Below are positions 1 through 64,000 of a stretch of 64,000 nucleotides of DNA, in pieces. The notes beneath the pieces are model-generated. The model had not been told where the DNA came from. It saw nothing but the letters and a program-made list of their open reading frames with translations, and ran no database searches. Source of the DNA: Planctomycetaceae bacterium (GTDB lineage: Bacteria > Planctomycetota > Phycisphaerae > Phycisphaerales > SM1A02). How positions within the stretch are numbered: the first letter of the stretch is position 1; each line of letters opens with the position of its first letter. Location: assembly GCA_947490615.1 (NCBI GenBank), contig CANLHK010000006.1:1-64000 (forward strand), read 5' to 3'. The translations under genes and the position numbers were made by a program.

Positions 1-256
1 CTTTCGCTCGGCGCTACTAACGGAGTCGCTGTTGCTTTCCTTTCCTCTCGCTACTAAGATGTTTCAGTTCACGAGGTTCGCTTCACACGGCCTATACATT
101 CAGCCGTGGATGACTCATAAAGAGCCGGGTTGCCCCATTCGGAAATCCCAGGATCATAACTCGGTTACCAGTTCCCCTGGGCTTATCGCAGGTTCCTACG
201 TCCTTCATCGCCTCTTGACGCCAAGACATCCATCACATGCCCTTGTTGACTTGATC
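1..256 (-). rRNA. rrl: 23S ribosomal RNA, 5' portion (runs off the window)
   Basis: Read on the minus strand this matches the conserved 5' domain of bacterial 23S rRNA: a start like GATCAAGTCAACAAGGGCAT, then the GGATGTCTTGGC and GGCGATGAAGGACGT blocks, CTGCGATAAGCC, the TTTCCGAATGGGGCAACCC segment, and GAACTGAAACATCTTAGTA. The 5' end is placed near 256 by comparison with remembered E. coli and Bacillus 23S starts. About 250 nt are visible; the rest lies before the window. No 16S 3' end (anti-Shine-Dalgarno region) and no tRNA lie upstream, so this gene is not preceded by 16S rRNA as in a standard operon, a situation known in planctomycetes. Confidence 0.93.
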
Positions 257-315
257 GCGTCTACCGAATGCCGTGACCGATCGATTGCTCGAATCGGACT
301 GCTCGGTGTGATCAC

Positions 316-338
316 GGCTCCACTTGCATGGTGGAGCC
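316..338 (-). other. Hairpin in the 23S leader
   Basis: An 8-bp perfect inverted repeat (GGCTCCAC / GTGGAGCC) with a 7-nt loop lies 60-80 nt upstream of the 23S 5' end. It may help leader folding or processing. There is no U-tract, so it is not a terminator. Confidence 0.45.
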
Positions 339-508
339 ACGAGCGAAGCACTTCTTGCTACTTCACTCGCAGTCGCTCAGGTGCTCTTGTCTCGGTACGA
401 TTACTCATTTGCCACTGCGCGCGCCTTCGATCGATATTTCCCGCTGGAAACCAGATGGGAAACACGACGTCAGCCGCGCAGTATCGCGACAATTTGCACG
501 CTTCTTCA

Positions 509-521
509 CTTGTCAAAGACC
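509..521 (-). promoter_or_regulatory. boxA-like antitermination element in the rRNA leader
   Basis: The minus strand reads GGTCTTTGACAAG, close to rRNA boxA elements (consensus around TGCTCTTTAACA). It lies about 45 nt downstream of the predicted start and 250 nt before the 23S gene, a typical leader position. NusB/NusE binding is inferred. Confidence 0.5.
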
Positions 522-569
522 GCTCCACAGGTGGACCTGGTTCTCACTAGGCCCGACTGCGGAGGGGCA

Positions 570-597
570 AGGATAGCGATTTCAGAATTGCTGTCAA
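570..597 (-). promoter_or_regulatory. Probable promoter of the 23S rRNA gene
   Basis: On the minus strand there is a perfect -35 TTGACA (597-592), a 16-nt spacer and a -10 TATCCT (575-570). Transcription would start near 563, giving a leader of about 300 nt before the 23S 5' end. It is the strongest sigma70-like promoter in the intergenic region. Confidence 0.6.
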
Positions 598-765
598 TGG
601 CATTGGTGGCGCGGCTTTGAAATTTAGTTGCTCCGCAATATGGCCAGGACAACTGAGGGTGGATCGACCTGTTATTGGCCGAATAATGCACGCGTCGACG
701 GGTTTCTTGAGCCGCGCTTGGTGAATGCTGCTTATCCACAATCGAGCCACGGTTCAAAGAGCGAG

Positions 766-810
766 CGAAAAACGCCACCGGTTCGGCGCGCTCAAGGCAC
801 GCCGAACCGG
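766..810 (-). terminator. Rho-independent terminator of the pilus operon
   Basis: A perfect 11-bp inverted repeat (CCGGTTCGGCG at 778-788 and its complement at 800-810) with an 11-nt loop is followed on the minus strand, after a few bases, by GTTTTT. It sits about 35 nt after the stop codon of the last gene of the operon and upstream of the rRNA promoter. Confidence 0.75.
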
Positions 811-845
811 CTGTTCAATTCGAGGCAGGAACGCGGAGCGCGGCG

Positions 846-2870
846 TTAGCGATTTGCGCCGTAGTTCGGATCACCTTCGCGCCCGCCTCCTGCGGGAGCT
901 CCTGGCCCCTTTGGCGCGTCGCCCTTGGGTTTGCCTAAGTCGGGCTTGCCCGTGAGTTCAGCGTCCTTCAACTCGGCCTTTGCAATCTCGATTTCATCGT
1001 CGAACGAGAGGCGCAGTGGATGCCCCAGCTCGTCCTTTGGAATTCGAATCTCGTATCGATCGCCGAGCGCGTTCTGCACCACCGCGACCGCGCCAGGCCG
1101 ACGGTCGGTTCCGCCGCGATCGCTCGAAGGATCAGCGTACACATCGACAAGATAGAACCCTGTGTCGAAGTCCACTCCCTCCTGCTTCTTTACCGATCCG
1201 ATGGCGTCGCCAGGCTGAATGGTGAACCGTTCTCGGCGGCGCTCGCCATCGAAGTAGCGGAAGATCTCGACCGTGGCTTGGCCCACGCCAAGCCGGCCTT
1301 CTCCGGGCTGGGCATCGATGACAAAGAAAGCGACCGGCGGCGAGACGCGGAAAGGCTCACTCCACTCGGACGCCTTGCTGCCGACCGTGAAGGATTCGCC
1401 GAACTTCTTTTGCGAGTCCACCAGAAGGGCGGTGTTCGTGAAGAACGGGTTATACAATTTCGCAATCGCGCGGTAGCGGTACTGTTCGCCTGCTTTGACA
1501 CTGACGTCATGAGCCCACACGACGACGGAGTCGGCGGTCATCAGATCACTCGATGTGGTGTCCTTCGGCTTGACGCTTGAAATCGATAGACCGCTGGCTT
1601 CAAGCTTTTTCGCGAGTGCCTCTTCAGCAGCTGCGACCTTCTTGTCGAGCTCCTTCAGAGTCTTCGTCAGCTTGATGCGGCGCTCTTTCGCAGCGGCATC
1701 ACCCTGATTGTTCTTGCCATTGGCCATTCCGCCGGCCGAGCCGCCAAGTCCGCCGCCAGGACGCCCCATCCCGCCGCCAGCGCCGCCCCCGCCGCTATTG
1801 CCTTTCTCCTCCTCTTTGCGCTTCTCATCCTCCCGCTTCTTGTCCTCCTTCGATGTGTCCTCAAGGGGACCACCGAGGGCTTCAAGTTCCTCTTTGAGCC
1901 GCTTGGCATCGACCGAGCGACGGCTCAAGTCTTTGCGAAGGCGCCTGATCTCGTCGTCGAGCTTTGCCTTGGCGGGATCTTCGCTGCGCGTGGTTGGATC
2001 GCCGTCGTCGGTCAGGAGAAGCGCGGGAGAAAAGTTGGAACGCTTCGTTGGGTAAAATCCTGGCTGCATCAATTGTCGCTGCGATGTTTTATCGCTGAGA
2101 TAATTGAAAGCCGCATCTCGCAGCCCCGCATCGGCGCCCTTGGCGATCTCCGGACGGAACGAGAACTGGCCGGGGAGCACAGGGACGACCGCTGAGTCAC
2201 CCCAAGATCCATCGCCCAACTTTCGCTCACGCTCGAACTCGAGATCGATCACAAAGAGAGTGCTGCGGTACCAGAATCCTGGGATTTGAGCGCCGCCGGC
2301 AGAAGAATCGAGCTCCGCGCGCATGGATTTGGCGTTGAGCACGGCGCTCGGAATCGTCCACGTGAGATCGAACGGACCGGCTGAGTTCACGAACAATTTC
2401 TTGAGCTCTTGCTGCTGCTCAAGGGCCGTCGCGTCGAGCGTGTCCGAGACCTGAATTGTCGAGCGCATGGCAAGAGCATCGAACTTCAGTGCATGGAACG
2501 GCTGCCCTGCGGTCGCGCCATCCGACTGAAGCACCGAGGCCAGTGCTGGCTCGATGGGAGGAAGATCTCCGCGCGGCGAAACCGCTGCGCCAATCGCCGC
2601 GCCGTACCCAGCGGACTGCGGCTTGAGCCGGTCGCCAAGCTTTTCATCGATGGATGGCGTGGCCTGTTCCAACTTTGCGCTCAGCGCTTGGGTGCGGGTC
2701 GCAAGGGCGTCGTCAATCTCGCTCGGAGCGGCGTCTCGCCCGTCCAACTTGACATCGTTGTGCGTGCCCAGCACTTGCCAAGCGATCGCACTGAAGAAGA
2801 CTGCGCCTGCCGCACCGAGAACGAATTTCTCGATGTGCTGTTCGATGAACGGAATGCCCTTGTTCTTCAT
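846..2870 (-). CDS. Membrane-anchored protein with coiled coil, third gene of pilM-type operon
   Basis: 674-aa protein with a short cytoplasmic N-terminus, one membrane helix (about residues 14-34), a long extracytoplasmic part, a charged coiled-coil stretch rich in Lys/Glu interrupted by a Gly-rich linker (GGGGAGGGMGRPGGGLGG), and a disordered Gly/Pro/Lys-rich C-terminus. I do not recognise a named domain. As the last gene after a PilM-PilN fusion it occupies the place of PilO/PilP-type periplasmic assembly components, so a structural role in a type IV pilus or type II secretion platform is inferred. The ATG at 2870 is preferred because the membrane helix follows directly; an in-frame TTG at 2933 would add 21 residues. 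It is separated by about 85 nt from the preceding gene. Confidence 0.75.
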   Translation of the reverse strand: MKNKGIPFIEQHIEKFVLGAAGAVFFSAIAWQVLGTHNDVKLDGRDAAPSEIDDALATRTQALSAKLEQATPSIDEKLGDRLKPQSAGYGAAIGAAVSPRGDLPPIEPALASVLQSDGATAGQPFHALKFDALAMRSTIQVSDTLDATALEQQQELKKLFVNSAGPFDLTWTIPSAVLNAKSMRAELDSSAGGAQIPGFWYRSTLFVIDLEFERERKLGDGSWGDSAVVPVLPGQFSFRPEIAKGADAGLRDAAFNYLSDKTSQRQLMQPGFYPTKRSNFSPALLLTDDGDPTTRSEDPAKAKLDDEIRRLRKDLSRRSVDAKRLKEELEALGGPLEDTSKEDKKREDEKRKEEEKGNSGGGGAGGGMGRPGGGLGGSAGGMANGKNNQGDAAAKERRIKLTKTLKELDKKVAAAEEALAKKLEASGLSISSVKPKDTTSSDLMTADSVVVWAHDVSVKAGEQYRYRAIAKLYNPFFTNTALLVDSQKKFGESFTVGSKASEWSEPFRVSPPVAFFVIDAQPGEGRLGVGQATVEIFRYFDGERRRERFTIQPGDAIGSVKKQEGVDFDTGFYLVDVYADPSSDRGGTDRRPGAVAVVQNALGDRYEIRIPKDELGHPLRLSFDDEIEIAKAELKDAELTGKPDLGKPKGDAPKGPGAPAGGGREGDPNYGANR

Positions 2871-2955
2871 GCTTTTGTCCAGTCCTGATTCGTGCCCACG
2901 GTCTTCGCGGGTCACTGGCAGTGCAGTGCTCAAACTCTAACACGCTCCGACAGCC

Positions 2956-4386
2956 TTACATCCCCTGCCCAGACTCCACTGGCGCTCCGCCATCACCAAC
3001 AGCCGCGGGGGCTGCGTTGATGCCGAGCGCGGTGCGCACCGAGGAAGGCATGTGCTTCGATGTCCAGTCGCGGAACCAAATCGTCTCGAGCGTCGCGGTG
3101 ACTTGGCTCACCGCCTGAGGCCCAAAGAGGAATCCCATCCGTGCTGCTTCAAATGGGTCTGCAGGCGCGAGACGGACATTTGTGACGGTGATGAAGTTCT
3201 CCGCAGCCAGCGCATCAAAGACCTGAGGCAGCTTCGCGGTTTCAGCGACAAAACTGACCTCAGCCACTCGAACGTCATAGACGCCGTTGGTCACGCGCCC
3301 TGTGAATCGCTTGGAGAAGTCCCGACGAGCCTCTTGCTTCGGGTCAATGACTGGATCTGCAGTCGCCGCTACGGCGGCCGCCGGCGCAATCGGAGCTTCA
3401 CCGCCCTCAGCGGGAGCGGCATCCCCACCGAGCGAACTCGCCTCGCCTGCGCTTGGAACCGAAGCCGACTCCATGGGGAGCACATTCAGGGACACCAAGC
3501 GCTTCACGGGAGACTGCAGGACCGACCCCGCGCTGCGATTGGCGGCGTTGAACGCACGCATCACATCAGAAGCCACCCACAGTTTCCATTGCATGTCAAA
3601 CAATGCCGTGTCCTGCGCACCTGCATCGGATGGTTTCTTGTAGAGGCCAGTGACCGAGGATCGCGAGGGAATGTCGAACGCTGCGAGTTCGCAGTACATC
3701 GAGATCTTCTTGGCGGCCTCGGTGTACTCGGCAATCCTGATTTTTCCGAGGAATCCGTCGAGCTGTGCCAATTGATCTGCGTTGAGCTTCGCGCGCGACT
3801 CCTGCTTGAGATCCCCTTGGATGTAGCGCTTTTCAGCGGCTTCCACACTCTTGGTCACAGCACTGTCCTGCGGAGGGGAGCCTGCTCGTGCCTCCTTGAG
3901 CAAGGTCGCGTAGGCGGCTGCGACTGCATCCGCGAACTGAAATCGCACTTGCTCCGCCACGGCATTCGACTTGGCGTCGTAGCGAGGGAAGACGGCCGAG
4001 TCGACCACAGGCCTGTGCTTTGGATCCCGCGATGCACCATTGTTGAAGGCGCTCGCCTTCGCGTAAACCTCTGACGCGTCCTTCGAGTACTTCTCAAGCG
4101 CGGCGCCAAACTGTTCGACGAGCTGTTCAGTCGCGATGGAATCGAGTTGGATAGGTTCGCCGCCTGGAACCGGGAGGAGCGCCTTCGCGTTACTCGCGGT
4201 GGTCAGTTGGTTGTAGACCTCGGCTCGACGAGCGGTCTCCTTGCGGACGCCCTCACCCATCAAATCGGCGGCGAAATAGCCTCCGACAGGAACGAGGACC
4301 ACCATTGCGGAGAACACCACGGCGAGCGTGTTGTACTTGGCCCAAGAAACGACTGATTCGAGCTGCTTCGGGAGTTTCGCTGCCAT
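2956..4386 (-). CDS. PilO-like inner-membrane assembly protein (inferred from position)
   Basis: 476-aa protein with one N-terminal membrane helix (about residues 18-40) and a long soluble domain with helical segments, a Glu/Ala/Pro-rich low-complexity stretch near residue 330, and a C-terminal beta-rich part. The layout resembles PilO/GspM-type proteins, but it is much longer than the usual ~200 aa and no signature motif is visible, so the assignment rests mainly on context. Its ATG overlaps the stop codon of the upstream pilM-type gene as TGATG, indicating translational coupling; a GTG three bases earlier is an alternative start. An AAGGGA Shine-Dalgarno lies 5 nt before the ATG. Confidence 0.75.
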   Translation of the reverse strand: MAAKLPKQLESVVSWAKYNTLAVVFSAMVVLVPVGGYFAADLMGEGVRKETARRAEVYNQLTTASNAKALLPVPGGEPIQLDSIATEQLVEQFGAALEKYSKDASEVYAKASAFNNGASRDPKHRPVVDSAVFPRYDAKSNAVAEQVRFQFADAVAAAYATLLKEARAGSPPQDSAVTKSVEAAEKRYIQGDLKQESRAKLNADQLAQLDGFLGKIRIAEYTEAAKKISMYCELAAFDIPSRSSVTGLYKKPSDAGAQDTALFDMQWKLWVASDVMRAFNAANRSAGSVLQSPVKRLVSLNVLPMESASVPSAGEASSLGGDAAPAEGGEAPIAPAAAVAATADPVIDPKQEARRDFSKRFTGRVTNGVYDVRVAEVSFVAETAKLPQVFDALAAENFITVTNVRLAPADPFEAARMGFLFGPQAVSQVTATLETIWFRDWTSKHMPSSVRTALGINAAPAAVGDGGAPVESGQGM

Positions 4387-6566
4387 CACTGTCCCTTCGC
4401 CACGGCTGCCGGGGCTGGAATGAGATCCTTGAACTTCGCGACAAACGTGACCTTGCCGACATGCACCGTGCTGTTCGGCGGATACATGCCAGGGCGATTC
4501 GGAATGGGTGCGAGCTTGTTGAGCTCCGTGGTCGAAGCTGCGTCGTCCGCCCCAGACGCGCGGCGGTTGAAGCCTGGAGTGTCGCTGGAGCCCGTTCCGT
4601 AAGTTGGATCGTCCGGGCGATTGGCGGAGAAGCCACCATTGGACCCAGCGCCACCGAGCAGGCCTCCTGGCCTATTCACCTTCGTATCGCCCGTCGGAAC
4701 TCGCCGCCCCGTCAGGCCACCGAAGTTGCTGCCTCCGGCGCCAGTTCCTGCGGTGAATCCGCCTCCGAGCTTGGGCTCCTCCTCTGGAACCGTCGCGCCA
4801 GCAGCGGCATTGCTGCCGCCACCAGCTCCATCAGCGCCTTCACCAGACGCGATCAACGAACCATCGGCGCCGACCTTCATGTCGACGATGCTTGCCGTGT
4901 TCGGCTGAATGTTTTCGATGGTGTAAGGCGCGTCTGCGCGATCATTGTTCTGCTCGAGCCACTTGCAGACCGTCGCGGTCAGGTGGCCTTGCTTGTCGAT
5001 GCCGACAAACTCGACATTCAGCGTGACCTCGATGGTGCGCTCGCCCTTCTCGTTGACCTTGTACACGCCAGCAAGATCGCGAAGGACTGTCTGCTGACGA
5101 ACACCTTCTTCGAGCAGTTTCTTCAGGTCATTTCCAACCGAGGCGGCGTCGTTTCCGGCGGCGACCGCGTGCACCGCGTCGTGCACGAGGAAGGGCCACA
5201 CTTCGCGATCGTCGATGAGGGCCAACATGTTGGTTGCCGTTGCACCGACGTCCGCAGCGAGTCCCTGCACCTTGGAACTGAAACCTTGCGCGGATGCCAG
5301 CGTGGCCTCGGCTCGGTTGATCGCATCGCGACTCGCAACCGAACCGTTGTCTCGGACATTGCGGAGGAACATCATTCCACCAGCAGCGCAGGCGATGGCT
5401 GCCGCGGCAGCAAACCAGCGGGTCTTCTTGGCCCAGACCTGTTGGCGAACGCTCTCGACTGGCAGAAGATTGATCTCAATCGTCGCGAGCCCGAGACCCT
5501 GCAACGCAAGCCCGTAGGCCGTTGCAAAGTTCACGGTGTGGGCCGCAAAGTCGGCCGCTTCTGGTCCTTCCACCACGATCTTCGAGTACTGATCGAGACG
5601 CTCGACCTCGAGTTCGAGCCGCATGCCGAGGAACTTCCGCAGTCCAGGGATCTTGAGTGTCGAACCGAGTCCGACCACATTTCTCAGTTTCGTGCCGCGA
5701 TTCTGTGACTCATAGAACTGCAGCGACTTCTGCACATCGTCGAGGAGGTCGCCGAGGACAGGGCGCATCGCAGCCATGATCTGCTTCGCGTACTTGCTCG
5801 TCGCGCTCTCCTGCTTGAGCTTGTCGCCTTGCGAGTACTTGATTTCTGCGGTGGGGGCAAAGGCTTCGAGGATGGCTTCCGTGAAACTGTGTCCACCAAG
5901 TGGGAAGCTTCGCATCCAGCATCGCGAACCCGACGCGACCACGAGATCGGTGGACGCGGTTCCAATGTCAAGAAGCACGAGCGGTTCGTTGCGCGACGCG
6001 ATGTCGCGATCAAACGCGAGCGCGTTGTACAGCGCGACTGGCCCGAGTGAAATCGCGCGCGGTTCGACGCCGAGCGTTTCGCTGACCAGCGCGAGGAAAT
6101 CCTTCAGATGGGCACTTTGGACGGCAAAAAGGCCCAAATCCACCTCTGGCGAGTCGTCGGCCTCGAAGGTGTGGTAGTCCCATTCAACATCCTCAAGTGG
6201 GAACGGAATCTGCTGGCTCGCCTCGAAAGGAACCAGGCCGGCAATGGTCTTCGCGTCACCGGGCGGGAGCTTGACGAAGCGCGTCAGTCCGCGATTGCCA
6301 AACCAGTTGTAGTTGACGGTGATGTTCTGTCCCGCGAGTTGCTTCTGACTCGCGAGTTGAGAGAGCGACTGCTCAAGAACGGTCTTCGCCTGCGATTGGC
6401 CACCCTCGACGAGCGGCTCGTCGAGCCCGGGCGTGGTCAGTACCTTTTGGTGCGGGATGACGACGAAGTCGCGCACCCGGACGCCGTCGCCGACCCGCTC
6501 AAGCTGGATCGCCTTCATGGCGTACTGACCGATTTCGATTCCCCATGCGGTGTTGGAAGAGGCCAT
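4386..6566 (-). CDS. pilM: Type IV pilus assembly protein PilM fused to a PilN-like domain
   Basis: 726-aa protein. The N-terminal ~350 residues form a PilM-type actin-like ATPase: the opening WGIEIGQYAMKAIQL, the VPFEASQQIPFPLEDV segment, and the phosphate-binding LLDIGTASTDLVV are characteristic. It is followed by INLLP and one membrane helix (about 383-398), the hallmark of PilN, then a periplasmic domain and a Gly/Asn-rich low-complexity tail. PilM binds the cytoplasmic N-terminus of PilN in the pilus alignment complex; here the two appear covalently joined. It is the first gene of a three-gene operon. A GGAGA Shine-Dalgarno lies about 10 nt before the start. Confidence 0.9.
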   Translation of the reverse strand: MASSNTAWGIEIGQYAMKAIQLERVGDGVRVRDFVVIPHQKVLTTPGLDEPLVEGGQSQAKTVLEQSLSQLASQKQLAGQNITVNYNWFGNRGLTRFVKLPPGDAKTIAGLVPFEASQQIPFPLEDVEWDYHTFEADDSPEVDLGLFAVQSAHLKDFLALVSETLGVEPRAISLGPVALYNALAFDRDIASRNEPLVLLDIGTASTDLVVASGSRCWMRSFPLGGHSFTEAILEAFAPTAEIKYSQGDKLKQESATSKYAKQIMAAMRPVLGDLLDDVQKSLQFYESQNRGTKLRNVVGLGSTLKIPGLRKFLGMRLELEVERLDQYSKIVVEGPEAADFAAHTVNFATAYGLALQGLGLATIEINLLPVESVRQQVWAKKTRWFAAAAAIACAAGGMMFLRNVRDNGSVASRDAINRAEATLASAQGFSSKVQGLAADVGATATNMLALIDDREVWPFLVHDAVHAVAAGNDAASVGNDLKKLLEEGVRQQTVLRDLAGVYKVNEKGERTIEVTLNVEFVGIDKQGHLTATVCKWLEQNNDRADAPYTIENIQPNTASIVDMKVGADGSLIASGEGADGAGGGSNAAAGATVPEEEPKLGGGFTAGTGAGGSNFGGLTGRRVPTGDTKVNRPGGLLGGAGSNGGFSANRPDDPTYGTGSSDTPGFNRRASGADDAASTTELNKLAPIPNRPGMYPPNSTVHVGKVTFVAKFKDLIPAPAAVAKGQ

Positions 6567-7076
6567 TGCGTGCTGTCTCCGATTACAAATTTCCGCCGAA
6601 GCGGCCCGCAGGTACGGGGCGCGGATAATAACGAACGATGCAGAAACGATCTACGGTGTCTGGCTCGTTGGCTGAGAGTCGATCGGGCCGCTGTTCCATA
6701 CGAGCATTCGGAACAGGCTCATGTTATCAGACGACAGCGGCTTTTAGCCCTCCGCCATCCCTGATGACGGGCGTTTTGCCACCTCAATACCCCCGTTCGA
6801 GTCGGCTCCAGTTTGGATTGCGCCTTTCCCCGACCCCGAGGAACCCACCCGCCCCACTCATTCTGCCAGACCGCGAAGTTTCGTCGTGTCAATTGCCGGG
6901 TCTTCGCCCCTCGCCGCGCAAGCTCCTTGCCACGGCGGATTCGATGTCGTTCTCACTTCACACGCGTCGCATCACAGTGCTCGCGTGGTCCGGTTCAATT
7001 CGCGGCGCGCATGACGGCAGTTGCCGCGCGATCTCCGAATCTGCTCAACCACTTGGTAAGTCGCGCGCGGTCTTTG
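6567..7076. other. Divergent intergenic region between pilM and the S1-protein gene
   Basis: About 500 bases with no convincing gene. Overlapping short frames show no domain content and neighbouring genes point away on both sides. It should hold the pilus operon promoter, but I could not identify a clear one for that direction. Confidence 0.5.
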
Positions 7077-7082
7077 TACGCT
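7053..7082 (+). promoter_or_regulatory. Probable promoter of the S1-domain protein gene
   Basis: TTGGTA (7053-7058), an 18-nt spacer and TACGCT (7077-7082). The start point would be near 7089, leaving a short leader of about 13 nt before the ATG. Confidence 0.45.
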
Positions 7083-7101
7083 GCCCAACCCGAGAGTCAT
7101 C

Positions 7102-8484
7102 ATGCCGATTGAACCAACGAAACACGAACAGTCCGTCCCCACTCCGCGCGCAAGCGCCTATGACGCCGAACTCGAGCGCGAGATCCAGGCCGCCCTTGGC
7201 GGAATGTCGATCGAAGACCTCGAGCACGCCAGCGTCCCGTCGCGCAGTGGAGGTGGCGGGCGCGGTCGGCAATCCAAGCGCGGCACCGTGCTTCGCGTGC
7301 ACAACGGCGATGTCTTTGTCGAGTTCGGACCGCGCTCCCAAGGCGTCTGCCCAGCGTCGCAGTTTCTCACCAGCGGCGACCAGCAACTTCCCGTCGTCGG
7401 AAGCGAGCGCGACTTCATCGTCGAGCGCTTCGATCCATTCGAGGGACTCTCGATCCTGAGCCTCGAAGGCGTTGTGCAGAAGGCCGATTGGGGCACCCTC
7501 GAAGTTGGGCAAGTCGTCGAGGCCCGCTGCACGGGAATGAACAAGGGCGGATTGGAGATGGAGATTGCCCATCACCGCGCGTTCATGCCCGCTGGGCAGG
7601 TCGATGTGCGTCACATCGCGGACATCTCCGTCTTCATTGGCGAAAAGTTTCCCGTTGAGATCGTGGAGCTCCACAAGGACAAGGACCGCCTCGTCGTCAG
7701 CAGAAAGGCCGTGATTTCAGCCGAACGCGCCGAGCAGCGCGAAAAGCTCATGGCCGTGCTTGAGATCGGCCAGACCCGCACGGCGACCATCACCTCGGTG
7801 CAGAGCTACGGCGCGTTTGCCGACATCGGCGGCGTCGACGGACTGATCCATGTTTCCGATCTCTCGCACGAGCGGGTGAAGTCACCTGCTGATGTCGTGA
7901 AGGTTGGACAGGTCGTCACGGTTCGCATCGTGAAGCTCGATCTCACCCAGACACCTCCGAAGATCGGCCTCGGCATGAAGCAACTCGTCGCCGATCCTTC
8001 GATCGCGATGATGCAAGCGGTCGAGCCAGGCGCCACCGTCACTGGCCGCGTCACCAAGCTCATGGCCTTCGGCGCGTTTGTCGAACTCGCTCCAGGCATC
8101 GAGGGCCTCGTGCACATCTCTGAGATCAGCCACGAGCGCATCGCGACCGTCGACAAGGCGCTTCGCGCCAACGAGATCGTCACGGCGAAGGTGCTCTCCA
8201 TCGATCCTGGAAAGAAGCGCATCAGCCTTTCCATCAAGGCGCTCATCGATCCACCGGCGCGGCCCGAGCCGCAGCAGGCCGGTGGCGCAGGCGGAGGCGC
8301 GGCTGGTGGAAGTGGCGGCGGCGGACATCGCGGTCAGCGTCCCGACGAGGGATTCGGCGCTGCGTTTGGTCGCGGTCGTTCGAAGGGCGATGTTCCGACC
8401 GTCGATCGCGCGAAGGACAACGCCTTGGCGCGTCTGCGCGCGACCTGGGGCTCGGGCAAGGAATTCAAGGGCGGCCTGAGCTAA
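7102..8484 (+). CDS. rpsA: 30S ribosomal protein S1-like protein with four S1 domains
   Basis: 460-aa RNA-binding protein. Four consecutive S1 (OB-fold) repeats are visible: GTVLRVHNGDVFVEFG, GQVVEARCTGMNKGGLEMEI, TITSVQSYGAFADIGGVDGL and GRVTKLMAFGAFVELAPGIE. The third and fourth have the canonical GLIHVS/GLVHIS strand. The N-terminus is a short acidic/helical extension and the C-terminus is Gly-rich and basic, probably disordered. Bacterial S1 proteins bind mRNA at the ribosome; four-domain forms occur in many non-enteric lineages (E. coli S1 has six). The gene stands alone with its own promoter and terminator. A more distant S1-domain regulator cannot be excluded. Confidence 0.85.
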   Translation: MPIEPTKHEQSVPTPRASAYDAELEREIQAALGGMSIEDLEHASVPSRSGGGGRGRQSKRGTVLRVHNGDVFVEFGPRSQGVCPASQFLTSGDQQLPVVGSERDFIVERFDPFEGLSILSLEGVVQKADWGTLEVGQVVEARCTGMNKGGLEMEIAHHRAFMPAGQVDVRHIADISVFIGEKFPVEIVELHKDKDRLVVSRKAVISAERAEQREKLMAVLEIGQTRTATITSVQSYGAFADIGGVDGLIHVSDLSHERVKSPADVVKVGQVVTVRIVKLDLTQTPPKIGLGMKQLVADPSIAMMQAVEPGATVTGRVTKLMAFGAFVELAPGIEGLVHISEISHERIATVDKALRANEIVTAKVLSIDPGKKRISLSIKALIDPPARPEPQQAGGAGGGAAGGSGGGGHRGQRPDEGFGAAFGRGRSKGDVPTVDRAKDNALARLRATWGSGKEFKGGLS

Positions 8485-8520
8485 ACGGTCCGCGCTCAAA
8501 CACCCTCACGCTGCAATGAA

Positions 8521-8560
8521 ACACGGGCGCCACCTTTCGGTGGCGCCCGTGTGTCCTTTT
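8521..8560 (+). terminator. Rho-independent terminator after the S1-protein gene
   Basis: A perfect 14-bp stem (ACACGGGCGCCACC / GGTGGCGCCCGTGT) with a TTTC tetraloop is followed by GTCCTTTTCC. It lies about 35 nt after the stop codon, between two convergent genes, and the long stem could also stop transcription of the opposing chemoreceptor gene. Confidence 0.85.
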
Positions 8561-8603
8561 CCGACGCGCACTTTCACGCGTCGGACTGCGATGCGCCGTC
8601 GAT

Positions 8604-10298
8604 TCACACCGAGACTTTGAACTGCGCGACGACCTGCTTCAAGCTCGCCACTTGTGCGGCGGTCTCTTCGCTGGCTGCTGCAAGTTCCTCGGAGTTTCCT
8701 GCGTTTTGCTGAGTCACCTTGTCGAGCTCGGTGACGCCCGAATTGATCTGGCCGATTCCCTGCGCCTGCTCACGGCTGGCGTTGGCGATCTGGCCGAGCA
8801 ACTCATTCACCTCACGGGTTCCATCAACGATGGTGCGGAGACTCTTGTCGACATCGGTGCAGATCGACACCGCGCGGTCAGCGCGCGTGGTCGACTGCTC
8901 GATCATCGCAGCGGTCTCGCGTGCAGCCTGTGCAGAACGCTGCGCGAGATTGCGCACCTCTTCTGCAACGACTGCGAACCCCTTGCCAGCCTCTCCTGCG
9001 CGCGCCGCTTCGACGGCCGCGTTCAGTGCGAGAAGGTTGGTCTGGAAGGCGATCTCATCGATCACCTTGAGGACCTTGGCGATCGAGTCACTCGACTGCT
9101 TGATCGCGCCCATGGCCTCCGACATCTTGCCCATTTGCTCCTGGCAAGTGTTGGCATTCGTGCGTGCCTCGTTGGAACGGCTCACTGCGGTCGTGGCGTT
9201 CTGTGCGTTGCGCTCGGTCATGGCGCTCATCTCTTCGAGACTCGCGCTGATCTCTTCGAGGCTTGCGGCCTGCTGGCTTGCGCCACTGGCGACCGACTGA
9301 CTCGTCGAGGAGACTTGTGCGGAGCCCGAGGCGATCTCGCCGGCGCCCTTACGGATGTCCGAAAGAATGCCCTCAAGCTTGCTGACGAACTTGTTGAACC
9401 AGGTCGCCATGCTGCCGAGCTCATCGGTGTTCAGCGCATCGAGACGCTTGGTGAGGTCACCCTCGCCTTCAGCGATGTCACGGACGCGGCTGATCATGGC
9501 GAGCATGGGTCGGCCGAAAGTCATGCGAAGAATCCACGCAAAGCCAAAGGCGCCGAGCAGGATCATGGGAACGGTCCACATCAGACCGCCCGTGACGAAT
9601 CCAGCGACCTGCGCATCCACGCCCGAAAGCGGAATGGCGACTTCGTACGCGCCGTGGGTGGCACCGACCTTCCAGTCTTCCATCGGGAAGCCCAGCGGGT
9701 CCTTGCCATCCTTGTCGGGATCGTTCTCGCCACGCGGTGTGCCGTGGCAGAGCATGCAGCTCTGGTCGAGCGCAATGCTGCGCATGTAGTGCAGCGTGTT
9801 CGTGGCTGGGTCGATGCCGTAGGCAGCGGGATCACCACCCGAAGCGACCTGCTTCTCAAGCCGCTCGAGCAGCGCGAAGCGGAAGGTCCCGGTATCGGGC
9901 TCGTTCTTCTTGTTGCGCGCATCAAAGGCGGCAACCTTGAAGTTGATGTGCTCCCTCTTGGCGGCCTTCTCTGCGGTAATCCAGCCGACCACGACCGGGA
10001 TCGTTCCGAAGAAGCGGCTCTCGGTGTAGTCGCCGCCCTTGGCGACGCTTTCGCCGAGTTCTTTGATGAGCTCCTCTGTCGCGATCGACTTGTTGAGGAA
10101 GAGCTCGCTGGCGTGGTTCTTGGCTTCGTCGGCGACAGCGGTGAACGCTGCGGCCTTCTCGACCATCGCCTCTTCAGCGCTCTTGCGATACCCGATCACG
10201 AAGACGACATAGTTGACGGCCACCGCAATGATCACCAACATCACGGTGAGCGCGACGATCCTTCCCGACAGTGAGCGATTCTTGATCCAGCCGAACAT
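8604..10298 (-). CDS. Methyl-accepting chemotaxis protein with heme-c type sensor domain
   Basis: 564-aa chemoreceptor. It has an N-terminal membrane helix (about 13-36), a periplasmic sensor domain of the Tll0287-like/DUF3365 type containing one CMLCH heme-c attachment motif (residues 181-185), a second membrane helix (about 236-257), a HAMP linker, and a cytoplasmic signalling domain with the conserved hairpin ([20 protein letters not shown]). Signals pass through CheW to CheA; a heme ligand suggests redox, oxygen or NO sensing (inference). The start is fixed by a GGGAGG Shine-Dalgarno 5 nt before the ATG; an upstream in-frame start would add 34 poorly hydrophobic residues. No other chemotaxis genes are nearby. 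Confidence 0.9.
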
Positions 10299-10459
10299 TC
10301 GGACCTCCCGGACTCGCGGTCCGTAGACTCTGCTTCGCCTCGGGGTAGACCGAGCGGGCTCCGCGAAGACTCGCGGGCTGCCAAGCGAGACATCGGGCAC
10401 GCGATGCCCTCACTTCAGCAATGCAAGGCGAACGGGGAATCCGCCTACGAGCGTGCTGC

Positions 10460-11095
10460 TCATGCGCGTGCGAAGCGGGGAATCCGCCCGAGGAACGCTT
10501 CGAAATCAGCGTGTTCCGTGGGCTTTCCGCGAACGAGATCGGTGTCGGGATCAATGCGCGCACGAGGTGGAACTCGCGTGATGCGAACGCGAGCGTGCTC
10601 ACCATCGAAGGTGATCTCATCAAGATTCCCGTAGCGCGTGGCGATCGTGCCCACGGACACCTCGCCGAAGCCCGCGCGCGTCAGCGCCTCCGCAAAAATG
10701 TGCGCCGCGCACTCGCTCACCACGCGGATGTGCACGGTGGGATCGAGATCAAACTCGCCGCGCACGGCGCGACCGTACACCGCGGGCGCAGCTCGATCCG
10801 CAGCGTCCCGATCATGAACCAGCATCGTTTCCTCGAGCGTTGAGAGCACGGAAAGCGTCTCTTGCATCGTCGCCTCAATGCGCAAGAGTCGAGCGAGCTC
10901 GCCCGCATGCGACTCCTCCATTGCCTGCGCGTGGGCGCGAAGCAATGCTCGCGAGGGCCGCGCCGAACCACGCTGCGCGCGCTGCTCGCCCATCGCCAAA
11001 TCGATCGCGGCATCCACCGATTCAGTGCGTCCTGCGAGGAGCGCGCGAACCGCTCCGCGGGCAAACTCATCGGTCTTTCCTCGGTCCGCGCTCAT
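10460..11095 (-). CDS. Hypothetical protein, 211 aa
   Basis: Soluble protein with a helical N-terminal half (repeated Glu/Arg/Leu heptads such as ELARLLRIEATMQETLSVL) and a C-terminal alpha/beta half with strands VHIRVVSECAAHIF and ARVRITRVPPRARI. I recognise no family. The start is placed at 11095, where a TACACT hexamer lies 6 nt upstream; a longer frame starting at 11164 would run into the divergent neighbour. It is transcribed divergently from yceH with overlapping -10 elements, so the two may be co-regulated. Confidence 0.75.
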   Translation of the reverse strand: MSADRGKTDEFARGAVRALLAGRTESVDAAIDLAMGEQRAQRGSARPSRALLRAHAQAMEESHAGELARLLRIEATMQETLSVLSTLEETMLVHDRDAADRAAPAVYGRAVRGEFDLDPTVHIRVVSECAAHIFAEALTRAGFGEVSVGTIATRYGNLDEITFDGEHARVRITRVPPRARIDPDTDLVRGKPTEHADFEAFLGRIPRFARA

Positions 11096-11101
11096 AGGCG
11101 G

Positions 11102-11111
11102 AGTGTACGCT
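11102..11111. promoter_or_regulatory. Overlapping divergent -10 elements
   Basis: Plus strand TACGCT (11106-11111) is 6 nt before the yceH ATG. Minus strand TACACT (11107-11102) is 6 nt before the ATG of the 211-aa gene. The hexamers share two bases, so two RNA polymerases could not occupy both at once. Both transcripts would be leaderless. Confidence 0.6.
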
Positions 11112-11117
11112 GCCACG

Positions 11118-11771
11118 ATGGACCCACTGCTCCCAGACGAATGCCGCGTGCTTGGCACGCTCATCGAGAAGGCCTTTACGACCCCAGGTCAGTATCCGCT
11201 CTCGTTGAATGGGCTCGTCACTGGCGTGAACCAGAAGAACAACCGCGATCCCGTCGTCGAGATCGATGAAGACCGCGCGCTGCGCGCCGTCGATGGATTG
11301 CGCGCGCGAGGATTAGCGCGCGATGTGAGCTTCACGGGTTCGCGCGTGGAGAAGTACCGACACACCGGCGGCGATGGGCTTGGTGTGCGCGCGCCCGAAC
11401 TCGCCATCCTTGCGGAGATGCTGCTGCGAGGGCCACAGACCGTGGGCGAATTGCGGGGCCGCGCGAGCCGCATGCAGCCGCTCGAATCGCTTGAGGCAGT
11501 GGAGAGTTTGCTCGCCCAACTTGCGACACGCGCAGAGCCGTTGGCACCATTGGTTCGCGAGATCCCACCTGCTCCAGGATCGCGCGCACCGCGTTGGATG
11601 CAGTTGCTGTGCGAGGATCTCCATCCAGTCAGTCTTGCTGCGGCAACGACGGGAAGCAGCAGCGAGCGCGCCGCGGTCCGCGCACCGTCGGTCGATGCAT
11701 TGGCGGCGCTAGAAGCGCGGGTCACGGCGTTGGAATCGATCGTCGCAGACCTTCGCGCGATGCAGACCTGA
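11118..11771 (+). CDS. yceH: DUF480 family protein YceH
   Basis: 217-aa protein matching the YceH/DUF480 family: the start LLPDECRVLGTLIEKAFTTP, then YPLSLNGLVTGVNQKNNRDPV, and the second winged-helix-like half beginning RAPELAILAEMLLRGPQTVGELR are family hallmarks. The fold is two tandem winged helices; the cellular role is unknown. The C-terminal ~30 residues form a predicted short coiled coil (LAALEARVTALESIV), as in E. coli YceH. The start at 11118 fits both the family N-terminus and a TACGCT element 6 nt upstream; a longer open frame starts well inside the divergent gene and is rejected. Confidence 0.9.
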   Translation: MDPLLPDECRVLGTLIEKAFTTPGQYPLSLNGLVTGVNQKNNRDPVVEIDEDRALRAVDGLRARGLARDVSFTGSRVEKYRHTGGDGLGVRAPELAILAEMLLRGPQTVGELRGRASRMQPLESLEAVESLLAQLATRAEPLAPLVREIPPAPGSRAPRWMQLLCEDLHPVSLAAATTGSSSERAAVRAPSVDALAALEARVTALESIVADLRAMQT

Positions 11772-11777
11772 TCGCGT

Positions 11778-13187
11778 TCAGGAGATTCCGTAGCCTGAAA
11801 TCGTCGCGGGGTTCTCGCCGTCGATGCGCTCTCGAAGCACGAGATATCCGCGTGTCGAGAGATCAAAGGCCAGCGTGAACAGATAGGCCGCGACCGTCGC
11901 GTCGAGGATGCCATTCCAGAACCCAACCATGAGCGCGATCAATCGATCGGGGCCGAACAGTGCCGCCACATCGGCGGCGTGATTGGCGCTCAGCGCGCGT
12001 CCCGCATCACCGCCGAACGACGCAAGCAGCCCATCGACCGCGGACGACGCGGCGCCGACGACACCCGTCACGAGCAGACCACCGAACACAAGCGCGACCA
12101 GTGACCCTGCGAGAATCCCCAACCAGAGCAGCGGTCGTGCGAGGACCAGCGCCGCTGCGCGAGTGATCGCGTCGCCTGCATCACAGTCCTCAACGGCGAT
12201 CGCGGCGGGCATCAAAGGGAATCCCGCGATCGTGGTCAGCGCGAGAATGGACCCCATCAACGCGAACACGATTGGCACCACGAACAGTGCGCCACTCAGC
12301 ACATTGAGCACTGGAACGCGCAGCAAGAGCACGAACACGAAGACCACCAGTGCGAACGCGCTGATGAGAAGCGTTGGCAGGACGGGAAGTGAAACGAGAT
12401 TCAGCAGACGGGCTCGGGCGTACTGTGCGCCCTCGGTGGGAGAGAGTCGCCCACCACGGCCAGCGTGGACCGCCGCCATGCGACACGATCCGCCAGCCAA
12501 CACCGTCACGATGCAGAGAACGATCACCAACGCGAGTCCGAAGACGACGGGCGCTTGATGGATTGCCGTCATCGGAAGGGTGAAGACAGCAGCCACCACC
12601 GCGCCGAGCGCAGCGTTGAAGTCGAGTCGCAGCAATCCCGCACTGGCCTGCTGCACTGCCATGCGCTCCGCGTGCAAGAGCACTGTGGCGAGGCCTCGCG
12701 GCGCAGTCTCCTCGATGACGAGCATCGCCTCCGCGGCGCGTTGCCGAAGACGAATCAACTCAGGATCGTCTTTGGCTGCCCCATTGGCGAGCCGATCGGC
12801 GACCTTCCTTTCCGTGGCCGCGCGCACGCACGCTGCCAAATCGCCGCGAGAGAGCGCAGGAGTCGTCGTCCCCCCCGCCTCTGCGCGCGATTCGGTCTCG
12901 AGTTCGCTGACCTCTTCACTGGCGACTCGTGCAGCGGCCGCGCGAGCGCGCTCGAGGCCGAGTTCCAACTCGGTCGTCGAGAGTGGTGCAGCGTTCAACC
13001 CGCGCGGGCCGTAGGACTTTCCGCTCGCGAGATCCACCAGTGGCGCGAGACCCGCGATGAGCAGCACCGCGAGCAACGCAATGGGCATGCGCGCGGGTTG
13101 CAGCGCACTCGTGACGGCCGAGAACATGAACGCGAGGCACGATGTCGTGGCGCCGCGCTGCGTGACAGATCCGAGTGGCGAGTCCAT
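11778..13187 (-). CDS. Multi-pass integral membrane protein, unknown function
   Basis: 469-aa protein with an N-terminal membrane helix, a ~130-residue Ala/Glu-rich soluble segment (DLASGKSYGPRGLNAAPLS followed by helical repeats), then about six more membrane helices separated by short loops. The distribution resembles exporter-like or DUF975/DUF4013-type membrane proteins, but no signature can be assigned. A TACCAT element 7 nt upstream of 13187 and the following hydrophobic helix support this start over a frame beginning 171 nt earlier. Its stop is 6 nt from the end of yceH (convergent). Confidence 0.75.
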   Translation of the reverse strand: MDSPLGSVTQRGATTSCLAFMFSAVTSALQPARMPIALLAVLLIAGLAPLVDLASGKSYGPRGLNAAPLSTTELELGLERARAAAARVASEEVSELETESRAEAGGTTTPALSRGDLAACVRAATERKVADRLANGAAKDDPELIRLRQRAAEAMLVIEETAPRGLATVLLHAERMAVQQASAGLLRLDFNAALGAVVAAVFTLPMTAIHQAPVVFGLALVIVLCIVTVLAGGSCRMAAVHAGRGGRLSPTEGAQYARARLLNLVSLPVLPTLLISAFALVVFVFVLLLRVPVLNVLSGALFVVPIVFALMGSILALTTIAGFPLMPAAIAVEDCDAGDAITRAAALVLARPLLWLGILAGSLVALVFGGLLVTGVVGAASSAVDGLLASFGGDAGRALSANHAADVAALFGPDRLIALMVGFWNGILDATVAAYLFTLAFDLSTRGYLVLRERIDGENPATISGYGIS

Positions 13188-13194
13188 GGCGCGG

Positions 13195-13200
13195 ATGGTA
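13195..13200 (-). promoter_or_regulatory. -10-like hexamer TACCAT, leaderless arrangement
   Basis: Minus strand TACCAT ends 7 nt before the ATG of the membrane protein gene. No clear -35 is visible. Confidence 0.4.
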
Positions 13201-13301
13201 CGGACTCGCCACGCGCGGCGCAGAGCACTGGAACGCGCGCGCGAATCGCTGTGATTCGGCCGCAGAATGCCAATCTCGCTTGGACGCAACGGGACCGATG
13301 C

Positions 13302-13307
13302 TATCGT
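13302..13307 (+). promoter_or_regulatory. -10-like hexamer TATCGT before the zinc-ribbon gene
   Basis: TATCGT lies 6 nt upstream of the ATG. The GGAGG in between abuts the start codon directly and is too close to act as a normal Shine-Dalgarno. Confidence 0.4.
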
Positions 13308-13313
13308 CGGAGG

Positions 13314-13679
13314 ATGCTCATCCGTTCGAGTGATAGGTCGAGGCTCCATCGACGCCAATGCGTCGCGTGTGGCTACTCAGGCCGCTCGGTCGAACAAGCG
13401 GGAGCTGCGCATGCCAGCGGAAATCCAGGTTCAGCGGGTCCGTCCCACTGCCCGCGCTGCTCCTGCGACTTCTCCTCGAGACCTCCACGCAGTTACGCAG
13501 AGATGGAAGGCATCGACACACTCGAGCCAGCACACGCACGCGCGGCACGAGCCAGCGCAATGATGGCCAGACCACGGGAGTGGCGCCTTGTGGAGCGATG
13601 GCTCATCTTCATGTTCCTCATGTGCGTGATCGGCATGAGCATGTTGGCGGTGGCAATCGCTGCGATGCCGACGAGGTAG
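13314..13679 (+). CDS. Small zinc-ribbon protein with C-terminal membrane helix
   Basis: 121-aa protein. Two Cys pairs, CVAC (16-19) and CPRC (46-49), can form a zinc ribbon. They are followed by the RPPRSYAEMEG segment (about 56-66), a short charged stretch and one hydrophobic helix (about 95-117) that would anchor it in the inner membrane. Function is unknown. The frame is open much further upstream against the neighbouring minus-strand gene; the ATG chosen is the first in the free intergenic region and carries a TATCGT element 6 nt before it. It lies between divergent and codirectional genes with no obvious partner. Confidence 0.6.
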   Translation: MLIRSSDRSRLHRRQCVACGYSGRSVEQAGAAHASGNPGSAGPSHCPRCSCDFSSRPPRSYAEMEGIDTLEPAHARAARASAMMARPREWRLVERWLIFMFLMCVIGMSMLAVAIAAMPTR

Positions 13680-13742
13680 CGTTTCGCGCCGCAGCGCGGA
13701 CTCAACAGCATCCATCGAAGCCGTCACCCACGGGTTTCCCCG

Positions 13743-13748
13743 TACACT
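13743..13748 (+). promoter_or_regulatory. -10-like hexamer TACACT, leaderless arrangement
   Basis: TACACT ends 7 nt before the ATG of the M20 dipeptidase gene. Transcription starting at or next to the ATG would leave no room for a ribosome-binding site. Confidence 0.5.
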
Positions 13749-13755
13749 CCGCCGC

Positions 13756-15198
13756 ATGACGACTCAAACCTCGAATTCGCCCGCGAGCGCGGCGCTTCCC
13801 ACCACGCCGTCCATTCTCGCTGAGGTTGAGCGCGGCCTTCCCAACTCCATCGAGCGGCTCTGCGACTTCCTTCGGATTCCGAGTGTCAGCACCGATCCAG
13901 CGCACGATGCCGACACGCGTCGCTGCGCCGACTGGTTGGTCACAGAGCTCCGCGCGCTGGGTTTCACTGCAGAATCCGCCAAGACCATCGGCCATCCGAT
14001 GGTGCTCGCGCATCATCCTGGCGCTGGTCCTGCAGCTGCTGCGCGACCACGAGTTCTCTACTACGGGCACTACGACGTGCAGCCCGCCGACCCCGTTGAG
14101 CTTTGGAAGAGTCCGCCATTTGAGCCCGTGATCGTTGACGGTCCGCGCGGCAAGCGCGTCGTGGCTCGCGGTGCGGTCGACGACAAGGGTCAGGTCATGG
14201 GAATCGTCGAAGCACTGCGCGCGTGGCACACCCTCGCAGGCGGACCGCCCTGCCCCGTCACGCTCATGATCGAAGGCGAAGAAGAGTCAGGGAGCAAGAG
14301 CCTCGAGCCGTTCATGCACGCTGCCAGGGCGAAGCTCGCGGCCGATGTCTGCATCGTGTCGGACACGGGGATGTGGAACATCGAGACTCCAGCGATCACC
14401 ACGCGCCTTCGCGGACTCGTCTATATGGAGTTCACGGTGCACGGTCCCTCGCGCGACCTGCACAGCGGCATGTACGGCGGTGCCGTGGCAAACCCAATCA
14501 ACACCGTCGCGCGAATTCTCTCCGACCTGCACGATGCGGACCGTCGCATCACGATTCCTGGGTTCTACGACGGGGTTGCTGAGTTGTCGCCCGCGGTCAA
14601 GCAGCAGTGGGAGTCGCTTGGATTCAGCGATCAGGCGTTCCTTGGCGACATCGGACTCAGCAAGGGCCAAGGCGAGGCCGGCCGCTCGACGCTCGAGCGA
14701 ACTTGGTCGCGTCCAACTTGCGATGTGAACGGCGTGTTCGGCGGCTACACAGGGAAGGGCGCGAAGACCGTCATCGGCGCGCACGCGACCGCCAAGGTCA
14801 GTTTCCGACTCGTCTCCAAGCAGGATCCCGTGAAGATCGCCGCTGCGTTTGAGGCGTTCGTGCGCGCCCGTCTCCCTGAGGGCTGCACCGTCGAATTCGA
14901 GAGCCACGGCACCAACCCCGCGATTGAGGTCAGCGAGAGCTCGCGCTTCCTCGCCGCAGCCAACCGCGGCCTCGCGACGGTGTTTGCCAAAGCTCCGCTC
15001 TTGATTGGTTGTGGCGGCAGCATTCCCGCCGTGGGCTCGATCCAGCGGATTCTCGGCATGGATTCGCTGCTCATCGGCTTTGGACTCGATGACGACTGCG
15101 TGCACTCCCCCAACGAGAAGTTCGAACTCGAGTGCTACCGAAACGCCATCCGAAGCCACGCGGCGATTCTTGGTGAGCTCGCGCTGCTCTCGCGTTAG
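13756..15198 (+). CDS. M20 family metallo-dipeptidase
   Basis: 480-aa zinc-dependent peptidase of the M20/ArgE/DapE/CNDP dipeptidase group. Metal-binding and catalytic motifs are present in order: YGHYDVQP (His ligand and adjacent Asp), GAVDDKGQV (bridging Asp), EGEEESGS (catalytic Glu-Glu pair), a later VSDTGMW Asp, and the C-terminal CVHSPNEKFEL His. The lid/dimerisation domain (LHSGMYGGAVANP) lies in the middle. Length is normal. No signal peptide is seen, so it acts in the cytoplasm, probably cleaving small peptides. The stop overlaps the stop of a small convergent gene by 4 nt. Confidence 0.93.
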   Translation: MTTQTSNSPASAALPTTPSILAEVERGLPNSIERLCDFLRIPSVSTDPAHDADTRRCADWLVTELRALGFTAESAKTIGHPMVLAHHPGAGPAAAARPRVLYYGHYDVQPADPVELWKSPPFEPVIVDGPRGKRVVARGAVDDKGQVMGIVEALRAWHTLAGGPPCPVTLMIEGEEESGSKSLEPFMHAARAKLAADVCIVSDTGMWNIETPAITTRLRGLVYMEFTVHGPSRDLHSGMYGGAVANPINTVARILSDLHDADRRITIPGFYDGVAELSPAVKQQWESLGFSDQAFLGDIGLSKGQGEAGRSTLERTWSRPTCDVNGVFGGYTGKGAKTVIGAHATAKVSFRLVSKQDPVKIAAAFEAFVRARLPEGCTVEFESHGTNPAIEVSESSRFLAAANRGLATVFAKAPLLIGCGGSIPAVGSIQRILGMDSLLIGFGLDDDCVHSPNEKFELECYRNAIRSHAAILGELALLSR

Positions 15199-15383
15199 CG
15201 CGAGCGCTGTTTCCCACGCGCCAGAGCGGTCGGCGTGCGATACCGCGTGCGCAATCGTCGGGTGTCGGCGACCAGTTCCGCCAATCGGCAGGCGTCGTCG
15301 ACGCGGTTCACCATCACCTTGAGGATGAGGACCGCCGCGATGAAACCGGCAACGATGGCGAGCACGATCGAGAGCGAGGTCAT
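15195..15383 (-). CDS. Small single-pass membrane protein
   Basis: 62-aa reading frame: a strong N-terminal membrane helix (LSIVLAIVAGFIAAVLILKV) followed by a basic cytoplasmic tail rich in Arg. It fits the gap between two genes and its end overlaps the dipeptidase stop by 4 nt. It has no recognised domain, and no clear Shine-Dalgarno is seen, so it remains a prediction. Confidence 0.5.
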   Translation of the reverse strand: MTSLSIVLAIVAGFIAAVLILKVMVNRVDDACRLAELVADTRRLRTRYRTPTALARGKQRSR

Positions 15384-15462
15384 GCTGCAACGATCGACTC
15401 GAAACGCCTTCGAGTTGAGTTCGCTCCGCTTCGCCGCGGCAATGGTTGCGCGGCGCGTTGGC

Positions 15463-15468
15463 TACACT
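15463..15468 (+). promoter_or_regulatory. -10-like hexamer TACACT, leaderless arrangement
   Basis: TACACT ends 7 nt before the ATG at 15476. This supports that start over an in-frame start 30 nt earlier. Confidence 0.5.
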
Positions 15469-15475
15469 GCGCGCC

Positions 15476-17992
15476 ATGACGGCCCGATTGGTTTCTGCCA
15501 GCCTTGCACTCCTTCTTGCGTTGGTTCTCGGAAGCGAAGCCTTGGCGCAATCGATCGACGTGAAGCTCCTCCATTTTGGAGTCGGCGATCTCGCGCGCGG
15601 CGGAGGGCCACTCGCAGTTCAGGTGCAGTTCACGAGCAACCTCGATCGCCCCACCGAGATTGAAGCCGTCTGGGAAGTACCCAGCGCCGACCTCGACATC
15701 GCTGAACACGCACGACGCCTCGTTCTGAATCCTGGACAAGCGCAGCGGCGTTGGCTCTATGCGGAGATTCCGCCGTGGCAAGAGGGCACGCTGCAGACGG
15801 CGATCTTTGACTTGCGGCTCTATGAAGTCGCTGGCGGCGAGCGGGTGCGCGATCTTGGCACCGTGAAACTCGCGCCGTCGATTGCCGCGAATCCGCCGCG
15901 CATTCTTGGTCTCTCCGACGACGCAATCCTCGTGGTGGGTTCGCGCGTCGCGGGGCTGGACATCTTCGAGCAGCGTGGACCCGCCGGCACGATCCCGTCG
16001 ATGCACACGACCACGCTTCTGGCGAAGATCTCCGACGCGGAAGCATTTCCTGATCGATGGGAAGGTCTCGCGCAGTTCGACACCATCGCGTGGATCGACG
16101 GCGCCATCACCCCTGCACGCTTGAGCGAAGAAGCGGCGCAAGCGATCATCGCGTGGACAGAGCGCGGCGGAAACTTCATCATCGCCATGCCAGGTGCGGG
16201 CGATCCATGGTCGGTCGGCGCCAGCGCGCGTCATCACTTCAGTGACCTTCTGCCCTCGGTGGCTCCGACTCGCATCGACGATGTGCCGTTGCGCGAGATC
16301 CTTCCGATGCTCTCGCTCAATGACACGCTGCGCGATGCCACGACCAAGACGCGTCTCGCGGTGTTTGACGAGCGTGCACTTGATCGAGGTTGGCGGCCGT
16401 TTGTCGCGACGCCCGCGACAAAGGCCGCTGATGGAACTCTCGCCGCAGACCTCGGTCCCTACGACGGGAAGCTCGTCGGCATTCGTCGTGAGTTTGGCTT
16501 CGGGCACATCACGCTTCTCGGGATCGATATCGAGGAACTCTCTTCGCGCGCGTTGCAGGTACCCGCGCTCCCTCAAGGCGATGTGTTTTGGAATCGCCTC
16601 CTTGGTCGGCGCGCCGACACGCCGTCAGGTTCCGAGTACACCGCGCTTGAGAAAGCGCAGCGCCTCGAGGCCAAGGGCGGCTACACCCGCGACATCGGCG
16701 ATGGCACGGTCGTTCTCGAATCGATCGGCCTCTCGGGACAAGCTGCGGTGGGTGTGCTCGCTGCCACGGCCGTCTTCGGTCTCTACTGGCTCGTCGCTGG
16801 CCCGCTCGGTTTTGCAGCGCTCAAGGCGATGAAGCGCGAGCGACTCGCGTGGCTCGTCTATGTCTGCGTGGCTGCGGCCTTCACGGGGGGCATTCTCTTT
16901 CTTGGGCGAGGTCTCGCTGGACGCACGCCACATGCGAGTCATCTCACCGTGCTCGATATGGTGGAGCGCGCGCCTGGTGAAAGCGACATCACGCAATCGC
17001 AGCGACGACGCGCGACGAGTTGGGTCTCGGTGTTCGCGCCGCGCTATGGAGAGATCGAGCTCGCACTCGACCCGACGAGCGAAGCGATGACGCGCAACAC
17101 TCTCTCGTCTTGGAGACCTTCGGGATCCTCACCAGAGGGCTTTCCAAGTCGCGAGCGCTATCAAGTTCCGCTCGACCGTCCCAATCGTGCGCGGGTTCCT
17201 TCTCGCGCCACCACGGTCGACTTCAAGGCGCAGTGGCTCGGTGCGCTGCGCGAAGGTTGGGGCAGCATGCCGCGCGTGCAGACGCCGATCGCGGTGCGGC
17301 TCGGACTCGATGCGAGCACGCCCACGATCACGCTGACTGGTTCGCTCACGCACGATCTCCCCGGACCGCTGACCGATGTCACGGTCATCCACATCTGGCC
17401 CAAGCAAAATCCGCTTCAGGCACTCGCGCTCGCTGAGGCGGGCGCGACTCCAGTTCGGCGCTATGTCGGGCAGCTGCCCAATCGCGGCGCGATGTTCCAC
17501 GCAGGCGCATGGAAGGCCGGCGAATCGCTCGATCTTGCTCGAGTCTTCGGACCGCCGCTGCCGTTGAGCAATCGCACGGGGCTTGAGAAGACCATCGATG
17601 AGAAGTACTCCAAGACGATCCAGCAACAGGCCAGCACAACCTACGGCATCGCCACTTCTGAGATCAACCTCGTCGACTCGCTGACCATGCAGTCGATCTT
17701 CGGCATGCTCACGCCGCCGCGCTACCTCACCAATTCGAGCCTGAACGGCGGACCATTGCGGCTTCCCCGGTTGAGCGGTCGCGAACTGGATCTCTCGACT
17801 TGGTGGTCGCAACCGTGCGTGATCGTGATGGGCTGGCTGGAAGCAGCTCCCCTGCCCTTTGACATGACGCTTGATGAACAACCGCTGCAGAGTTCAGGCC
17901 GAATCCTGGTCCGCTGGGTGATTCCGCTGCCAGCCGAGAGCTACTGGATTGTTCCTGAGAAATTCCCCCGCGCCACGCGAGACCTCGGGTGA
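15476..17992 (+). CDS. Secreted/membrane protein with glutamine-amidotransferase-like domain
   Basis: 838-aa protein with a signal peptide ending near ALAQS, an N-terminal beta-rich domain (about 25-140), an alpha/beta region that resembles the class I glutamine-amidotransferase-like folds seen in periplasmic DUF4159/DUF4350-type proteins (AQFDTIAWIDGAITPARLSE, WTERGGNFIIAMPGAGDPW), two membrane helices (about 425-450 and 460-480), and a C-terminal extracytoplasmic beta-rich domain. No catalytic Cys/His pair is apparent, so the domain may only bind. In planctomycetes such proteins sit beside ABC exporters; here an ABC ATPase follows 70 nt downstream, suggesting a shared operon, though no separate permease is present. 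Confidence 0.75.
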   Translation: MTARLVSASLALLLALVLGSEALAQSIDVKLLHFGVGDLARGGGPLAVQVQFTSNLDRPTEIEAVWEVPSADLDIAEHARRLVLNPGQAQRRWLYAEIPPWQEGTLQTAIFDLRLYEVAGGERVRDLGTVKLAPSIAANPPRILGLSDDAILVVGSRVAGLDIFEQRGPAGTIPSMHTTTLLAKISDAEAFPDRWEGLAQFDTIAWIDGAITPARLSEEAAQAIIAWTERGGNFIIAMPGAGDPWSVGASARHHFSDLLPSVAPTRIDDVPLREILPMLSLNDTLRDATTKTRLAVFDERALDRGWRPFVATPATKAADGTLAADLGPYDGKLVGIRREFGFGHITLLGIDIEELSSRALQVPALPQGDVFWNRLLGRRADTPSGSEYTALEKAQRLEAKGGYTRDIGDGTVVLESIGLSGQAAVGVLAATAVFGLYWLVAGPLGFAALKAMKRERLAWLVYVCVAAAFTGGILFLGRGLAGRTPHASHLTVLDMVERAPGESDITQSQRRRATSWVSVFAPRYGEIELALDPTSEAMTRNTLSSWRPSGSSPEGFPSRERYQVPLDRPNRARVPSRATTVDFKAQWLGALREGWGSMPRVQTPIAVRLGLDASTPTITLTGSLTHDLPGPLTDVTVIHIWPKQNPLQALALAEAGATPVRRYVGQLPNRGAMFHAGAWKAGESLDLARVFGPPLPLSNRTGLEKTIDEKYSKTIQQQASTTYGIATSEINLVDSLTMQSIFGMLTPPRYLTNSSLNGGPLRLPRLSGRELDLSTWWSQPCVIVMGWLEAAPLPFDMTLDEQPLQSSGRILVRWVIPLPAESYWIVPEKFPRATRDLG

Positions 17993-18062
17993 AGCGTTCG
18001 ATCACTCGCCACTTGCATGAGTTCGTTTCGCTGCAGCCTTCGCCCCTGACGGATCCCTCCCC

Positions 18063-19010
18063 ATGCCCATGATTGAGACAGTCAACCTCACCAAGAAGTA
18101 CGGCGACTTCGTTGCGCTGGACAACTTGAACCTCAGCATCGATGCAGGGACTTGCTTCGGATTCATCGGACCCAATGGCGCGGGGAAGACCACGACGATC
18201 AAGATCCTCGCCACGCTTCTGAAGCCGACTTGGGGAGAGGCGCGCATCGACGGCAAGGTCGTCGGTTACCAAAACCACTTGATTCGCCCACTCATCGGCT
18301 ATGTCCCCGACTTCATGGGTGCCTACCAGGACATGACGGTTGGCGAGTACCTCGAGTTCTTCGCGGCCTGTTACGCCGTGCCGAGTTCCAAGCGACAGAC
18401 CACCATCGCCGAAGTGCTCACGCTCACCGATTTGACCCACAAGACTGAGACCGAGGTGAACGGACTCTCGCGCGGCATGCAGCAGCGTCTTGCCGTGGCG
18501 CGTGTGCTCATTCACGATCCGAAAGTTCTGCTCATGGATGAGCCCTCGTCAGGACTCGATCCTCGCGCGCGCATCGAGATGCGAGAACTCCTCAAGGAAC
18601 TTCGCCGCATCGGCAAGACGATCCTGATCTCGTCGCACATTCTTTCGGAGCTCGCGGATCTCTGTAACGCCGTTGGTGTGATCGAACAGGGCAAACTCAT
18701 CTTCGCGGGCGCGCTTGGTGACCTCATGCAACGCGCCAAGGTCGGCAAGATCGTGCAGATCTCTGTGGAGGCGCGCACCGACGAAGCGGTGCAATTGTTG
18801 CGCACCGTCCGTGGAGTGGCGAAGGTTGAAGTGTCCGTCGAAGAGGGTGGGCGTCGCATGGATGTGCAGCTCGAACCTGACGCGGGAATCGCGGCGAGCG
18901 AACTCGCGGCGCGCCTGCTCGCGCAGGGATTCCGCCTTTCCCGCCTGCAACCGGAAGAGATCAGCCTCGAGACGGCCTTTATGCGCGTGACCAAGGGACT
19001 CGTGAGCTAG
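18063..19010 (+). CDS. ABC transporter ATP-binding protein
   Basis: 315-aa ATPase with all nucleotide-binding motifs: Walker A GPNGAGKTTT, the ABC signature as LSRGMQQRLAVAR (degenerate but typical of this subgroup), Walker B VLLMDEPSSGLDP and the H-loop ISSHI. The ~90-residue C-terminal extension resembles CcmA/gliding-type (GldA/NatA) export ATPases. It would energise an export or membrane-protein assembly complex. The partner permease is not adjacent; the upstream 838-aa two-helix membrane protein is the nearest candidate partner. An alternative ATG lies 6 nt downstream. Confidence 0.92.
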   Translation: MPMIETVNLTKKYGDFVALDNLNLSIDAGTCFGFIGPNGAGKTTTIKILATLLKPTWGEARIDGKVVGYQNHLIRPLIGYVPDFMGAYQDMTVGEYLEFFAACYAVPSSKRQTTIAEVLTLTDLTHKTETEVNGLSRGMQQRLAVARVLIHDPKVLLMDEPSSGLDPRARIEMRELLKELRRIGKTILISSHILSELADLCNAVGVIEQGKLIFAGALGDLMQRAKVGKIVQISVEARTDEAVQLLRTVRGVAKVEVSVEEGGRRMDVQLEPDAGIAASELAARLLAQGFRLSRLQPEEISLETAFMRVTKGLVS

Positions 19011-19076
19011 TCCGAAGAACTGTGTGCGCGATCCGCGAGTCGTGCGGGCAACTTGTGGCACACGACACTCGTCCGT

Positions 19077-19082
19077 TAGGCT
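19077..19082 (+). promoter_or_regulatory. -10-like hexamer TAGGCT, leaderless arrangement
   Basis: TAGGCT ends 6 nt before the ATG of the NAD kinase gene. Confidence 0.4.
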
Positions 19083-19088
19083 TCCACC

Positions 19089-19937
19089 ATGTCCATGCGC
19101 GCGCTCCTCATTGTGAACCAGGGCAAGCCTGAAGCTGCGCAGACGGCCACGCATGTGCGCTCGATCATCGCACGCCATGCCGAAATCGTGGAGCTCGATG
19201 CCAGTGACGAACTGCTGCCTGCGTCGCTGACCTTTGACCTCGCGTTTGTGATCGGCGGCGACGGCACGCTCATTGCACAGACACGGCGGCTTGTCGATCG
19301 CGCGCGACCAATCGTCGGCATCAATGCGGGACGCCTGGGGTTCCTTGCTGAGTTCGATGCGGCCGACCTCGAACGACACGCTGCGCTGGTCTTCTCCGCC
19401 ACTCCGCCGTTGCGCGAGCGCATGCTGCTCTGGATCGAAATCACCAACGCGGATGGATCGCCCGGCGAAAGTGGCGTGGCGATCAACGACGCGGTCATCG
19501 CTGCAGGTGCGCCGCATCGCATGATTGAGATGGGCCTCTCGGTGGACGACGACCATGAAGGTGTCGACATCACGGGTGACGGTGTCATCCTCGCGACGCC
19601 GACTGGTTCGACCGCCTACAACGCCAGTGCGGGCGGGCCGATCGTGCATCCCGAGGTTGATGGCGTGACCATCACGCCGATCTGCGCGCAGAGTTTGGCC
19701 TTTCGCTCGGTGGTGGTGCCTGCGCACGAGACGATCTCAGTCTCGATGCGTCGCGTGAACGAGGGAACCTGCGTCGTGCTCGACGGTCAGCGCTTTCTTC
19801 CATTGCGCAGCGGCGAAACCGTTCGCGCGCGTCGCCACACCCACAAAGCGCTCTTCATGGCCAACCCATCGAATCGCTACTGGGATGCCTTGCGGTCGAA
19901 GATGCGCTGGGCGGCGCCGCCAGGATTTCGCTCGTAA
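19089..19937 (+). CDS. nadK: NAD kinase
   Basis: 282-aa enzyme that phosphorylates NAD+ to NADP+. It carries the family motifs GGDGT (in VIGGDGTLIAQ), NAGRLGFLAEF, the NDAVI segment and TPTGSTAYNASAGGPIVHP that binds NAD. Length is normal. It is cytosolic and stands between the ABC ATPase and seryl-tRNA synthetase genes with its own apparent promoter. The monomeric isocitrate dehydrogenase encoded further along is expected to use NADP. Confidence 0.95.
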   Translation: MSMRALLIVNQGKPEAAQTATHVRSIIARHAEIVELDASDELLPASLTFDLAFVIGGDGTLIAQTRRLVDRARPIVGINAGRLGFLAEFDAADLERHAALVFSATPPLRERMLLWIEITNADGSPGESGVAINDAVIAAGAPHRMIEMGLSVDDDHEGVDITGDGVILATPTGSTAYNASAGGPIVHPEVDGVTITPICAQSLAFRSVVVPAHETISVSMRRVNEGTCVVLDGQRFLPLRSGETVRARRHTHKALFMANPSNRYWDALRSKMRWAAPPGFRS

Positions 19938-20039
19938 TCGCGCGCTTCCGCCTGCTCAGGCTTGATGCGTTCCACGCATCGGTCAGAGAGTTTGCTTGCG
20001 CGCGCATTCTGTTGGGTTGGGTATCTTCCGCAGACTCCC

Positions 20040-21416
20040 ATGATCGATCTGAAAGACCTCCGCGAGAATCCCGATCGCTACCGCAACGGCGTGCGCGACA
20101 AGTGCATGGATGTTGATGTCGATCGACTCCTCGCGCTCGACGAGGCGCGCCGCGCGATTCTCGCTCGGCAGGAAACTGCGCGCGCGGAGCAGAACCGACT
20201 GTCGAAGGAGATCGGCCCGCGCATCGGACAGTTGAAGGGCAAACTCAAGGGCGCAGCGGGCGAAGAGAAGGACCGACTCGAGATCGAGATCGCGACGCTG
20301 GAAGCCAAGCCCGCGCAACTCAAGGCCGAAGTCGCCGAGGAAGAGCGACACATGGGCGCGATCGAACCAGAGTGGCGCGCGCTCTGGCTGCAAGTGCCGC
20401 AGCCTCCGTCGAACGATGTTCCCAAAGGCAAGGGCAGCGCCGACAACATCGAGATCCGCCGTTGGGCGCCCAAGAGTTGGGACTTCAGCAAGTCCTTCGT
20501 GCAGAACCGCGGCTTCATGCCGCGCAATCATCTTGAGCTCGTGAAGCTCCATGGCCTCGTCGATTTCGAACGCGGCGTGAAGATGGCTGGCACTCGTCAC
20601 TATGTCTTGACGGGCTTAGGACTGCGACTGCACCAAGCCGTGCTGCGCTACGCCGTTGACTTCATGGCGGACCGCCGCGGCTTCACGCCGATGGGCGTTC
20701 CTGTCCTGGTCAAGGAAGAGTGCATGGTCGGAACTGGCTTCTTTCCAGCGGGTCGCGAACAGGCCTACCACATCGAAGAATCGAAACGCGGATCGGGCCA
20801 CGACCTCTTTCTCACGGGTACTGGCGAAGTCGGACTCATGGGTCTGCACGCCGACGAGATCCTCGCCGCCGAACAATTGCCGCTGAAGTACTGCACTGTG
20901 TCCACTTGCTTCCGTCGCGAAGCAGGCGCCGCAGGCAGGGACACCGCGGGGCTCTACCGCATCCACCAATTCGACAAGGTCGAGCAGGTCGTGGTGTGTA
21001 AGGCCGACGACGCCGAGAGCCGCGCCTGGCACAAGCAGATGATCGAGACCGTTGAGATGATCCTGCAATCGATGGGGCTCGCCTACCGACTGCTCCAGTG
21101 CTGCACCGGTGATCTCGGTGTGAAGAACGAAGACATGATCGACATCGAGAGTTGGATGCCTGGTCGTGGTGAAGGCGGCGAGTTTGGCGAAACCCACTCA
21201 GCAAGCCGACTGAACGACTTCCAGTGCCGACGCCTCAATCTGCGCTACCGCGATGAGTCGGGGAAAATGCGCTTCGCCTACGCGCTCAACAACACCGTGG
21301 CGGCGAGCCCGCGCATTCTGATTCCGCTGCTTGAGATGCACCAGCAGGAAGACGGAAGCGTCCTCGTGCCTGAAGTGCTTCGCCCCTACATGGGTGGCAT
21401 CGCCAAGATCGGCTGA
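20040..21416 (+). CDS. serS: Serine--tRNA ligase
   Basis: 458-aa class II aminoacyl-tRNA synthetase. The N-terminal ~110 residues form the antiparallel coiled-coil arm that contacts the long variable arm of tRNA-Ser (MIDLKDLRENPDRYRNGVRD start, then alternating Lys/Glu helices). Motif 2 is seen as CFRREAGAAGRDTAGLYRIH and motif 3 near the C-terminus (VAASPRILIPLLE). The serine-binding TGTGEV loop is present. The start at 20040 matches the usual family N-terminus; an in-frame ATG 78 nt earlier is disfavoured. The gene appears to be single-copy and essential. Confidence 0.95.
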   Translation: MIDLKDLRENPDRYRNGVRDKCMDVDVDRLLALDEARRAILARQETARAEQNRLSKEIGPRIGQLKGKLKGAAGEEKDRLEIEIATLEAKPAQLKAEVAEEERHMGAIEPEWRALWLQVPQPPSNDVPKGKGSADNIEIRRWAPKSWDFSKSFVQNRGFMPRNHLELVKLHGLVDFERGVKMAGTRHYVLTGLGLRLHQAVLRYAVDFMADRRGFTPMGVPVLVKEECMVGTGFFPAGREQAYHIEESKRGSGHDLFLTGTGEVGLMGLHADEILAAEQLPLKYCTVSTCFRREAGAAGRDTAGLYRIHQFDKVEQVVVCKADDAESRAWHKQMIETVEMILQSMGLAYRLLQCCTGDLGVKNEDMIDIESWMPGRGEGGEFGETHSASRLNDFQCRRLNLRYRDESGKMRFAYALNNTVAASPRILIPLLEMHQQEDGSVLVPEVLRPYMGGIAKIG

Positions 21417-21476
21417 GTTCGCTGTCATACGGTGTCCCGCACGGCGTTGCTTCGCGCAACCGCGATTGACCGCTTT

Positions 21477-21481
21477 GGAGG
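21477..21481 (+). promoter_or_regulatory. Shine-Dalgarno GGAGG fixing the CotH-protein start
   Basis: GGAGG lies 8 nt before the ATG at 21490. It selects this start over an in-frame ATG 159 nt upstream inside serS. Confidence 0.6.
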
Positions 21482-21489
21482 CACTGTCC

Positions 21490-23304
21490 ATGATGATTGC
21501 ACGCGCCGTGAGTCCTGCCGTTCGCACCGTTCGCACTGTTCTTTCTGGCGCGTTCGCGCTGCTCGTCCTCCTTCACGGAGCAAACGCGACCGGCCAAGTT
21601 CCACCCGCAGACTCGCCACCACCACAGTCGCCGCCTGATGGCCCGCCGCCACAGGGCGAAGGCATGGACCGTGGCGGACTGCAAGGTGGAAGGCCAGGCG
21701 GACCCGGCGGACCCAACGCCACGCAGCGCAAGATCCTCAAGACCTTTGATACCGACAACAACGGTCGACTCGAAGGTGCCGAACGCGACGCAGCGCGACA
21801 AGAGCTCAAGAACTCACCGACACCGACACGAGGTTCGCGCGGAGGAATGCGCGGGCGCGGCGGGCCAGGAGGAGGACCTGGAGGAGGACCTGGAGGCACG
21901 CGCGCGGAAACGAGTCCTGGACCGAAAGTCGCTGTCGCTGATGCGCGCGTTTACCCCGATGCGGCGTTGTTCACGCAAGACATCGTGCGCACCATCTTCC
22001 TTGAGTTCGATCTGCCCGCATGGGAAGAGGAGTTGGAACTCTTCCACAACACCGATGCCGAGGTGCCTGCGAATCTCACTGTCGATGGAAAGACCATCCA
22101 AGGTGTCGGCGTGCACTTCCGTGGAGCGTCGAGTTACATGATGGTGCCGCGCGGAACCAAGCGCTCCTTCAGCATCGCGCTCGATCACACCAATCCAAAG
22201 GCAAGCTTTCACGGCCAGAACACGCTGAATCTTCTGAACTGCAACGGCGACGCTTCGATGATGTCGACGCTGCTGTACTCGCATCTTGCAGCGCCGCACT
22301 TGCCTGTGCCGAAGGCGAACTTCGTCGAGGTCGTCGTCAACGGCGAGTCGTGGGGAGTCTTCGTCAGCGTCGAGCAGTTCAATCGCGCCTTCCTCCGCGA
22401 GCACTGGAGCGCCTTCAAGGGAGAAGGCGCACGATGGAAGGTGATGGGTTCGCCGCAAGGTACGGGCGGTCTCGATTACCGCGGCGAAGATCTCGCGCCC
22501 TACCGACAGCGCTACGAGCTCAAGACCAAGGAGAGCGCCAAGGACTGGAAAGCACTGGTGAAACTCTGCAAGACGCTGAGCGAGACTCCGCTCGAGAACC
22601 TCGAGAGCGCGCTGCGGCCGATGCTCGATCTCGACGGCGTGTTGTGGTTTCTCGCACTCGATGTCGCGACAAGTAACAGCGACGGCTACTGGACTCGCGC
22701 GAGTGACTACGCGCTCTACCTCGATCCAAAGGGCGTCTTCCACATCGTCCCTCATGACATGAACGAAGCGTTCAAGGGGCGGCATGGACCTCCCGGTGGA
22801 GGACAAGGTGGTCCGCAAGGTGGTCCGCAAGGTGGTCCGCAAGGTGGTCCGCCACCTGGACCTCAAGGAGCACCGCAAGATCGTCCGCCCGATGGACCGC
22901 CACAAGAGCGCGAAGGACGACGCGGCGGAATGCGAGGAGGTCCTGGTGGAGGTGGATCGATGATTGAACTCGACCCGCTTGTCGGCATGGATGACCTCAC
23001 AAAGCCGCTGCGCAGCCGATTGCTTGCCGTGCCAAGCTTGCGCACTCGCTATCTCGAACATGTCCGAGCGATCGCGACCGACATGGACTGGGCGAAGATG
23101 GGACCGCTCGTCGCGGCGCATCGCACGCTCATCGGTGAACTCGCGGCGCGCGATACCCGCAAGGCTTTCACAACCGCCACCTTCGAACGCGATGTCGCGC
23201 CAGGACCCGAGGGTTCCTTGCGCAGCTTCTTCGAGGGTCGCTCGAAGTTCCTTCTCCAACCTGCGCCCGCCAAGCCTGACGCACGCACTGACGCGAAGCA
23301 ATGA
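21490..23304 (+). CDS. Secreted CotH-family kinase-like protein with EF-hand
   Basis: 604-aa protein. Signal peptide (about 1-35), Pro/Gly-rich linker, one EF-hand-like calcium loop DTDNNGRLEGAE (87-98), another Gly-rich linker, then a CotH domain (about 150-420) with VHFRGASSYMMVPRGTKRSFSI-type start (positions 22105-22170), NLLNCNGDASMM, and the conserved VPHDMNEAF. Low-complexity Gly-Gln-Pro repeats follow, then a helical C-terminus. CotH proteins are atypical protein kinases of the spore coat and are also common in bacteria beside VTC and DUF4956 genes, exactly the arrangement here. The stop overlaps the next start (ATGA). Confidence 0.9.
   Translation: MMIARAVSPAVRTVRTVLSGAFALLVLLHGANATGQVPPADSPPPQSPPDGPPPQGEGMDRGGLQGGRPGGPGGPNATQRKILKTFDTDNNGRLEGAERDAARQELKNSPTPTRGSRGGMRGRGGPGGGPGGGPGGTRAETSPGPKVAVADARVYPDAALFTQDIVRTIFLEFDLPAWEEELELFHNTDAEVPANLTVDGKTIQGVGVHFRGASSYMMVPRGTKRSFSIALDHTNPKASFHGQNTLNLLNCNGDASMMSTLLYSHLAAPHLPVPKANFVEVVVNGESWGVFVSVEQFNRAFLREHWSAFKGEGARWKVMGSPQGTGGLDYRGEDLAPYRQRYELKTKESAKDWKALVKLCKTLSETPLENLESALRPMLDLDGVLWFLALDVATSNSDGYWTRASDYALYLDPKGVFHIVPHDMNEAFKGRHGPPGGGQGGPQGGPQGGPQGGPPPGPQGAPQDRPPDGPPQEREGRRGGMRGGPGGGGSMIELDPLVGMDDLTKPLRSRLLAVPSLRTRYLEHVRAIATDMDWAKMGPLVAAHRTLIGELAARDTRKAFTTATFERDVAPGPEGSLRSFFEGRSKFLLQPAPAKPDARTDAKQ
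22804..22851 (+). repeat. Four tandem 12-bp repeats inside the CotH gene
   Basis: Unit CAAGGTGGTCCG occurs four times without mismatch, encoding Gln-Gly-Gly-Pro. The in-frame 12-bp period means copy number can change by slippage without breaking the frame. Confidence 0.9.
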
Positions 23305-24020
23305 GCACGCGCGTCGATACCAACGAGAAGCGTCGCGCCTTCGAACTCAAGTTCGTCGTCGAGCTCGCGCTCGCGATGGAGATTCAGTCGTGGGCGCGAG
23401 AACGCCTTGTTCTGGATGCGCATGGCGACCCGCGTGATGACGACCGCTACTTGATCACCTCGCTCTACCTCGACACCGCAGAGAGTGATGTCCTTCATCG
23501 CAGCCAAGGATTTCGACGGCGTCGCTATCGAGTTCGCCGCTACGGCGATGAGCAATGCCTCTGGTTGGAGCGACACACCAAGCGAGCCAATGAGGTTCGG
23601 CTCCGCCGCTCGTCGGTGCACACAGAGGATGCGGCGCGCCTGGCCTCACCGATGACCGCTGGATCGGTGGATGAGTGGAATGGCAGCTGGTATCACGGGA
23701 AAATCCAGCGCAAGACGCTGCTCCCCGCTGCGATCACTTCCTACCGCCGCGCTGCCTTTGACGGCGCTGCAGGCGACTCCAGTTTTTCCCGTCTGACCCT
23801 GGACTACGAAGTCCTCGCGAGTCGCGCAAACGGTTGGGATCTCGCGGTGGAATCTCCGACCCGTCCGCTCTTTGAACGGCACGCGGTGCTCGAGCTCAAG
23901 TTTGCGCACGCCATGCCGCTCCTCTTCAAGGAGCTCGTCGCACAACACCAACTCGATGCCATGGCGGTTTCCAAGTATCGTGCAGCGCGCGCCGCCTTGG
24001 CAACGCTGCCTTCAGGCTGA
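23301..24020 (+). CDS. VTC-domain (polyphosphate polymerase-like) protein
   Basis: 239-aa protein with the VTC tunnel-fold motifs: FELKFVVE at the start, SLYLDTAESD, the basic strand RRRRYRVRRYG, LWLERHTK, IQRKTLLPAAITSYRRAAF, LTLDYEVLA and the C-terminal LELKFAH. In yeast Vtc4 this fold makes polyphosphate from ATP; bacterial members next to CotH genes are uncharacterised. The length is that of a stand-alone catalytic domain. It overlaps the CotH stop codon and precedes a DUF4956 membrane gene, so the three are probably translated together. The product is predicted to be cytoplasmic, facing the membrane partner. Confidence 0.88.
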   Translation: MSTRVDTNEKRRAFELKFVVELALAMEIQSWARERLVLDAHGDPRDDDRYLITSLYLDTAESDVLHRSQGFRRRRYRVRRYGDEQCLWLERHTKRANEVRLRRSSVHTEDAARLASPMTAGSVDEWNGSWYHGKIQRKTLLPAAITSYRRAAFDGAAGDSSFSRLTLDYEVLASRANGWDLAVESPTRPLFERHAVLELKFAHAMPLLFKELVAQHQLDAMAVSKYRAARAALATLPSG

Positions 24021-24060
24021 AACCGCTCCGACGCGTCGCGCGGAATCGACAGGAACTCGC

Positions 24061-24738
24061 ATGACCGATTGGCTGCCTGCGACCTTTCACAGTGACGCTG
24101 AGATCTCGCCAGGTCAGGCGGCCATTCGTCTCGGCACCGCACTGCTGCTTGGCCTAGCTGTGGCGACCATCTACGCGTTGACGCGCGGACGCAGTTCGGA
24201 CAGGAGTTTCGCAGCGACACTCGTCCTGCTCTCGGTCCTCCTTGCGCTCACGACGCTCGTCATCGGCGACAATGTCGCACGCGCGTTCAGCATCGTCGGA
24301 GCGCTTTCCATCGTGCGCTTCCGCACCGTCGTCGAAGACACGAGAGACACCGCCTTCGTCATCTTCGCCGTCGCCGTGGGCATGGCAGTCGGCGCGGGAT
24401 TCCTCCTCGTACCACTGATCGCATTGCCATTCGTAGCCATCGCCGCCACGGCACTCGGCGGGAGTTCACTGGAGTCTCGCAGCGCCACGCGCGGACTCTT
24501 CGCGCTCAAGATTCGCGTCGGAGTTGGGTTCACCCAAGGTGATGCACTTCGCGCCGCGATGCTTGAGAGTGCCGGCGCCAGCGCGCTCGCGGGCATCGCC
24601 ACCGTGCGCGGAGGCAGTGCCGTCGAGCGAAGCTACGAGTTGGAGATTCGCGATGAGGCAGCGGCGAATGTTTTGGTCGAGCGCCTCACCGCGTTTGAAG
24701 GCGTGCAGTCGGTCGAGCTTGAACGCCGCGCGCGCTGA
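24061..24738 (+). CDS. DUF4956 membrane protein
   Basis: 225-aa protein with about four membrane helices in the first 130 residues (IRLGTALLLGLAVATIYAL; LVLLSVLLALTTLVIGDNV; FVIFAVAVGMAVGAGFLLV and the next) and a soluble ferredoxin-like C-terminal domain. The segment IVGALSIVRFRTVVEDTRDT is the DUF4956 hallmark. The family usually accompanies VTC and CotH genes; a role in polyphosphate translocation is a plausible but untested inference. The start at 24061 places the first helix correctly and has CAGGAA upstream. The gene ends 9 nt before a convergent gene. Confidence 0.9.
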   Translation: MTDWLPATFHSDAEISPGQAAIRLGTALLLGLAVATIYALTRGRSSDRSFAATLVLLSVLLALTTLVIGDNVARAFSIVGALSIVRFRTVVEDTRDTAFVIFAVAVGMAVGAGFLLVPLIALPFVAIAATALGGSSLESRSATRGLFALKIRVGVGFTQGDALRAAMLESAGASALAGIATVRGGSAVERSYELEIRDEAAANVLVERLTAFEGVQSVELERRAR

Positions 24739-24747
24739 ACACTTCGC

Positions 24748-25719
24748 TCAGCTGTTTTTCCAACCGGTCGGCTTGATCGTGTAGTTGAAGCTGCCGTCCT
24801 GCATGAGATCGATGAGCGCGAAACACGGGTCGCAATAGGTTTCGGTGGGCTTCCACCAACCACCGCAAACCGCGCCACTGCAGGCGTAGGTCACGCCGTC
24901 GGCGACGCAACGATCAATCAGATGCGTGTGACCCGAGAGGACCAATCGCACGCGTCCAGATCTGCGGAAGATCCCGTGCACTTCGCTCGCGTCGAGATGG
25001 ACCAGGCCGCCAGGAATCTCCGTCTTGCGCGCCGCGCGCTGACTCTCACCGCGCATCGAGGGTGTGATGGTGACAATGGGAACATGCGACACCACAACGG
25101 TCGGGAGTGTTGTCGCTGCAAGATCAGCCTCCAACCACGCGCGCTGCGCTTCATTGAGAAACGCGAGATAGCCGCACTCGTCGGCAGGATCAGGTTCCAC
25201 AGAGCTCAGCACGATGAAGTGCCATCCAGCGCGATCAAAACTGCGCCAACGCCCGTCCAGTTTGAGCTCCCGGAGTGCACGCGCGTAGCCGTAGTCGTTC
25301 TCGGTGCCGGTCTGCTTGGACTTGGATTTGCACCAGCCAAAGACATCGTGGTTGCCAAGACAGTGCTCCACCGGAACGGCGCAGTGCTGCGCGAAGATCT
25401 TGTGGAACAACTCCCACTCGCGGTTCACTTCCTCGCGGGGAGTGGCGAAGGAGTCCATCACGAGATCGCCGCCCGTCAGGATGAACTGCACACCCTCATC
25501 GTTGGCGCTCTTGAACGCGTGCCGCATCCCAGGTTCCGACGAGCGATCAGGAGTGATGTGCAGATCCGTGAAGTGCGCCATGCGCAGCGCGCGCGTCGGC
25601 TGCGGCGGTGCAGAAGTTTGCGCTGCCGACGCGCGACTCGAAACTCCGACGAGTCCGCCAAGAGCGGCGAGACCAGTGAGCGTGGTGAATCGACGACGGG
25701 ATGGATCGCGAGGAATCAT
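24748..25719 (-). CDS. Tat-exported metallophosphoesterase
   Basis: 323-aa calcineurin-like phosphoesterase. The N-terminus has a twin-arginine signal (SRRRFTTLTGLAALGG) with cleavage near ASA. The dimetal motifs follow: FTDLHI, GGDLVMD, GNHDVFG, VVSHVPI and SGHTHLID. The substrate is unknown; the closest recollection is of secreted Planctomycete phosphatases acting on phosphodiesters or phosphoproteins. Export in folded form across the inner membrane is expected. A TAGGCT element 6 nt before the ATG supports this start. Confidence 0.92.
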   Translation of the reverse strand: MIPRDPSRRRFTTLTGLAALGGLVGVSSRASAAQTSAPPQPTRALRMAHFTDLHITPDRSSEPGMRHAFKSANDEGVQFILTGGDLVMDSFATPREEVNREWELFHKIFAQHCAVPVEHCLGNHDVFGWCKSKSKQTGTENDYGYARALRELKLDGRWRSFDRAGWHFIVLSSVEPDPADECGYLAFLNEAQRAWLEADLAATTLPTVVVSHVPIVTITPSMRGESQRAARKTEIPGGLVHLDASEVHGIFRRSGRVRLVLSGHTHLIDRCVADGVTYACSGAVCGGWWKPTETYCDPCFALIDLMQDGSFNYTIKPTGWKNS

Positions 25720-25725
25720 GCGCGC

Positions 25726-25731
25726 AGCCTA
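25726..25731 (-). promoter_or_regulatory. -10-like hexamer TAGGCT, leaderless arrangement
   Basis: Minus strand TAGGCT ends 6 nt before the ATG of the phosphoesterase gene. Confidence 0.45.
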
Positions 25732-25924
25732 CGGCCTGCCGCGGCCCGATTCCGCTGGTGAGCGCGCGCCTTCTGCCTTCTTATCCAAAGGCGATCCCAC
25801 CGCGGATGGGAGGTGCTCAAAGGCCTACAGAACTGCACAGTTCGCCCAAAGTTGGGGACGCTGCTTCAGTCGCCACAACGACTTGACGATCTCGCGGCGG
25901 GCGGTATCCTCTGCGCCCTGCCAT

Positions 25925-25997
25925 TCCCCTGTAGCTCAATTGGTAGAGCGGGCGGCTGTTAACCGCCAGGTTACTGGTTCAAGTCCAGTCGGGGGAG
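25925..25997 (+). tRNA. trnN: tRNA-Asn (GTT)
   Basis: A full cloverleaf folds: acceptor TCCCCTG / CGGGGGA (one G-T pair), D arm GCTC/GAGC, anticodon stem GGCGG/CCGCC with loop CTGTTAA (anticodon GTT), and T arm ACTGG/CCAGT with loop TTCAAGT. The discriminator is G. CCA is not encoded. A terminator-like hairpin follows within a few bases. Confidence 0.97.
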
Positions 25998-26080
25998 TTC
26001 AACCGGTCGACCTCACATGAGGCCGACCGGTTTGTTTACAGGATCACTCGGCGAAAACCCCGCGTTTGCAAGCCGTGGCG
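25990..26080 (+). repeat. Direct repeat copy A (tRNA-Asn 3' end plus flank), att-like
   Basis: The last 8 bases of tRNA-Asn plus 83 bases downstream recur about 2.45 kb away (copy B) with four differences: one G deletion, one extra G, and A-to-G and C-to-T changes. Starting at a tRNA 3' end is typical of integration sites of mobile elements. Confidence 0.75.
26001..26036 (+). terminator. Terminator of tRNA-Asn
   Basis: Inverted repeat AACCGGTCG...CGACCGGTT with inner pairs CCTCA/TGAGG and a tiny loop, followed by TTGTTT. It begins within 5 nt of the tRNA end and is part of the duplicated sequence. Confidence 0.7.
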
Positions 26081-26236
26081 CTAAGCGTCCTGACTTCATC
26101 ATTGCGCTCCCGCGCGAGCACGGCCGCCTTGATCGTGGATCTCGGCGGGCAGGCCTCAGCGACACACCTGCCCTCCGCCAATCGAGTTCGGAAGAAGCTT
26201 CGTCGCGGGCGCTGGTCGTCCCTCCGACCGAGGCGT

Positions 26237-26242
26237 TAGACT
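26237..26242 (+). promoter_or_regulatory. -10-like hexamer TAGACT, leaderless arrangement
   Basis: TAGACT ends 7 nt before the ATG of the 452-aa secreted protein gene. Confidence 0.4.
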
Positions 26243-26249
26243 TTCATTC

Positions 26250-27608
26250 ATGAATGCGATCTGGAGTCGGTGTATCGGCGCGCTGGCCGTGGCCGCCTGT
26301 TTGGCGGCGTCGGCCGCGGGGCAGTCGATCGATCGACTGGTGGCCATTCATCCAATCCCGTCGTCGGTCGTTGAAGAGTATGTCGTGGCTGCCGCCATTC
26401 CGCCAGCGTCGGCGCAGGCGATTTCGGAGGCGTACGCGCAGTACCGGCGGCAAGCCGAAGCGATGATCGCGAAAGCGCATGTTGCCGTGGAGGACGCGGG
26501 CTTCGAGGAACTGGAGGCGTTGACTCGCGAGCTGACCGGCGGACGCTCGTTCGATCCGATCACCGGCGAAGGCGGGCTCGCCCGGGACCCCGAGCTCAAG
26601 CAGCGCAGACAGGTGGTCTTCGACAGGATCGCGACCTCAACGATTCCGGCGATCAACGGACATCGCAAGGCCCTTTCCGAACTGATCGAAACGATGGAGC
26701 GGGTGGCGGGCGAGTGCGCCGTGACATTTCCGCGCCCACGCTGGATCGTGCTGTCGAGTCTTGAACACGCTCCATCGCACAACCCGCTTGATCCGAAGAT
26801 CGTCGATGTCGCCGCATTCGTGCGGCACTCGATGTTCGACGGCACGCTTCGCGCGTTCGCCGCGGAACTGCCGCGTGAGGAGTCGCAGCGCTTCATGGAG
26901 CAGGTCTCGCTCGCCCTGACTGCCTGTTGCATCAGAGCGGAGACTTCGCTCACCCGTAAGCACCTAGCTCCCTTGAAGGAGTCGACCGCATTTCCTGACC
27001 CCGACTCGGTGAACATGGAGGAACGCTTCGCAAAGAACGGTGCCGCATGGCGTGCGCGCTTTCAGGTCAACGCGGAGGCCGTCTCGACCATCGGCGCGCT
27101 GGTGGCGGCCGCGGGAGGCGATGCCCGCGCGCTCCAGTTGGAAGCCGAGTACCGAGCCGCGGTGTGCCCCCCGCTCTTCGTCGAGTTCTGGCCGAATCGA
27201 CTGGGCGCGTGGATGCGCGAGCAGCCGGGAGCCTCCGCCGAGGACATTGCGCGGGCCGACGAACTCGAGGCTCGCTACAAGGCCGAGCTAGTACCGCGCC
27301 GGGACCAAGCCTATCGAAGTGTCGTCGCCGCAGCGGAGGCGTCCGGCTTCGCGATCTTCGCGTTGCCTGGTTCGCCCAAGCACGAGCAATGCCACGAGGT
27401 ACTACTGCGGCTCCATCTCTTCGGCTGCGAGACGATGGTGCAGTTCGCGAGTGGCCTCTCCCCCGAACTGCAGGAGCGGCTGCGCAAGACATGGCTCGCG
27501 CTCGGACGCGACATGGCTGGCCCGCTTCCCGACCCAGGTCGACTTAGCCCGAAATCGACCGACGCTCTTCGCAACTGGCCTGCGATGCCCGCGGAGTGGG
27601 GTTGGTAG
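26250..27608 (+). CDS. Secreted helical protein of unknown function (island gene 1)
   Basis: 452-aa protein with a signal peptide (ALAVAACLAASAAGQS, cleavage about residue 25) and an almost entirely alpha-helical mature part with Arg/Glu/Ala-rich heptads (AYAQYRRQAEAMIAKA; LEARYKAELVPRRDQAYRSV). Several Cys residues (about 215-235 and near residue 385) could form disulfides. No domain is recognised. Its general character resembles the 429-aa secreted protein encoded near 39.4 kb, though I cannot demonstrate homology by eye. It lies between the two direct repeats next to tRNA-Asn. Confidence 0.75.
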   Translation: MNAIWSRCIGALAVAACLAASAAGQSIDRLVAIHPIPSSVVEEYVVAAAIPPASAQAISEAYAQYRRQAEAMIAKAHVAVEDAGFEELEALTRELTGGRSFDPITGEGGLARDPELKQRRQVVFDRIATSTIPAINGHRKALSELIETMERVAGECAVTFPRPRWIVLSSLEHAPSHNPLDPKIVDVAAFVRHSMFDGTLRAFAAELPREESQRFMEQVSLALTACCIRAETSLTRKHLAPLKESTAFPDPDSVNMEERFAKNGAAWRARFQVNAEAVSTIGALVAAAGGDARALQLEAEYRAAVCPPLFVEFWPNRLGAWMREQPGASAEDIARADELEARYKAELVPRRDQAYRSVVAAAEASGFAIFALPGSPKHEQCHEVLLRLHLFGCETMVQFASGLSPELQERLRKTWLALGRDMAGPLPDPGRLSPKSTDALRNWPAMPAEWGW

Positions 27609-27725
27609 GCTGGACTTTGGCTCCCAGGTTCAGGTTGGCGACCGTCGTGATCGCAGGAGCGGAAGGCGACCAGTCGATCGATTTCCGCGGATTGGATTTC
27701 CCCGAGCGTCGCTCTTGAGGGAACG

Positions 27726-28370
27726 ATGAAGAATGCAAACCATCTCTTGCCGTTCGACCCCAGACCATCTCCGCCTTCAGCTGTGAATCGGTGCTGGAGG
27801 CGCCGATTCGTGTGGGCTGCTGGGACGCTCGTCGTCATCCTCGGGCTCGCGGCCATGAGTGCCGTCACATGGCCTTCGCCTGCGAGGCGCTTCGTGAGCA
27901 TTGAAACAGAGATCTGGAGCCAAGAGAGTTTGCGTCGGCCCCCTGATGCGTTCCGCTTTCTACTCTTCTCGACCGCCGAGACTCTCGCGTACGACGACGA
28001 ATTGCTCTCTCGGAATCCTCAAGCGTGGAGCCGGGCGCTGCTCAACCGTCTTCCCGAGCAGGAATCGCGCGCGGTTTCGGCGCGCGACGCGCAGACTGGC
28101 GGGCTCCGCTTTGTCGATGGAGCGAGCATGAAGCTGATTCCTGAAGATCCTGGAAAGATTCAAGTCGCGCTCGATCAGTTTGTGGAGTTGGTGGGCTGGC
28201 AACGCGATCCCAAGATTCGAAGGCTTGCATTTTTCCACTCTCAGCAGAATGGCATCGAGATCGCGACGCTTGAGATCTCAGCGGGTCCCGCCACAGATAT
28301 CTACGAATACTCAGTGCGAGATGCGAAGGTAATCCCGCGTCGATGGACGCGCCTGATCCCCGGCTGGTGA
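27726..28370 (+). CDS. Single-pass membrane protein of unknown function (island gene 2)
   Basis: 214-aa protein: a basic cytoplasmic N-terminus (about 1-28), one membrane helix (VWAAGTLVVILGLAAMSAV) and an extracytoplasmic domain of about 160 residues. No family is recognised. GAGGG 4 nt upstream of the ATG is a possible Shine-Dalgarno. It follows the 452-aa secreted protein by 117 nt in the same direction, inside the repeat-bounded segment, so both may be cargo of the same acquired element. Confidence 0.7.
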   Translation: MKNANHLLPFDPRPSPPSAVNRCWRRRFVWAAGTLVVILGLAAMSAVTWPSPARRFVSIETEIWSQESLRRPPDAFRFLLFSTAETLAYDDELLSRNPQAWSRALLNRLPEQESRAVSARDAQTGGLRFVDGASMKLIPEDPGKIQVALDQFVELVGWQRDPKIRRLAFFHSQQNGIEIATLEISAGPATDIYEYSVRDAKVIPRRWTRLIPGW

Positions 28371-28442
28371 ACTTGCCGCGTCGTGCGGCAGCTGTGGGCG
28401 TGATGCTCGCGAACACCATCGAACCTTTGAAGTCGTTTCGAT

Positions 28443-28533
28443 CGGGGAGTTCAACCGGTCGACCTCACATGAGGCGGGACCGGTTTGTTTACAGGATCGC
28501 TCGGCGAAAACCCCGCGTTTGTAAGCCGTGGCG
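28443..28533 (+). repeat. Direct repeat copy B, att-like
   Basis: Second copy of the 91-bp sequence that follows tRNA-Asn, about 95% identical. It keeps the CGGGG-AGTTC tRNA-end-derived core and the hairpin region but is preceded by no tRNA body. Copies A and B are in the same orientation and enclose the two unknown genes. Confidence 0.75.
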
Positions 28534-28754
28534 AGGGGTCGCGCGCTCTCGGTTTGTAGAGAGCCCGATGCTTCACATTCGCGAGCCTGATCCGAACGCT
28601 CACAAAATCGCCATTACCGCGCGCTGATCTCGGGTGCTCTCTGCTGTGGTTTACTGCTCGCCGAGATCCCAAGCGGGAGCATCGCAGAGATCGAAACAAT
28701 CTCCAAGCATGTGACAAGCGAAAGCGGTGCATCCCCGAGAGCGGGTGGCGACTC
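28534..28754. other. Non-coding stretch after repeat copy B
   Basis: No supported gene. Together with the end of the previous gene and repeat B it forms a nearly 400-base gene-free interval. Short frames here lack starts and recognisable content. Confidence 0.4.
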
Positions 28755-29253
28755 TTGAAACCCTCTGAAACTTCCCTGGCGGCGCTGATTGATCTCCTCC
28801 CAGACGGGTTAGATGAGGCGCGTTGCATCTTCGCCGCCAAGCCTTGGTGCGCGAGTGCGGCGGCCGTCGCGGTGCCGCTGAACGACCCGTTCAACCCGCC
28901 CCCCGCAGATCGACGCACGAGGTCTCAGCTACTTTCTCAAGGTGCATCTCGCGAATGAAGTGCTCGCGCCACTTGGAGATCGGCCAGCGCCTTGTGCGGA
29001 GAAGTGCGACCTGCTGATCTACTACGCCGAGAACGACGCCTATCCCGGTTGGATCAATGAGAGATCGGACTTCGACTCCCATGGATCGCGCTCCCCCTGT
29101 CTTGCATGGCGTGTCCATGGGGCACTCTTGGCGAGGATGCGCGCGAGCAGACCGGGTCCCATGACGCCGCAACCAACATCAACCGTCGTCCGCGGAGGGC
29201 TCATTTCATCGAACGCGGCAGGCACCGCGCACACCGCCACGGGACCTGATTGA
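28755..29253 (+). pseudogene. Frameshifted remnant of a small soluble protein gene
   Basis: Two overlapping frames each carry protein-like sequence: LAALIDLLPDGLDEARCIFA up to PLNDPFNPPP in the first, and GLSYFLKVHLANEVLAPLGD with LLIYYAENDAYPGWINE in the next. The switch falls at or just after a CCCCCC run (about 28901-28907), a typical slippage site. Joined, they resemble small immunity-like or DUF7716-type proteins, but this is only a resemblance. The sequence after about 29070 looks less coherent. A TTG would be the start. Confidence 0.4.
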
Positions 29254-29298
29254 GATGCACCGCAGGCCGCTGGAGCAGGCAACCGGACATTCGCAAAC

Positions 29299-29358
29299 TA
29301 GACAATTGGACGCTTGCGTAATAGGCAATTGGACGATCGTCTGATAGGCACATGGACG
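29299..29358 (+). repeat. Three direct repeats with 23-bp period
   Basis: TAGACAATTGGACG (29299), TAGGCAATTGGACG (29322) and TAGGCACATGGACG (29345) are spaced by exactly 23 bp, about two helical turns, and end 8 nt before the truncated ATPase gene. They look like operator or protein-binding iterons. Confidence 0.7.
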
Positions 29359-29365
29359 GCAGGAC

Positions 29366-29746
29366 ATGACCAAACTCTTCGCCCGGCCGCTCACGGCCAG
29401 CCTGAAGGCTGCGCTTCGTGACACGCCCGTCGTGTGCCTGCTCGGACCACGACAGTTCGGCAAGACCACATTGGCGCGGACGCTTGAGCCCCGCCATACC
29501 TATGTCACCTTCGATGACGATGCCGTGTTGTCGTTCGCGCGCTCCGATCCGATTGGGTTTGTAGCCGCGCTCCCTCCGCGCGTGATTCTTGATGAGATTC
29601 AACGGGTCCCCGAACTCCTACGAAGCATCAAGTTCGCAGTGGACCGCGATCGAAGGCGCGGGCGTTTCGTGCTCGCAGGCTCGGCCAATATGCTGTTGCT
29701 GCCAGGTCTTGGCGATTCGCTGCAAGGCGGCGTCAAATCGGGGTGA
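29366..29746 (+). pseudogene. Truncated AAA-family ATPase (DUF4143-type, N-terminal part only)
   Basis: 126 residues match the start of the widespread 'AAA_14 + DUF4143' ATPases: Walker A LGPRQFGKTT (canonical form GPRQVGKTT), the TFDDDAVLSFARSDP segment, Walker B VILDEIQRVPELL, and FVLAGSANMLLLPGLGDSL, where intact proteins continue with an arginine-finger-type AGR and a further ~250 residues. Here the frame ends seven codons later, directly before the next gene's upstream region, so the C-terminal two thirds are deleted. Not expected to be functional. Confidence 0.8.
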
Positions 29747-29844
29747 AGTCCAGCCTGTCGCGTCCTTCGCCGCGCCCTGCGTCTGCGAGAGCGAGACACG
29801 ACTCTGATACAAGGCATGACTCAAAGTTCTGTCGACAGACTCCC

Positions 29845-30435
29845 ATGCCAACCAAACCCCGCATCCTCGCTTTCGCCGGTAGCACTCGGTCCGACTCACT
29901 CAATAAGAAACTCGTCCGGGTCGCGGCGACTGGCGCCGCAGCTGCTGGCGCCGATGTGACGGTGATCGACCTCCGCGACTATCCGCTCGCGCTCTACGAC
30001 GGCGACGACGAAACGCGTGCTGGCCTCACGGAGCATGCGAAGAAGCTCAAGCAACTCTTCCTCAACCACGACGGCTTGCTGATTGCGTCACCCGAATACA
30101 ACGGCGGCATGTCGGCGGTGCTCAAGAACGCGATTGACTGGGTATCTCGACCTGCAAGCAGCGATGAGCCAGGGCTCGCGTGCTTTCGCGGCAAGGTGGC
30201 CGTGATCATGAGCGCGTCGCCGGGCGGAGTGGGTGGGATCCGGGGATTAGCGCAACTTCGCTCGGTCCTGAGCCACATTCAGATCCTCGTCTTGCCAGAG
30301 CAGATTGCCCTCCCGCTCGCGCACGAAGCGTTCAATGCAGAGGGCACGCTCAAGGAAGCGAAGCGGCAAGCGGCAGTCGAGAACTTAGGTTCGACTCTCA
30401 GCAAGACGCTTGCGAAGTTGACCTCACAGGTCTGA
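29845..30435 (+). CDS. NADPH-dependent FMN reductase
   Basis: 196-aa flavodoxin-like reductase. Characteristic motifs: FAGSTRSDSLNKKL (phosphate-binding loop for FMN), SPEYNGGMSAVLKNAIDW (FMN ring contact) and the SASPGGVGGIRGLAQLR segment. It reduces FMN or quinone-type or chromate-like acceptors with NADPH in the cytoplasm; the exact substrate is unknown. The start at 29845 fits the family N-terminus; a longer frame starts in the ATPase remnant and is rejected. It marks the end of the accessory zone. Confidence 0.92.
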   Translation: MPTKPRILAFAGSTRSDSLNKKLVRVAATGAAAAGADVTVIDLRDYPLALYDGDDETRAGLTEHAKKLKQLFLNHDGLLIASPEYNGGMSAVLKNAIDWVSRPASSDEPGLACFRGKVAVIMSASPGGVGGIRGLAQLRSVLSHIQILVLPEQIALPLAHEAFNAEGTLKEAKRQAAVENLGSTLSKTLAKLTSQV

Positions 30436-30456
30436 GTGGGGTCAGACGCGGCGCAT

Positions 30457-30462
30457 TACTCT
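30457..30462 (+). promoter_or_regulatory. -10-like hexamer TACTCT, leaderless arrangement
   Basis: TACTCT ends 6 nt before the ATG of the fucosidase gene. Confidence 0.45.
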
Positions 30463-30468
30463 GCTCCG

Positions 30469-32280
30469 ATGCACTCAGTCCTTCTCGTCCTTGCGCTCAC
30501 CGCCTCTCCCCAAACGACGCTTGCGGCTCCGCCGACGGAAACTCAAGAAGTCGCGATCTGGGAAGGCACTCGCGACGATCGCATGGGCTGGTGGCGCGAC
30601 GCGCGCTTTGGAATGTTCGTTCACTGGGGGCTCTACTCGCCGGCTGGTGGTTTCTGGGATGGCAAGCGGTACGAGCAGCACTATGCCGAGTGGATCCAAC
30701 ACTGGGCCGCGGTGCCGTGCGCTGAGTACGCGCGGCAAATGAAGCCCTTGTTCGTTCCCGAAGTGGGTTTCGCCGAGGCGTGGGCAGACCTTGCTCGAGA
30801 CGCGGGCATGGGCTACGCCGTGATGACTTCAAAGCACCACGATGGCTTCACGCTCTTCAACTCGAAGGAGCCCTACTCCACCACCAACGCAGTAACAGGA
30901 AGCACGAACATCTCTCCCGCGGGGCGTGATGTGGCGCGTGAGTTCGCTGACGCGATGCGCTCGCGTGGTTTGCGCCCTGGCTTCTACTACTCGCTGCTCG
31001 ACTGGCAGCATCCTGATGCGTACGAGATGGCGCTCCCCGCCTACGCGAAGGACGGCCACGCGCGCGATCACGAACGCTACAAGGCGTATGTCCGTGGCCA
31101 TGTCGGCGAACTCCTCCACAACTACGGACCGCTCGCGACGCTTTGGTTCGACTACTCCGATGAATCTCGGCAGGGCGCCGCGTGGGGCGCAGCGCAGTTG
31201 ATGAGTGACATGCGCGTCGCGCAGCCCACGATCCTGGTGAACAACCGCTTGTTCACTGGGCTCGAGAACAAGAAGGGCGACTACGGCACGCCTGAAAAGT
31301 ATGTGCCGCCGACGGGGATTCCTGGCATGGCGTGGGAGGTCAACCACACGCTCAACGAGTCGTACGGATTCAGCGCACACGACATGAACTGGAAGGACAG
31401 CGCGACTGTCGTGCGACTCCTGTCGGACATCGTCTCGAAAGGTGGAAACCTGCTGCTGAACATCGGTCCCGATGCGCGTGGCCGCGTGCCCGAACAAGCG
31501 GCGACGACCCTGAAGAGCGTCGGTGCGTGGATGCGCGTCAACGGCGAAGCGATTCACGGCACCACGCCAAGTCCGTTTCAACGCCTCGCGTGGGGACGCG
31601 CGACGCAGAAGCGCGGCGTTCTGTACTTGCATGTCTGGGAGTGGCCAGCCGACGGTCGCTTGGTTGTCCCGATGGCTGGTTCCGTGCGCGCAGCACGACT
31701 CCTCGGTCATAATGCGGCGCTGCGGGCAACGCGAAGCGAAGAAGACTATGGCCAACTCGTTGTCGAACTTCCGCGCGCACCTGTTCACGCAGCATGCTCC
31801 GTCCTTCGATTGGAACTTGCGGGTGAGGTCGAGCCGATGCCCTTCGTTCTCTTCCCCAACAGCGGCGGCGTGATCTCGCTCACGCCGCATGACGCAACGC
31901 TTGAAGGGCCGTCGATTCGCGTTGAACGCGTCGGGGTCATTGGCGATGTGCAGCACAACATCGGCTACTGGATTGACCCAGCAGCGACGGCCTCGTGGCC
32001 CGTGGGGATTGGCCCCAAACAGGGCGGCCGCTATGTCGTCCACGCGGAGATCGCGTGTGCAGACCCAGCTGCAGGATCGCGTGTGCGAATCGAAGTCGAC
32101 GGCGCGGCGTCTGCCAACGAGTTCATCGTGCCCGCAACGGGTGGTTGGCAGGACTACCGAGTCATGCCGATCGGCGAATTCACGCTCTCGCCTGGAACAC
32201 ATGCAGTGCTTTTGCGCGCGCTCGACAAGACGGGTGAGGCTGTCGTCAATGTGCGATCGATCCAGATGGTGCGGCGGTAA
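30469..32280 (+). CDS. Secreted GH29 alpha-L-fucosidase with C-terminal carbohydrate-binding domain
   Basis: 603-aa exported glycoside hydrolase. Signal peptide (about 1-20), then the GH29 barrel: WWRDARFGMFVHWGLYS, MTSKHHDGFTLFNS and the nucleophile region ATLWFDYSDES (nucleophile Asp about residue 228). The catalytic domain ends near 420 and is followed by a beta-sandwich C-terminal region with WIDPAATASWPVGI and GGWQDYRVMPIGEFTL, typical of CBM/DUF5077-like modules. It would release fucose from sulfated or other fucose-containing polysaccharides in the periplasm. No sulfatase genes are adjacent. Starting at 30469 puts the signal peptide at the N-terminus. Confidence 0.93.
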   Translation: MHSVLLVLALTASPQTTLAAPPTETQEVAIWEGTRDDRMGWWRDARFGMFVHWGLYSPAGGFWDGKRYEQHYAEWIQHWAAVPCAEYARQMKPLFVPEVGFAEAWADLARDAGMGYAVMTSKHHDGFTLFNSKEPYSTTNAVTGSTNISPAGRDVAREFADAMRSRGLRPGFYYSLLDWQHPDAYEMALPAYAKDGHARDHERYKAYVRGHVGELLHNYGPLATLWFDYSDESRQGAAWGAAQLMSDMRVAQPTILVNNRLFTGLENKKGDYGTPEKYVPPTGIPGMAWEVNHTLNESYGFSAHDMNWKDSATVVRLLSDIVSKGGNLLLNIGPDARGRVPEQAATTLKSVGAWMRVNGEAIHGTTPSPFQRLAWGRATQKRGVLYLHVWEWPADGRLVVPMAGSVRAARLLGHNAALRATRSEEDYGQLVVELPRAPVHAACSVLRLELAGEVEPMPFVLFPNSGGVISLTPHDATLEGPSIRVERVGVIGDVQHNIGYWIDPAATASWPVGIGPKQGGRYVVHAEIACADPAAGSRVRIEVDGAASANEFIVPATGGWQDYRVMPIGEFTLSPGTHAVLLRALDKTGEAVVNVRSIQMVRR

Positions 32281-32312
32281 GCGCAATCGACGCGTCGACC
32301 ATGAGCCGCTCT

Positions 32313-32332
32313 GCGCGAGGTGCCCCTCGCGC
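32313..32332 (+). terminator. Weak terminator-like hairpin after the fucosidase gene
   Basis: An 8-bp stem GCGCGAGG / CCTCGCGC with a TGCC loop sits 33 nt after the stop codon. The following TTCAATC is a poor U-tract, so efficiency is doubtful. Confidence 0.35.
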
Positions 32333-32337
32333 TTCAA

Positions 32338-33507
32338 TCATGGCGCCGTTGGCGGAAGACTTCGTGCCACAGTGCGAACAATCCACGCGATGACGCCCAG
32401 GCCGATGGCCGCGAAGAGCACAAAGACTGCGAAGCCGCCGCCAAAGGGAACTTCGCGCGGCGCCCCGTCCGTGCCTGAAAGTTGCGCGAGTCGATGCACT
32501 TCGCGCACGACGGTCATGCCTGCCACGACGAGCAGTGATCCAGTGCACGCGGCTGCGACGAGCGCTCGTGGTAAGCGCTGCCGCACGAGGATCACGGTCC
32601 ACGCCCCCGCCGCCACACACGCTCCAAGACACGCGACGATCGCGTAGGGACGCCCCGCGATGCTCGTGGTCGACGCTGCGAACGCATCCGATTTGAACGC
32701 GCAGCCGACGAGACACGCGAGAGAGATCGCCCCGCCCACAAGCGCGAGTCGCGCAAGCGTTCGCGCTGCCGCAGCGCATTCGTTCTCACCAGCGCCGCCT
32801 GCTCCCCGTACGAGTTGCCACGCTGCGATCGCACAGAACAGCGGAAACGCGCCCGCGGTCCACATGCCTAGCCGAAGCCAAAGTAAGGCGCTCCCGAGCA
32901 TGGAGGCGGACGACTCATACATCGATGGCCACGACGACGGCGCAAGCGAGACAAGATGATTCTCTACAAACGCGAGCGTCACATACACCATGAGCGCCGC
33001 GGCGCCCACTCCAACTGCAGCCTTGGTCGCGCGGGTGGTGACGAGATGCTTCGCCTTGAGGAGATACATCAAGTAGATCGCGATGATGAGGACGGGAAGG
33101 ATCGCCATCCAGCGGTTGAAGAGCAGGAGATTGGCGGTGTAAAACGCCTTCTGATAGACGATCTGGATGAAGAGGAGTGGCGCAATGCCCGCGGTGATCG
33201 CCGCCGAAACCGCGCTCGGCAGCCAGTCGCGCACCACCATCGAGAGCGATCCTGTCGAACCCATCGCGCTGCGGCCTGAGTAGCGCCCCGCGACTGCGGC
33301 GGCCGCAACATAGAGCGTTCCTGCGATTGCGTAGTTCATGAAGAGGACATGAACGACGAGGGTCACCATGGCCAGCGCGAGATAGAAGCCTGTTGTCGCG
33401 GGGAGAGTCGAGAGAAACGCGGCGTCGAGAATCGCGGGATCGAGCGCAGTCGCCTCGACAGCGACGAGCGGATCGACCGCGAGGACGATGGAGATCAGCG
33501 CGCTCAT
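32338..33507 (-). CDS. Cytochrome bd-superfamily oxidase, small membrane subunit (CydB-like by position)
   Basis: 389-aa integral membrane protein with about nine hydrophobic helices and few charged residues. Sequence motifs of classical CydB are not obvious, so the call depends on the gene pair. Its ATG overlaps the stop of the upstream large-subunit gene as ATGA, which implies coupled translation and a 1:1 complex. It probably forms the second half of the oxidase in the inner membrane. A distinct, non-CydB membrane subunit is the alternative. Confidence 0.7.
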   Translation of the reverse strand: MSALISIVLAVDPLVAVEATALDPAILDAAFLSTLPATTGFYLALAMVTLVVHVLFMNYAIAGTLYVAAAAVAGRYSGRSAMGSTGSLSMVVRDWLPSAVSAAITAGIAPLLFIQIVYQKAFYTANLLLFNRWMAILPVLIIAIYLMYLLKAKHLVTTRATKAAVGVGAAALMVYVTLAFVENHLVSLAPSSWPSMYESSASMLGSALLWLRLGMWTAGAFPLFCAIAAWQLVRGAGGAGENECAAAARTLARLALVGGAISLACLVGCAFKSDAFAASTTSIAGRPYAIVACLGACVAAGAWTVILVRQRLPRALVAAACTGSLLVVAGMTVVREVHRLAQLSGTDGAPREVPFGGGFAVFVLFAAIGLGVIAWIVRTVARSLPPTAP

Positions 33508-34943
33508 CGTGGCGACTCCGCGCGCTGCGCGAGTTCTTGAGCGCGCGGCGCTGGCGCAGTTCCCGCCTCGTCCAACCAGCGCGCGATCTGTGCGAACACC
33601 GCGGGATCGCGTGACTCTGGCCACCCCGCGCGCCGCTCGGCGTATTCCCACGAGATGTACTGCACCAACGCTTCGAGCTCACTCGGCGTTCCTGCGAAGG
33701 GCGGCATGAATCCCTTGGTCCACTGGAGTTTCGCCACATTGAGCCGCTTCTGCTCGATGCTCCACCCGCCCATCAGTTCGGTCAGCCCGTTGGTCCCCGA
33801 CACCGTGTGACAGATCGCGCACTGGTTGCGGTACACGACTCTTCCGAGCGCAAGTTGCTCAGTCGGAAAGTCCGCTCGGTTGCGCAGCGGATAGGGATCG
33901 TGCGCCGTCACGCCGCTGACTCGCAGCGAGGCGATCTGCGCGGGAGTGGTCGCGTTGGCGAAGAGCGCCTCGCGCACCGTGTAAGGCTTGCGAATGCCCT
34001 CTCGCACAAACTCGCCTCCCGCCGTCGCGCCAAGGGCGAGTGCCGCAAGAAGCGTCGCTGTCGCGCCATTCATTGAGAGCCGCTGCCGCCACAGCCCGAT
34101 GACGGCGTAACCACCGATCAGTGCAGACGCCCCCGCTGCGATGTTCAGGAACATCGTCATCGTCATCGAGCCGCCCATGATCCACGAGCGGCTGTCCGCG
34201 GGAATCACCTCGAGAAACCAACCAGCGAGGAGCGGCATCGAGAGCATCGGAAGAAAGAAGATCGAACATCGATTGATGATCCTGGTGCGCTCGTCTCGCG
34301 TGAATCCAGGCATGGCATTGATGACGATCGCCGCGCCGAGCCCCGCAAGAACGAAGCACGCGACCGTGCGAAAAAGCAAGCTCGGCCAGAAGGTCGGATT
34401 GAAGAAGCCATCCCAGACCGAGTGCGTTTCGGTCCACGCGCCAGGCGTCAACTGCCAGGAGAGAATGCCATTGATCCAGAACAAGCTTCCCCAACCAGCG
34501 ATCGAGTAGATCGCCAGCAGCGCCAGCCGCGCACGCGGAGCGAGGATGTCGCGATAGCGAAAAAACGCGTATCCAGCGGTCATTTCGAGCCAGAAGAAGA
34601 TCCACTCCGTTGCCCAGATCCAGTGAAACTCGTCGACCATGAGCCCGATGGTCTGCGGGGAAACCTGGATCGAAGTCAGCCACATGCCGACGCCCGTGAG
34701 TGCTCCAACGACGAACGAGAGCAAGATCAGCACGCGGAAGACCGACGACACCACCCGATCCGCCAGAGGCTCGCGGCCCGTGAGACCTAACCACTCGAAC
34801 CACCAGATGAGAAATCCGCCGCCGATGGCGAACTGTGCGAGAAAGACATGGAAGATGCCAAGCCCACCGATGACGAGCCCCTTCATCACGGGACCGAAGT
34901 CGTTCACGGGATAGACGGCAGGGATATAGGCGCTGGCGTCCAT
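33504..34943 (-). CDS. Cytochrome bd-superfamily oxidase large subunit with C-terminal heme-c domain
   Basis: 479-aa protein. Residues 1-330 contain about nine membrane helices with CydA-like features: a His in helix 1 (FHVFLAQFAIGGGFLIWWFE, His32) and the DEFHWIWATEWIFFWLEMTA helix (104-122) with acidic residues as in CydA's proton/oxygen channel. The long quinol-binding Q-loop and GRQPW of classical CydA are absent. The C-terminal domain has a heme-c site CAICH (375-379) and a probable axial Met in GFMPPF (413). It therefore looks like a cytochrome-c-linked member of the bd superfamily (OR-C-like), accepting electrons from a c-type carrier and reducing O2. A TACATT element lies 6 nt before the ATG. 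Confidence 0.8.
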   Translation of the reverse strand: MDASAYIPAVYPVNDFGPVMKGLVIGGLGIFHVFLAQFAIGGGFLIWWFEWLGLTGREPLADRVVSSVFRVLILLSFVVGALTGVGMWLTSIQVSPQTIGLMVDEFHWIWATEWIFFWLEMTAGYAFFRYRDILAPRARLALLAIYSIAGWGSLFWINGILSWQLTPGAWTETHSVWDGFFNPTFWPSLLFRTVACFVLAGLGAAIVINAMPGFTRDERTRIINRCSIFFLPMLSMPLLAGWFLEVIPADSRSWIMGGSMTMTMFLNIAAGASALIGGYAVIGLWRQRLSMNGATATLLAALALGATAGGEFVREGIRKPYTVREALFANATTPAQIASLRVSGVTAHDPYPLRNRADFPTEQLALGRVVYRNQCAICHTVSGTNGLTELMGGWSIEQKRLNVAKLQWTKGFMPPFAGTPSELEALVQYISWEYAERRAGWPESRDPAVFAQIARWLDEAGTAPAPRAQELAQRAESPR

Positions 34944-34949
34944 GGGTGA

Positions 34950-34955
34950 AATGTA
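34950..34955 (-). promoter_or_regulatory. -10-like hexamer TACATT, leaderless arrangement
   Basis: Minus strand TACATT ends 6 nt before the ATG of the oxidase large-subunit gene; this supports the start at 34943 rather than a 61-codon longer frame. Confidence 0.45.
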
Positions 34956-35288
34956 ACGACTGCTCGCCGAGAAGCCCTGCTCTCTGATCGCGTGAAGAAT
35001 CGAAGCGAACTGATGGAAATCGATCCATCGATTTCCGATGCGGCTCACCCGATTGCCCCGCGCGCCAGCGCGAAGGTGGACCAACCCCTTGAGCCCGTCG
35101 CTGCGATTGTGGCGGTTCCATGCCATCGGACGGCTGACGGCGTCAGAACTGAACGCTCAGTGCATACGGGCGCGTGGAAGATCGAGTCATTTGACCCTCC
35201 GCCCATCCGCCCAAGCGCGAGTAGCATGAGCCACTGAGTTGGCGGACACCTTTCTTGCCCCCACCTCTTCACTCGAAAGAGACTCCCC
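34956..35288. other. Divergent intergenic region
   Basis: About 330 bases between the oxidase operon and the AhpD-like gene. Overlapping short frames on both strands show no recognisable protein. Apart from the oxidase -10 element I see no distinct structure. Confidence 0.4.
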
Positions 35289-35810
35289 ATGCCACGACTC
35301 GCCATTGTTGAACCCAAGGACGCCACGGGCGAAGCCGCTCGCGTGCTGAGCGCCGCACCGATCAACATCTTCAAGGGACTCGCCGTCCACCCGCCGATCC
35401 TTGGCGCGTTCGTGGCGTTTTCCAGCGCGCTTGATCAGGGCGGCGCTCTGACCAAGCTTGAGAGAGGCCTCATCCAACTTCGTGTTTCGGAACTGCGTCG
35501 CTGCGTGTACTGCGTCACGGCGCAGACGAAGGTCGCTGCGGGCGCAGGACTCGACGAGCACGGCGCACTCGATGCGCGCCGCGGCCGTGCGACCGACCCG
35601 AAGCATCGCGCGCTCTTGGCGTTTGCGGAAGCGGTCCTCACCAAGAATGGCGTTGTGAGCGACGCACAACTGCAAGCCTTCCGCGCGGCTGGCTACAGCG
35701 ATCAAGCAGTCATCGAGGTCATCGCGTCCATCACCTTGATGACCTTTACGAACCTCTACAACCAAGTGCACGACACCGTGGTGGATTTTCCGCCGGTTCC
35801 TGTGGCGTGA
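35289..35810 (+). CDS. AhpD-like / carboxymuconolactone decarboxylase-family protein
   Basis: 173-aa all-helical protein of the CMD/AhpD fold (peroxidase-related). The redox pair is present as CVYC (Cys72, Cys75), but the His that follows at Cys+4 in AhpD (CxxC-x3-H) is Gln79 here. Other family features are the NIFKGLAVHPPILGAFVAFS start and the C-terminal ASITLMTFTNLYNQVHDT helix. AhpD-type enzymes reduce peroxides with thiol donors; loss of the His may slow or alter the reaction. It is cytosolic, alone, and followed by a membrane protein gene. Confidence 0.88.
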   Translation: MPRLAIVEPKDATGEAARVLSAAPINIFKGLAVHPPILGAFVAFSSALDQGGALTKLERGLIQLRVSELRRCVYCVTAQTKVAAGAGLDEHGALDARRGRATDPKHRALLAFAEAVLTKNGVVSDAQLQAFRAAGYSDQAVIEVIASITLMTFTNLYNQVHDTVVDFPPVPVA

Positions 35811-35865
35811 GCAGTACGAAACTGACCGTCGTCTTCACGCCCCGCGCCATCGAGCACCCTTCATC

Positions 35866-36303
35866 ATGATCCGATCCATTCTCCTTAGTGCCCTCGGCTT
35901 CATCCTTGGGCTGATCGTTGGTGGAGCCGTCAACATGGGCATCATCATCGGCGGAGGCGCGCTGCTTCCGCCGCCCGCGGGCGTGGATGTCAACGACATA
36001 GAGAGCATCAACGCGCACATCAAGGAGTACTCCGTCCTTCAGTTGATGGTGCCCTTCTTGGCGCACGCCGTAGGCACTTTTGTTGGTGCACTGCTCGCAT
36101 CGCGCATCGCGCCAAATCGCGCGAAGGTCCCAGCGCTCCTCATTGGCCTCATGTTCCTTGCTGGTGGGACGATGGCGGTCAAGATGATCCCCAACGCGCC
36201 GATGTGGTTCAACACGCTCGACCTCTGCGTGGCGTACCTGCCGATGGCGTGGCTCGGCTACATGCTTGCCAACGCGCGCTCGACGAAGACTTCGCGCACC
36301 TGA
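35866..36303 (+). CDS. Four-helix membrane protein, unknown function
   Basis: 145-aa protein with four hydrophobic helices (IRSILLSALGFILGLIVGGA; YSVLQLMVPFLAHAVGTFVG; VPALLIGLMFLAGGTMAVKM; and the final AYLPMAWLGYMLA). It has a Gly-rich first helix and a conserved-looking MVPFLAHAVGTFVGALLASR segment common in small hypothetical membrane proteins. No function can be assigned. It follows the AhpD-like gene by 55 nt and ends 17 nt from a convergent gene. Confidence 0.8.
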   Translation: MIRSILLSALGFILGLIVGGAVNMGIIIGGGALLPPPAGVDVNDIESINAHIKEYSVLQLMVPFLAHAVGTFVGALLASRIAPNRAKVPALLIGLMFLAGGTMAVKMIPNAPMWFNTLDLCVAYLPMAWLGYMLANARSTKTSRT

Positions 36304-36320
36304 GGAGGATCGACGATGCA

Positions 36321-37571
36321 TCACGCATCGGCGAGGCGCGCGAAGCGGCGATTGCTCGTTGGGAAGTCGACACCCATTGCCACCGCATGGAGAAGCCCGA
36401 TGAGGCACGCGACGAAGGCGATCGTCGCGCACGCGCCGGCGCTGCATCCGACTGCTGACGGCAGCGCGTCGCTTCGGATCGACATGGCGCTCGTGCCAAG
36501 CAACACGCTCGCGACGGCGCACCACTGGTAGAAGCGCAGCCCCGCGATGACGCGGGTTTGTGGTTCTCCACGCAGCGACTCTTCGACGAATCGCGAGAGC
36601 CCCGAGAGCAGCAGATACGCGCCCACGAGAAACGACTGCGGCTGATGAAGCGCAGCGAGCCGCCAAAGCAAGAGCCCAACCGCGATGTTGGACAGGATCG
36701 AATAGACGGGCGTCGCGTGCACGGCGACATCACGCAATCCCGCAACCACCACAACGCGCGATCGCGGATGTCTGTAGCGAATCCCATGCGTGCAACCATC
36801 GACGGCGCGTCCATGGCAGCAACCCTGCACCAAGCAGCGCAGGCGACCGATCGATTGAATCCATGGCGCTGCGAGTGCGAGCGTTGCTGCAAGAAGCCAA
36901 CCGTTGAACTGCGCTGGCCAGAGCACGGCAAGGAGTGGAATCGCCGCAGCGAGAGCCACGATGCTGCCGAAGTACCCAAACGGTCGCAGCAGTTTCGACG
37001 ATCCAGTCCAATACTGTCCCCACGCGCACGCGCCGATGAGTGAGAGCACGGCAAGAAGCGCGACGGCATACGCGCCCTCCACGCCAAGACGCCATCCCGC
37101 GATCGCGATCCCAAGCGCAGCGGCGACTCCAGGAAAGACTGCGTGACTCAACACGCGCGCGGGCCCCACGCGCCACTCGCGCCATGAGTTGGCGATTCGC
37201 TCGGCGTGCGTCAGAACGAATCGCCATGTCGTGGCGCGCAGGCCAGCAGCCCCAGCGAGTGCCGCGCCCGTCACGACATCAAGCGTCGAATGCATGCCTG
37301 TCGTGATGCACGAAAGCGCGATGAGCAGCCCGATGAACGACGCGAGGATTCCGACGATCGCGGTGCGTTGCCACGCAGCGCGCGCGGCCATGATCACCCA
37401 GAACACATGGAACGACGGCAGCGAGGCGCGACCTTCCATGCCATCACTTCGCTCGAGTTCGAGGAGCCACGCAAATGGCGCGTTCGCGTCAAACGGCCGC
37501 GGCTCGAACACTGCGGGGATCACAAGGTAGGCAAGCAAGCCAAGCACGATTCCAAAACGCGCATCGAGCAC
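36321..37571 (-). CDS. PAP2-like phosphatase domain fused to Lgt-like transferase domain (downstream half of a TGA-split frame)
   Basis: 416-aa multi-helix membrane protein. N-terminal part has PAP2 motifs in order: EPRPFD, LPSFHV (His55) and TGMHSTLDVV (His94, Asp98), the catalytic set of lipid phosphatases/transferases. The C-terminal part resembles prolipoprotein diacylglyceryl transferase: IGRLRCLVQGCCHG (241-254), HATPVYSIL (285-293) and LSRFVEESLRGE (325-336). The first codon is a GTG that directly follows a TGA in the same frame, so this is continuous with the upstream gene except for that stop. It may be a separate cistron made by reinitiation, a readthrough product, or half of a broken gene. 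Alternative functions include lipid head-group transfer. Confidence 0.75.
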   Translation of the reverse strand: MLDARFGIVLGLLAYLVIPAVFEPRPFDANAPFAWLLELERSDGMEGRASLPSFHVFWVIMAARAAWQRTAIVGILASFIGLLIALSCITTGMHSTLDVVTGAALAGAAGLRATTWRFVLTHAERIANSWREWRVGPARVLSHAVFPGVAAALGIAIAGWRLGVEGAYAVALLAVLSLIGACAWGQYWTGSSKLLRPFGYFGSIVALAAAIPLLAVLWPAQFNGWLLAATLALAAPWIQSIGRLRCLVQGCCHGRAVDGCTHGIRYRHPRSRVVVVAGLRDVAVHATPVYSILSNIAVGLLLWRLAALHQPQSFLVGAYLLLSGLSRFVEESLRGEPQTRVIAGLRFYQWCAVASVLLGTSAMSIRSDALPSAVGCSAGACATIAFVACLIGLLHAVAMGVDFPTSNRRFARLADA

Positions 37572-38276
37572 TCAAGTCCGCATCGCGCGCTTCTGCGCAA
37601 ACGCCAACGGCGCGAGAAACACCATGAGGTACGCCAGCGAGTAAATCGGCGTCGTCTCTGGGTAGGTCGGCCACGCGCTCTCACTGGGCGTGAAGTTCAC
37701 GGCATCAGGCACTGGCAGATGGCCCACCGCTTCATAGAGCAAGAGAAACGGCGCGAAGAGTCCAATCCAGACGCTCGCACGATCGCGCCACGATGGTGGT
37801 GCTTCGCTTCTATCTGGAAGTCGGAGAAGCGCGCCACCAGGAACGCTGCCAAACCGCCGCACCAAATCCGCGCGTTCGTAGCCGAGCACAAGCGCCACAC
37901 AGGCCAACGCGAGTGTCGGCGCCACGATTCGAACTCCTGCAGCGGAGCCCGTCGCCAACGCGACACCGAAGGCGATCATCACAGCGCCGAAGTAGATCGG
38001 ATGCGCAAACATCGCGTACGGCCCGCGATCGACGGCCATCGGCGGCGGAAACGCGTTCATCGGAAGTCCACCGCCCTGCACCCGCAGTGCGAGCATGGAC
38101 CACAACACGAGAACGCATCCAGCCGCAGCGACCCACCAACCGATCGCGTGCTCCTCCATCGACGGCAGAAGCAATACGATGTTGAGTTGGCGCGCCCACC
38201 ACACCAAGAGCGCAGGCAACGCGAGACAGAACAACGATCCATAGGCGAACCGCGCCGCCACGCTAGACACCGTCAT
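37572..38276 (-). CDS. ICMT/PEMT-like membrane methyltransferase (upstream half of a TGA-split frame)
   Basis: 234-aa membrane protein. It has the isoprenylcysteine-carboxyl-methyltransferase/PEMT signature VDRGPYAMFAHPIYFGAVMI (83-102), preceded by two or three helices and followed by more, the last two of which (SVWIGLFAPFLLLYEAVGH; PIYSLAYLMVFLAPLAFAQ) look like the first helices of a PAP2-type domain. The frame stops at TGA (37574-37572) and continues without interruption in the next gene. Its ATG overlaps the upstream gene's stop as ATGA, so it is part of an operon. Confidence 0.75.
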   Translation of the reverse strand: MTVSSVAARFAYGSLFCLALPALLVWWARQLNIVLLLPSMEEHAIGWWVAAAGCVLVLWSMLALRVQGGGLPMNAFPPPMAVDRGPYAMFAHPIYFGAVMIAFGVALATGSAAGVRIVAPTLALACVALVLGYERADLVRRFGSVPGGALLRLPDRSEAPPSWRDRASVWIGLFAPFLLLYEAVGHLPVPDAVNFTPSESAWPTYPETTPIYSLAYLMVFLAPLAFAQKRAMRT

Positions 38277-39145
38277 GCGCCGCTCCGTTGAAACCGCACC
38301 GCCTCGTGCACGGCCGTTCCTACGCGTGGTGCCCCTGCTTCTTGTTCCATGCGCCCGTTGGCGAGCCACTTTTTCTCGTGTGAGAGAAGGTACTGCGCCG
38401 GCAGAAACGGCAACGCGCGCGCGACCGTCGCCACTGGTCCCGTCGCAAACGGCGCGTCGCGCAGTGTGCGCACAGGCTCAAGCGAAAGCCCGCCACCATG
38501 CCAGAGCACCTCGCGATCGGTGACGCAGGGCGCTTCGGCTCTCACGCCGTCGACGAGCACCAACTGCCGTGTCGGCTGTTCATCGCGTCCCTCGCACCAG
38601 GAGATCCAGACCACGCTTGCGTCGGCGTCGATGAAGCGCCCCCAACGCAAGAGGTCGATCGGAAGCTTCCACGGTTCGATCGTCATGACCAATCGCTCGG
38701 CGTATCCGCGACCAGAAATCTTGCGCTCGCCGACCGTGATCGACGCATCGGTCGCGGGCGCGAGACAGGTCCAGTGCACCGCACCCTCGTCGCTGTTGAG
38801 GAGCGTCGCGGCGATGGGCGAGATTCCAGCCGTCGACCAACGACCGCTCGCGCCCAAGGCAGGAGCGTCGAACGACACTCCCGATTCGTCGGTGTGCCAC
38901 GCGCGTGCACCAAGAGAAGTCTGGGTCGCTACCGCGCCGTCAACTGGTGCAACCAACACCGACGATGCCGAGAGACGCAACGGCCCCCATCGAAGATCAA
39001 TCGCGTAGGCGATGCACACATCACCGCTCGGAGAAACCACATCGAGATACACCTTGTCGATCAACGGCGACGCGAGTCCGCCACCCGATAAGGAGAACTG
39101 ATCGGGCGGGTCCATCTTCCACATCGGATGATTGCTCAATGACAT
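38273..39145 (-). CDS. Hypothetical protein, beta-rich, first gene of the lipid-enzyme operon
   Basis: 290-aa protein without a signal peptide, rich in beta-strand patterns (DVCIAYAIDLRWGPLRLSA; GRGYAERLVMTIEPWKLPID; VWISWCEGRD). The overall pattern reminds me of the CrtC/AttH hydroxyneurosporene-synthase-like lipocalin fold, which binds or modifies hydrophobic molecules; this is a hunch without a diagnostic motif. Its stop overlaps the methyltransferase start (ATGA), tying it to lipid enzymes downstream. Start choice is uncertain: 39145 (MSLSNHP) is preferred over a TTG at 39202; a shorter start at 39124 is possible. Confidence 0.65.
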   Translation of the reverse strand: MSLSNHPMWKMDPPDQFSLSGGGLASPLIDKVYLDVVSPSGDVCIAYAIDLRWGPLRLSASSVLVAPVDGAVATQTSLGARAWHTDESGVSFDAPALGASGRWSTAGISPIAATLLNSDEGAVHWTCLAPATDASITVGERKISGRGYAERLVMTIEPWKLPIDLLRWGRFIDADASVVWISWCEGRDEQPTRQLVLVDGVRAEAPCVTDREVLWHGGGLSLEPVRTLRDAPFATGPVATVARALPFLPAQYLLSHEKKWLANGRMEQEAGAPRVGTAVHEAVRFQRSGA

Positions 39146-39293
39146 GCGGTGCCGCCTCGCAGTGCTGGCTCCGAGCGTACGCCTTTGTCGGCCAGTTGCC
39201 AACGGCTCGCCATCCCTGTTGTGGGTTCCAACTTCTCAGAAGCGTTCCTTCGTTCAACGACGACCCGTTGCATCAATCGCGGACTCCAACACC

Positions 39294-39456
39294 GTGATAC
39301 GATTCGCGCTGCGACGGACTCTCGCGGTCCGACCAAGAGCCACCTCCTTTCAAGGGAACCCATGATGGAGAGGAATCTTCGATGAGGAGGAACCCTGGGT
39401 TTTGCCTGGCGATCGGCCTGATCGCCACCTGCACGGCATTCGTTGTCGCGCAGGAG
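39294..39456 (+). repeat. Duplicated 5' cassette, copy 1 (promoter, leader, signal peptide)
   Basis: The sequence from GTGATACGAT through the leader to the codons ending at the signal peptide's AQE recurs about 1.37 kb downstream with scattered substitutions and a short insertion before the start codon. TACGAT (39298-39303) could be the -10 of the gene it serves. Confidence 0.75.
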
Positions 39457-40671
39457 CCCAAGCCCGACCAGCCATCGGTCCACCGACCGGTCTCGTCGGC
39501 GTTCGCGCCCGCCCACCTTGGGAGCACCGACCCAGTCGCGGTGGTCGATGGCACCCTCGACATCGAACTCCTCACCGCTGGACCACTCACTGGGCTTGTT
39601 GAGTTCAAAGACTCACTCACTCGGATCGAGCTCGCGGCACTCCTCCATCAGAGCATCGCGCCAGACCACCTCAAGCAGGCAATCTGGACCTGCGCGCGGG
39701 GTGCCTGGCCGGAGTTCGTTGAGTCCATGAATTCGCGGCGGGTCGCGTGGCGCGATGCGATCATTGGCTCTTCCCGCTCGTGCGCACAAGCACAGTTCGA
39801 TGGCATTGTGGACGACGATCGACTCGCGGCACGGCATGCCGGGTTGGTCATCCGTCTTCAGGCGGAGCGCGCTGCGCTCGAGGAACGCTTCCTACTGCAA
39901 CTTGCGACCTGCGCCGAGGAAGCAACCTTCGCAGATCCTGCCGCTGGTGAAGATTCTCGACGCGCGGGTGCGATTCCACTCGGAATCCTTGCGCCATTGC
40001 ACGAGCGCGCGCGCCTACGCAATGCGGAAGTCCGAGTGCTTCGCTACTCCACGAGGTGGAGCTCATTGGACCTTCGAAGCCTGTGCGCGCGCTGTGAGTT
40101 CCCTCTGGACGACAGCTTCGCGATTGAAGAGCCACTTGCGAGCTTCGAAGGCACCCGAACTGCGCTGGCACTCTCGCGCTTTCGGGCGTCACAACAAGCG
40201 CTTGCCCGCACCGGGGTCAAGGCGCAACCTTACTGGAGAACCGTTGCGTCTCGTGAGCGACAGCTGCGTGGGGAGACGCGACGCGCGCTCCATGCACTCT
40301 GCGCGCGGATCACGCCGACGAGCGAAGATCGACTCTTTGTGGCTGCTGCTGGTGGGGCTTATCCCGAGATCGCCGTCGCGCTGGCAACGCTCTACCAGCT
40401 GCACGCGCCATCCTCCACGGATGAGGCCGAACGAGCTTGGCGCGCCGAGCGGCGTGCGATCGTGGAGCTCGTGCTCGGAGAACTCGACCGCTTCACCGAA
40501 GGCGAGAGCGTCGGCGCCGCTACCCAAGACCAAACCGCGGAATGGGCCGCGGTCGTCCAGCGTTCCGTCGCGCGGTTCGAGGCAGCTGTTCCTTCTCAAC
40601 CCGCAGCGGCAGGGATCATTCCCTCATTCGACAAGGACCCGCCGCTCCCATCACCGACATCAGAGCCGTGA
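39382..40671 (+). CDS. Secreted helical protein of unknown function
   Basis: 429-aa protein with a signal peptide (NPGFCLAIGLIATCTAFVVA, cleavage before QE). The mature part is mostly helical with several Cys (in CARGAWPEF, RSLCARCEFP, HALCARITP) and many Arg/Glu; no family is recognised. The first 25 residues are 20/25 identical to those of the next gene, while the mature parts are unrelated. The stop TGA lies within the promoter cassette of the next gene. It is probably periplasmic. Confidence 0.75.
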   Translation: MRRNPGFCLAIGLIATCTAFVVAQEPKPDQPSVHRPVSSAFAPAHLGSTDPVAVVDGTLDIELLTAGPLTGLVEFKDSLTRIELAALLHQSIAPDHLKQAIWTCARGAWPEFVESMNSRRVAWRDAIIGSSRSCAQAQFDGIVDDDRLAARHAGLVIRLQAERAALEERFLLQLATCAEEATFADPAAGEDSRRAGAIPLGILAPLHERARLRNAEVRVLRYSTRWSSLDLRSLCARCEFPLDDSFAIEEPLASFEGTRTALALSRFRASQQALARTGVKAQPYWRTVASRERQLRGETRRALHALCARITPTSEDRLFVAAAGGAYPEIAVALATLYQLHAPSSTDEAERAWRAERRAIVELVLGELDRFTEGESVGAATQDQTAEWAAVVQRSVARFEAAVPSQPAAAGIIPSFDKDPPLPSPTSEP

Positions 40672-40814
40672 TACGATCCGCGCCGCGTCGGACCACTCGC
40701 AGTCCGAACAGGAACCTCCTTCTTTCAAGGGACACCACGATGAAGACGAACCCTGGGATTTGCCTCGCGATCGGCGTGATCGCCACCTGCACCGCACTCG
40801 TTGTCGCGCAGGAG
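40668..40814 (+). repeat. Duplicated 5' cassette, copy 2
   Basis: Second copy of the promoter/leader/signal-peptide block, beginning at the stop codon of the preceding gene (GTGATACGATCC) and ending at the signal peptide's AQE codons. The duplicated DNA covers non-coding and coding parts alike, so it arose by DNA duplication, not convergence. Confidence 0.75.
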
Positions 40815-41534
40815 ACCAAGAAGACGCCCACCAACAACAAACCCGCTGTGCAGAACACGCCGACGGTGACGCCGCCGAAGGCCCCACCGACAACCAACAC
40901 GAACACCGCCACGCCACCCAAGCACGACGCGCCTGGCGCCAACGCGCTCCCTCCTGGCATGACCGAAGCGGACATGCAGGCGATGATGGCTGCGGCAACA
41001 CCCGGTCCGATGCAAGCGTGGCTCTGCGAAGATGCTGGCACTTGGAAGGGCGCGTGCATGATGTGGATGGCGCCAGGAGTTGAGGCGACCAAGAGTGAGT
41101 CGACCTACACCGTCACACCGATCCTTGGTGGACGCTTCATCCAACAGCACGCGTCGGGCGACATGGGCGAGTGGGGTCCATTCGAAGGCTTTGGCATGGT
41201 CGGCTTCGACAACGCCAAGGGTGAGTTCCAAGCAAGCTGGGGAGACACCATGGGCACCGCCATGATGTGCGGCACGGGAAGTCTCAACTCCGACAACAAA
41301 GAACTGACCATCAACTTCTCCTACTTCTGCCCGATGCAGAAGAAGACCTGCGCCTTCAAGCAGACCATCACGCGAAACACCAACGGCACCCGCACCATGC
41401 GGATGTTCGGCGATGCGCCCGGAACTGGTGAGCACTTCAAGATGATGGAGACGACCTACACGCTCGTCCACGCGCAAGCCAAGCACAACGAGACCACGAA
41501 GAACAACAGCAAACACGCGGTTGTTCCGAACTAA
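40740..41534 (+). CDS. Secreted DUF1579 family protein
   Basis: 264-aa protein. Signal peptide (NPGICLAIGVIATCTALVVA), a ~55-residue Thr/Pro/Asn-rich linker, then a DUF1579 domain: LCEDAGTWKGACMMWM, the repeated ILGGRFIQQHASGDM and FEGFGMVGFDNAKGEFQASW, the TGSLNSDNKELTI strand. DUF1579 is a lipocalin-like beta-barrel of unknown ligand, frequent in planctomycete exported proteins. AAGGGA about 9 nt upstream can act as Shine-Dalgarno. A strong terminator follows. Confidence 0.9.
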   Translation: MKTNPGICLAIGVIATCTALVVAQETKKTPTNNKPAVQNTPTVTPPKAPPTTNTNTATPPKHDAPGANALPPGMTEADMQAMMAAATPGPMQAWLCEDAGTWKGACMMWMAPGVEATKSESTYTVTPILGGRFIQQHASGDMGEWGPFEGFGMVGFDNAKGEFQASWGDTMGTAMMCGTGSLNSDNKELTINFSYFCPMQKKTCAFKQTITRNTNGTRTMRMFGDAPGTGEHFKMMETTYTLVHAQAKHNETTKNNSKHAVVPN

Positions 41535-41585
41535 TCGTTGACGCTCTCCACGCGAGAGCTTGCGTTGATTGAGATCACACATACT

Positions 41586-41613
41586 CCCCGCGGCACAGCG
41601 CCGCGGGGTTTTT
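41586..41613 (+). terminator. Rho-independent terminator after the DUF1579 gene
   Basis: Perfect 9-bp GC stem CCCCGCGGC / GCCGCGGGG, 5-nt loop, then TTTTT. It lies 50 nt after the stop codon, between convergent genes; the T-tract touches the end of the opposing frame. Confidence 0.9.
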
Positions 41614-42432
41614 CATGGGTTCGGCGTGCGAGCGGCACCTTCAGGTCGCGCAGGCTCGGCCCTCACCTTCCAACGCCACCATTTTTGGAAGTTGACTTCG
41701 CCGTCGACGGAAGCCAAGAACGGATTCTCAAGAACGATGAGCGATCCATCGGCCGCGCGATACATCGTCACTGTTGCTGCGGTGTACCCGGGCATTCCCA
41801 TGGAGCTCTCCTGCATTGAAACGCGCGCTTGCGATCCAACGCACTCCTCCGTCAAACGGAAAGTAACCCAGCCTCATCCCGCGATGAGTTTCCAGCAGTT
41901 GCTCCTCGGGTGTTGGGGAGAACTGATACGCAACCTCAACCGTGTCCCCGACCCCGACCTCAACGAGGTAGCCCTTCTCTTTGGACTGGTGCGTGAGGCG
42001 GACCCAACCGACACCGTCGTGACCATCAGGATGCAGCGCGTCGAGACGCAGCTTCGTCAGAAAAAAATGGACTCGCCCTCGCTCACCCGTCGGGGCTGTC
42101 CCCTCGAGCCTGAGGAAGTACCACGGCAGCGCGCGACGCCCCAACTGTGGCGGCGCCTTCGGACCCTCGATGGGAATCGCCAGGATCGTGGACCGCGCTT
42201 CGCCTCCGGCGGGATAGACGAGCTGCGATGCCGGTTCGCTGAGCACACAGTAAGTCCCCGAGAAATCGGGCGGCTCAGCACCCTCGTCCGCGCGCACGAT
42301 CGCAGGCCAGTCCGCGGGATAGATGGGCCTCGAAGTTGTGGGGATGAACTCGCAGCCCGTGACGAGAAGCGTGAGCGCGACGGACAATCGCATCGAACGC
42401 GTGGCGATGGTCTCGCGCATCGGTCGGAGCAT
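41613..42432 (-). pseudogene. Frameshifted lipoprotein paralogue
   Basis: Two minus-strand frames together reproduce the adjacent 247-aa lipoprotein. The first carries the lipobox LLVTGC and YPADWPAIVRADEGAEPPD, SGTYCVLSEPASQLVY and WVRLTHQSK; the second frame carries VSMQESSMG and TMYRAADGSLIVLENPFLAS with FQKWWRWK. The shift lies around 41815-41850 near a GCGCGCG run. A single-base indel would explain it; a sequencing error or programmed frameshift is possible. The start is uncertain (ATG 42432, 42420 or 42393). It follows its intact paralogue by 11 nt. Confidence 0.65.
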
Positions 42433-42443
42433 TGCTGCAAGCC

Positions 42444-43187
42444 TCACGGCGCGGCCTCGATTCGGGTCCAGCGCCACCACTTCTGGAAGAGCCCTTGCGA
42501 TGAGTTTGCCCAGAACGCATCTTCAAGCACGACGAGTGAGCCATCCGCCGCGCGGTACATCGTCAGTTCAGCGGCCGCCCAACCAAGCCCCTCCAGCATC
42601 GAGAGTGAGTAGGTCGCCCACGTGCCCAACCCGCCGTCGGCAAGCGCAGCGGATGTGTGCGAGTCAAAGTGAGCCCAGAAGCCCTTGGCGGTCTGCATGG
42701 GATCGAACTCAAACGCATGAGGCGGCAGTCCGTCGACCCCGAACTCAACGCGATAGCTGTGAGTGGCGGGCTTTCGAGTGAGCCGCACCCATCCGCGGTC
42801 CTCGCGACCGTCTGGATGGTCCGCGTCGGGCTCGAGTTCGGCGAGGAAGTAGTACACCTCGCTCCGCTCACGCTTCATCGCAACACCGGTTCCACAGAAG
42901 AAGGCGGGCAGCAGACGGCGGCCCACCGGCTGAGGTTCGTAGGGCGTGCGGAGTGGATCCCCAGCTCCCCACGGTCGGAATGAAGGGTCGCTCGAGTAGA
43001 CGAACGGACTGGCTGGCTCGCTCACGGCGCGGTAAGTCCCCGAGAGATCGGGAGGTTCCTCAAGCTTCGACGCACGGACGATCGCTGGCCAGTCTGAGGG
43101 ATACAGCGGCGTGTACCCCGGGTGCGTGGCGCAGCCGACAAAGAGCAACTCGATGAGAATCAACGAGGAATTCCGCAAAGTCCGCAT
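42444..43187 (-). CDS. Lipoprotein of unknown function
   Basis: 247-aa protein. The signal ends in a lipobox-like FVGC (Cys19) suggesting acylation and membrane anchoring. The mature part contains LYPSDWPAIVRASKLEEPPD, DLSGTYRAVSEPASPFVYSS, RGWVRLTRKP and ends TMYRAADGSLVVLEDAFWAN ... FQKWWRWTR. No known domain. It has an adjacent, frameshifted paralogue, so the pair arose by tandem duplication. A longer frame starting at 43223 is possible, but the ATG at 43187 gives a standard signal peptide. Confidence 0.75.
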   Translation of the reverse strand: MRTLRNSSLILIELLFVGCATHPGYTPLYPSDWPAIVRASKLEEPPDLSGTYRAVSEPASPFVYSSDPSFRPWGAGDPLRTPYEPQPVGRRLLPAFFCGTGVAMKRERSEVYYFLAELEPDADHPDGREDRGWVRLTRKPATHSYRVEFGVDGLPPHAFEFDPMQTAKGFWAHFDSHTSAALADGGLGTWATYSLSMLEGLGWAAAELTMYRAADGSLVVLEDAFWANSSQGLFQKWWRWTRIEAAP

Positions 43188-43364
43188 GGAGATACTCAGC
43201 AAGGTCGAGCGGGCCAACTCCAAGTATGACCCTCCTCACGCCAAGAACGATTCTCTCCCTCTTGCCCCTGCCTTGCGATAGGAACACTTCCCGACGAACG
43301 CGTTCGTGCCTGCAACAGAACTCCCACCACAGCGCAGTTTGTCGAGATAGGACGATCCCACCGT

Positions 43365-43370
43365 TACACT
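43365..43370 (+). promoter_or_regulatory. -10-like hexamer TACACT, leaderless arrangement
   Basis: TACACT ends 6 nt before the GTG start of the TIGR03790-like gene. Confidence 0.5.
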
Positions 43371-43376
43371 CGCCGC

Positions 43377-45815
43377 GTGAAGCTCCAACACTTTCTTGCT
43401 GCGACTGCGGCGGTCCTTTCCATCCTCCACAGCGCGCTGGCAGGACTCTCGCCTGAATCGGTTGTCGTCGTAGTGAACGCGGACAATTGGGCATCGATCA
43501 CCGTCGCCAACGAATACGCGCGGCTTCGCCAAATCCCCGCTTCGAACATCGTGATGCTCTCGGGGCTCTCTGCGTTTGATGCGATGGGGCCTGATCAGTT
43601 TCGCGGCGAGGTGCTCGGTCCCGTGCTCGCAGCGATCGACGCGCGAGGACTGCGCGCCCAAGTGGATTGCATCACCTACTCGGTGGACCTCCCAAGTGTC
43701 ATCTGGGTGCAGAGCGACATGCAGGGCCATACCTTTCCGCAGGTCATCACCGCAGCGGCGAGTGCCAACAGCGTGACCTACCTGCACGAGTTGTTCATGC
43801 AGAAGGACACGGCGTACCTCGACCTGACCATCAACCGCTACAGCCGTCGCACTCTGCCGCTGGCTACGGGAGAACCGCTCTCGGCCGCGGCACGCGAGGC
43901 GTATGCGCGCGGGATCAAACTCTACGACGAGAAGCAGTTCCGAGAGGCGAGCGCGATCATCGCGCCGCTCGTTGAACAACCGTGCAATGACGCGGGCGTC
44001 TACTACAACCTCGCGTGTTGCCAAGCGCTGGCGGGGGAACACGACAACGCGATGGCCTCGCTCACGCACGGTGTTTCGATTGGTTGGCGCAACCACGGGC
44101 AGATCGCCAGCGATCCCGACCTCGAGTCACTGCGCGAACGATCCGACTTTCGCGCGCTCTTGACGACGATGCAAGCGCGCGCGATTGAAGTGCAGGAAAC
44201 TCGCGGCTTTCGCGGCTCCACCAACTGGAGCGCTGCCGGCGATCCAGCGGAAACTGGCCCGCGCTACTTGCTCTCCACCATGCTCGGTGTGACTGCAGGC
44301 CGCGGCAACTCGGTCAACGAAGTCCTTGAGTGCCTGCGCCGCGCTGAGCGCGCCGACGACAGCAAGCCCGATGGAACGGTCTACATCATGCGCAACGGCG
44401 ATGTGCGCTCGACGACACGCGAGTGGGCGTTTGCGGCGCTCGTCACTGCGCTGAAAAAACTCGGAGTCAACGCGCGCATCGAGGACGGCGTCTTACCCAC
44501 GGGCAAGAAGGATGTCGCGGGCGCCGTCGTCGGCATCGCCGACTTCAAGTGGAGCGATGCAGGGAGCGTCATCACCCAAGGCGCGATCTGCGAGCACCTC
44601 ACGAGTTGCGGCGGCATGATGGGCGAACGCGACGGGCAGACGCCCTGCACCGACTTCATCCGCGCGGGTGCAGCGGGAAGCTCGGGCGCGGTGACCGAGC
44701 CCTACGCGTTGCAGGCGAAGTTTCCCAGTCCATTTCTCCATGCGCACTATGCACGCGGCTGCACACTGGCGGAGGCCTACTACCAATCGCTTGAAGGTCC
44801 CTACCAGTTGCTGATCATCGGTGACCCGCTCTGTCGACCATGGGGAACCAAGCGCGCGGTCACCGTCGAGGGCGTCTCGCGCGGCGCAACGCTGAAGTCA
44901 ATGGTCGCGCTCAAGCCACATTCGACAGGCACTCCTGCCGTCGCGCGTTTCGCGCTCTTCGTTGATGGCGTGCGCGCTGCGGAGTGCGCGCTTGGCGAAG
45001 AGCTACCGCTCGATCCGAATGCGTATGCCGACGGCGCGCACCTTCTCTCGATCGTTGCCACGCGAGGAGACCTCGTTGAGTCGCGCGATCGCCTCGCCTT
45101 TCCCGTGATCTTTGCAAGCCACGGCCGACCGTCCGTCGAGGCGCGGGCAACGGGCAAGGCGATCTCGGGCAAGCCGATTCTTGTCGAGGTCGCCTGTGAT
45201 GGAGCGAAGGGGATCGACCTGCTGCACCTCGGGCGCGTCGTCGGACATGCGGAAGGTTCGGGAGGAACGGTCATGCTCGACTCTGCGCGCCTTGGCACGG
45301 GCAAGATCGAACTGCAGGCTGTGGCGCTTTGTGACGCGGCAGCACCCAACCATCGCGTACTCAGCGCTCCGTTCACCATCGAGATCGAGCTCCCGCTTCT
45401 CAAAGGAGGCAGGACGCCGAAGGGCACGACGGCGGGTGGATTGGCGTTCTCCACGGGAAAGAACGGAAAGGTCGCGGTGTCGGACACCTTTGATGCAACG
45501 TGGATTGCACCGTTGGCCATCGATGCAAAGTCGTTTGAGGTCACGGGGTACTTCGATGTCCCCACCGCGGATCTCTACCAACTGCACATCGCCACCAACA
45601 CTGAGTCGGTGGTAGAGATTGATGGCGTGAAGTTGCTGCGTGCAGGAGACTCTGCGTGGCACTCTGCGCCTGCGCGACTCACGGCGGGCACGCATCGATT
45701 GAGGATCACTGGCGTTGCGCCGACACGCGCCGCCGACGCGCGCATGGATTTGCGCATCGGTTGCGCTGGAATCATGCACCCATCGGCCGCTCGATTTCGC
45801 TGCGAACTGAAGTAG
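43377..45815 (+). CDS. TIGR03790-like secreted protein with TPR-like insert
   Basis: 812-aa exported protein. Signal peptide (HFLAATAAVLSILHSALAG), then the TIGR03790 start SVVVVVNADNWASITVANEY, RLRQIPASNIVML, a helical insert of about 90 residues (YARGIKLYDEKQFREASAII; VYYNLACCQALAGEHDNAMA) that reads like two TPR motifs, and the conserved region with VITQGAICEHLTSCGGMM and YQSLEGPYQLLIIGDPLCRP. The C-terminal ~330 residues are beta-rich, including a PA14-like end (VTGYFDVPTADLYQLHIATN). Function of the family is unknown. GTG start fits the leaderless TACACT pattern. Confidence 0.85.
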   Translation: MKLQHFLAATAAVLSILHSALAGLSPESVVVVVNADNWASITVANEYARLRQIPASNIVMLSGLSAFDAMGPDQFRGEVLGPVLAAIDARGLRAQVDCITYSVDLPSVIWVQSDMQGHTFPQVITAAASANSVTYLHELFMQKDTAYLDLTINRYSRRTLPLATGEPLSAAAREAYARGIKLYDEKQFREASAIIAPLVEQPCNDAGVYYNLACCQALAGEHDNAMASLTHGVSIGWRNHGQIASDPDLESLRERSDFRALLTTMQARAIEVQETRGFRGSTNWSAAGDPAETGPRYLLSTMLGVTAGRGNSVNEVLECLRRAERADDSKPDGTVYIMRNGDVRSTTREWAFAALVTALKKLGVNARIEDGVLPTGKKDVAGAVVGIADFKWSDAGSVITQGAICEHLTSCGGMMGERDGQTPCTDFIRAGAAGSSGAVTEPYALQAKFPSPFLHAHYARGCTLAEAYYQSLEGPYQLLIIGDPLCRPWGTKRAVTVEGVSRGATLKSMVALKPHSTGTPAVARFALFVDGVRAAECALGEELPLDPNAYADGAHLLSIVATRGDLVESRDRLAFPVIFASHGRPSVEARATGKAISGKPILVEVACDGAKGIDLLHLGRVVGHAEGSGGTVMLDSARLGTGKIELQAVALCDAAAPNHRVLSAPFTIEIELPLLKGGRTPKGTTAGGLAFSTGKNGKVAVSDTFDATWIAPLAIDAKSFEVTGYFDVPTADLYQLHIATNTESVVEIDGVKLLRAGDSAWHSAPARLTAGTHRLRITGVAPTRAADARMDLRIGCAGIMHPSAARFRCELK

Positions 45816-45847
45816 CGCGCGCTGCATCGCATCTTCGCCGATTGCAG

Positions 45848-45853
45848 TACAGT
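45848..45853 (+). promoter_or_regulatory. -10-like hexamer TACAGT before the desaturase frame
   Basis: TACAGT ends 5 nt before an in-frame ATC codon that could be the start of the desaturase; no ATG, GTG or TTG lies in this frame between the upstream stop and 46012. Confidence 0.4.
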
Positions 45854-45858
45854 GCGGC

Positions 45859-46929
45859 ATCGCCCCTGCCACGCCATCTGCAACTCCTTCCGGGACTCCG
45901 CGCGCGGAGCCCGACCACGCAGCGCGGCTCCCACTTCCTGATTGCATCGTCCCTGGCGCGGTCCACTGGCTGTATGCGATCCCCATCATTGGGCTGCACC
46001 TCGCAGCACTCTTGGCATGCTTCCCCTACTTCTTCAGTTGGACTGGCGTCGTGGTCATGGTCGTGGGCGTGTATGTGTTTGGACAGTCGATCAACCTTTG
46101 CTACCACCGATTGCTCGCTCACAAGAGTGCGCGGGTTCCAAAGTGGCTCGAGCACGCGATGGTGGTCTTTGCGCTGTGCAGCATCGAGGACACGCCTGGA
46201 CGCTGGGTCGCGACGCATCGGTTTCACCATGTGCACTCCGATGAGCAGAACGATCCGCACAGTCCGCTGGTGACCTTCCTCTGGGCGCATGTCGGATGGC
46301 TGCTGATCCGAAACCCGAGCACGAACGACATCGCGACCTACCAGAAGTATGCGCGCGATGTGCTCGAAGACCCCTTCTACATGCGGCTCGAGAAATCGAA
46401 CCACTGGATCTGGGTCTACCTCGCGCACGCAGCGCTCTACTTTGCGATTGGCTCGCTGTTCTCTCTTGAGTTTGGGTTGAGCCTCCTGGTGTGGGGAGTG
46501 TTCGTGCGCACCGTGATGGTTTGGCACATCACTTGGTCGGTGAACTCACTGACCCATCTCTTCGGGTACGCGAGCTACCGCACCGACGACCACAGTCGCA
46601 ACAACTGGGTCGTCGCGCTTCTTGCATCGGGTGAGGGCTGGCACAACAACCACCACCACGATCCCGCGAGCGCGAGCAACCAACATCGATGGTGGGAGTT
46701 CGATGCGACCTACTACACGATCAAAGCGCTGGAGTTGGTCGGGCTCGCGACGGAGGTCGTGCAGCCGAGGCATCTTCGCGTGGCGCGACAACAGGCACGC
46801 GCTGATGCAGCGACGCTGGTCGAGCCAAAGGTGCCGTTCATGGCTCGTGTCGCGAGTGATGCGGGCGCGGGTGAGGCTGCGGTTCACGCCCCTGCACCAA
46901 CGGTCGACGCCGCAGCGCTGCGCGATTGA
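45859..46929 (+). CDS. Fatty acid desaturase (delta-9 acyl-CoA desaturase type)
   Basis: Membrane di-iron desaturase. The histidine boxes HRLLAH, HRFHH and HNNHH (in GEGWHNNHHHDPAS) are all present, with the DTPGRWVATHRFHHVHSDEQ block typical of acyl-CoA desaturases and four membrane helices. It introduces a cis double bond into saturated acyl chains. Start is uncertain: TTG at 46012 (305 aa) would cut into the first membrane helix, because the in-frame upstream codons read VHWLYAIPIIGLHLAALLAC. An ATC at 45859, 5 nt after TACAGT, would give 356 aa with a Pro-rich N-terminus. Confidence 0.85.
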   Translation: MAPATPSATPSGTPRAEPDHAARLPLPDCIVPGAVHWLYAIPIIGLHLAALLACFPYFFSWTGVVVMVVGVYVFGQSINLCYHRLLAHKSARVPKWLEHAMVVFALCSIEDTPGRWVATHRFHHVHSDEQNDPHSPLVTFLWAHVGWLLIRNPSTNDIATYQKYARDVLEDPFYMRLEKSNHWIWVYLAHAALYFAIGSLFSLEFGLSLLVWGVFVRTVMVWHITWSVNSLTHLFGYASYRTDDHSRNNWVVALLASGEGWHNNHHHDPASASNQHRWWEFDATYYTIKALELVGLATEVVQPRHLRVARQQARADAATLVEPKVPFMARVASDAGAGEAAVHAPAPTVDAAALRD

Positions 46930-46943
46930 CCGTGCCGTGTCAG

Positions 46944-47390
46944 TCACAGTGCATGACGATTTGACCCGCCATCGTTCGACGGCCGCTGCCTCGCGACTGG
47001 GTCAAACGCAAAGGCCAGGACATGCCCATCAGGATCGAGCGTGTAGCCCGCATCGTGACCCCAATCGCGTCGCGAGACGGGCGAAAGTTCACGCGCGCCT
47101 GCAGTGATCGCTCGCTGGTGTGAAGCACGCGGATCGTCCACAAGCAAGTACAGCTCACAACGCACCGAGCGCGCGTCGGCGAGATGCTCGCCTTTCACAG
47201 TGTCGAGCGCATCACCGAGAAGCCGTTGCGCACCTCGACGCGGCATCAGTCCGAGGACCGCGCCGTCGGAGAGAACGAACTCCGTCATGCCAAGAACATG
47301 CAACCGCGGCGCGCGACCCAAGACTGCTTCATAGAAACGCGCGCTGACCTCTTGGTCAGCCACGAAGACGATGAAGTGCGCTGTCGACAT
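46944..47390 (-). CDS. VOC-family (glyoxalase-fold) protein, single domain
   Basis: 148-aa protein with one vicinal-oxygen-chelate domain: HFIVFVADQEVSARFYEAVL at the start, DGAVLGLMPRRGAQRL in the middle and the terminal DWGHDAGYTLDPDGHVLAFA. Members bind a divalent metal and include dioxygenases, glyoxalases and resistance proteins; substrate cannot be told. The start at 47390 is supported by TAGCCT 7 nt upstream. It lies directly downstream of another VOC gene in the same direction. Confidence 0.88.
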   Translation of the reverse strand: MSTAHFIVFVADQEVSARFYEAVLGRAPRLHVLGMTEFVLSDGAVLGLMPRRGAQRLLGDALDTVKGEHLADARSVRCELYLLVDDPRASHQRAITAGARELSPVSRRDWGHDAGYTLDPDGHVLAFAFDPVARQRPSNDGGSNRHAL

Positions 47391-47397
47391 ACGCGGC

Positions 47398-47403
47398 AGG
47401 CTA
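47398..47403 (-). promoter_or_regulatory. -10-like hexamer TAGCCT, leaderless arrangement
   Basis: Minus strand TAGCCT ends 7 nt before the ATG of the single-domain VOC gene, inside the short gap behind the two-domain VOC gene. Confidence 0.4.
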
Positions 47404-47415
47404 CCGCAGGTGCTC

Positions 47416-48291
47416 TCACGCGGCGGGAGTGAACAGTCCAAGCGGAGCGCCTGTTGGATCGGCAATCACTGCAGATCGGCCGAATCCAGGCACATCACTC
47501 GGTCCGAAGAGGACCTTGCCGCCCTCACGCACCGCAGACTTCGCCACGGTGTCGACATTGGCCACGTGCACATAGGCGAGCCAACACGATGGACAGGAGC
47601 CAGCCTCGGTGGGCTTCTGCATCATGCCACCGACAAACTGGTCGGTCGTACCTGGAAGGGAGAACATCGTGTACTCACCCGTCGGCATCGGCATCGACAT
47701 CGCGCCATAGCCAAGGAGCGCGGTGTAGAACGCGCGCGACTTCGCAGGATCGTTCGTGGAGAGTTCGTTCCAACAGAAGTGTCCTGGCGCCGAGCGCGCC
47801 TGTGAGTCCTTGCTTCCGTGCGTGCCCACACCCTTGAAGATGTTCAGCGTGGCGCCAGTTGGATCGGCGATGACGGCGAAGCGGCCGACCTCAGGAATGT
47901 CCATGGGCGGCATCAGAACCGTTCCGCCAAGACCAGCCACGCGCGCAGCGGTCGCGTCGACATCAGCAACATTGACATAGGTCGCAAAGTGCGAAGGCAC
48001 ATACGCAGGCACCGCCGCGGGCATCGTCATCATGCCGCCGACATGCGCGCCATCTTGGGCGACCCACTCTTCATAGATGGTTGCCTCAGGCGCAGTCTTG
48101 TCGCACGGAGCGATGGTCCAACCAATCACCTTGGTGAAGAACGCGCGGGCCGTGGCGCGGTCGCGCGTGTGCAACTCGATCCAGCAGAACGCGCCGATCT
48201 GTGCGACTGGTTTCGCAGTCGCGGTCTCCGTGCAGCAGGATGTCGTGCAAGTCGAGGGATTCGTGGCGGTGGCGGTGTTTGGAGTGCTCAT
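47416..48291 (-). CDS. VOC-family protein with two glyoxalase-like domains
   Basis: 291-aa protein. A Cys-containing, Thr/Ala-rich N-terminus (TNPSTCTTSCCTETATAKP) precedes two VOC repeats: GAFCWIELHTRDRATARAFF ... DIPEVGRFAVIADPTGATLN and HFCWNELSTNDPAKSRAFYT ... DVPGFGRSAVIADPTGAPLG. The repeats resemble the CFP30B / 27-kDa-antigen type of two-domain glyoxalase-like proteins. Catalytic activity is unknown. TACCGT lies 6 nt before the ATG, supporting this start against a 38-codon longer frame. Confidence 0.9.
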   Translation of the reverse strand: MSTPNTATATNPSTCTTSCCTETATAKPVAQIGAFCWIELHTRDRATARAFFTKVIGWTIAPCDKTAPEATIYEEWVAQDGAHVGGMMTMPAAVPAYVPSHFATYVNVADVDATAARVAGLGGTVLMPPMDIPEVGRFAVIADPTGATLNIFKGVGTHGSKDSQARSAPGHFCWNELSTNDPAKSRAFYTALLGYGAMSMPMPTGEYTMFSLPGTTDQFVGGMMQKPTEAGSCPSCWLAYVHVANVDTVAKSAVREGGKVLFGPSDVPGFGRSAVIADPTGAPLGLFTPAA

Positions 48292-48297
48292 GCCGCC

Positions 48298-48303
48298 ACG
48301 GTA
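48298..48303 (-). promoter_or_regulatory. -10-like hexamer TACCGT, leaderless arrangement
   Basis: Minus strand TACCGT ends 6 nt before the ATG of the two-domain VOC gene. Confidence 0.4.
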
Positions 48304-48461
48304 ACGGAATCCCGTGACTGATCCAACGGCCGATCCAACGGCTGCGCCGCTGAACAAGGGAGGAGCGTTCCCGCTTCTGCGTCCTGCCGCGCGAGAACGG
48401 AGCATGCCAGAAGCCGCGACGCCTGCTGCGACTCCTGCCGCAAGGCCTGCCGCCGCAGCGA

Positions 48462-50708
48462 TTACACCATCGCCACCGAACCGCCCGCGTTGGCGACGAT
48501 CGCGTTGAGCGTCGCACTCGGACGCATCGCTGCAGCCACGCGCGGCTCACACGGGTGGTAGTAGCCACCGATGTCCACTGGCTTGCCTTGCACGGCGTTG
48601 ATCTCACCGACGATCTTGGTCTCGTTGGCGGTCATCTCTGCGGCAATCGGCGCAAAGTAGGCGGCCAGCGCGGCGTCCTTCTTCTGCGCAGCGAGCGCTT
48701 GCGCCCAGTACATCGTGAGATAGAAATGGCTTCCGCGATTGTCGAGCTCGCCGACCTTGCGCGCGGGTCCCTTGTTGTGCAAGAGATACTGCGCAATCGC
48801 CTGGTCCATGGTGTCCGCGAGCACTTGCGCCTTGGCGTGGCCCATCGTCGATGCGACATGTTCGAAGGACGCGCCCATCGCTTGGAACTCACCGAGCGAG
48901 TCCCACCGCAACGAGTTTTCTGCGACGAACTGCTGCACATGCTTCGGTGCCGATCCACCTGCGCCTGTCTCAAACAGTCCGCCACCGTTCATGAGCGGAA
49001 CGATTGAGAGCATCTTGGCGCTGGTGCCGAGCTCAAGAATCGGGAAGAGGTCAGTCAGGTAATCGCGCAACACATTGCCGGTGACAGAAATCGTGTCGAG
49101 ACCGCGCTTCATGCGCTCGAGCGAGAACGCGCACGCCGCGGACGGCTCCATGAAGTGGATCTCGAGGCCTGCGGTGTTGTGCTCCTTGAGGTACGCGTGG
49201 ACCTTCAGGAGCAACTCGCGATCGTGCGCACGATTCGGATCGAGCCAGAAGCACGCGGGCGTCGATGAAAGTCGCGCGCGCGTCACCGCGAGCTTGACCC
49301 AATCGCGAATCGCTGCGTCCTTCGCCTCGCAGGCGCGCCAGATGTCGCCTCTTTCGACGGTGTGCTGATGCAGGACTGTGTCCGCGGCGTCGACGACGCG
49401 CACGACACCCGCCTCCTTCAAGATGAAGGTCTTGTCGTGCGAGCCGTATTCCTCGGCCTTTTGCGCCATGAGCCCGACATTGGCCACACTGCCGATGGTC
49501 TTGGGATCAAGCGCGCCGTTGGTCCTACAGAAGTCGATGACCGCCTTGTAGATGCCCGCGTAGCAGCGATCAGGAATGACCGCCTTGGTGTCTTGGGTCT
49601 TACCAGCGGCGTTCCACATCTTGCCGCTCTCGCGGATCATCGCGGGCATCGAGGCGTCGATGATGATGTCGCTTGGAACATGGAGGTTCGTGATGCCCTT
49701 GTCCGAGTCCACCATGGCGATGGCGGGAGAGGACTCGTAGCAGGCCTTGATGTCCGCTTCGATCGCGGCACGCTCGGCAGCAGGCAGCGTGGCCAGACGC
49801 GACACGAGATCGCCGAAGCCGTTGTTCACATCGACGCCGAGACGCGCGAAGGTCGCACCGTGCTTGGTGAAGACGGGCTTGAAGAACGCCTTGACCGCGT
49901 GACCAAAGATCACAGGGTCGGAGACCTTCATCATCGTGGCCTTGAGATGCACCGAGAAGAGCGTGCCTTGCGCCTTGGCGTCGGCGATCTCGCGTTCGAA
50001 GAAGGCGACGAGCTCCCTCACACTCAGGAAGGTCGCGTCGAGGATCTGACCTGCCGAGAGTTTGAGGCCGTCCTTGAGCACCGTGACGGTTCCGTTGGCC
50101 GCGACAAACTCGATCTTTGCGGTCGTCGCTGCGGCGATGGTCACCGCCTTCTCGTTGGCGAAGAAGTCACCCTTGGACATCGAGGCGACATGCGACTTCG
50201 AATCGGTCGACCACGCGCCGACCTTGTGCGGATTCGCGCGTGCGTAGTCCTTCACGGACTTTGTGCTGCGTCGATCGGAGTTGCCCTCACGAATGACGGG
50301 ATTGACCGCGCTGCCCTTGCAGCGGTCGTAGCGCGCCCGCGCGTCGCGTTGCGCATCGGTCGTGGGTTCGTCGACACACTCGGGAAGGTCGTAGCCCTGC
50401 TTCTGCAACTCTGCGATCGCCGCCTTCAGCTGCGGAACCGACGCGGAGACATTGGGCAACTTGATGATGTTGGCCTCGGGCTTCAGGCAGAGTTGCCCGA
50501 GCTCAGCGAGGTGATCTGCGAGGCGTTGCTCGGGCTTCATGCGCTCAGGAAACGCCGCGATGATTCGGCCCGAGAGCGAGATGTCGCGGGTCTGGACATC
50601 GATCCCCGCAGGCATGGTGAACATCCGCAGGAGCGGGAGGAACGAGTAGGTCGCCAGCATCGGCGCTTCATCGGTGTGCGTGTAAATGATGGTGGGCTTG
50701 ACGGACAT
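48462..50708 (-). CDS. icd: NADP-dependent isocitrate dehydrogenase, monomeric type
   Basis: 748-aa TCA-cycle enzyme that oxidises isocitrate to 2-oxoglutarate with NADP. It is the large monomeric (IDH2/Icd2-type) form: [20 protein letters not shown] at the N-terminus, [40 protein letters not shown], and [20 protein letters not shown] near the C-terminus. Length is the normal ~740 aa. An AGGAG Shine-Dalgarno lies about 9 nt upstream of the ATG at 50708; a 71-codon extension is rejected. It is monocistronic, divergent from a small membrane protein gene. Confidence 0.96.
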
Positions 50709-50919
50709 CGACGGCTCCTCGAGACAAGGCGGTTTTCTGCGGAAGGGCGGCAGTCTACCCCACGCCGTCAGCGCATTGAGCCCTTGCAGAAGCGGCAAAG
50801 CACGCACGCTGCCGACTCCGACGACCAACCGCGGGCTGCGGAAGCACGGACCAGTTTTGTGCGCGAGCCGCGGAAACTTCCCTCTCGTCTGCGTTCCCAG
50901 AGACTCGGACAATTCGTCC

Positions 50920-51423
50920 ATGCCTCACCTCCTCCAAATCCCATCCGTTGTTTCGAGCGGCACTTGGCGTGTGGAGCCGCGCTCGCTGCGCGGAGCACTC
51001 ACCACCATCACCGTCGCCTGCGGCATCGCCACGCTTGTCGGCATCGTGACTGCCTCCGACTCCACGCCGTTCATCGCTGTGTCGTTCTTCCTTCTTGTGT
51101 GCGCCAACCTCATCGCCGACATCGGCGCGTGGCGTCGCTTGCACGAGCGCGATCCACTCGACGAAGAGGAGACCAACGAAACCCATGAGTTCAAGGTCGG
51201 CGTGCGCGCTGCCGTACGGATTGGCCTCATGCTCTGCGCAGCGTTCATGGCTGCGTTTGTCATCGTCTCACTCTCGGTCGGCTGGCGCGCGACCTTCTTC
51301 GGTGCCGCAGTGGTCTTCTGCGCGTTGGTGATCTTCGGCGGACCGATCTGGCTCGCGAGCATTGGTGAAGAAGAGGAAGATGATCACGAGACGCGCACGG
51401 GTGAACATCGCGCGAGTCGCTGA
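50920..51423 (+). CDS. Four-helix membrane protein, unknown function
   Basis: 167-aa protein with two pairs of hydrophobic helices (about 27-47, 52-70 and 98-117, 124-143) and an acidic C-terminal tail ([18 protein letters not shown]). A charged loop of about 25 residues ([20 protein letters not shown]) divides the halves. It is not assignable to a family. The ATG at 50920 is preferred over a longer frame that begins inside the divergent isocitrate dehydrogenase gene. A DinB gene follows 26 nt later. Confidence 0.75.
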
Positions 51424-51436
51424 GTGAGCGGCGCAT

Positions 51437-51442
51437 TACACT
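51437..51442 (+). promoter_or_regulatory. -10-like hexamer TACACT, leaderless arrangement
   Basis: TACACT ends 7 nt before the ATG of the DinB gene, in the 26-nt gap behind the membrane protein gene. Confidence 0.5.
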
Positions 51443-51449
51443 CCCCTGC

Positions 51450-51965
51450 ATGAGCCAACTCGCCACCAGCCCCACATCGACTTCTCACTGCCGTTCTCGG
51501 TTTGCGCGTGAGATCAACCAGTATGAAGCAGGCATCGACATCGTGACTGCAGCGGCGAAAGGTCTCACCACCGAGCAGCTGAACAAGCGCATCGGCCCGG
51601 GGACTTGGAGCATTCAGGAGGTCATCGTGCACCTCCTCGACAGCGATCTCATCGCGACCCACCGCATGCGCCGCATTGCAGCAGAGGAGTTGCCGCTCCT
51701 CATCAGCTACGACGAGAACCTCTTCATCTCCAAGCTGCCGTGCCAGGCTCTTGACCTCACGACCACGCTGAACTTGTTCACCGCCAATCGCACCTTCACC
51801 GCGCAGTGGCTGCGCACGCTCACGACCGAAGAGTTCGCGCGGGAAGGCATCCATACCCAGCGCGGCAAGATCACCCTCGGACTCATCGTCGAGCTCTACT
51901 CCAAGCATGTCGACCACCACATGGTCTTCGTGCAAGGCAAACGCGCCGCGCTTGGCGCGCGCTAA
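51450..51965 (+). CDS. DinB-family protein
   Basis: 171-aa four-helix-bundle protein of the DinB/YfiT metalloenzyme superfamily. The three His that usually hold the metal are visible: VIVHLLDSD (helix 2) and HVDHHMVFV (helix 4). The TWSIQEVIVHLLDSDLIATH segment is characteristic. Members act as thiol-dependent transferases or thiol-metal proteins; no substrate can be named. It ends 29 nt from a convergent helicase gene. Confidence 0.9.
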   Translation: MSQLATSPTSTSHCRSRFAREINQYEAGIDIVTAAAKGLTTEQLNKRIGPGTWSIQEVIVHLLDSDLIATHRMRRIAAEELPLLISYDENLFISKLPCQALDLTTTLNLFTANRTFTAQWLRTLTTEEFAREGIHTQRGKITLGLIVELYSKHVDHHMVFVQGKRAALGAR

Positions 51966-51994
51966 CGATAACTCGTTTCTCGACAGAGTTCAGG

Positions 51995-53845
51995 CTACTT
52001 GCGGCGGCGCCCATCGTCCCGACGAACGGTGACCTTGCGCCCGCGAAGCGTGGCTCCGCGCAGCGCAGCGACCACGCGATCCGCGTCACCTTCGGGCAAC
52101 TCCACGAGTGAGAAGCCGTCGGCGATTTCGATGTCGCCAATCCCGCGCGGGTTCACATGCGCCTCGTTGGCGATAGCGCCGACGAGATCCGCAGGACGCA
52201 TGCCCATGAGTCGCCCCGCTGCGATGTAGACACGCACCATGTTGCGCGCGTTGAAGTCGCCGCCGCCGCCTCCGCCGCCACCACCGCGCTGCTGCGGTGG
52301 ACCATCTCTTCGCGGCATGAAGTCGGCGGGCTTCTGATAGATGGGGCGCTCATCGGGGCCGCCGCGAGGCATGCCACCACCACCGCCGCCGCCGCCTGCA
52401 TGCGCGTGACTCTGGTGTGCTCCGCCCGTTTTTGGTGCGCCATATTGCGGCCGATCCGTGTAGGGACGCTGCGGGGGATACTCAGGCCGCGAGAAATTCT
52501 CGTAGGTCGGAATCTGGACTTCGTCTTCCGACGCGGCCGAACCCGCGAGCGCTTCGTGCGCGAGCCTGACCGCTGCGGCAGCGACATCCATGAGGTCGTA
52601 CTCGCCTGCGAGCGCCTCCACCACGCCACGAAATCCATCGAGCTCACCAGCGATGATCGCTTCGCGCAGCGTTCCCTTGGTGAGGTCGAGTCGGCGCGCC
52701 TTCACATCGAGCGGCGTCGGGACGGTGGCGATTTCGATCTTCTGCTTGGTGCTCCACTCGATGTTGCGAACCAAGCGATGCTCGCGCGGCTCCGCCAGCG
52801 TGATAGCCACACCTTCGCGGCCCGCGCGGCCCGTGCGGCCAATGCGATGGACATACGCCTCGTGTGACGAAGGCACATCGAAGTTCACGACATGGGAGAT
52901 GTGCTCGATGTCGATGCCGCGCGCGGCGACATCGGTAGCGACCAAGAGGTCGACCGCGGCAGCGCGCGCCTTCTTCATCACGCGATCGCGTTCCGACTGC
53001 GACATACCACCGTGCAGCGCCTCGACGGTGTATCCGCGTCCAGCCAAACGCTCCGCGAGCTCATCGACTTCGATGCGGGTGCGACAGAAGATGATCGCCA
53101 AGGTTGGCGCTTCAAGATCGAGCACGCGTCCGAGCGCAGCAATCTTGTGCGCGCGCGGCACGATGTAGGCGATCTGCCTCACCTTGGGCATCGAGCCCTT
53201 CTTGCCTGTGTCGCGAGGAATGAGCACGCGAACTGGATCCTTGAGATGCCGCTCGGCGATCCCCGCAATGCGTGGCGGAAGCGTCGCGGAGAAGAGCGCG
53301 GTCTGTCGCGTTTCAGGCGCGGCTTCGAGAATGAGCTCAAGATCCTCGGCAAATCCCATGTCAAGCATCTCGTCGGCCTCGTCGAGGACAACCGAGACCA
53401 CGGCGCTGAGATCGATGGTGCCGCGGCGCATGTGATCGAGCACGCGGCCTGGCGTTGCGATCACGACATGGGCTCCGCGCTTCAATGCCATGATCTGACG
53501 GTGGAAATCCTGACCGCCATAGATCGGCGCCACGGCGATTCCCAGCTTGCGGCCGTAGCGATGGAACGCCTCGGAAACTTGCACAGCGAGCTCGCGCGTC
53601 GGGACAAGTACCAACACGAATGGCTTGCCTGCCGCAGGCTTCATCGTGGCAACGCGCTGCAGAAGCGGCAACGCAAACGCGGCGGTCTTACCCGTACCCG
53701 TCGCTGCCTGGCCAAGCAGGTCCTTGCCCTCGAGCAGCGGCGCCGCTGCAGCCTGTTGAATGGGAGTGGGTTCCTCGTAGCCGAGCGCCGCGAGCTCAGC
53801 GAGGAGTTCGGGGCCGAAGCCGAGTTCCGCAAAGGTGTCCTTCAT
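51995..53845 (-). CDS. deaD: DEAD-box ATP-dependent RNA helicase with DbpA-type RNA-binding domain
   Basis: 616-aa helicase. Motifs in order: Q motif YEEPTPIQQAA, Walker A ATGTGKTAAF, PTRELAVQ, VLDEADEMLDMG (DEAD), SATLP, GGMSQSERD, VATDVAARGIDIE and HRIGRTGRAGREG. After a Gly/Pro-rich linker (about 460-520) comes a DbpA-like RNA-binding domain (VRVYIAAGRLMGMRPADLVG) and a basic tail. This is the CsdA/DeaD architecture, involved in ribosome assembly and cold-stress RNA unwinding in E. coli. Start chosen at 53845 where TACCCT lies 6 nt upstream. Confidence 0.95.
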   Translation of the reverse strand: MKDTFAELGFGPELLAELAALGYEEPTPIQQAAAAPLLEGKDLLGQAATGTGKTAAFALPLLQRVATMKPAAGKPFVLVLVPTRELAVQVSEAFHRYGRKLGIAVAPIYGGQDFHRQIMALKRGAHVVIATPGRVLDHMRRGTIDLSAVVSVVLDEADEMLDMGFAEDLELILEAAPETRQTALFSATLPPRIAGIAERHLKDPVRVLIPRDTGKKGSMPKVRQIAYIVPRAHKIAALGRVLDLEAPTLAIIFCRTRIEVDELAERLAGRGYTVEALHGGMSQSERDRVMKKARAAAVDLLVATDVAARGIDIEHISHVVNFDVPSSHEAYVHRIGRTGRAGREGVAITLAEPREHRLVRNIEWSTKQKIEIATVPTPLDVKARRLDLTKGTLREAIIAGELDGFRGVVEALAGEYDLMDVAAAAVRLAHEALAGSAASEDEVQIPTYENFSRPEYPPQRPYTDRPQYGAPKTGGAHQSHAHAGGGGGGGGMPRGGPDERPIYQKPADFMPRRDGPPQQRGGGGGGGGGDFNARNMVRVYIAAGRLMGMRPADLVGAIANEAHVNPRGIGDIEIADGFSLVELPEGDADRVVAALRGATLRGRKVTVRRDDGRRRK

Positions 53846-53851
53846 CCGCAC

Positions 53852-53857
53852 AGGGTA
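53852..53857 (-). promoter_or_regulatory. -10-like hexamer TACCCT, leaderless arrangement
   Basis: Minus strand TACCCT ends 6 nt before the ATG of the helicase gene. Confidence 0.45.
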
Positions 53858-53872
53858 CAGGAGATGGGGAGA

Positions 53873-55504
53873 TCATGGCCACGCTGCGAGAAACACCGAG
53901 AGATCGGCCGCGCCGACGGTCCCATCACCATCGAGGTCCGCCGGATGATTGGACTGTCCCCACGCGCTGAGCAGGATCGCGAGATCCATGCCATCGACGA
54001 ATCCATCGTGATTCAGGTCGTTCGGGCCGCCTGGAGGACACTCGTCGCTCCAGCCATCTCCATCGCCGTCAGCGCAACTCGTGCCTGGCCCCTGCCATGA
54101 CAGTCCATGCGCGACGACTTCCATATCAGTCGTGAGTCTGCATCCGCCTTGCGCGCATCGTGCGCCCCACACGCGCACGCAATCGGCCCAGTTTGGAGCG
54201 GCACAGGCAGGATCGCTGATGTCGAGCGTGCGCGTGAGTTCACCAACGAATGCTTCCGCCCGCGCGCTCTGCGCATACGGGTGATGGTGCGCGGTGTCAG
54301 CCATGTACAACATCGACGGTCCCCAACCGTACTCCTCCTCTGCGATGCGCCGCAGGTTGAGCGCGAGGACATGCGAATCCTGCAAGGCGATTTCGTGCGC
54401 GATCACGGGCATGCCATCGACGATTGCCTCGAACTGATTGCCGCCCGCGCCCAGCAGTTCACCCGCGATGATGATTGGAAACGCAGGGTCTTTGAGTTGC
54501 GCGCGGATCCACTGGATCGCCTCAAGCAACTGCGCGCGCCACTGTTCAAGACTCGTGATGTAGCCCGCATCGTTGGCGCCGTACTGCAGCACGATGACTC
54601 CTGGCGCATGCGCCCGAAGAAACGCGCCGCTCTGTCCATGCTCCTGGGTGAGATGGATCAGCCGCATGCCGCCACGCGCAAACGATTGCACGACAACACC
54701 GGTTGGGACGCCCGTCGGCGCACCGAGACTCCGAAAGCGCACGCCTACCACATCGCATCCAATCTTTGGTGAGTCTCCTTCGAGAGCCAGCTGCAAGTGA
54801 CGGCGCGCGCCAAACTGCAGCGGCGGCGTGGTGAACCAGGCGAACCTCTCGCTCTTGATCTTGCTGCTTGCAGGGAACGAACCTCGCTGCAGGACTTCGG
54901 CGGTCGCAGTAGGAATGTCACCATCGGTCGGTGCGTTGGTCCATCGCAGGCCCGCTGATCCGGGGCGCTCGATCGCAAGGACATCGGCAACAAACGGCCC
55001 CTTCGCGTCGAGCCATGGTCCGCCCTCGAGCGTGTCAGATGCGCAGAAGGACGCGTCGTGCAAGAGCACTGTGCGGGCGAAACCCGTAGGCGCACCGCCA
55101 CTGGCAAGGAGCGCCTCGACGGTGAGACCCGCACTCACGCGATCTTCGGCCACCGTCGTCGGGATCGTCGCCGTGCTCTGCTCCATGGTGCCGAGCCACA
55201 TCGGTCGCGCGATCGATGTGTGGTTGGTGAAGAGTTGCGATTCGCCACTTGGTCCATAGACCTTGGCAAAGCGCGCGTTGAGCTGCGCGATGTAGTGCTC
55301 GCCCCAACCCCACGGCGCCGTCTCCTGCGAGTCGCCGAGGATCGTGACCCGCAAGACCTCTGTGCGCGAACGCTCGAAGACGGACTTGAACACCGTTGGA
55401 TCGACCGCGGTCACGCGCGGCACGCTGGCGTAGCTCGCTCCGTCCGCATGCGCGAAGCACGCGGGAACCACCAACATCAGGAAAAGCATCGCAGCCCGCA
55501 GCAT
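53873..55504 (-). CDS. Secreted SGNH-type hydrolase with dockerin-like C-terminus
   Basis: 543-aa exported protein. Signal peptide (AAMLFLMLVVPACFAHA), then an SGNH/GDSL-like hydrolase domain with ILGDSQETAPWGWGEH (catalytic Ser block), VIVLQYGANDAGY (GxND block) and a late ADTAHHHPYAQS His region. Residues about 495-540 are two dockerin-type EF-hand-like repeats, DLNHDGFVDGMDLAILLSAW and DLDGDGTVGAADLSVFLAAW, of the planctomycete type used for surface anchoring or secretion. The substrate may be an acetylated polysaccharide. The start at 55504 follows TACCTT by 8 nt. Confidence 0.88.
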   Translation of the reverse strand: MLRAAMLFLMLVVPACFAHADGASYASVPRVTAVDPTVFKSVFERSRTEVLRVTILGDSQETAPWGWGEHYIAQLNARFAKVYGPSGESQLFTNHTSIARPMWLGTMEQSTATIPTTVAEDRVSAGLTVEALLASGGAPTGFARTVLLHDASFCASDTLEGGPWLDAKGPFVADVLAIERPGSAGLRWTNAPTDGDIPTATAEVLQRGSFPASSKIKSERFAWFTTPPLQFGARRHLQLALEGDSPKIGCDVVGVRFRSLGAPTGVPTGVVVQSFARGGMRLIHLTQEHGQSGAFLRAHAPGVIVLQYGANDAGYITSLEQWRAQLLEAIQWIRAQLKDPAFPIIIAGELLGAGGNQFEAIVDGMPVIAHEIALQDSHVLALNLRRIAEEEYGWGPSMLYMADTAHHHPYAQSARAEAFVGELTRTLDISDPACAAPNWADCVRVWGARCAQGGCRLTTDMEVVAHGLSWQGPGTSCADGDGDGWSDECPPGGPNDLNHDGFVDGMDLAILLSAWGQSNHPADLDGDGTVGAADLSVFLAAWP

Positions 55505-55512
55505 GGACTGAG

Positions 55513-55518
55513 AAGGTA
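55513..55518 (-). promoter_or_regulatory. -10-like hexamer TACCTT upstream of the SGNH gene
   Basis: Minus strand TACCTT ends 8 nt before the ATG at 55504. Confidence 0.35.
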
Positions 55519-55719
55519 CTTCGCACCGCGTCGCGCGCAAACCAAACAAGAAACTCCGTCCTCTCCCAACGCCCAGTCTCGAAAGAAAGAGGCCGCAAGA
55601 CCCGCACAGCCCTCCCTCACCTCGCTTGAAGCGAGGAAGAGTCGGTTGCGAAGGCCTGCGGCCCCATGCACAGTGCGTCACGAAACTGGGCGCGAAACCT
55701 CCTGCGCCCTTGCCTCAAC

Positions 55720-56736
55720 TTACGGCTCGGTCTTACCCGTCGAGGTCGCCGAGGTCACGCCCGTACCAGTCGGCGTCTCACCGTCGCACTGCTTGGAGAG
55801 TGCGAGCAGCATCTCACGCGCCAACACGATTTGTCCCTTGCGATTCAGACTGGCGCCGTCGTCGGTGTACTCACTGGCGAGGACTTGCAGACGCTTGCCC
55901 TTGTGCTCCACAGTGGCTTCGGTGCCATCAGTGCGGCGTGCTTGAGCAGCGGCGATGTCAAAGACCTGCGCGAGTGGGAATTGCTGGCGAATCGCGGCGT
56001 TGTAACGCGCGCGTGCCGCGTTGGACGCATCGGTTCCCACTCCAACAAGTCGCTTGATTCGACTCGCCGATTCTTCAGGTGACTTGAGCGGCACCGTGCA
56101 GTGCACGAGACGCAGCGTGGGTCGCTCGCGCTGGATTTCTGCGACAGCCTTGAGATAGCGCTCGACCAACGCATCGATGTTCGTGTTGCGGCCGATGTCG
56201 CCGTAACAAAGCTTGAGCATCGCCACATCGATCTTGGCGCCTTCGCTCGAGCGCAAGAACCGAGAGAACTCATCGATCTTCTGTTCGGGATACCCGCGCT
56301 TACCCGCCGTCGCGCCGACGATGCCTGGAGTGTCGAAGGCGGATTGCGCTGCGCCATCGGTCTTGTCGGGTTCGGCGTACGCGCAGCAAGCCAGCGCGAC
56401 GCTCGGGTAGCGGCGATGGACTTCGGCAAGGCCCGTGAGGATCTCACTACCAACCGATTGGTGCGCGAAGTAGACACGCAGCGTGCGCACCTCGGACCAG
56501 CACGATGGACTCACGCTGTCCAACGCACTGAGATTCACGATCGGATCACTTCGATCTTGTTGAAGCGGCGCGACGGCTGGAGGTGTCGTCGATTTTGGCG
56601 CGACCACTTGCGCCTCTACGCTCGGCGCGGCCCAACTGAGCGTGCTGAGCGTTGCAGCACACACCATGCAACGCCATGGTGCGGGGTGATTCGACGGTGC
56701 CCTCGGGCTCTGGTTCGTCTTCGTACTCTGGTCCAT
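55720..56736 (-). CDS. Secreted SGNH/GDSL-like hydrolase family protein
   Basis: 338-aa protein with an N-terminal signal region (CMVCAATLSTLSWAAPSVEA) and the domain starting LRVYFAHQSVGSEILTGLAE, a variant of the SGNH block I in which His-Gln-Ser replaces Gly-Asp-Ser. Later features are DVAMLKLCYGDIGRNTNIDA and VHCTVPLKSPEESASRIKRL. The final ASLNRKGQIVLAREMLLAL with YTDDGASLN upstream places the acidic/His end. It may be an esterase or carbohydrate-binding relative. AAGGGAG 6-7 nt upstream selects the start at 56736. Confidence 0.8.
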   Translation of the reverse strand: MDQSTKTNQSPRAPSNHPAPWRCMVCAATLSTLSWAAPSVEAQVVAPKSTTPPAVAPLQQDRSDPIVNLSALDSVSPSCWSEVRTLRVYFAHQSVGSEILTGLAEVHRRYPSVALACCAYAEPDKTDGAAQSAFDTPGIVGATAGKRGYPEQKIDEFSRFLRSSEGAKIDVAMLKLCYGDIGRNTNIDALVERYLKAVAEIQRERPTLRLVHCTVPLKSPEESASRIKRLVGVGTDASNAARARYNAAIRQQFPLAQVFDIAAAQARRTDGTEATVEHKGKRLQVLASEYTDDGASLNRKGQIVLAREMLLALSKQCDGETPTGTGVTSATSTGKTEP

Positions 56737-56950
56737 GCGAGGCTCCCTTGTGCAATGTGGCTCACACCGAACTTGTCCGCGCAGCGTGCGCGAAGTGAGA
56801 TCGATGCTAGAAACCACGGAGAGCGCGACGCCTGTTTCAGAGCCAATCACTGATCAAAGCGTTGGATCGGGACAGCTTCCTACAGGACTCCTCCCGCGAC
56901 GCGAGACCCCACCGCGACGCGGACCGACCATACGGTCTGACAAGGCAAAC

Positions 56951-57841
56951 TCACGCCTGCGCGAGCCCTTCCCGAATCGCAAAGCGCATGAGCTCAGCGC
57001 GAGTGAATACGCGGAGCTTCTTCATGATCCTCTCTTGGTGACCGTCGATGGTCTTGGGGCTGCGCGCGAGTTCTTCACCGATCTCTCCGCGCGAGAGTCC
57101 CTTGCCGATCAATCGGAGCACTTCGAGTTCTCGCTGGGTCAGCGAGTCAAGCAATGTGACGGGTGCGCCATTCGCGCCCCGCATCAATCCTGTGTGCGCG
57201 GCAAGGCCCGCTTGCGTGCCGTGGGCAGTGGCGGAACCCGTTCGTCCATCGTGCACGGAGCTCGATGACGCACCGTTCCCAGACAGGCGCCCTGCCGGCT
57301 TCTTCGGCGGCTGGCAGCGCGCGCGCACCTTGGTGCCCATCACGAAGGTCCCCTCCGCGCAACGCGCCACGCGGCGAAGTCCCTCCACAATCTCTTCGAG
57401 ATCCTCGCTCTTGGCGAAGTACCCCGAGGCCCCGCATCGAAACGCGGAGGCAAGGAATCCATCGCGAATGTGCGCGCTCAGAAAGACAAAACGCGTTTCG
57501 GGATAGAGGTGCCGCATGCGATCGGCGATCTCAAAGACATCGGGTCCTGGCATCTCAATGTCGAGCACGACCACATCGGGGCGATGTTCCGCCACAGCGT
57601 TCAAGAGGTGTTCAGCAGATCCAAGTGCGGCGACACAGCGCACATGGCCGTCGATGGCGAACTGCGCGCGAAGTCCCTCAATGAGCACCGAGTGGTCATC
57701 AACGCAGACGACCCGCACGGTGGCGCGTTGGGTATCTCGCACCGTGTGGATAGGGAGTGCCGCGTCGATACTGCGACGCCGAGCGAGTTCACGCGGGGGC
57801 TCGGTGAGCTCGAGCGTGGAAGAAGTGTTGCCGTCATTCAT
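56951..57841 (-). CDS. LuxR/NarL-family response regulator
   Basis: 296-aa response regulator. The receiver domain has VVCVDDHSVL (acidic pair Asp48-Asp49), the phosphoacceptor in VVVLDIEMPG (Asp94), FLSAH and the KSEDL lysine. A ~50-residue linker rich in Gly/Ser follows. The C-terminal HTH is LuxR-type: LTQRELEVLRLIGKGLSRGE and EELARSPKTIDGHQERIMKK. Its ATG overlaps the stop of the histidine kinase by 8 nt (ATGAATGA), so the pair is translationally coupled. A longer frame beginning far upstream is rejected. Confidence 0.94.
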   Translation of the reverse strand: MNDGNTSSTLELTEPPRELARRRSIDAALPIHTVRDTQRATVRVVCVDDHSVLIEGLRAQFAIDGHVRCVAALGSAEHLLNAVAEHRPDVVVLDIEMPGPDVFEIADRMRHLYPETRFVFLSAHIRDGFLASAFRCGASGYFAKSEDLEEIVEGLRRVARCAEGTFVMGTKVRARCQPPKKPAGRLSGNGASSSSVHDGRTGSATAHGTQAGLAAHTGLMRGANGAPVTLLDSLTQRELEVLRLIGKGLSRGEIGEELARSPKTIDGHQERIMKKLRVFTRAELMRFAIREGLAQA

Positions 57842-59927
57842 CGCGAGTCTCCTTCTGAAGTGGTGCGAGAGCGGTTTCGAGCCCACGCTCGATGACCGCA
57901 AGATCGTGGATGTCGGGGATGCAAGACACGCCAAGTGCGTGCAGCGCGTCGAGGTCATTCGCGGCCAATTCGCCGAGCACAACCAATCTCCGCGCAGGAT
58001 GGACAGTGACCCAATGCCGCGCGCAGGCCAGCGTGATGCGATCCGCGTCGATGACGAGGATATCGATCTCATCATCACCGAGGTCGCCATCAAGATGAGC
58101 GGCGCCCGCTTCGAGGATCGCGCCAATCAGGGAGGCGGTGCGGCCGTCGGCAAGCCGCACGGCTGCGAGAATCGGGGCAGGAGCACTGCTTCCCACCGCC
58201 CACGGGAGACGAATGGCGACCGTCGCGCCGTGGCCAGGACGCGAACTCAATTGGACCGAACCACCCGCGCGTTCCGCAACGCGACGCACCAGCGGCAAAC
58301 CGAGCCCCGTGCCGAGCCCGCGCGTCTTGGTGGTGTAGAACATGTCAAAAGCGCGGCGCGAGACGGCCTCAGGCATCCCGACTCCGTTGTCGATGACTTC
58401 GATCAGCACGGTTCGCCCGGCTTCCGACTGGGTCACGCGCAACAGAACTTTCGCTTGCGCGCGCGAGCGTTCTTTCGGCATCGCCTCACCCGCGTTCACG
58501 AGCAAGTTGAGCACCGCGCGGGTCAGCGCGTGCGGTGGAACGGCAACAGGGGGCAGTCCCTCTGGAATCTCCACCGCAAGATCAGCCGCCCGATAGAGCG
58601 CCTTCGAAAGAAGCGGACCTGCGTGCATCCACCAGTCCTTGATCTCCGTGCTCTGCACACCATCGCCCGCTCCCTCAGGATCGAGCGCGAGTGAATGGAG
58701 TGCGTCAGCGAGGTGCTGCAGATAGCCGAGGCTCTCACGAATCTCAGCGATGTGCATGTCGCGGTCGCCTGATCCCTGCCGCTTTGCTGCAGCGGCGATC
58801 GCATTGAGGTGGGCACGAATCGGCAGCATCACATTGCTCATGTCGTGGCCGAGTCCAGCCGCGAGCGTGCCAATGACCGCCAATCGATCGGTCTCGCGCA
58901 CTCGCGCTTCCGCAGCCTTGCGGGCGGAGAGATCGCGCAGCACTGCCGTGAATCCTGACCCTCCGTCAAGCGGATTCAGAACGACATCGATGGTGATGGA
59001 ACTTCCGTCTTTGCAGCGCGCCTCCACCTCGTGCACCGAACTGCGCACCCGCGAAGCGCCATGCAGCGTGTCGGCGTCGCCGTGTTCCAAGAGATCCCAA
59101 CGAACCCGATCCTGATCGGCGGGATGGAAGAGCATGGTGATCCGTCGACCAACGAGCTCACTGTCGCGATAGCCAAACATGCGATTCGCCGCAGGATTGG
59201 CGGACTCAATGATCCCCATGCGATCGAGCGCGAAGACCGCATCGTGCGCGCCCCTGAGTAAGGTCTGCAACCGTTGAGCACTCACCTCGGCTGACGAGGC
59301 AAGGCAAATGTGTTCAAGCACGACCAACATGCGATCGGTCGCGTTGCGCAGCAAGCGATGCGTCGTTTCGTCGGCGAGCCCTCGCATCGGAAGAAAAAGC
59401 GTGACGAGCCCCATCGCCTCTGCCTCGGCGGTTCCGACCTCGATGCTGTCCAGAGCCTGCACGCCAGCTCCTTCGAGCCTTCCGCTGAGGAAGGTCCCAG
59501 AGAGCTCTGCACTCTCCGCGACATCGGTGATACGCCAGCGAGGACGATCGACCAGCGGCACCGCGGCGCGACCAAGCCCAAGCTCCGCGGCGAGGTCGGA
59601 CTCGATGCCGCACATCGTTGCCAAAGGGCCACGACCGCGCACTTCAAGATGCACCGTCGCGCCGCGCGCGCCGCTGAGTTCACGAACCAACTCGACAAAA
59701 GCCTCGAGGATCGCCGCGGGAATTCTGCTGCGCAAGACTGCTTCAAAACGCTCCATCGCGTCGAGCCACGGAAACGGAGGTATGACGACAGCGTCGGCGG
59801 CGGCCCTCGCATCACGACTCGTGTCGCGCGGCTCGCTCGCTGCACCCGCAAGCAGTTCCGCCATCGGTGCTGCGCCTGCGCGCGACACCAACGACGCACT
59901 TCTGAACTCAGGTTCCGCTCGGGCCAT
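57834..59927 (-). CDS. Sensor histidine kinase with PAS domain and degenerate receiver
   Basis: 697-aa soluble kinase. Order: N-terminal GAF-like region (about 60-215), PAS domain (about 222-335, with AHDAVFALDRMGIIESANPA), dimerisation helices with phospho-His in GLGHDMSNVM (His361), a HATPase domain (NLLVNAGEAM N-box, VIDNGVGMP G1, GLGTGLGLPLV G2), and a C-terminal ~110 residues that read like a receiver lacking a clear phosphoacceptor Asp (ILVIDADRITLACARHWVTV). It has no membrane helix, so it senses a cytoplasmic signal. It phosphorylates the coupled NarL-type regulator. Confidence 0.93.
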   Translation of the reverse strand: MARAEPEFRSASLVSRAGAAPMAELLAGAASEPRDTSRDARAAADAVVIPPFPWLDAMERFEAVLRSRIPAAILEAFVELVRELSGARGATVHLEVRGRGPLATMCGIESDLAAELGLGRAAVPLVDRPRWRITDVAESAELSGTFLSGRLEGAGVQALDSIEVGTAEAEAMGLVTLFLPMRGLADETTHRLLRNATDRMLVVLEHICLASSAEVSAQRLQTLLRGAHDAVFALDRMGIIESANPAANRMFGYRDSELVGRRITMLFHPADQDRVRWDLLEHGDADTLHGASRVRSSVHEVEARCKDGSSITIDVVLNPLDGGSGFTAVLRDLSARKAAEARVRETDRLAVIGTLAAGLGHDMSNVMLPIRAHLNAIAAAAKRQGSGDRDMHIAEIRESLGYLQHLADALHSLALDPEGAGDGVQSTEIKDWWMHAGPLLSKALYRAADLAVEIPEGLPPVAVPPHALTRAVLNLLVNAGEAMPKERSRAQAKVLLRVTQSEAGRTVLIEVIDNGVGMPEAVSRRAFDMFYTTKTRGLGTGLGLPLVRRVAERAGGSVQLSSRPGHGATVAIRLPWAVGSSAPAPILAAVRLADGRTASLIGAILEAGAAHLDGDLGDDEIDILVIDADRITLACARHWVTVHPARRLVVLGELAANDLDALHALGVSCIPDIHDLAVIERGLETALAPLQKETRDE

Positions 59928-60147
59928 CGATGTGACCTTTCTCAGCCAGCAAAACTCCGATCAGCTGACCTGCGCACCGTAGCGCGGCGAGGCTCTTACT
60001 CCCAGTGGTTGTGCTGGGCTATCCGCCTGATTCTCCGCGCCAAAGTTTTCCAACCGACTCAAGCACGATTTCCGCTGTCGAGGGTTGACTCTCTTTCCCA
60101 TACTCGCCTTGTATGCAGGTCCGCACCGCAACAGGAGAGAGACAGCC

Positions 60148-60357
60148 ATGCAGTGCACCCTTCGACCCCTTCGAAATCCTCAGCTTTGCATTGATGTGCG
60201 GACGCGGCTCGTGGAAGCGATTGCCGCAGAACTCACGCGATATTGCGGAGGAAACGAACAACTCAATCTGCTTGAAGCCGAGGCGCAATTGGATGCGCTT
60301 CTCGGAGACACCGATCAACTCCCGTTGATCGGTGAACCCACTACCAACCCGCGTTGA
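60148..60357 (+). CDS. Small hypothetical protein, 69 aa
   Basis: Short soluble protein, TLRPLRNPQLCIDVRTRLVE to a C-terminal DALLGDTDQLPLIGEP. An AGGAG Shine-Dalgarno lies 11 nt upstream of the ATG, and the next gene begins 14 nt later, so the two probably form an operon. It has a helical central part, including NEQLNLLEAEAQLDAL, and no recognised domain. Confidence 0.6.
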   Translation: MQCTLRPLRNPQLCIDVRTRLVEAIAAELTRYCGGNEQLNLLEAEAQLDALLGDTDQLPLIGEPTTNPR

Positions 60358-60370
60358 AGGAGATTGCCAA

Positions 60371-60907
60371 ATGCCCGCGAGAGGATCCCAGCCCATTCAC
60401 CTTGCCGTTTGTGACTCGCATCGCGCGACGCAGTATCTCGCGACCATGGAGGGCGGGGATCGCGTGCATGTGACGGAGACGGCGACGCTCGCGAGCCGAT
60501 GGGTGGATTTCCACGATCATTCCCGGCCGATGCGATTGGGGATGGGACCATCGGCTGGTGCAGTGCAGCGCTACGCCGATGAGCATCACGAAGCCGAAGA
60601 ACTCACGCGGCGTTTCGCGCGCGAGGTGGCACGATGGCTCGCGAGTGCGACCACCCGCCACCCGGGCAGCCCGTTGCACACCTTTGCGGCTCCGCGATTT
60701 CTTGGCGTTCTTCGAGAAGAACTCGGACAGGACTGGCCAACGATCACACTGATCCGCAGTGAGCTCTGCGGACTTCGTCCTGGAGAAATCGCGTCACATC
60801 CAGCGGTCCAATCGTTGGTGCGCGATGCGCAGCGAGGCGAGCCCAGTGCGCGATCGGCAGAGGCGTTGAGCCGCCCGACCGCGCGCGCCGACATCAACTC
60901 CGACTGA
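60371..60907 (+). CDS. Host attachment family protein
   Basis: 178-aa protein of the Host_attach/BaeRF-like family: an early LAVCDSHRATQYLA strand, EELTRRFAREVARWLASATT helix, and LHTFAAPRFLGVLREELGQD, which is the conserved AxP-x-FLG-x-LR motif. The family name comes from Agrobacterium attachment, but the fold is that of the eRF1/ribosome-release-factor relatives and its role is uncertain. An AAGGAG Shine-Dalgarno 8 nt upstream fixes the start at 60371. It heads a stress-gene neighbourhood. Confidence 0.85.
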   Translation: MPARGSQPIHLAVCDSHRATQYLATMEGGDRVHVTETATLASRWVDFHDHSRPMRLGMGPSAGAVQRYADEHHEAEELTRRFAREVARWLASATTRHPGSPLHTFAAPRFLGVLREELGQDWPTITLIRSELCGLRPGEIASHPAVQSLVRDAQRGEPSARSAEALSRPTARADINSD

Positions 60908-60986
60908 CGAGTGACACGCTCGCGGCGATTGCGCGTGATGGTGTCCTGTGCTGTGGCATGCTTGCACTCGGCCAATACGAGCGTGG

Positions 60987-61018
60987 CAAAAAAACAGCGG
61001 AGTCCTGTGACTCCGCTG
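60987..61018 (-). terminator. Rho-independent terminator after the DUF892 gene
   Basis: Perfect 10-bp stem (CAGCGGAGTC / GACTCCGCTG), 4-nt loop, and on the minus strand a run of seven T. It lies 37 nt after the stop codon of the DUF892 gene. Confidence 0.92.
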
Positions 61019-61054
61019 CACGGTGCCCTTTGTGCACCGCTCTTGCATTCCGCT

Positions 61055-61585
61055 CTACCGAGACATAGCGACGGGCTCGAGCGCCGTCCGATTGAGAGTC
61101 TCGGCAATGCGCGTGAGGCTCTCGTCGAAACGCCGTTCCTCAGTGAGCGTCTTGAGAAGTTCCGTAGCGGCTGGCGAGTACCCGAGCAGCGATGCCCAAG
61201 TCCGCGCACAGCCGTACCCCGCGATCTCGTCATGCTCCAACCGTTGCAACGACGCGATGATCGCGGCGTCGCGCACATGCGGCTCGACCTTGGTCCGAGC
61301 TGCGATCGCCACGCAGTCCGCCAACAGTCCCTTCGAACCGTGGGTGTCGATGCGCTTCGGCTTCACGCCGAGCTCACCGAACACACGATCAAGCCTGTAC
61401 AGATGATGCTTGCTCTCGTCGATGTGCCCGCGGATCGCTTCCGCGAGTTTCGGCGATGCCACAACTCCAGCGAGCTTGGCGAGAACACTCTCAGCGTGTG
61501 ATTCCGTTGCATGAAGATCAGTGAGCTGCTCGACGAGCAGGTCTTTCAGCGACTTCATGCTTGCAGTGGTTGCAACCGCCGACAT
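61055..61585 (-). CDS. DUF892 (YciE-like) ferritin-like protein
   Basis: 176-aa four-helix bundle of the ferritin-like DUF892/YciE family: MKSLKDLLVEQLTDLHATES at the start, with carboxylate/His residues HIDESKHHLYRLDRVFGELG and RLEHDEIAGYGCARTWA that can hold a di-metal site, and RRFDESLTRIAE near the end. Family members are stress-induced. An ATG 27 nt further in (MKSLKDLL) is an alternative start. It has its own strong terminator and follows the Hsp20 gene in the same direction. Confidence 0.92.
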   Translation of the reverse strand: MSAVATTASMKSLKDLLVEQLTDLHATESHAESVLAKLAGVVASPKLAEAIRGHIDESKHHLYRLDRVFGELGVKPKRIDTHGSKGLLADCVAIAARTKVEPHVRDAAIIASLQRLEHDEIAGYGCARTWASLLGYSPAATELLKTLTEERRFDESLTRIAETLNRTALEPVAMSR

Positions 61586-61620
61586 GATGATGCTCCTTTC
61601 GTGTCGTGGTGAACAGATCG

Positions 61621-62109
61621 TTAGCCAGGAACAGGAATGCGGCGACTGGTCGGCTTGATCTCGATGCGCCGCGTGCGCTGGCCAGGCTTCTTGGCGATGC
61701 GAATGATGACGACGCCATTCTCCGTCTCGGCATTGACCCGATCAGCGTCGATCGACTCCGGCAATTCGATCACACGGCGGAACGCGCCGAAGCGGCGCTC
61801 GCATCGGTAGAAGTCCTCCTGCTCGGTTTCTTCCTTCTCTTCCTTCTTGCCAGTGATGTTGAGGGTCGTGCCCGTGACCGTGATCTCAAGATCACGCGCG
61901 AGCACGCCAGGCACTTCGGCGCGGATCATCACGCCGTCGTCGGTTTCGCTGACATCGACGGGAGGCAGCCAGCCTTCGGTGCGGTTGAAGCGCCCGTCGG
62001 TCGGCAGCATGCTTGCGCCGAAAAACTTCCCGAACATCCGGTCGAAGTCGTCACGCGAGCGCGTGAGCTCATCGAACATGGGATTCCTGTTGAAGAGAGT
62101 GAGACTCAT
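61621..62109 (-). CDS. Hsp20/alpha-crystallin small heat-shock protein
   Basis: 162-aa small heat-shock protein. N-terminal arm (SLTLFNRNPMFDELTRSRDD), then the alpha-crystallin domain: LPPVDVSETDDGVMIRAEVP, VTGTTLNITGKKEEKEETEQ, RRFGAFRRVIELPESIDADR, and the C-terminal ENGVVIIRIAK. The RRIPVPG tail carries the I-x-V motif that drives oligomerisation. It holds unfolding proteins in a refoldable state. The start at 62109 (SLTLFNRNP) fits the family; a longer frame is rejected. Confidence 0.93.
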   Translation of the reverse strand: MSLTLFNRNPMFDELTRSRDDFDRMFGKFFGASMLPTDGRFNRTEGWLPPVDVSETDDGVMIRAEVPGVLARDLEITVTGTTLNITGKKEEKEETEQEDFYRCERRFGAFRRVIELPESIDADRVNAETENGVVIIRIAKKPGQRTRRIEIKPTSRRIPVPG

Positions 62110-62221
62110 GGGTTTCTGCTTTCGTTGTTCTGGCATTCTCAATTGGTTCGGCCTCGCAGCGGAACACCCGTTGCGAGAAATGGTTTGGTTGGTGGTTGGC
62201 GTTTTGGAAGTCGGGCGACTC

Positions 62222-62899
62222 TCACGAGTACGGGTCCACGACAAGCTGGTCGTCGACGCGTCGGACTCCGGGAGCAAAGCCAACCACGCGATCGACCGCG
62301 TTCTTCTCTGCCCACGAGCGAATCCGACCCGAAAGCGTGACCACGCCGTCCTTGACAGTCACGCCGATGCGCCTTGCCTCGCGCTCTGCCTGACGCTCAA
62401 GCGCGTCTTCGATGTCGTTCTTGATTCTGGTGTGATCGACAGGCTTGGCTGCGACGGAAATCTGATTGATCACGCCGCGCACTCCTGCGAGCCCGCGAAT
62501 CACGCGCTCAGCATCGGCGCGTTGAGACCAAGTTTGCACCATGCCTTCGACGGTGACGATGCCCAAGGAAACGGTCGAGGTGATCTTCTCGTCGGGCACA
62601 AACGCGTCCCACTCCAAGCCATCGCGCACCGCACGCGCCAACTCCGTGTCGGAACGCGCGCCGATGCCTGGCACCTTGACCTGCAACTCATCGACGACAT
62701 CGAGCACGCCATGGACGCGGTGCGCCGCCTCGCGCGCTGCGATCTTCTTGGCGTACACATTCACGGTGCCGACGAGCGTCACGATTCCATCTCGAACCTG
62801 CAAGCCCACATCGTTCTCATCGATCCTCGAGTCCCACTTGAGTTCGTTGAGTACATCGGCCTTGATCTGCGAGTCGCTCTTGATCATCACGGTCGTCAT
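62222..62899 (-). CDS. Triple BON-domain protein
   Basis: 225-aa protein with three BON domains: DSQIKADVLNELKWDSRIDE, DTELARAVRDGLEWDAFVPD and HTRIKNDIEDALERQAEREA, each followed by the conserved V/I-x-V-x-DG-V-VTL-x-G turn (VRDGIVTLVG, LGIVTVEGMV, VKDGVVTLSG). BON domains bind membranes or hydrophobic ligands and protect against osmotic shock. There is no signal peptide, so location is uncertain. GGAG 7 nt upstream selects the start at 62899 over a frame 57 nt longer. Confidence 0.93.
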   Translation of the reverse strand: MTTVMIKSDSQIKADVLNELKWDSRIDENDVGLQVRDGIVTLVGTVNVYAKKIAAREAAHRVHGVLDVVDELQVKVPGIGARSDTELARAVRDGLEWDAFVPDEKITSTVSLGIVTVEGMVQTWSQRADAERVIRGLAGVRGVINQISVAAKPVDHTRIKNDIEDALERQAEREARRIGVTVKDGVVTLSGRIRSWAEKNAVDRVVGFAPGVRRVDDQLVVDPYS

Positions 62900-63045
62900 G
62901 GCGGTCTCCAATGCTTTCAGGGTTGCGGTCACGGGTGCGGTCACGGGTATCAACACATCGAATCACACGATGCACGCGACTGACTCGTCGCGTGTTGCCC
63001 TACCATTGCAGCGTTTTCATTCAGTTCCACGGGGAAACCTGCTCG

Positions 63046-63987
63046 TCATGCAATGAACGAAGGTTGCGAACCGTGAGCGACGGGCTCAAGCTTCTCCGCC
63101 AACTGCGCGGTGAAGACAGCACACTCGGCGCCATGCTGGACGCGCTCGGCGGCGCTGCCAAGGAAGAGCCGCTCGAAGCCCGAGACGCCTCGGCGCCCAA
63201 GCACGATGAGGTCAGCTCGCCACGATCGGCTCGCCGCGAGAATTGCACGCGATGCCCCGCCACGCACGATCGAAACCGTTGTGTCGATGCCGTCTGCGCG
63301 GAACTCGTTGGCGACGCGCTCGGCGTGCGCACTCGCCTCGTCCTCGAGATTTGCCCAATCCACGCGTTCGACGACGGGCACTTCAACTCCCTCCAAGAGA
63401 TCCGGAGGCAAGCACGCGTGCAGCACGCGGACTTCGAGGCGAATGCTCGAAGGCAGGAAGGTTCTACGGAAATCGCGAATCGCCTCCTCGGCGTCGGCGG
63501 AGAAGTCGGTGGCAATCAGGACACGCAGGTGTTCTCGAGGCGCATCGGTGGCATGCACGACCAACGCTGGTGTCGGCACCGCGCGCAGAATGCGATCGGC
63601 ACTCGATCCAAGAAGTGTGCGTTTCACCGACGAAAGCCCGCGACTTCCCAAGACCATCAGGTCGGCACCATGCTCATCGATCGCTTCACGGACGATCCGC
63701 CACGGCGCGCCGACGGCGCAGTGCGTCTGAATCGAGATGCCACTGGCGACCAACGCCGCGCAGGCTTCGAGGGCTCGCTCTTCCGCGCGCGCCACCAAGA
63801 CCTCTGCGGCATCGGTCAGTTCGGCTGCAGGCGATGGATCGACCGCATGGACGACGATCACGGTGGCTTTGCGCCCTGCCGCAATCGCGCCAATCCACTG
63901 GAGGGCGCGGATCGACCAACTCGAAAAATCCAGCGGTGCAACGATGCGGATCGCGTCAGTCCGATGATGGTGTTCGAAGTGTGGCAT
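63046..63987 (-). CDS. Tandem universal stress protein
   Basis: 313-aa protein of two Usp domains. Domain 1 has IRIVAPLDFSSWSIRALQWI and DLMVLGSRGLSSVKRTLLGS with SADRILR; domain 2 has LRVLIATDFSADAEEAIRDF and DLIVLGRRGVSGFERLFLGS with SAAERVQHGAECAVF. The G-x2-G-x9-G-S/T ATP-binding pattern is present in both, so nucleotide binding is likely. It is cytosolic and part of the stress cluster. The 5' end is close to the window edge, so its promoter is not visible. Confidence 0.94.
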   Translation of the reverse strand: MPHFEHHHRTDAIRIVAPLDFSSWSIRALQWIGAIAAGRKATVIVVHAVDPSPAAELTDAAEVLVARAEERALEACAALVASGISIQTHCAVGAPWRIVREAIDEHGADLMVLGSRGLSSVKRTLLGSSADRILRAVPTPALVVHATDAPREHLRVLIATDFSADAEEAIRDFRRTFLPSSIRLEVRVLHACLPPDLLEGVEVPVVERVDWANLEDEASAHAERVANEFRADGIDTTVSIVRGGASRAILAASRSWRADLIVLGRRGVSGFERLFLGSAAERVQHGAECAVFTAQLAEKLEPVAHGSQPSFIA

Positions 63988-64000
63988 GTGTTCTCGCTTT

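Follow-up and report, generated by a model that had tools for sequence, protein, structure and literature searches.

Membrane lipid modification draws on several well-described protein groups that recur, in combined form, at the locus considered here. Methyltransferases of the PEMT/ICMT type use cytoplasmic AdoMet, and the active sites of PAP2 and LGT proteins normally face outside. For Escherichia coli Lgt, one report states that the H103A/N/Q/R/Y substitutions fail to complement and that E151A/Q are inactive (PMC4728403), and another states that Asn146Ala is inactive (PMC8689077). CrtC is placed with AttH and the Diels-Alderases in one fold group by two papers (PMC2954199, PMC4717167), the second of which names His239, Trp241, Tyr266 and Asp268 as its catalytic residues (PMC4717167).

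The window analyzed here, a 64,000-nucleotide stretch from a Planctomycetaceae bacterium, carries two adjoining minus-strand genes, termed A and B, that touch on all of these groups: gene A codes for a protein with a predicted AttH/CrtC/Diels-Alderase fold, and gene B for a fusion of methyltransferase, PAP2 and LGT-like domains. The literature searched, at the level of titles and the opening lines of abstracts, contained no description of the fusion protein or of gene A, and the portion of PMC12419801 that is available does not describe the gene B protein. In the window, gene B is interrupted by an in-frame TGA. Our reading, to which we assign a probability of about two in three, is that the window carries an A-B unit in which a private nonsense change from TGG to TGA, midway through the PAP2 domain, makes a full enzyme unexpected, and that the intact pair likely serves lipid tailoring.

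One gene in two pieces

Gene B runs on the minus strand from an ATG at 38276 to a terminal TGA at 36321, a span of 651 codons plus the stop. Its sole internal stop is the TGA at 37574-37572, codon 235, and the codon directly 3' of it is GTG (37571-37569). The first piece (37575-38276, 234 codons) carries the PEMT/ICMT-type methyltransferase domain and the first PAP2 helices, and is homologous to the part of L024, the nearest relative, that precedes W230. The second (36321-37571), a 416-aa ORF whose first codon is the GTG, carries the catalytic PAP2 part and the LGT-like domain. ORF1 (to 37572) and ORF2 share one frame, and the description in the earlier note of a continuous frame broken only by this TGA and then resuming at GTG is correct, coordinates included. 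Both halves align collinearly and over their full length with single proteins of relatives, so that their lying in one frame is not a matter of chance. A promoter scan of 36200-39400 found no promoter-like site, and terminator-like sites in the same interval numbered six against an expectation of 3.7 (sd 2.2).

The relatives establish that the gene is normally uninterrupted. The second half of gene B, used as query against 61 genomes (60 relatives plus the window's own), recovered from G026, G030 and G034 open frames of 642-662 aa with zero stops, and each of these single ORFs aligns end to end with both window pieces. A profile scan of 84,980 species, one genome per species, with an alignment of gene B sequences from the window and the relatives found earlier as query, then confirmed 160 loci. 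The best 80 of them were retained, and L020 among these is the G026 copy. Addition of G030 and G034 to these 80 gave the 82 relatives compared below. None of the best 80 of the 160 loci has a stop within its match, and while some of these matches start only at query residues 44-66, every one spans the TGA site. The frame is open across that site in 82 of 82 compared relatives. At a Pfam threshold of E 0.01, the 54 members scanned matched PEMT in 54 cases, LGT in 54 and PAP2_3 in 53. Relatives thus do have the single protein of roughly 650 aa that the earlier note had proposed to look for, at about 640 aa; its alternative of two coupled cistrons fails, as no compared relative (best 80 of 160 loci plus G030 and G034) has two genes. 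Weighing the other way, the 61-genome search returned a weak, partial match to the LGT region (G048:C60:15221-15721, locus L005, E 2.8e-6) in a genome from another family of the same order; this stretch contains a single internal TGA, and its open frame is 299 aa long.

Three domains and their conserved residues

The methyltransferase is recognized in the first piece by a PEMT (PF04191) match of 39.2 bits against a cut-off of 25, which covers residues 43-142 (37851-38150, minus strand) and includes an HPIYxG stretch and a conserved E134. The ICMT score of the window sequence, 17.4 bits, falls below its cut-off of 24, ICMT gives a weak match in 31 of the 54 members, and the PEMT score of L024 itself (23.5) lies below 25. 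Among the 82 relatives, P93, Y95 and E134 are invariant, G97 is kept in 81 and H92 in 73; we take these HP..Y.G and Glu residues to fill the role of the PEMT/ICMT motif. The domain shares with PEMT/ICMT enzymes the PEMT profile, HPIYxG and the fixed Glu, but differs from them in being fused to other domains and in a family-conserved GGGLPMNAFPP stretch. The structure comparison of the whole L024 model listed no fold match for the methyltransferase part.

The PAP2_3 (AUR1/sphingomyelin-synthase-like) domain, which the TGA cuts, occupies residues ~151-345 (37242-37826, minus strand), with approximate limits taken from the AlphaFold model of L024 (pLDDT 93.2, pTM 0.93). In the window the second piece scores 41 bits against the PAP2_3 cut-off of 27. 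Residues ~147-345 of gene B, as modeled in L024, match the PAP2 structures 9vj4 (Z 13.1), 9ivc (12.3), 6ebu (12.2) and 8ijq (11.2); Z values below about 13 can arise by chance among helical proteins, and the PAP2 call rests also on Pfam. H290, H329 and D333, conserved in 80, 81 and 81 of the 82 relatives and presumably the catalytic His, His and Asp of the PAP2 motif, all lie 3' of the TGA. The residue equivalent to the TGA is W230 of L024, within helix 224-247 of the PAP2 part and ahead of the catalytic His residues. The placing of the stop amid the helices of a single PAP2 domain, proposed in the earlier note, is therefore borne out, in the L024 model rather than in the window protein. With AUR1/inositol phosphorylceramide synthase, the sphingomyelin-synthase-related enzymes and LpxE, this domain shares the fold and the His, His, Asp set; unlike theirs, it sits between a methyltransferase and an LGT-like domain.

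The LGT-like domain (residues ~356-595; 36492-37211, minus strand, limits approximate) contains RPFGYFG and GRLRCLVQGCCHG. It scores 58.7 bits against the LGT (PF01790) cut-off of 24.9, and residues 350-597 of L024 superpose on E. coli Lgt (5azb) with Z 15.6 and an rmsd of 3.9 over 231 aligned residues. Lgt is also the top Foldseek match of the gene B model, at E 1.1e-3, with none at 0.001 or better. Sequence searches of the PDB gave no match for the gene B profile (E 0.01) and two irrelevant ones for the C-terminal part of L024 alone. Both NCBIfam Lgt equivalog cut-offs were missed by a wide distance (44.4 vs 334 bits; 14.1 vs 118.9). The residues tell the same story. At the column of the HGGL His (436), Tyr occurs in 58 relatives, Phe in 23 and His in one of 82, with Phe in the window; the alignment there is uncertain by 1-2 residues, and six of 82 carry a His at some position within columns 428-440. 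The columns of Lgt Asn146 and Glu151 (481 and 486) hold Cys in all 82 relatives. R478, which corresponds to the signature Arg143, and R562, which we take to be Lgt Arg239 from its place in the RF...E block, are each invariant (82/82).

The domain thus has the Lgt fold, the GR...G signature frame, the RF.EE...E block and the arginines in common with Lgt (5azb, PF01790), but lacks the His, Asn and Glu and is fused to two other domains. Given these losses on an Lgt fold, it should not be called Lgt, and its conserved residues suggest that its substrate is probably not a lipoprotein cysteine. A canonical Lgt is encoded elsewhere in the genome (177.4 bits), with SHGG, GRLANWINGE, and N and E at the signature columns. 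The names PEMT, PAP2 and LGT in the earlier note consequently hold at the superfamily level; LGT as a true Lgt is contradicted by residues and scores, and ICMT stays below its cut-off. The window genome also contains a third LGT-family protein (L007; G000:C9:100241-100903, minus strand; open frame of 261 aa), which lacks the HGGL His and has GRFGCIAAGCCQG, resembling the LGT-like domain of gene B.

The upstream partner

Gene A (38273-39145, minus strand; the start at 39145 is assumed and uncertain) codes for a partner protein of ~290 aa, and its stop overlaps the gene B start in the sequence ATGA. In 80 of 83 loci, a set made up of the best 80 of 160 together with the window, G030 and G034, gene B is directly preceded by a same-strand gene of ~265 aa, a neighbor that the earlier note does not mention. 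This upstream gene stops no more than 25 bases from where the gene B match begins in 60 of 80 loci, and the spacing, measured to the match start and not to a proven start codon, ranges from an 8-base overlap to a 356-base gap. The three loci without a gene A call are L048 and L074, which have almost no upstream DNA, and L046; the last 28 residues of gene A are visible in L048. At L046, upstream of 7965, gene A appears as weak pieces beside an open gene B and is possibly broken or diverged. The next recurrent neighbor cluster comprises 19 opposite-strand ORFs from 16 loci; it overlies the usual gene A position and is probably a shadow frame of gene A, and no neighbor besides gene A recurs on a comparable scale in the 83 loci. 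The two genes co-occur in the same four of 61 genomes, the partial G048 match set aside. Their pairwise distances correlate at r = 0.85 over 80 loci, compared with no more than 0.12 in 999 permutations, a correlation to which shared species history contributes.

Pfam assigned no family to window gene A. Across 60 gene A members it gave no consistent family, only three unrelated single matches at E 0.1. A weak CrtC match was seen in two of the 60, and a PDB sequence search with the gene A profile (E 1) was without a match. The fold became apparent from structure prediction: the model of window gene A (pLDDT 92.1) matches the pericyclases/Diels-Alderases Fsa2, CghA and Phm7, the AttH-like protein NE1406, a 25-phosphosteroid lyase and kievitone hydratase with Z 17.3-21.7 in rows 1 to 14, the next match falling to 8.1. 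The model matches the AttH/Diels-Alderase group across nearly its whole length, but identity in these structure matches is only 7-13% and gene A is roughly 80-110 residues shorter than the Diels-Alderases. Some enzymes of the AttH/CrtC/Diels-Alderase fold group, a double lipocalin-like one, have lipophilic substrates; the modeled fold by itself does not give the reaction. No obvious signal peptide was seen by eye in the gene A rows inspected, and the product is probably cytoplasmic, to judge from its sequence.

Distribution of the family

Gene B is rare near the window organism and scattered far beyond it. It is carried by seven of 181 genomes in the family survey, the window's included and with a stop in the window copy alone, by a single genome, the window's, among the 16 of its genus, and by three of 392 in a sample of the phylum that again counts the window's. 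The best 80 of the 160 loci span Acidobacteriota, Planctomycetota, Bacteroidota, Ignavibacteriota, Verrucomicrobiota, Gemmatimonadota, Myxococcota, Pseudomonadota, Zixibacteria and Calditrichota, a list that we count as at least nine phyla because Ignavibacteriota are sometimes merged with Bacteroidota. Named carriers are Minicystis rosea DSM 24000, Paenimyroides tangerinum YIM 102701-2 and Actibacterium atlanticum 22II-S11-z10. In P. tangerinum the A-B unit is present on two scaffolds (L091, L093) with equal match position and identity, as a duplication or an assembly repeat. A plasmid search at E 1e-20 gave no gene B match, and 60 pattern matches in viral contigs contained no relative. In five same-genus genomes, with one region taken from each, a single one of ten window genes was found, a carboxymuconolactone-decarboxylase gene; local gene order is thus not conserved in those regions, and they do not show an empty site.

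Two other features of the window drew attention. The 540-aa ORF at 33504-35126 (minus strand) carries a cytochrome c domain (PF13442) at its C-terminus and, judged by eye, many apparent membrane helices; Pfam gave nothing at E 1 for the N-terminal part, which may be an unrecognized oxidase subunit. A membrane-like ORF at 32338-33651 overlaps the end of this frame. On the other side of the A-B unit, the plus-strand genes at 39382-40671 and ~40740-41534 begin with near-identical signal-like leaders, MRRNPGFCLAIGLIATCTAFVVAQE and MKTNPGICLAIGVIATCTALVVAQE, and then differ in appearance.

Origin of the internal stop

What the TGA replaces can be read from the tree. The 82 compared relatives (best 80 of 160 loci plus two) have Phe at this column in 65 cases, Leu in 11, Trp in three, Tyr in two and Met in one. 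An early four-sequence alignment had Phe in its three relatives, and Trp in the nearest two emerged only in the wider set. By identity to window gene B, the nearest among the loci compared are L024 (59.4%) and L025 (50.9%); the window groups with L024 at an SH-aLRT support of 99, and the clade that adds L025 has 98. Both relatives have TGG at the site. With this clade and TGG in both of its other members, the parsimonious history is a Trp codon converted to TGA by one transition.

Gene B has otherwise kept the appearance of a maintained gene. The window departs from consensus at two of 81 columns that are at least 95% conserved, other rows at 0 to 9, and identity to L024 is 59.4% both before and after the TGA. 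Differences from L024 at the three codon positions are 0.30/0.23/0.52 before the TGA and 0.33/0.23/0.58 after it, highest at third positions in each case; G+C by codon position is similar on the two sides, and the terminal branches are 0.47 for the window and 0.39 for L024. As no decay is seen elsewhere in the frame, the change would be recent. The undecayed remainder, as judged from sequence comparison, fits a recent mutation or an artefact. It fits a functional split or a readthrough gene equally well and cannot separate these readings.

Recoding was considered and rejected. TGA terminates gene A and also gene B, the latter at its conserved C-terminus, and the genome has prfB (RF2), with a score of 370.6 bits just above the cut-off of 370; on these grounds a non-standard genetic code is not supported. 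A tRNA-Sec model gave twelve matches in the window's own genome, all below cut-off, and the eight best are ordinary tRNAs (three tRNA-Ser, and one each for Arg, Cys, Leu, Tyr and Asp). In a control, the model matched in 14 of 14 known genomes, above cut-off in five and below it in nine, and as all 14 gave matches, those below cut-off mean little. None of the 82 compared relatives has Cys at the TGA column. Selenocysteine or suppressor reading of the TGA was rejected on the lack of a tRNA-Sec above cut-off and the ordinary nature of the eight matches checked.

There remains the decoding of the TGA, regulated or basal, as Trp or another residue to yield a little full-length protein. UGA is known to be read by tRNA-Trp as a near-cognate codon, Trp is the residue at the site in the nearest relatives, and the undecayed frame would suit such an arrangement. 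We nevertheless consider it very improbable, because no stop occurs in the 82 compared relatives (best 80 of 160 loci plus two), RF2 is present, no tRNA-Sec passes its cut-off and the relatives are without Cys at the column. Readthrough as a feature of the system, raised in the earlier note, is opposed by the same observations.

A GTG directly after the TGA makes reinitiation possible, and translation might stop at the one and restart at the other, the two chains then rebuilding a PAP2 domain. ORF2 is wholly open and its sequence conserved, as a working split would have it. However, zero of 82 compared relatives (best 80 of 160 loci plus G030 and G034) are split, and the codon after the site is ATG in L024, CGA in L025, and GCC, GCG and GTA in three others. 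With so varied a codon in five relatives, an internal start is not conserved. No clear Shine-Dalgarno stretch is seen by eye 5' of the GTG, and the cut falls inside a helix ahead of the catalytic residues. A functional split is accordingly an improbable explanation.

The TGA could also be an assembly, consensus or strain-mixture error, in which case a single unbroken gene would be present in the living organism. The codon is one base away from the TGG (Trp) that the nearest relatives have, no other damage is found anywhere in the gene B frame, and the comparison set contains one genome per species, with only the window's own among the 16 of its genus carrying gene B. Against this, the assembly is contiguous, with 28 contigs and 96.88% completeness, nothing tested points to a sequence error, and single-base substitution errors are rare in contiguous assemblies. 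We regard an artefact as unlikely. The likeliest readings of the interruption are a private nonsense change and an error or strain variant that mimics one, and a nonsense mutation, one of the options in the earlier note, is the best reading; we infer that the TGA is a real translation stop in window gene B. On this reading TGG became TGA in mid-PAP2 domain, and the full gene B enzyme is not expected in the window organism.

A putative lipid-tailoring pair

The intact A-B pair is likely, by inference, to act in lipid tailoring, its two products together building one modified lipid. The gene A product would alter a lipophilic precursor, which the gene B methyltransferase, acting with it, would methylate at the cytoplasmic face. 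At the outer face, the PAP2 domain would hydrolyze or exchange a phosphate head group, and the LGT-like domain would join the lipid with a phosphatidylglycerol-derived group, its acceptor being different from the lipoprotein cysteine. The window organism would have lost this activity, or would retain it only by way of reinitiation or readthrough. It is enticing to speculate further that the A-B unit specifies a lipid-tailoring pathway, not described in the papers searched, that is present in at least nine bacterial phyla and in which a repurposed LGT-like domain moves a diacylglyceryl or similar group to a non-protein acceptor; we advance this tentatively, as somewhat less than an even wager.

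The stop codon is in itself ordinary. The intact family matters more, for it unites three membrane lipid enzymes in one protein and has the same partner gene beside gene B at almost all of the loci examined, in phyla that range from Planctomycetota to Bacteroidota and Pseudomonadota. As its catalytic residues argue against Lgt, names drawn from public profile matches would mislead. That three named strains carry the A-B unit opens its function to experiment. If the proposal is true, an AttH/CrtC-fold enzyme is paired with a transmembrane three-enzyme protein that couples methylation to a head-group change on the same chain, and the A-B product would be a membrane lipid that has yet to be assigned to genes.
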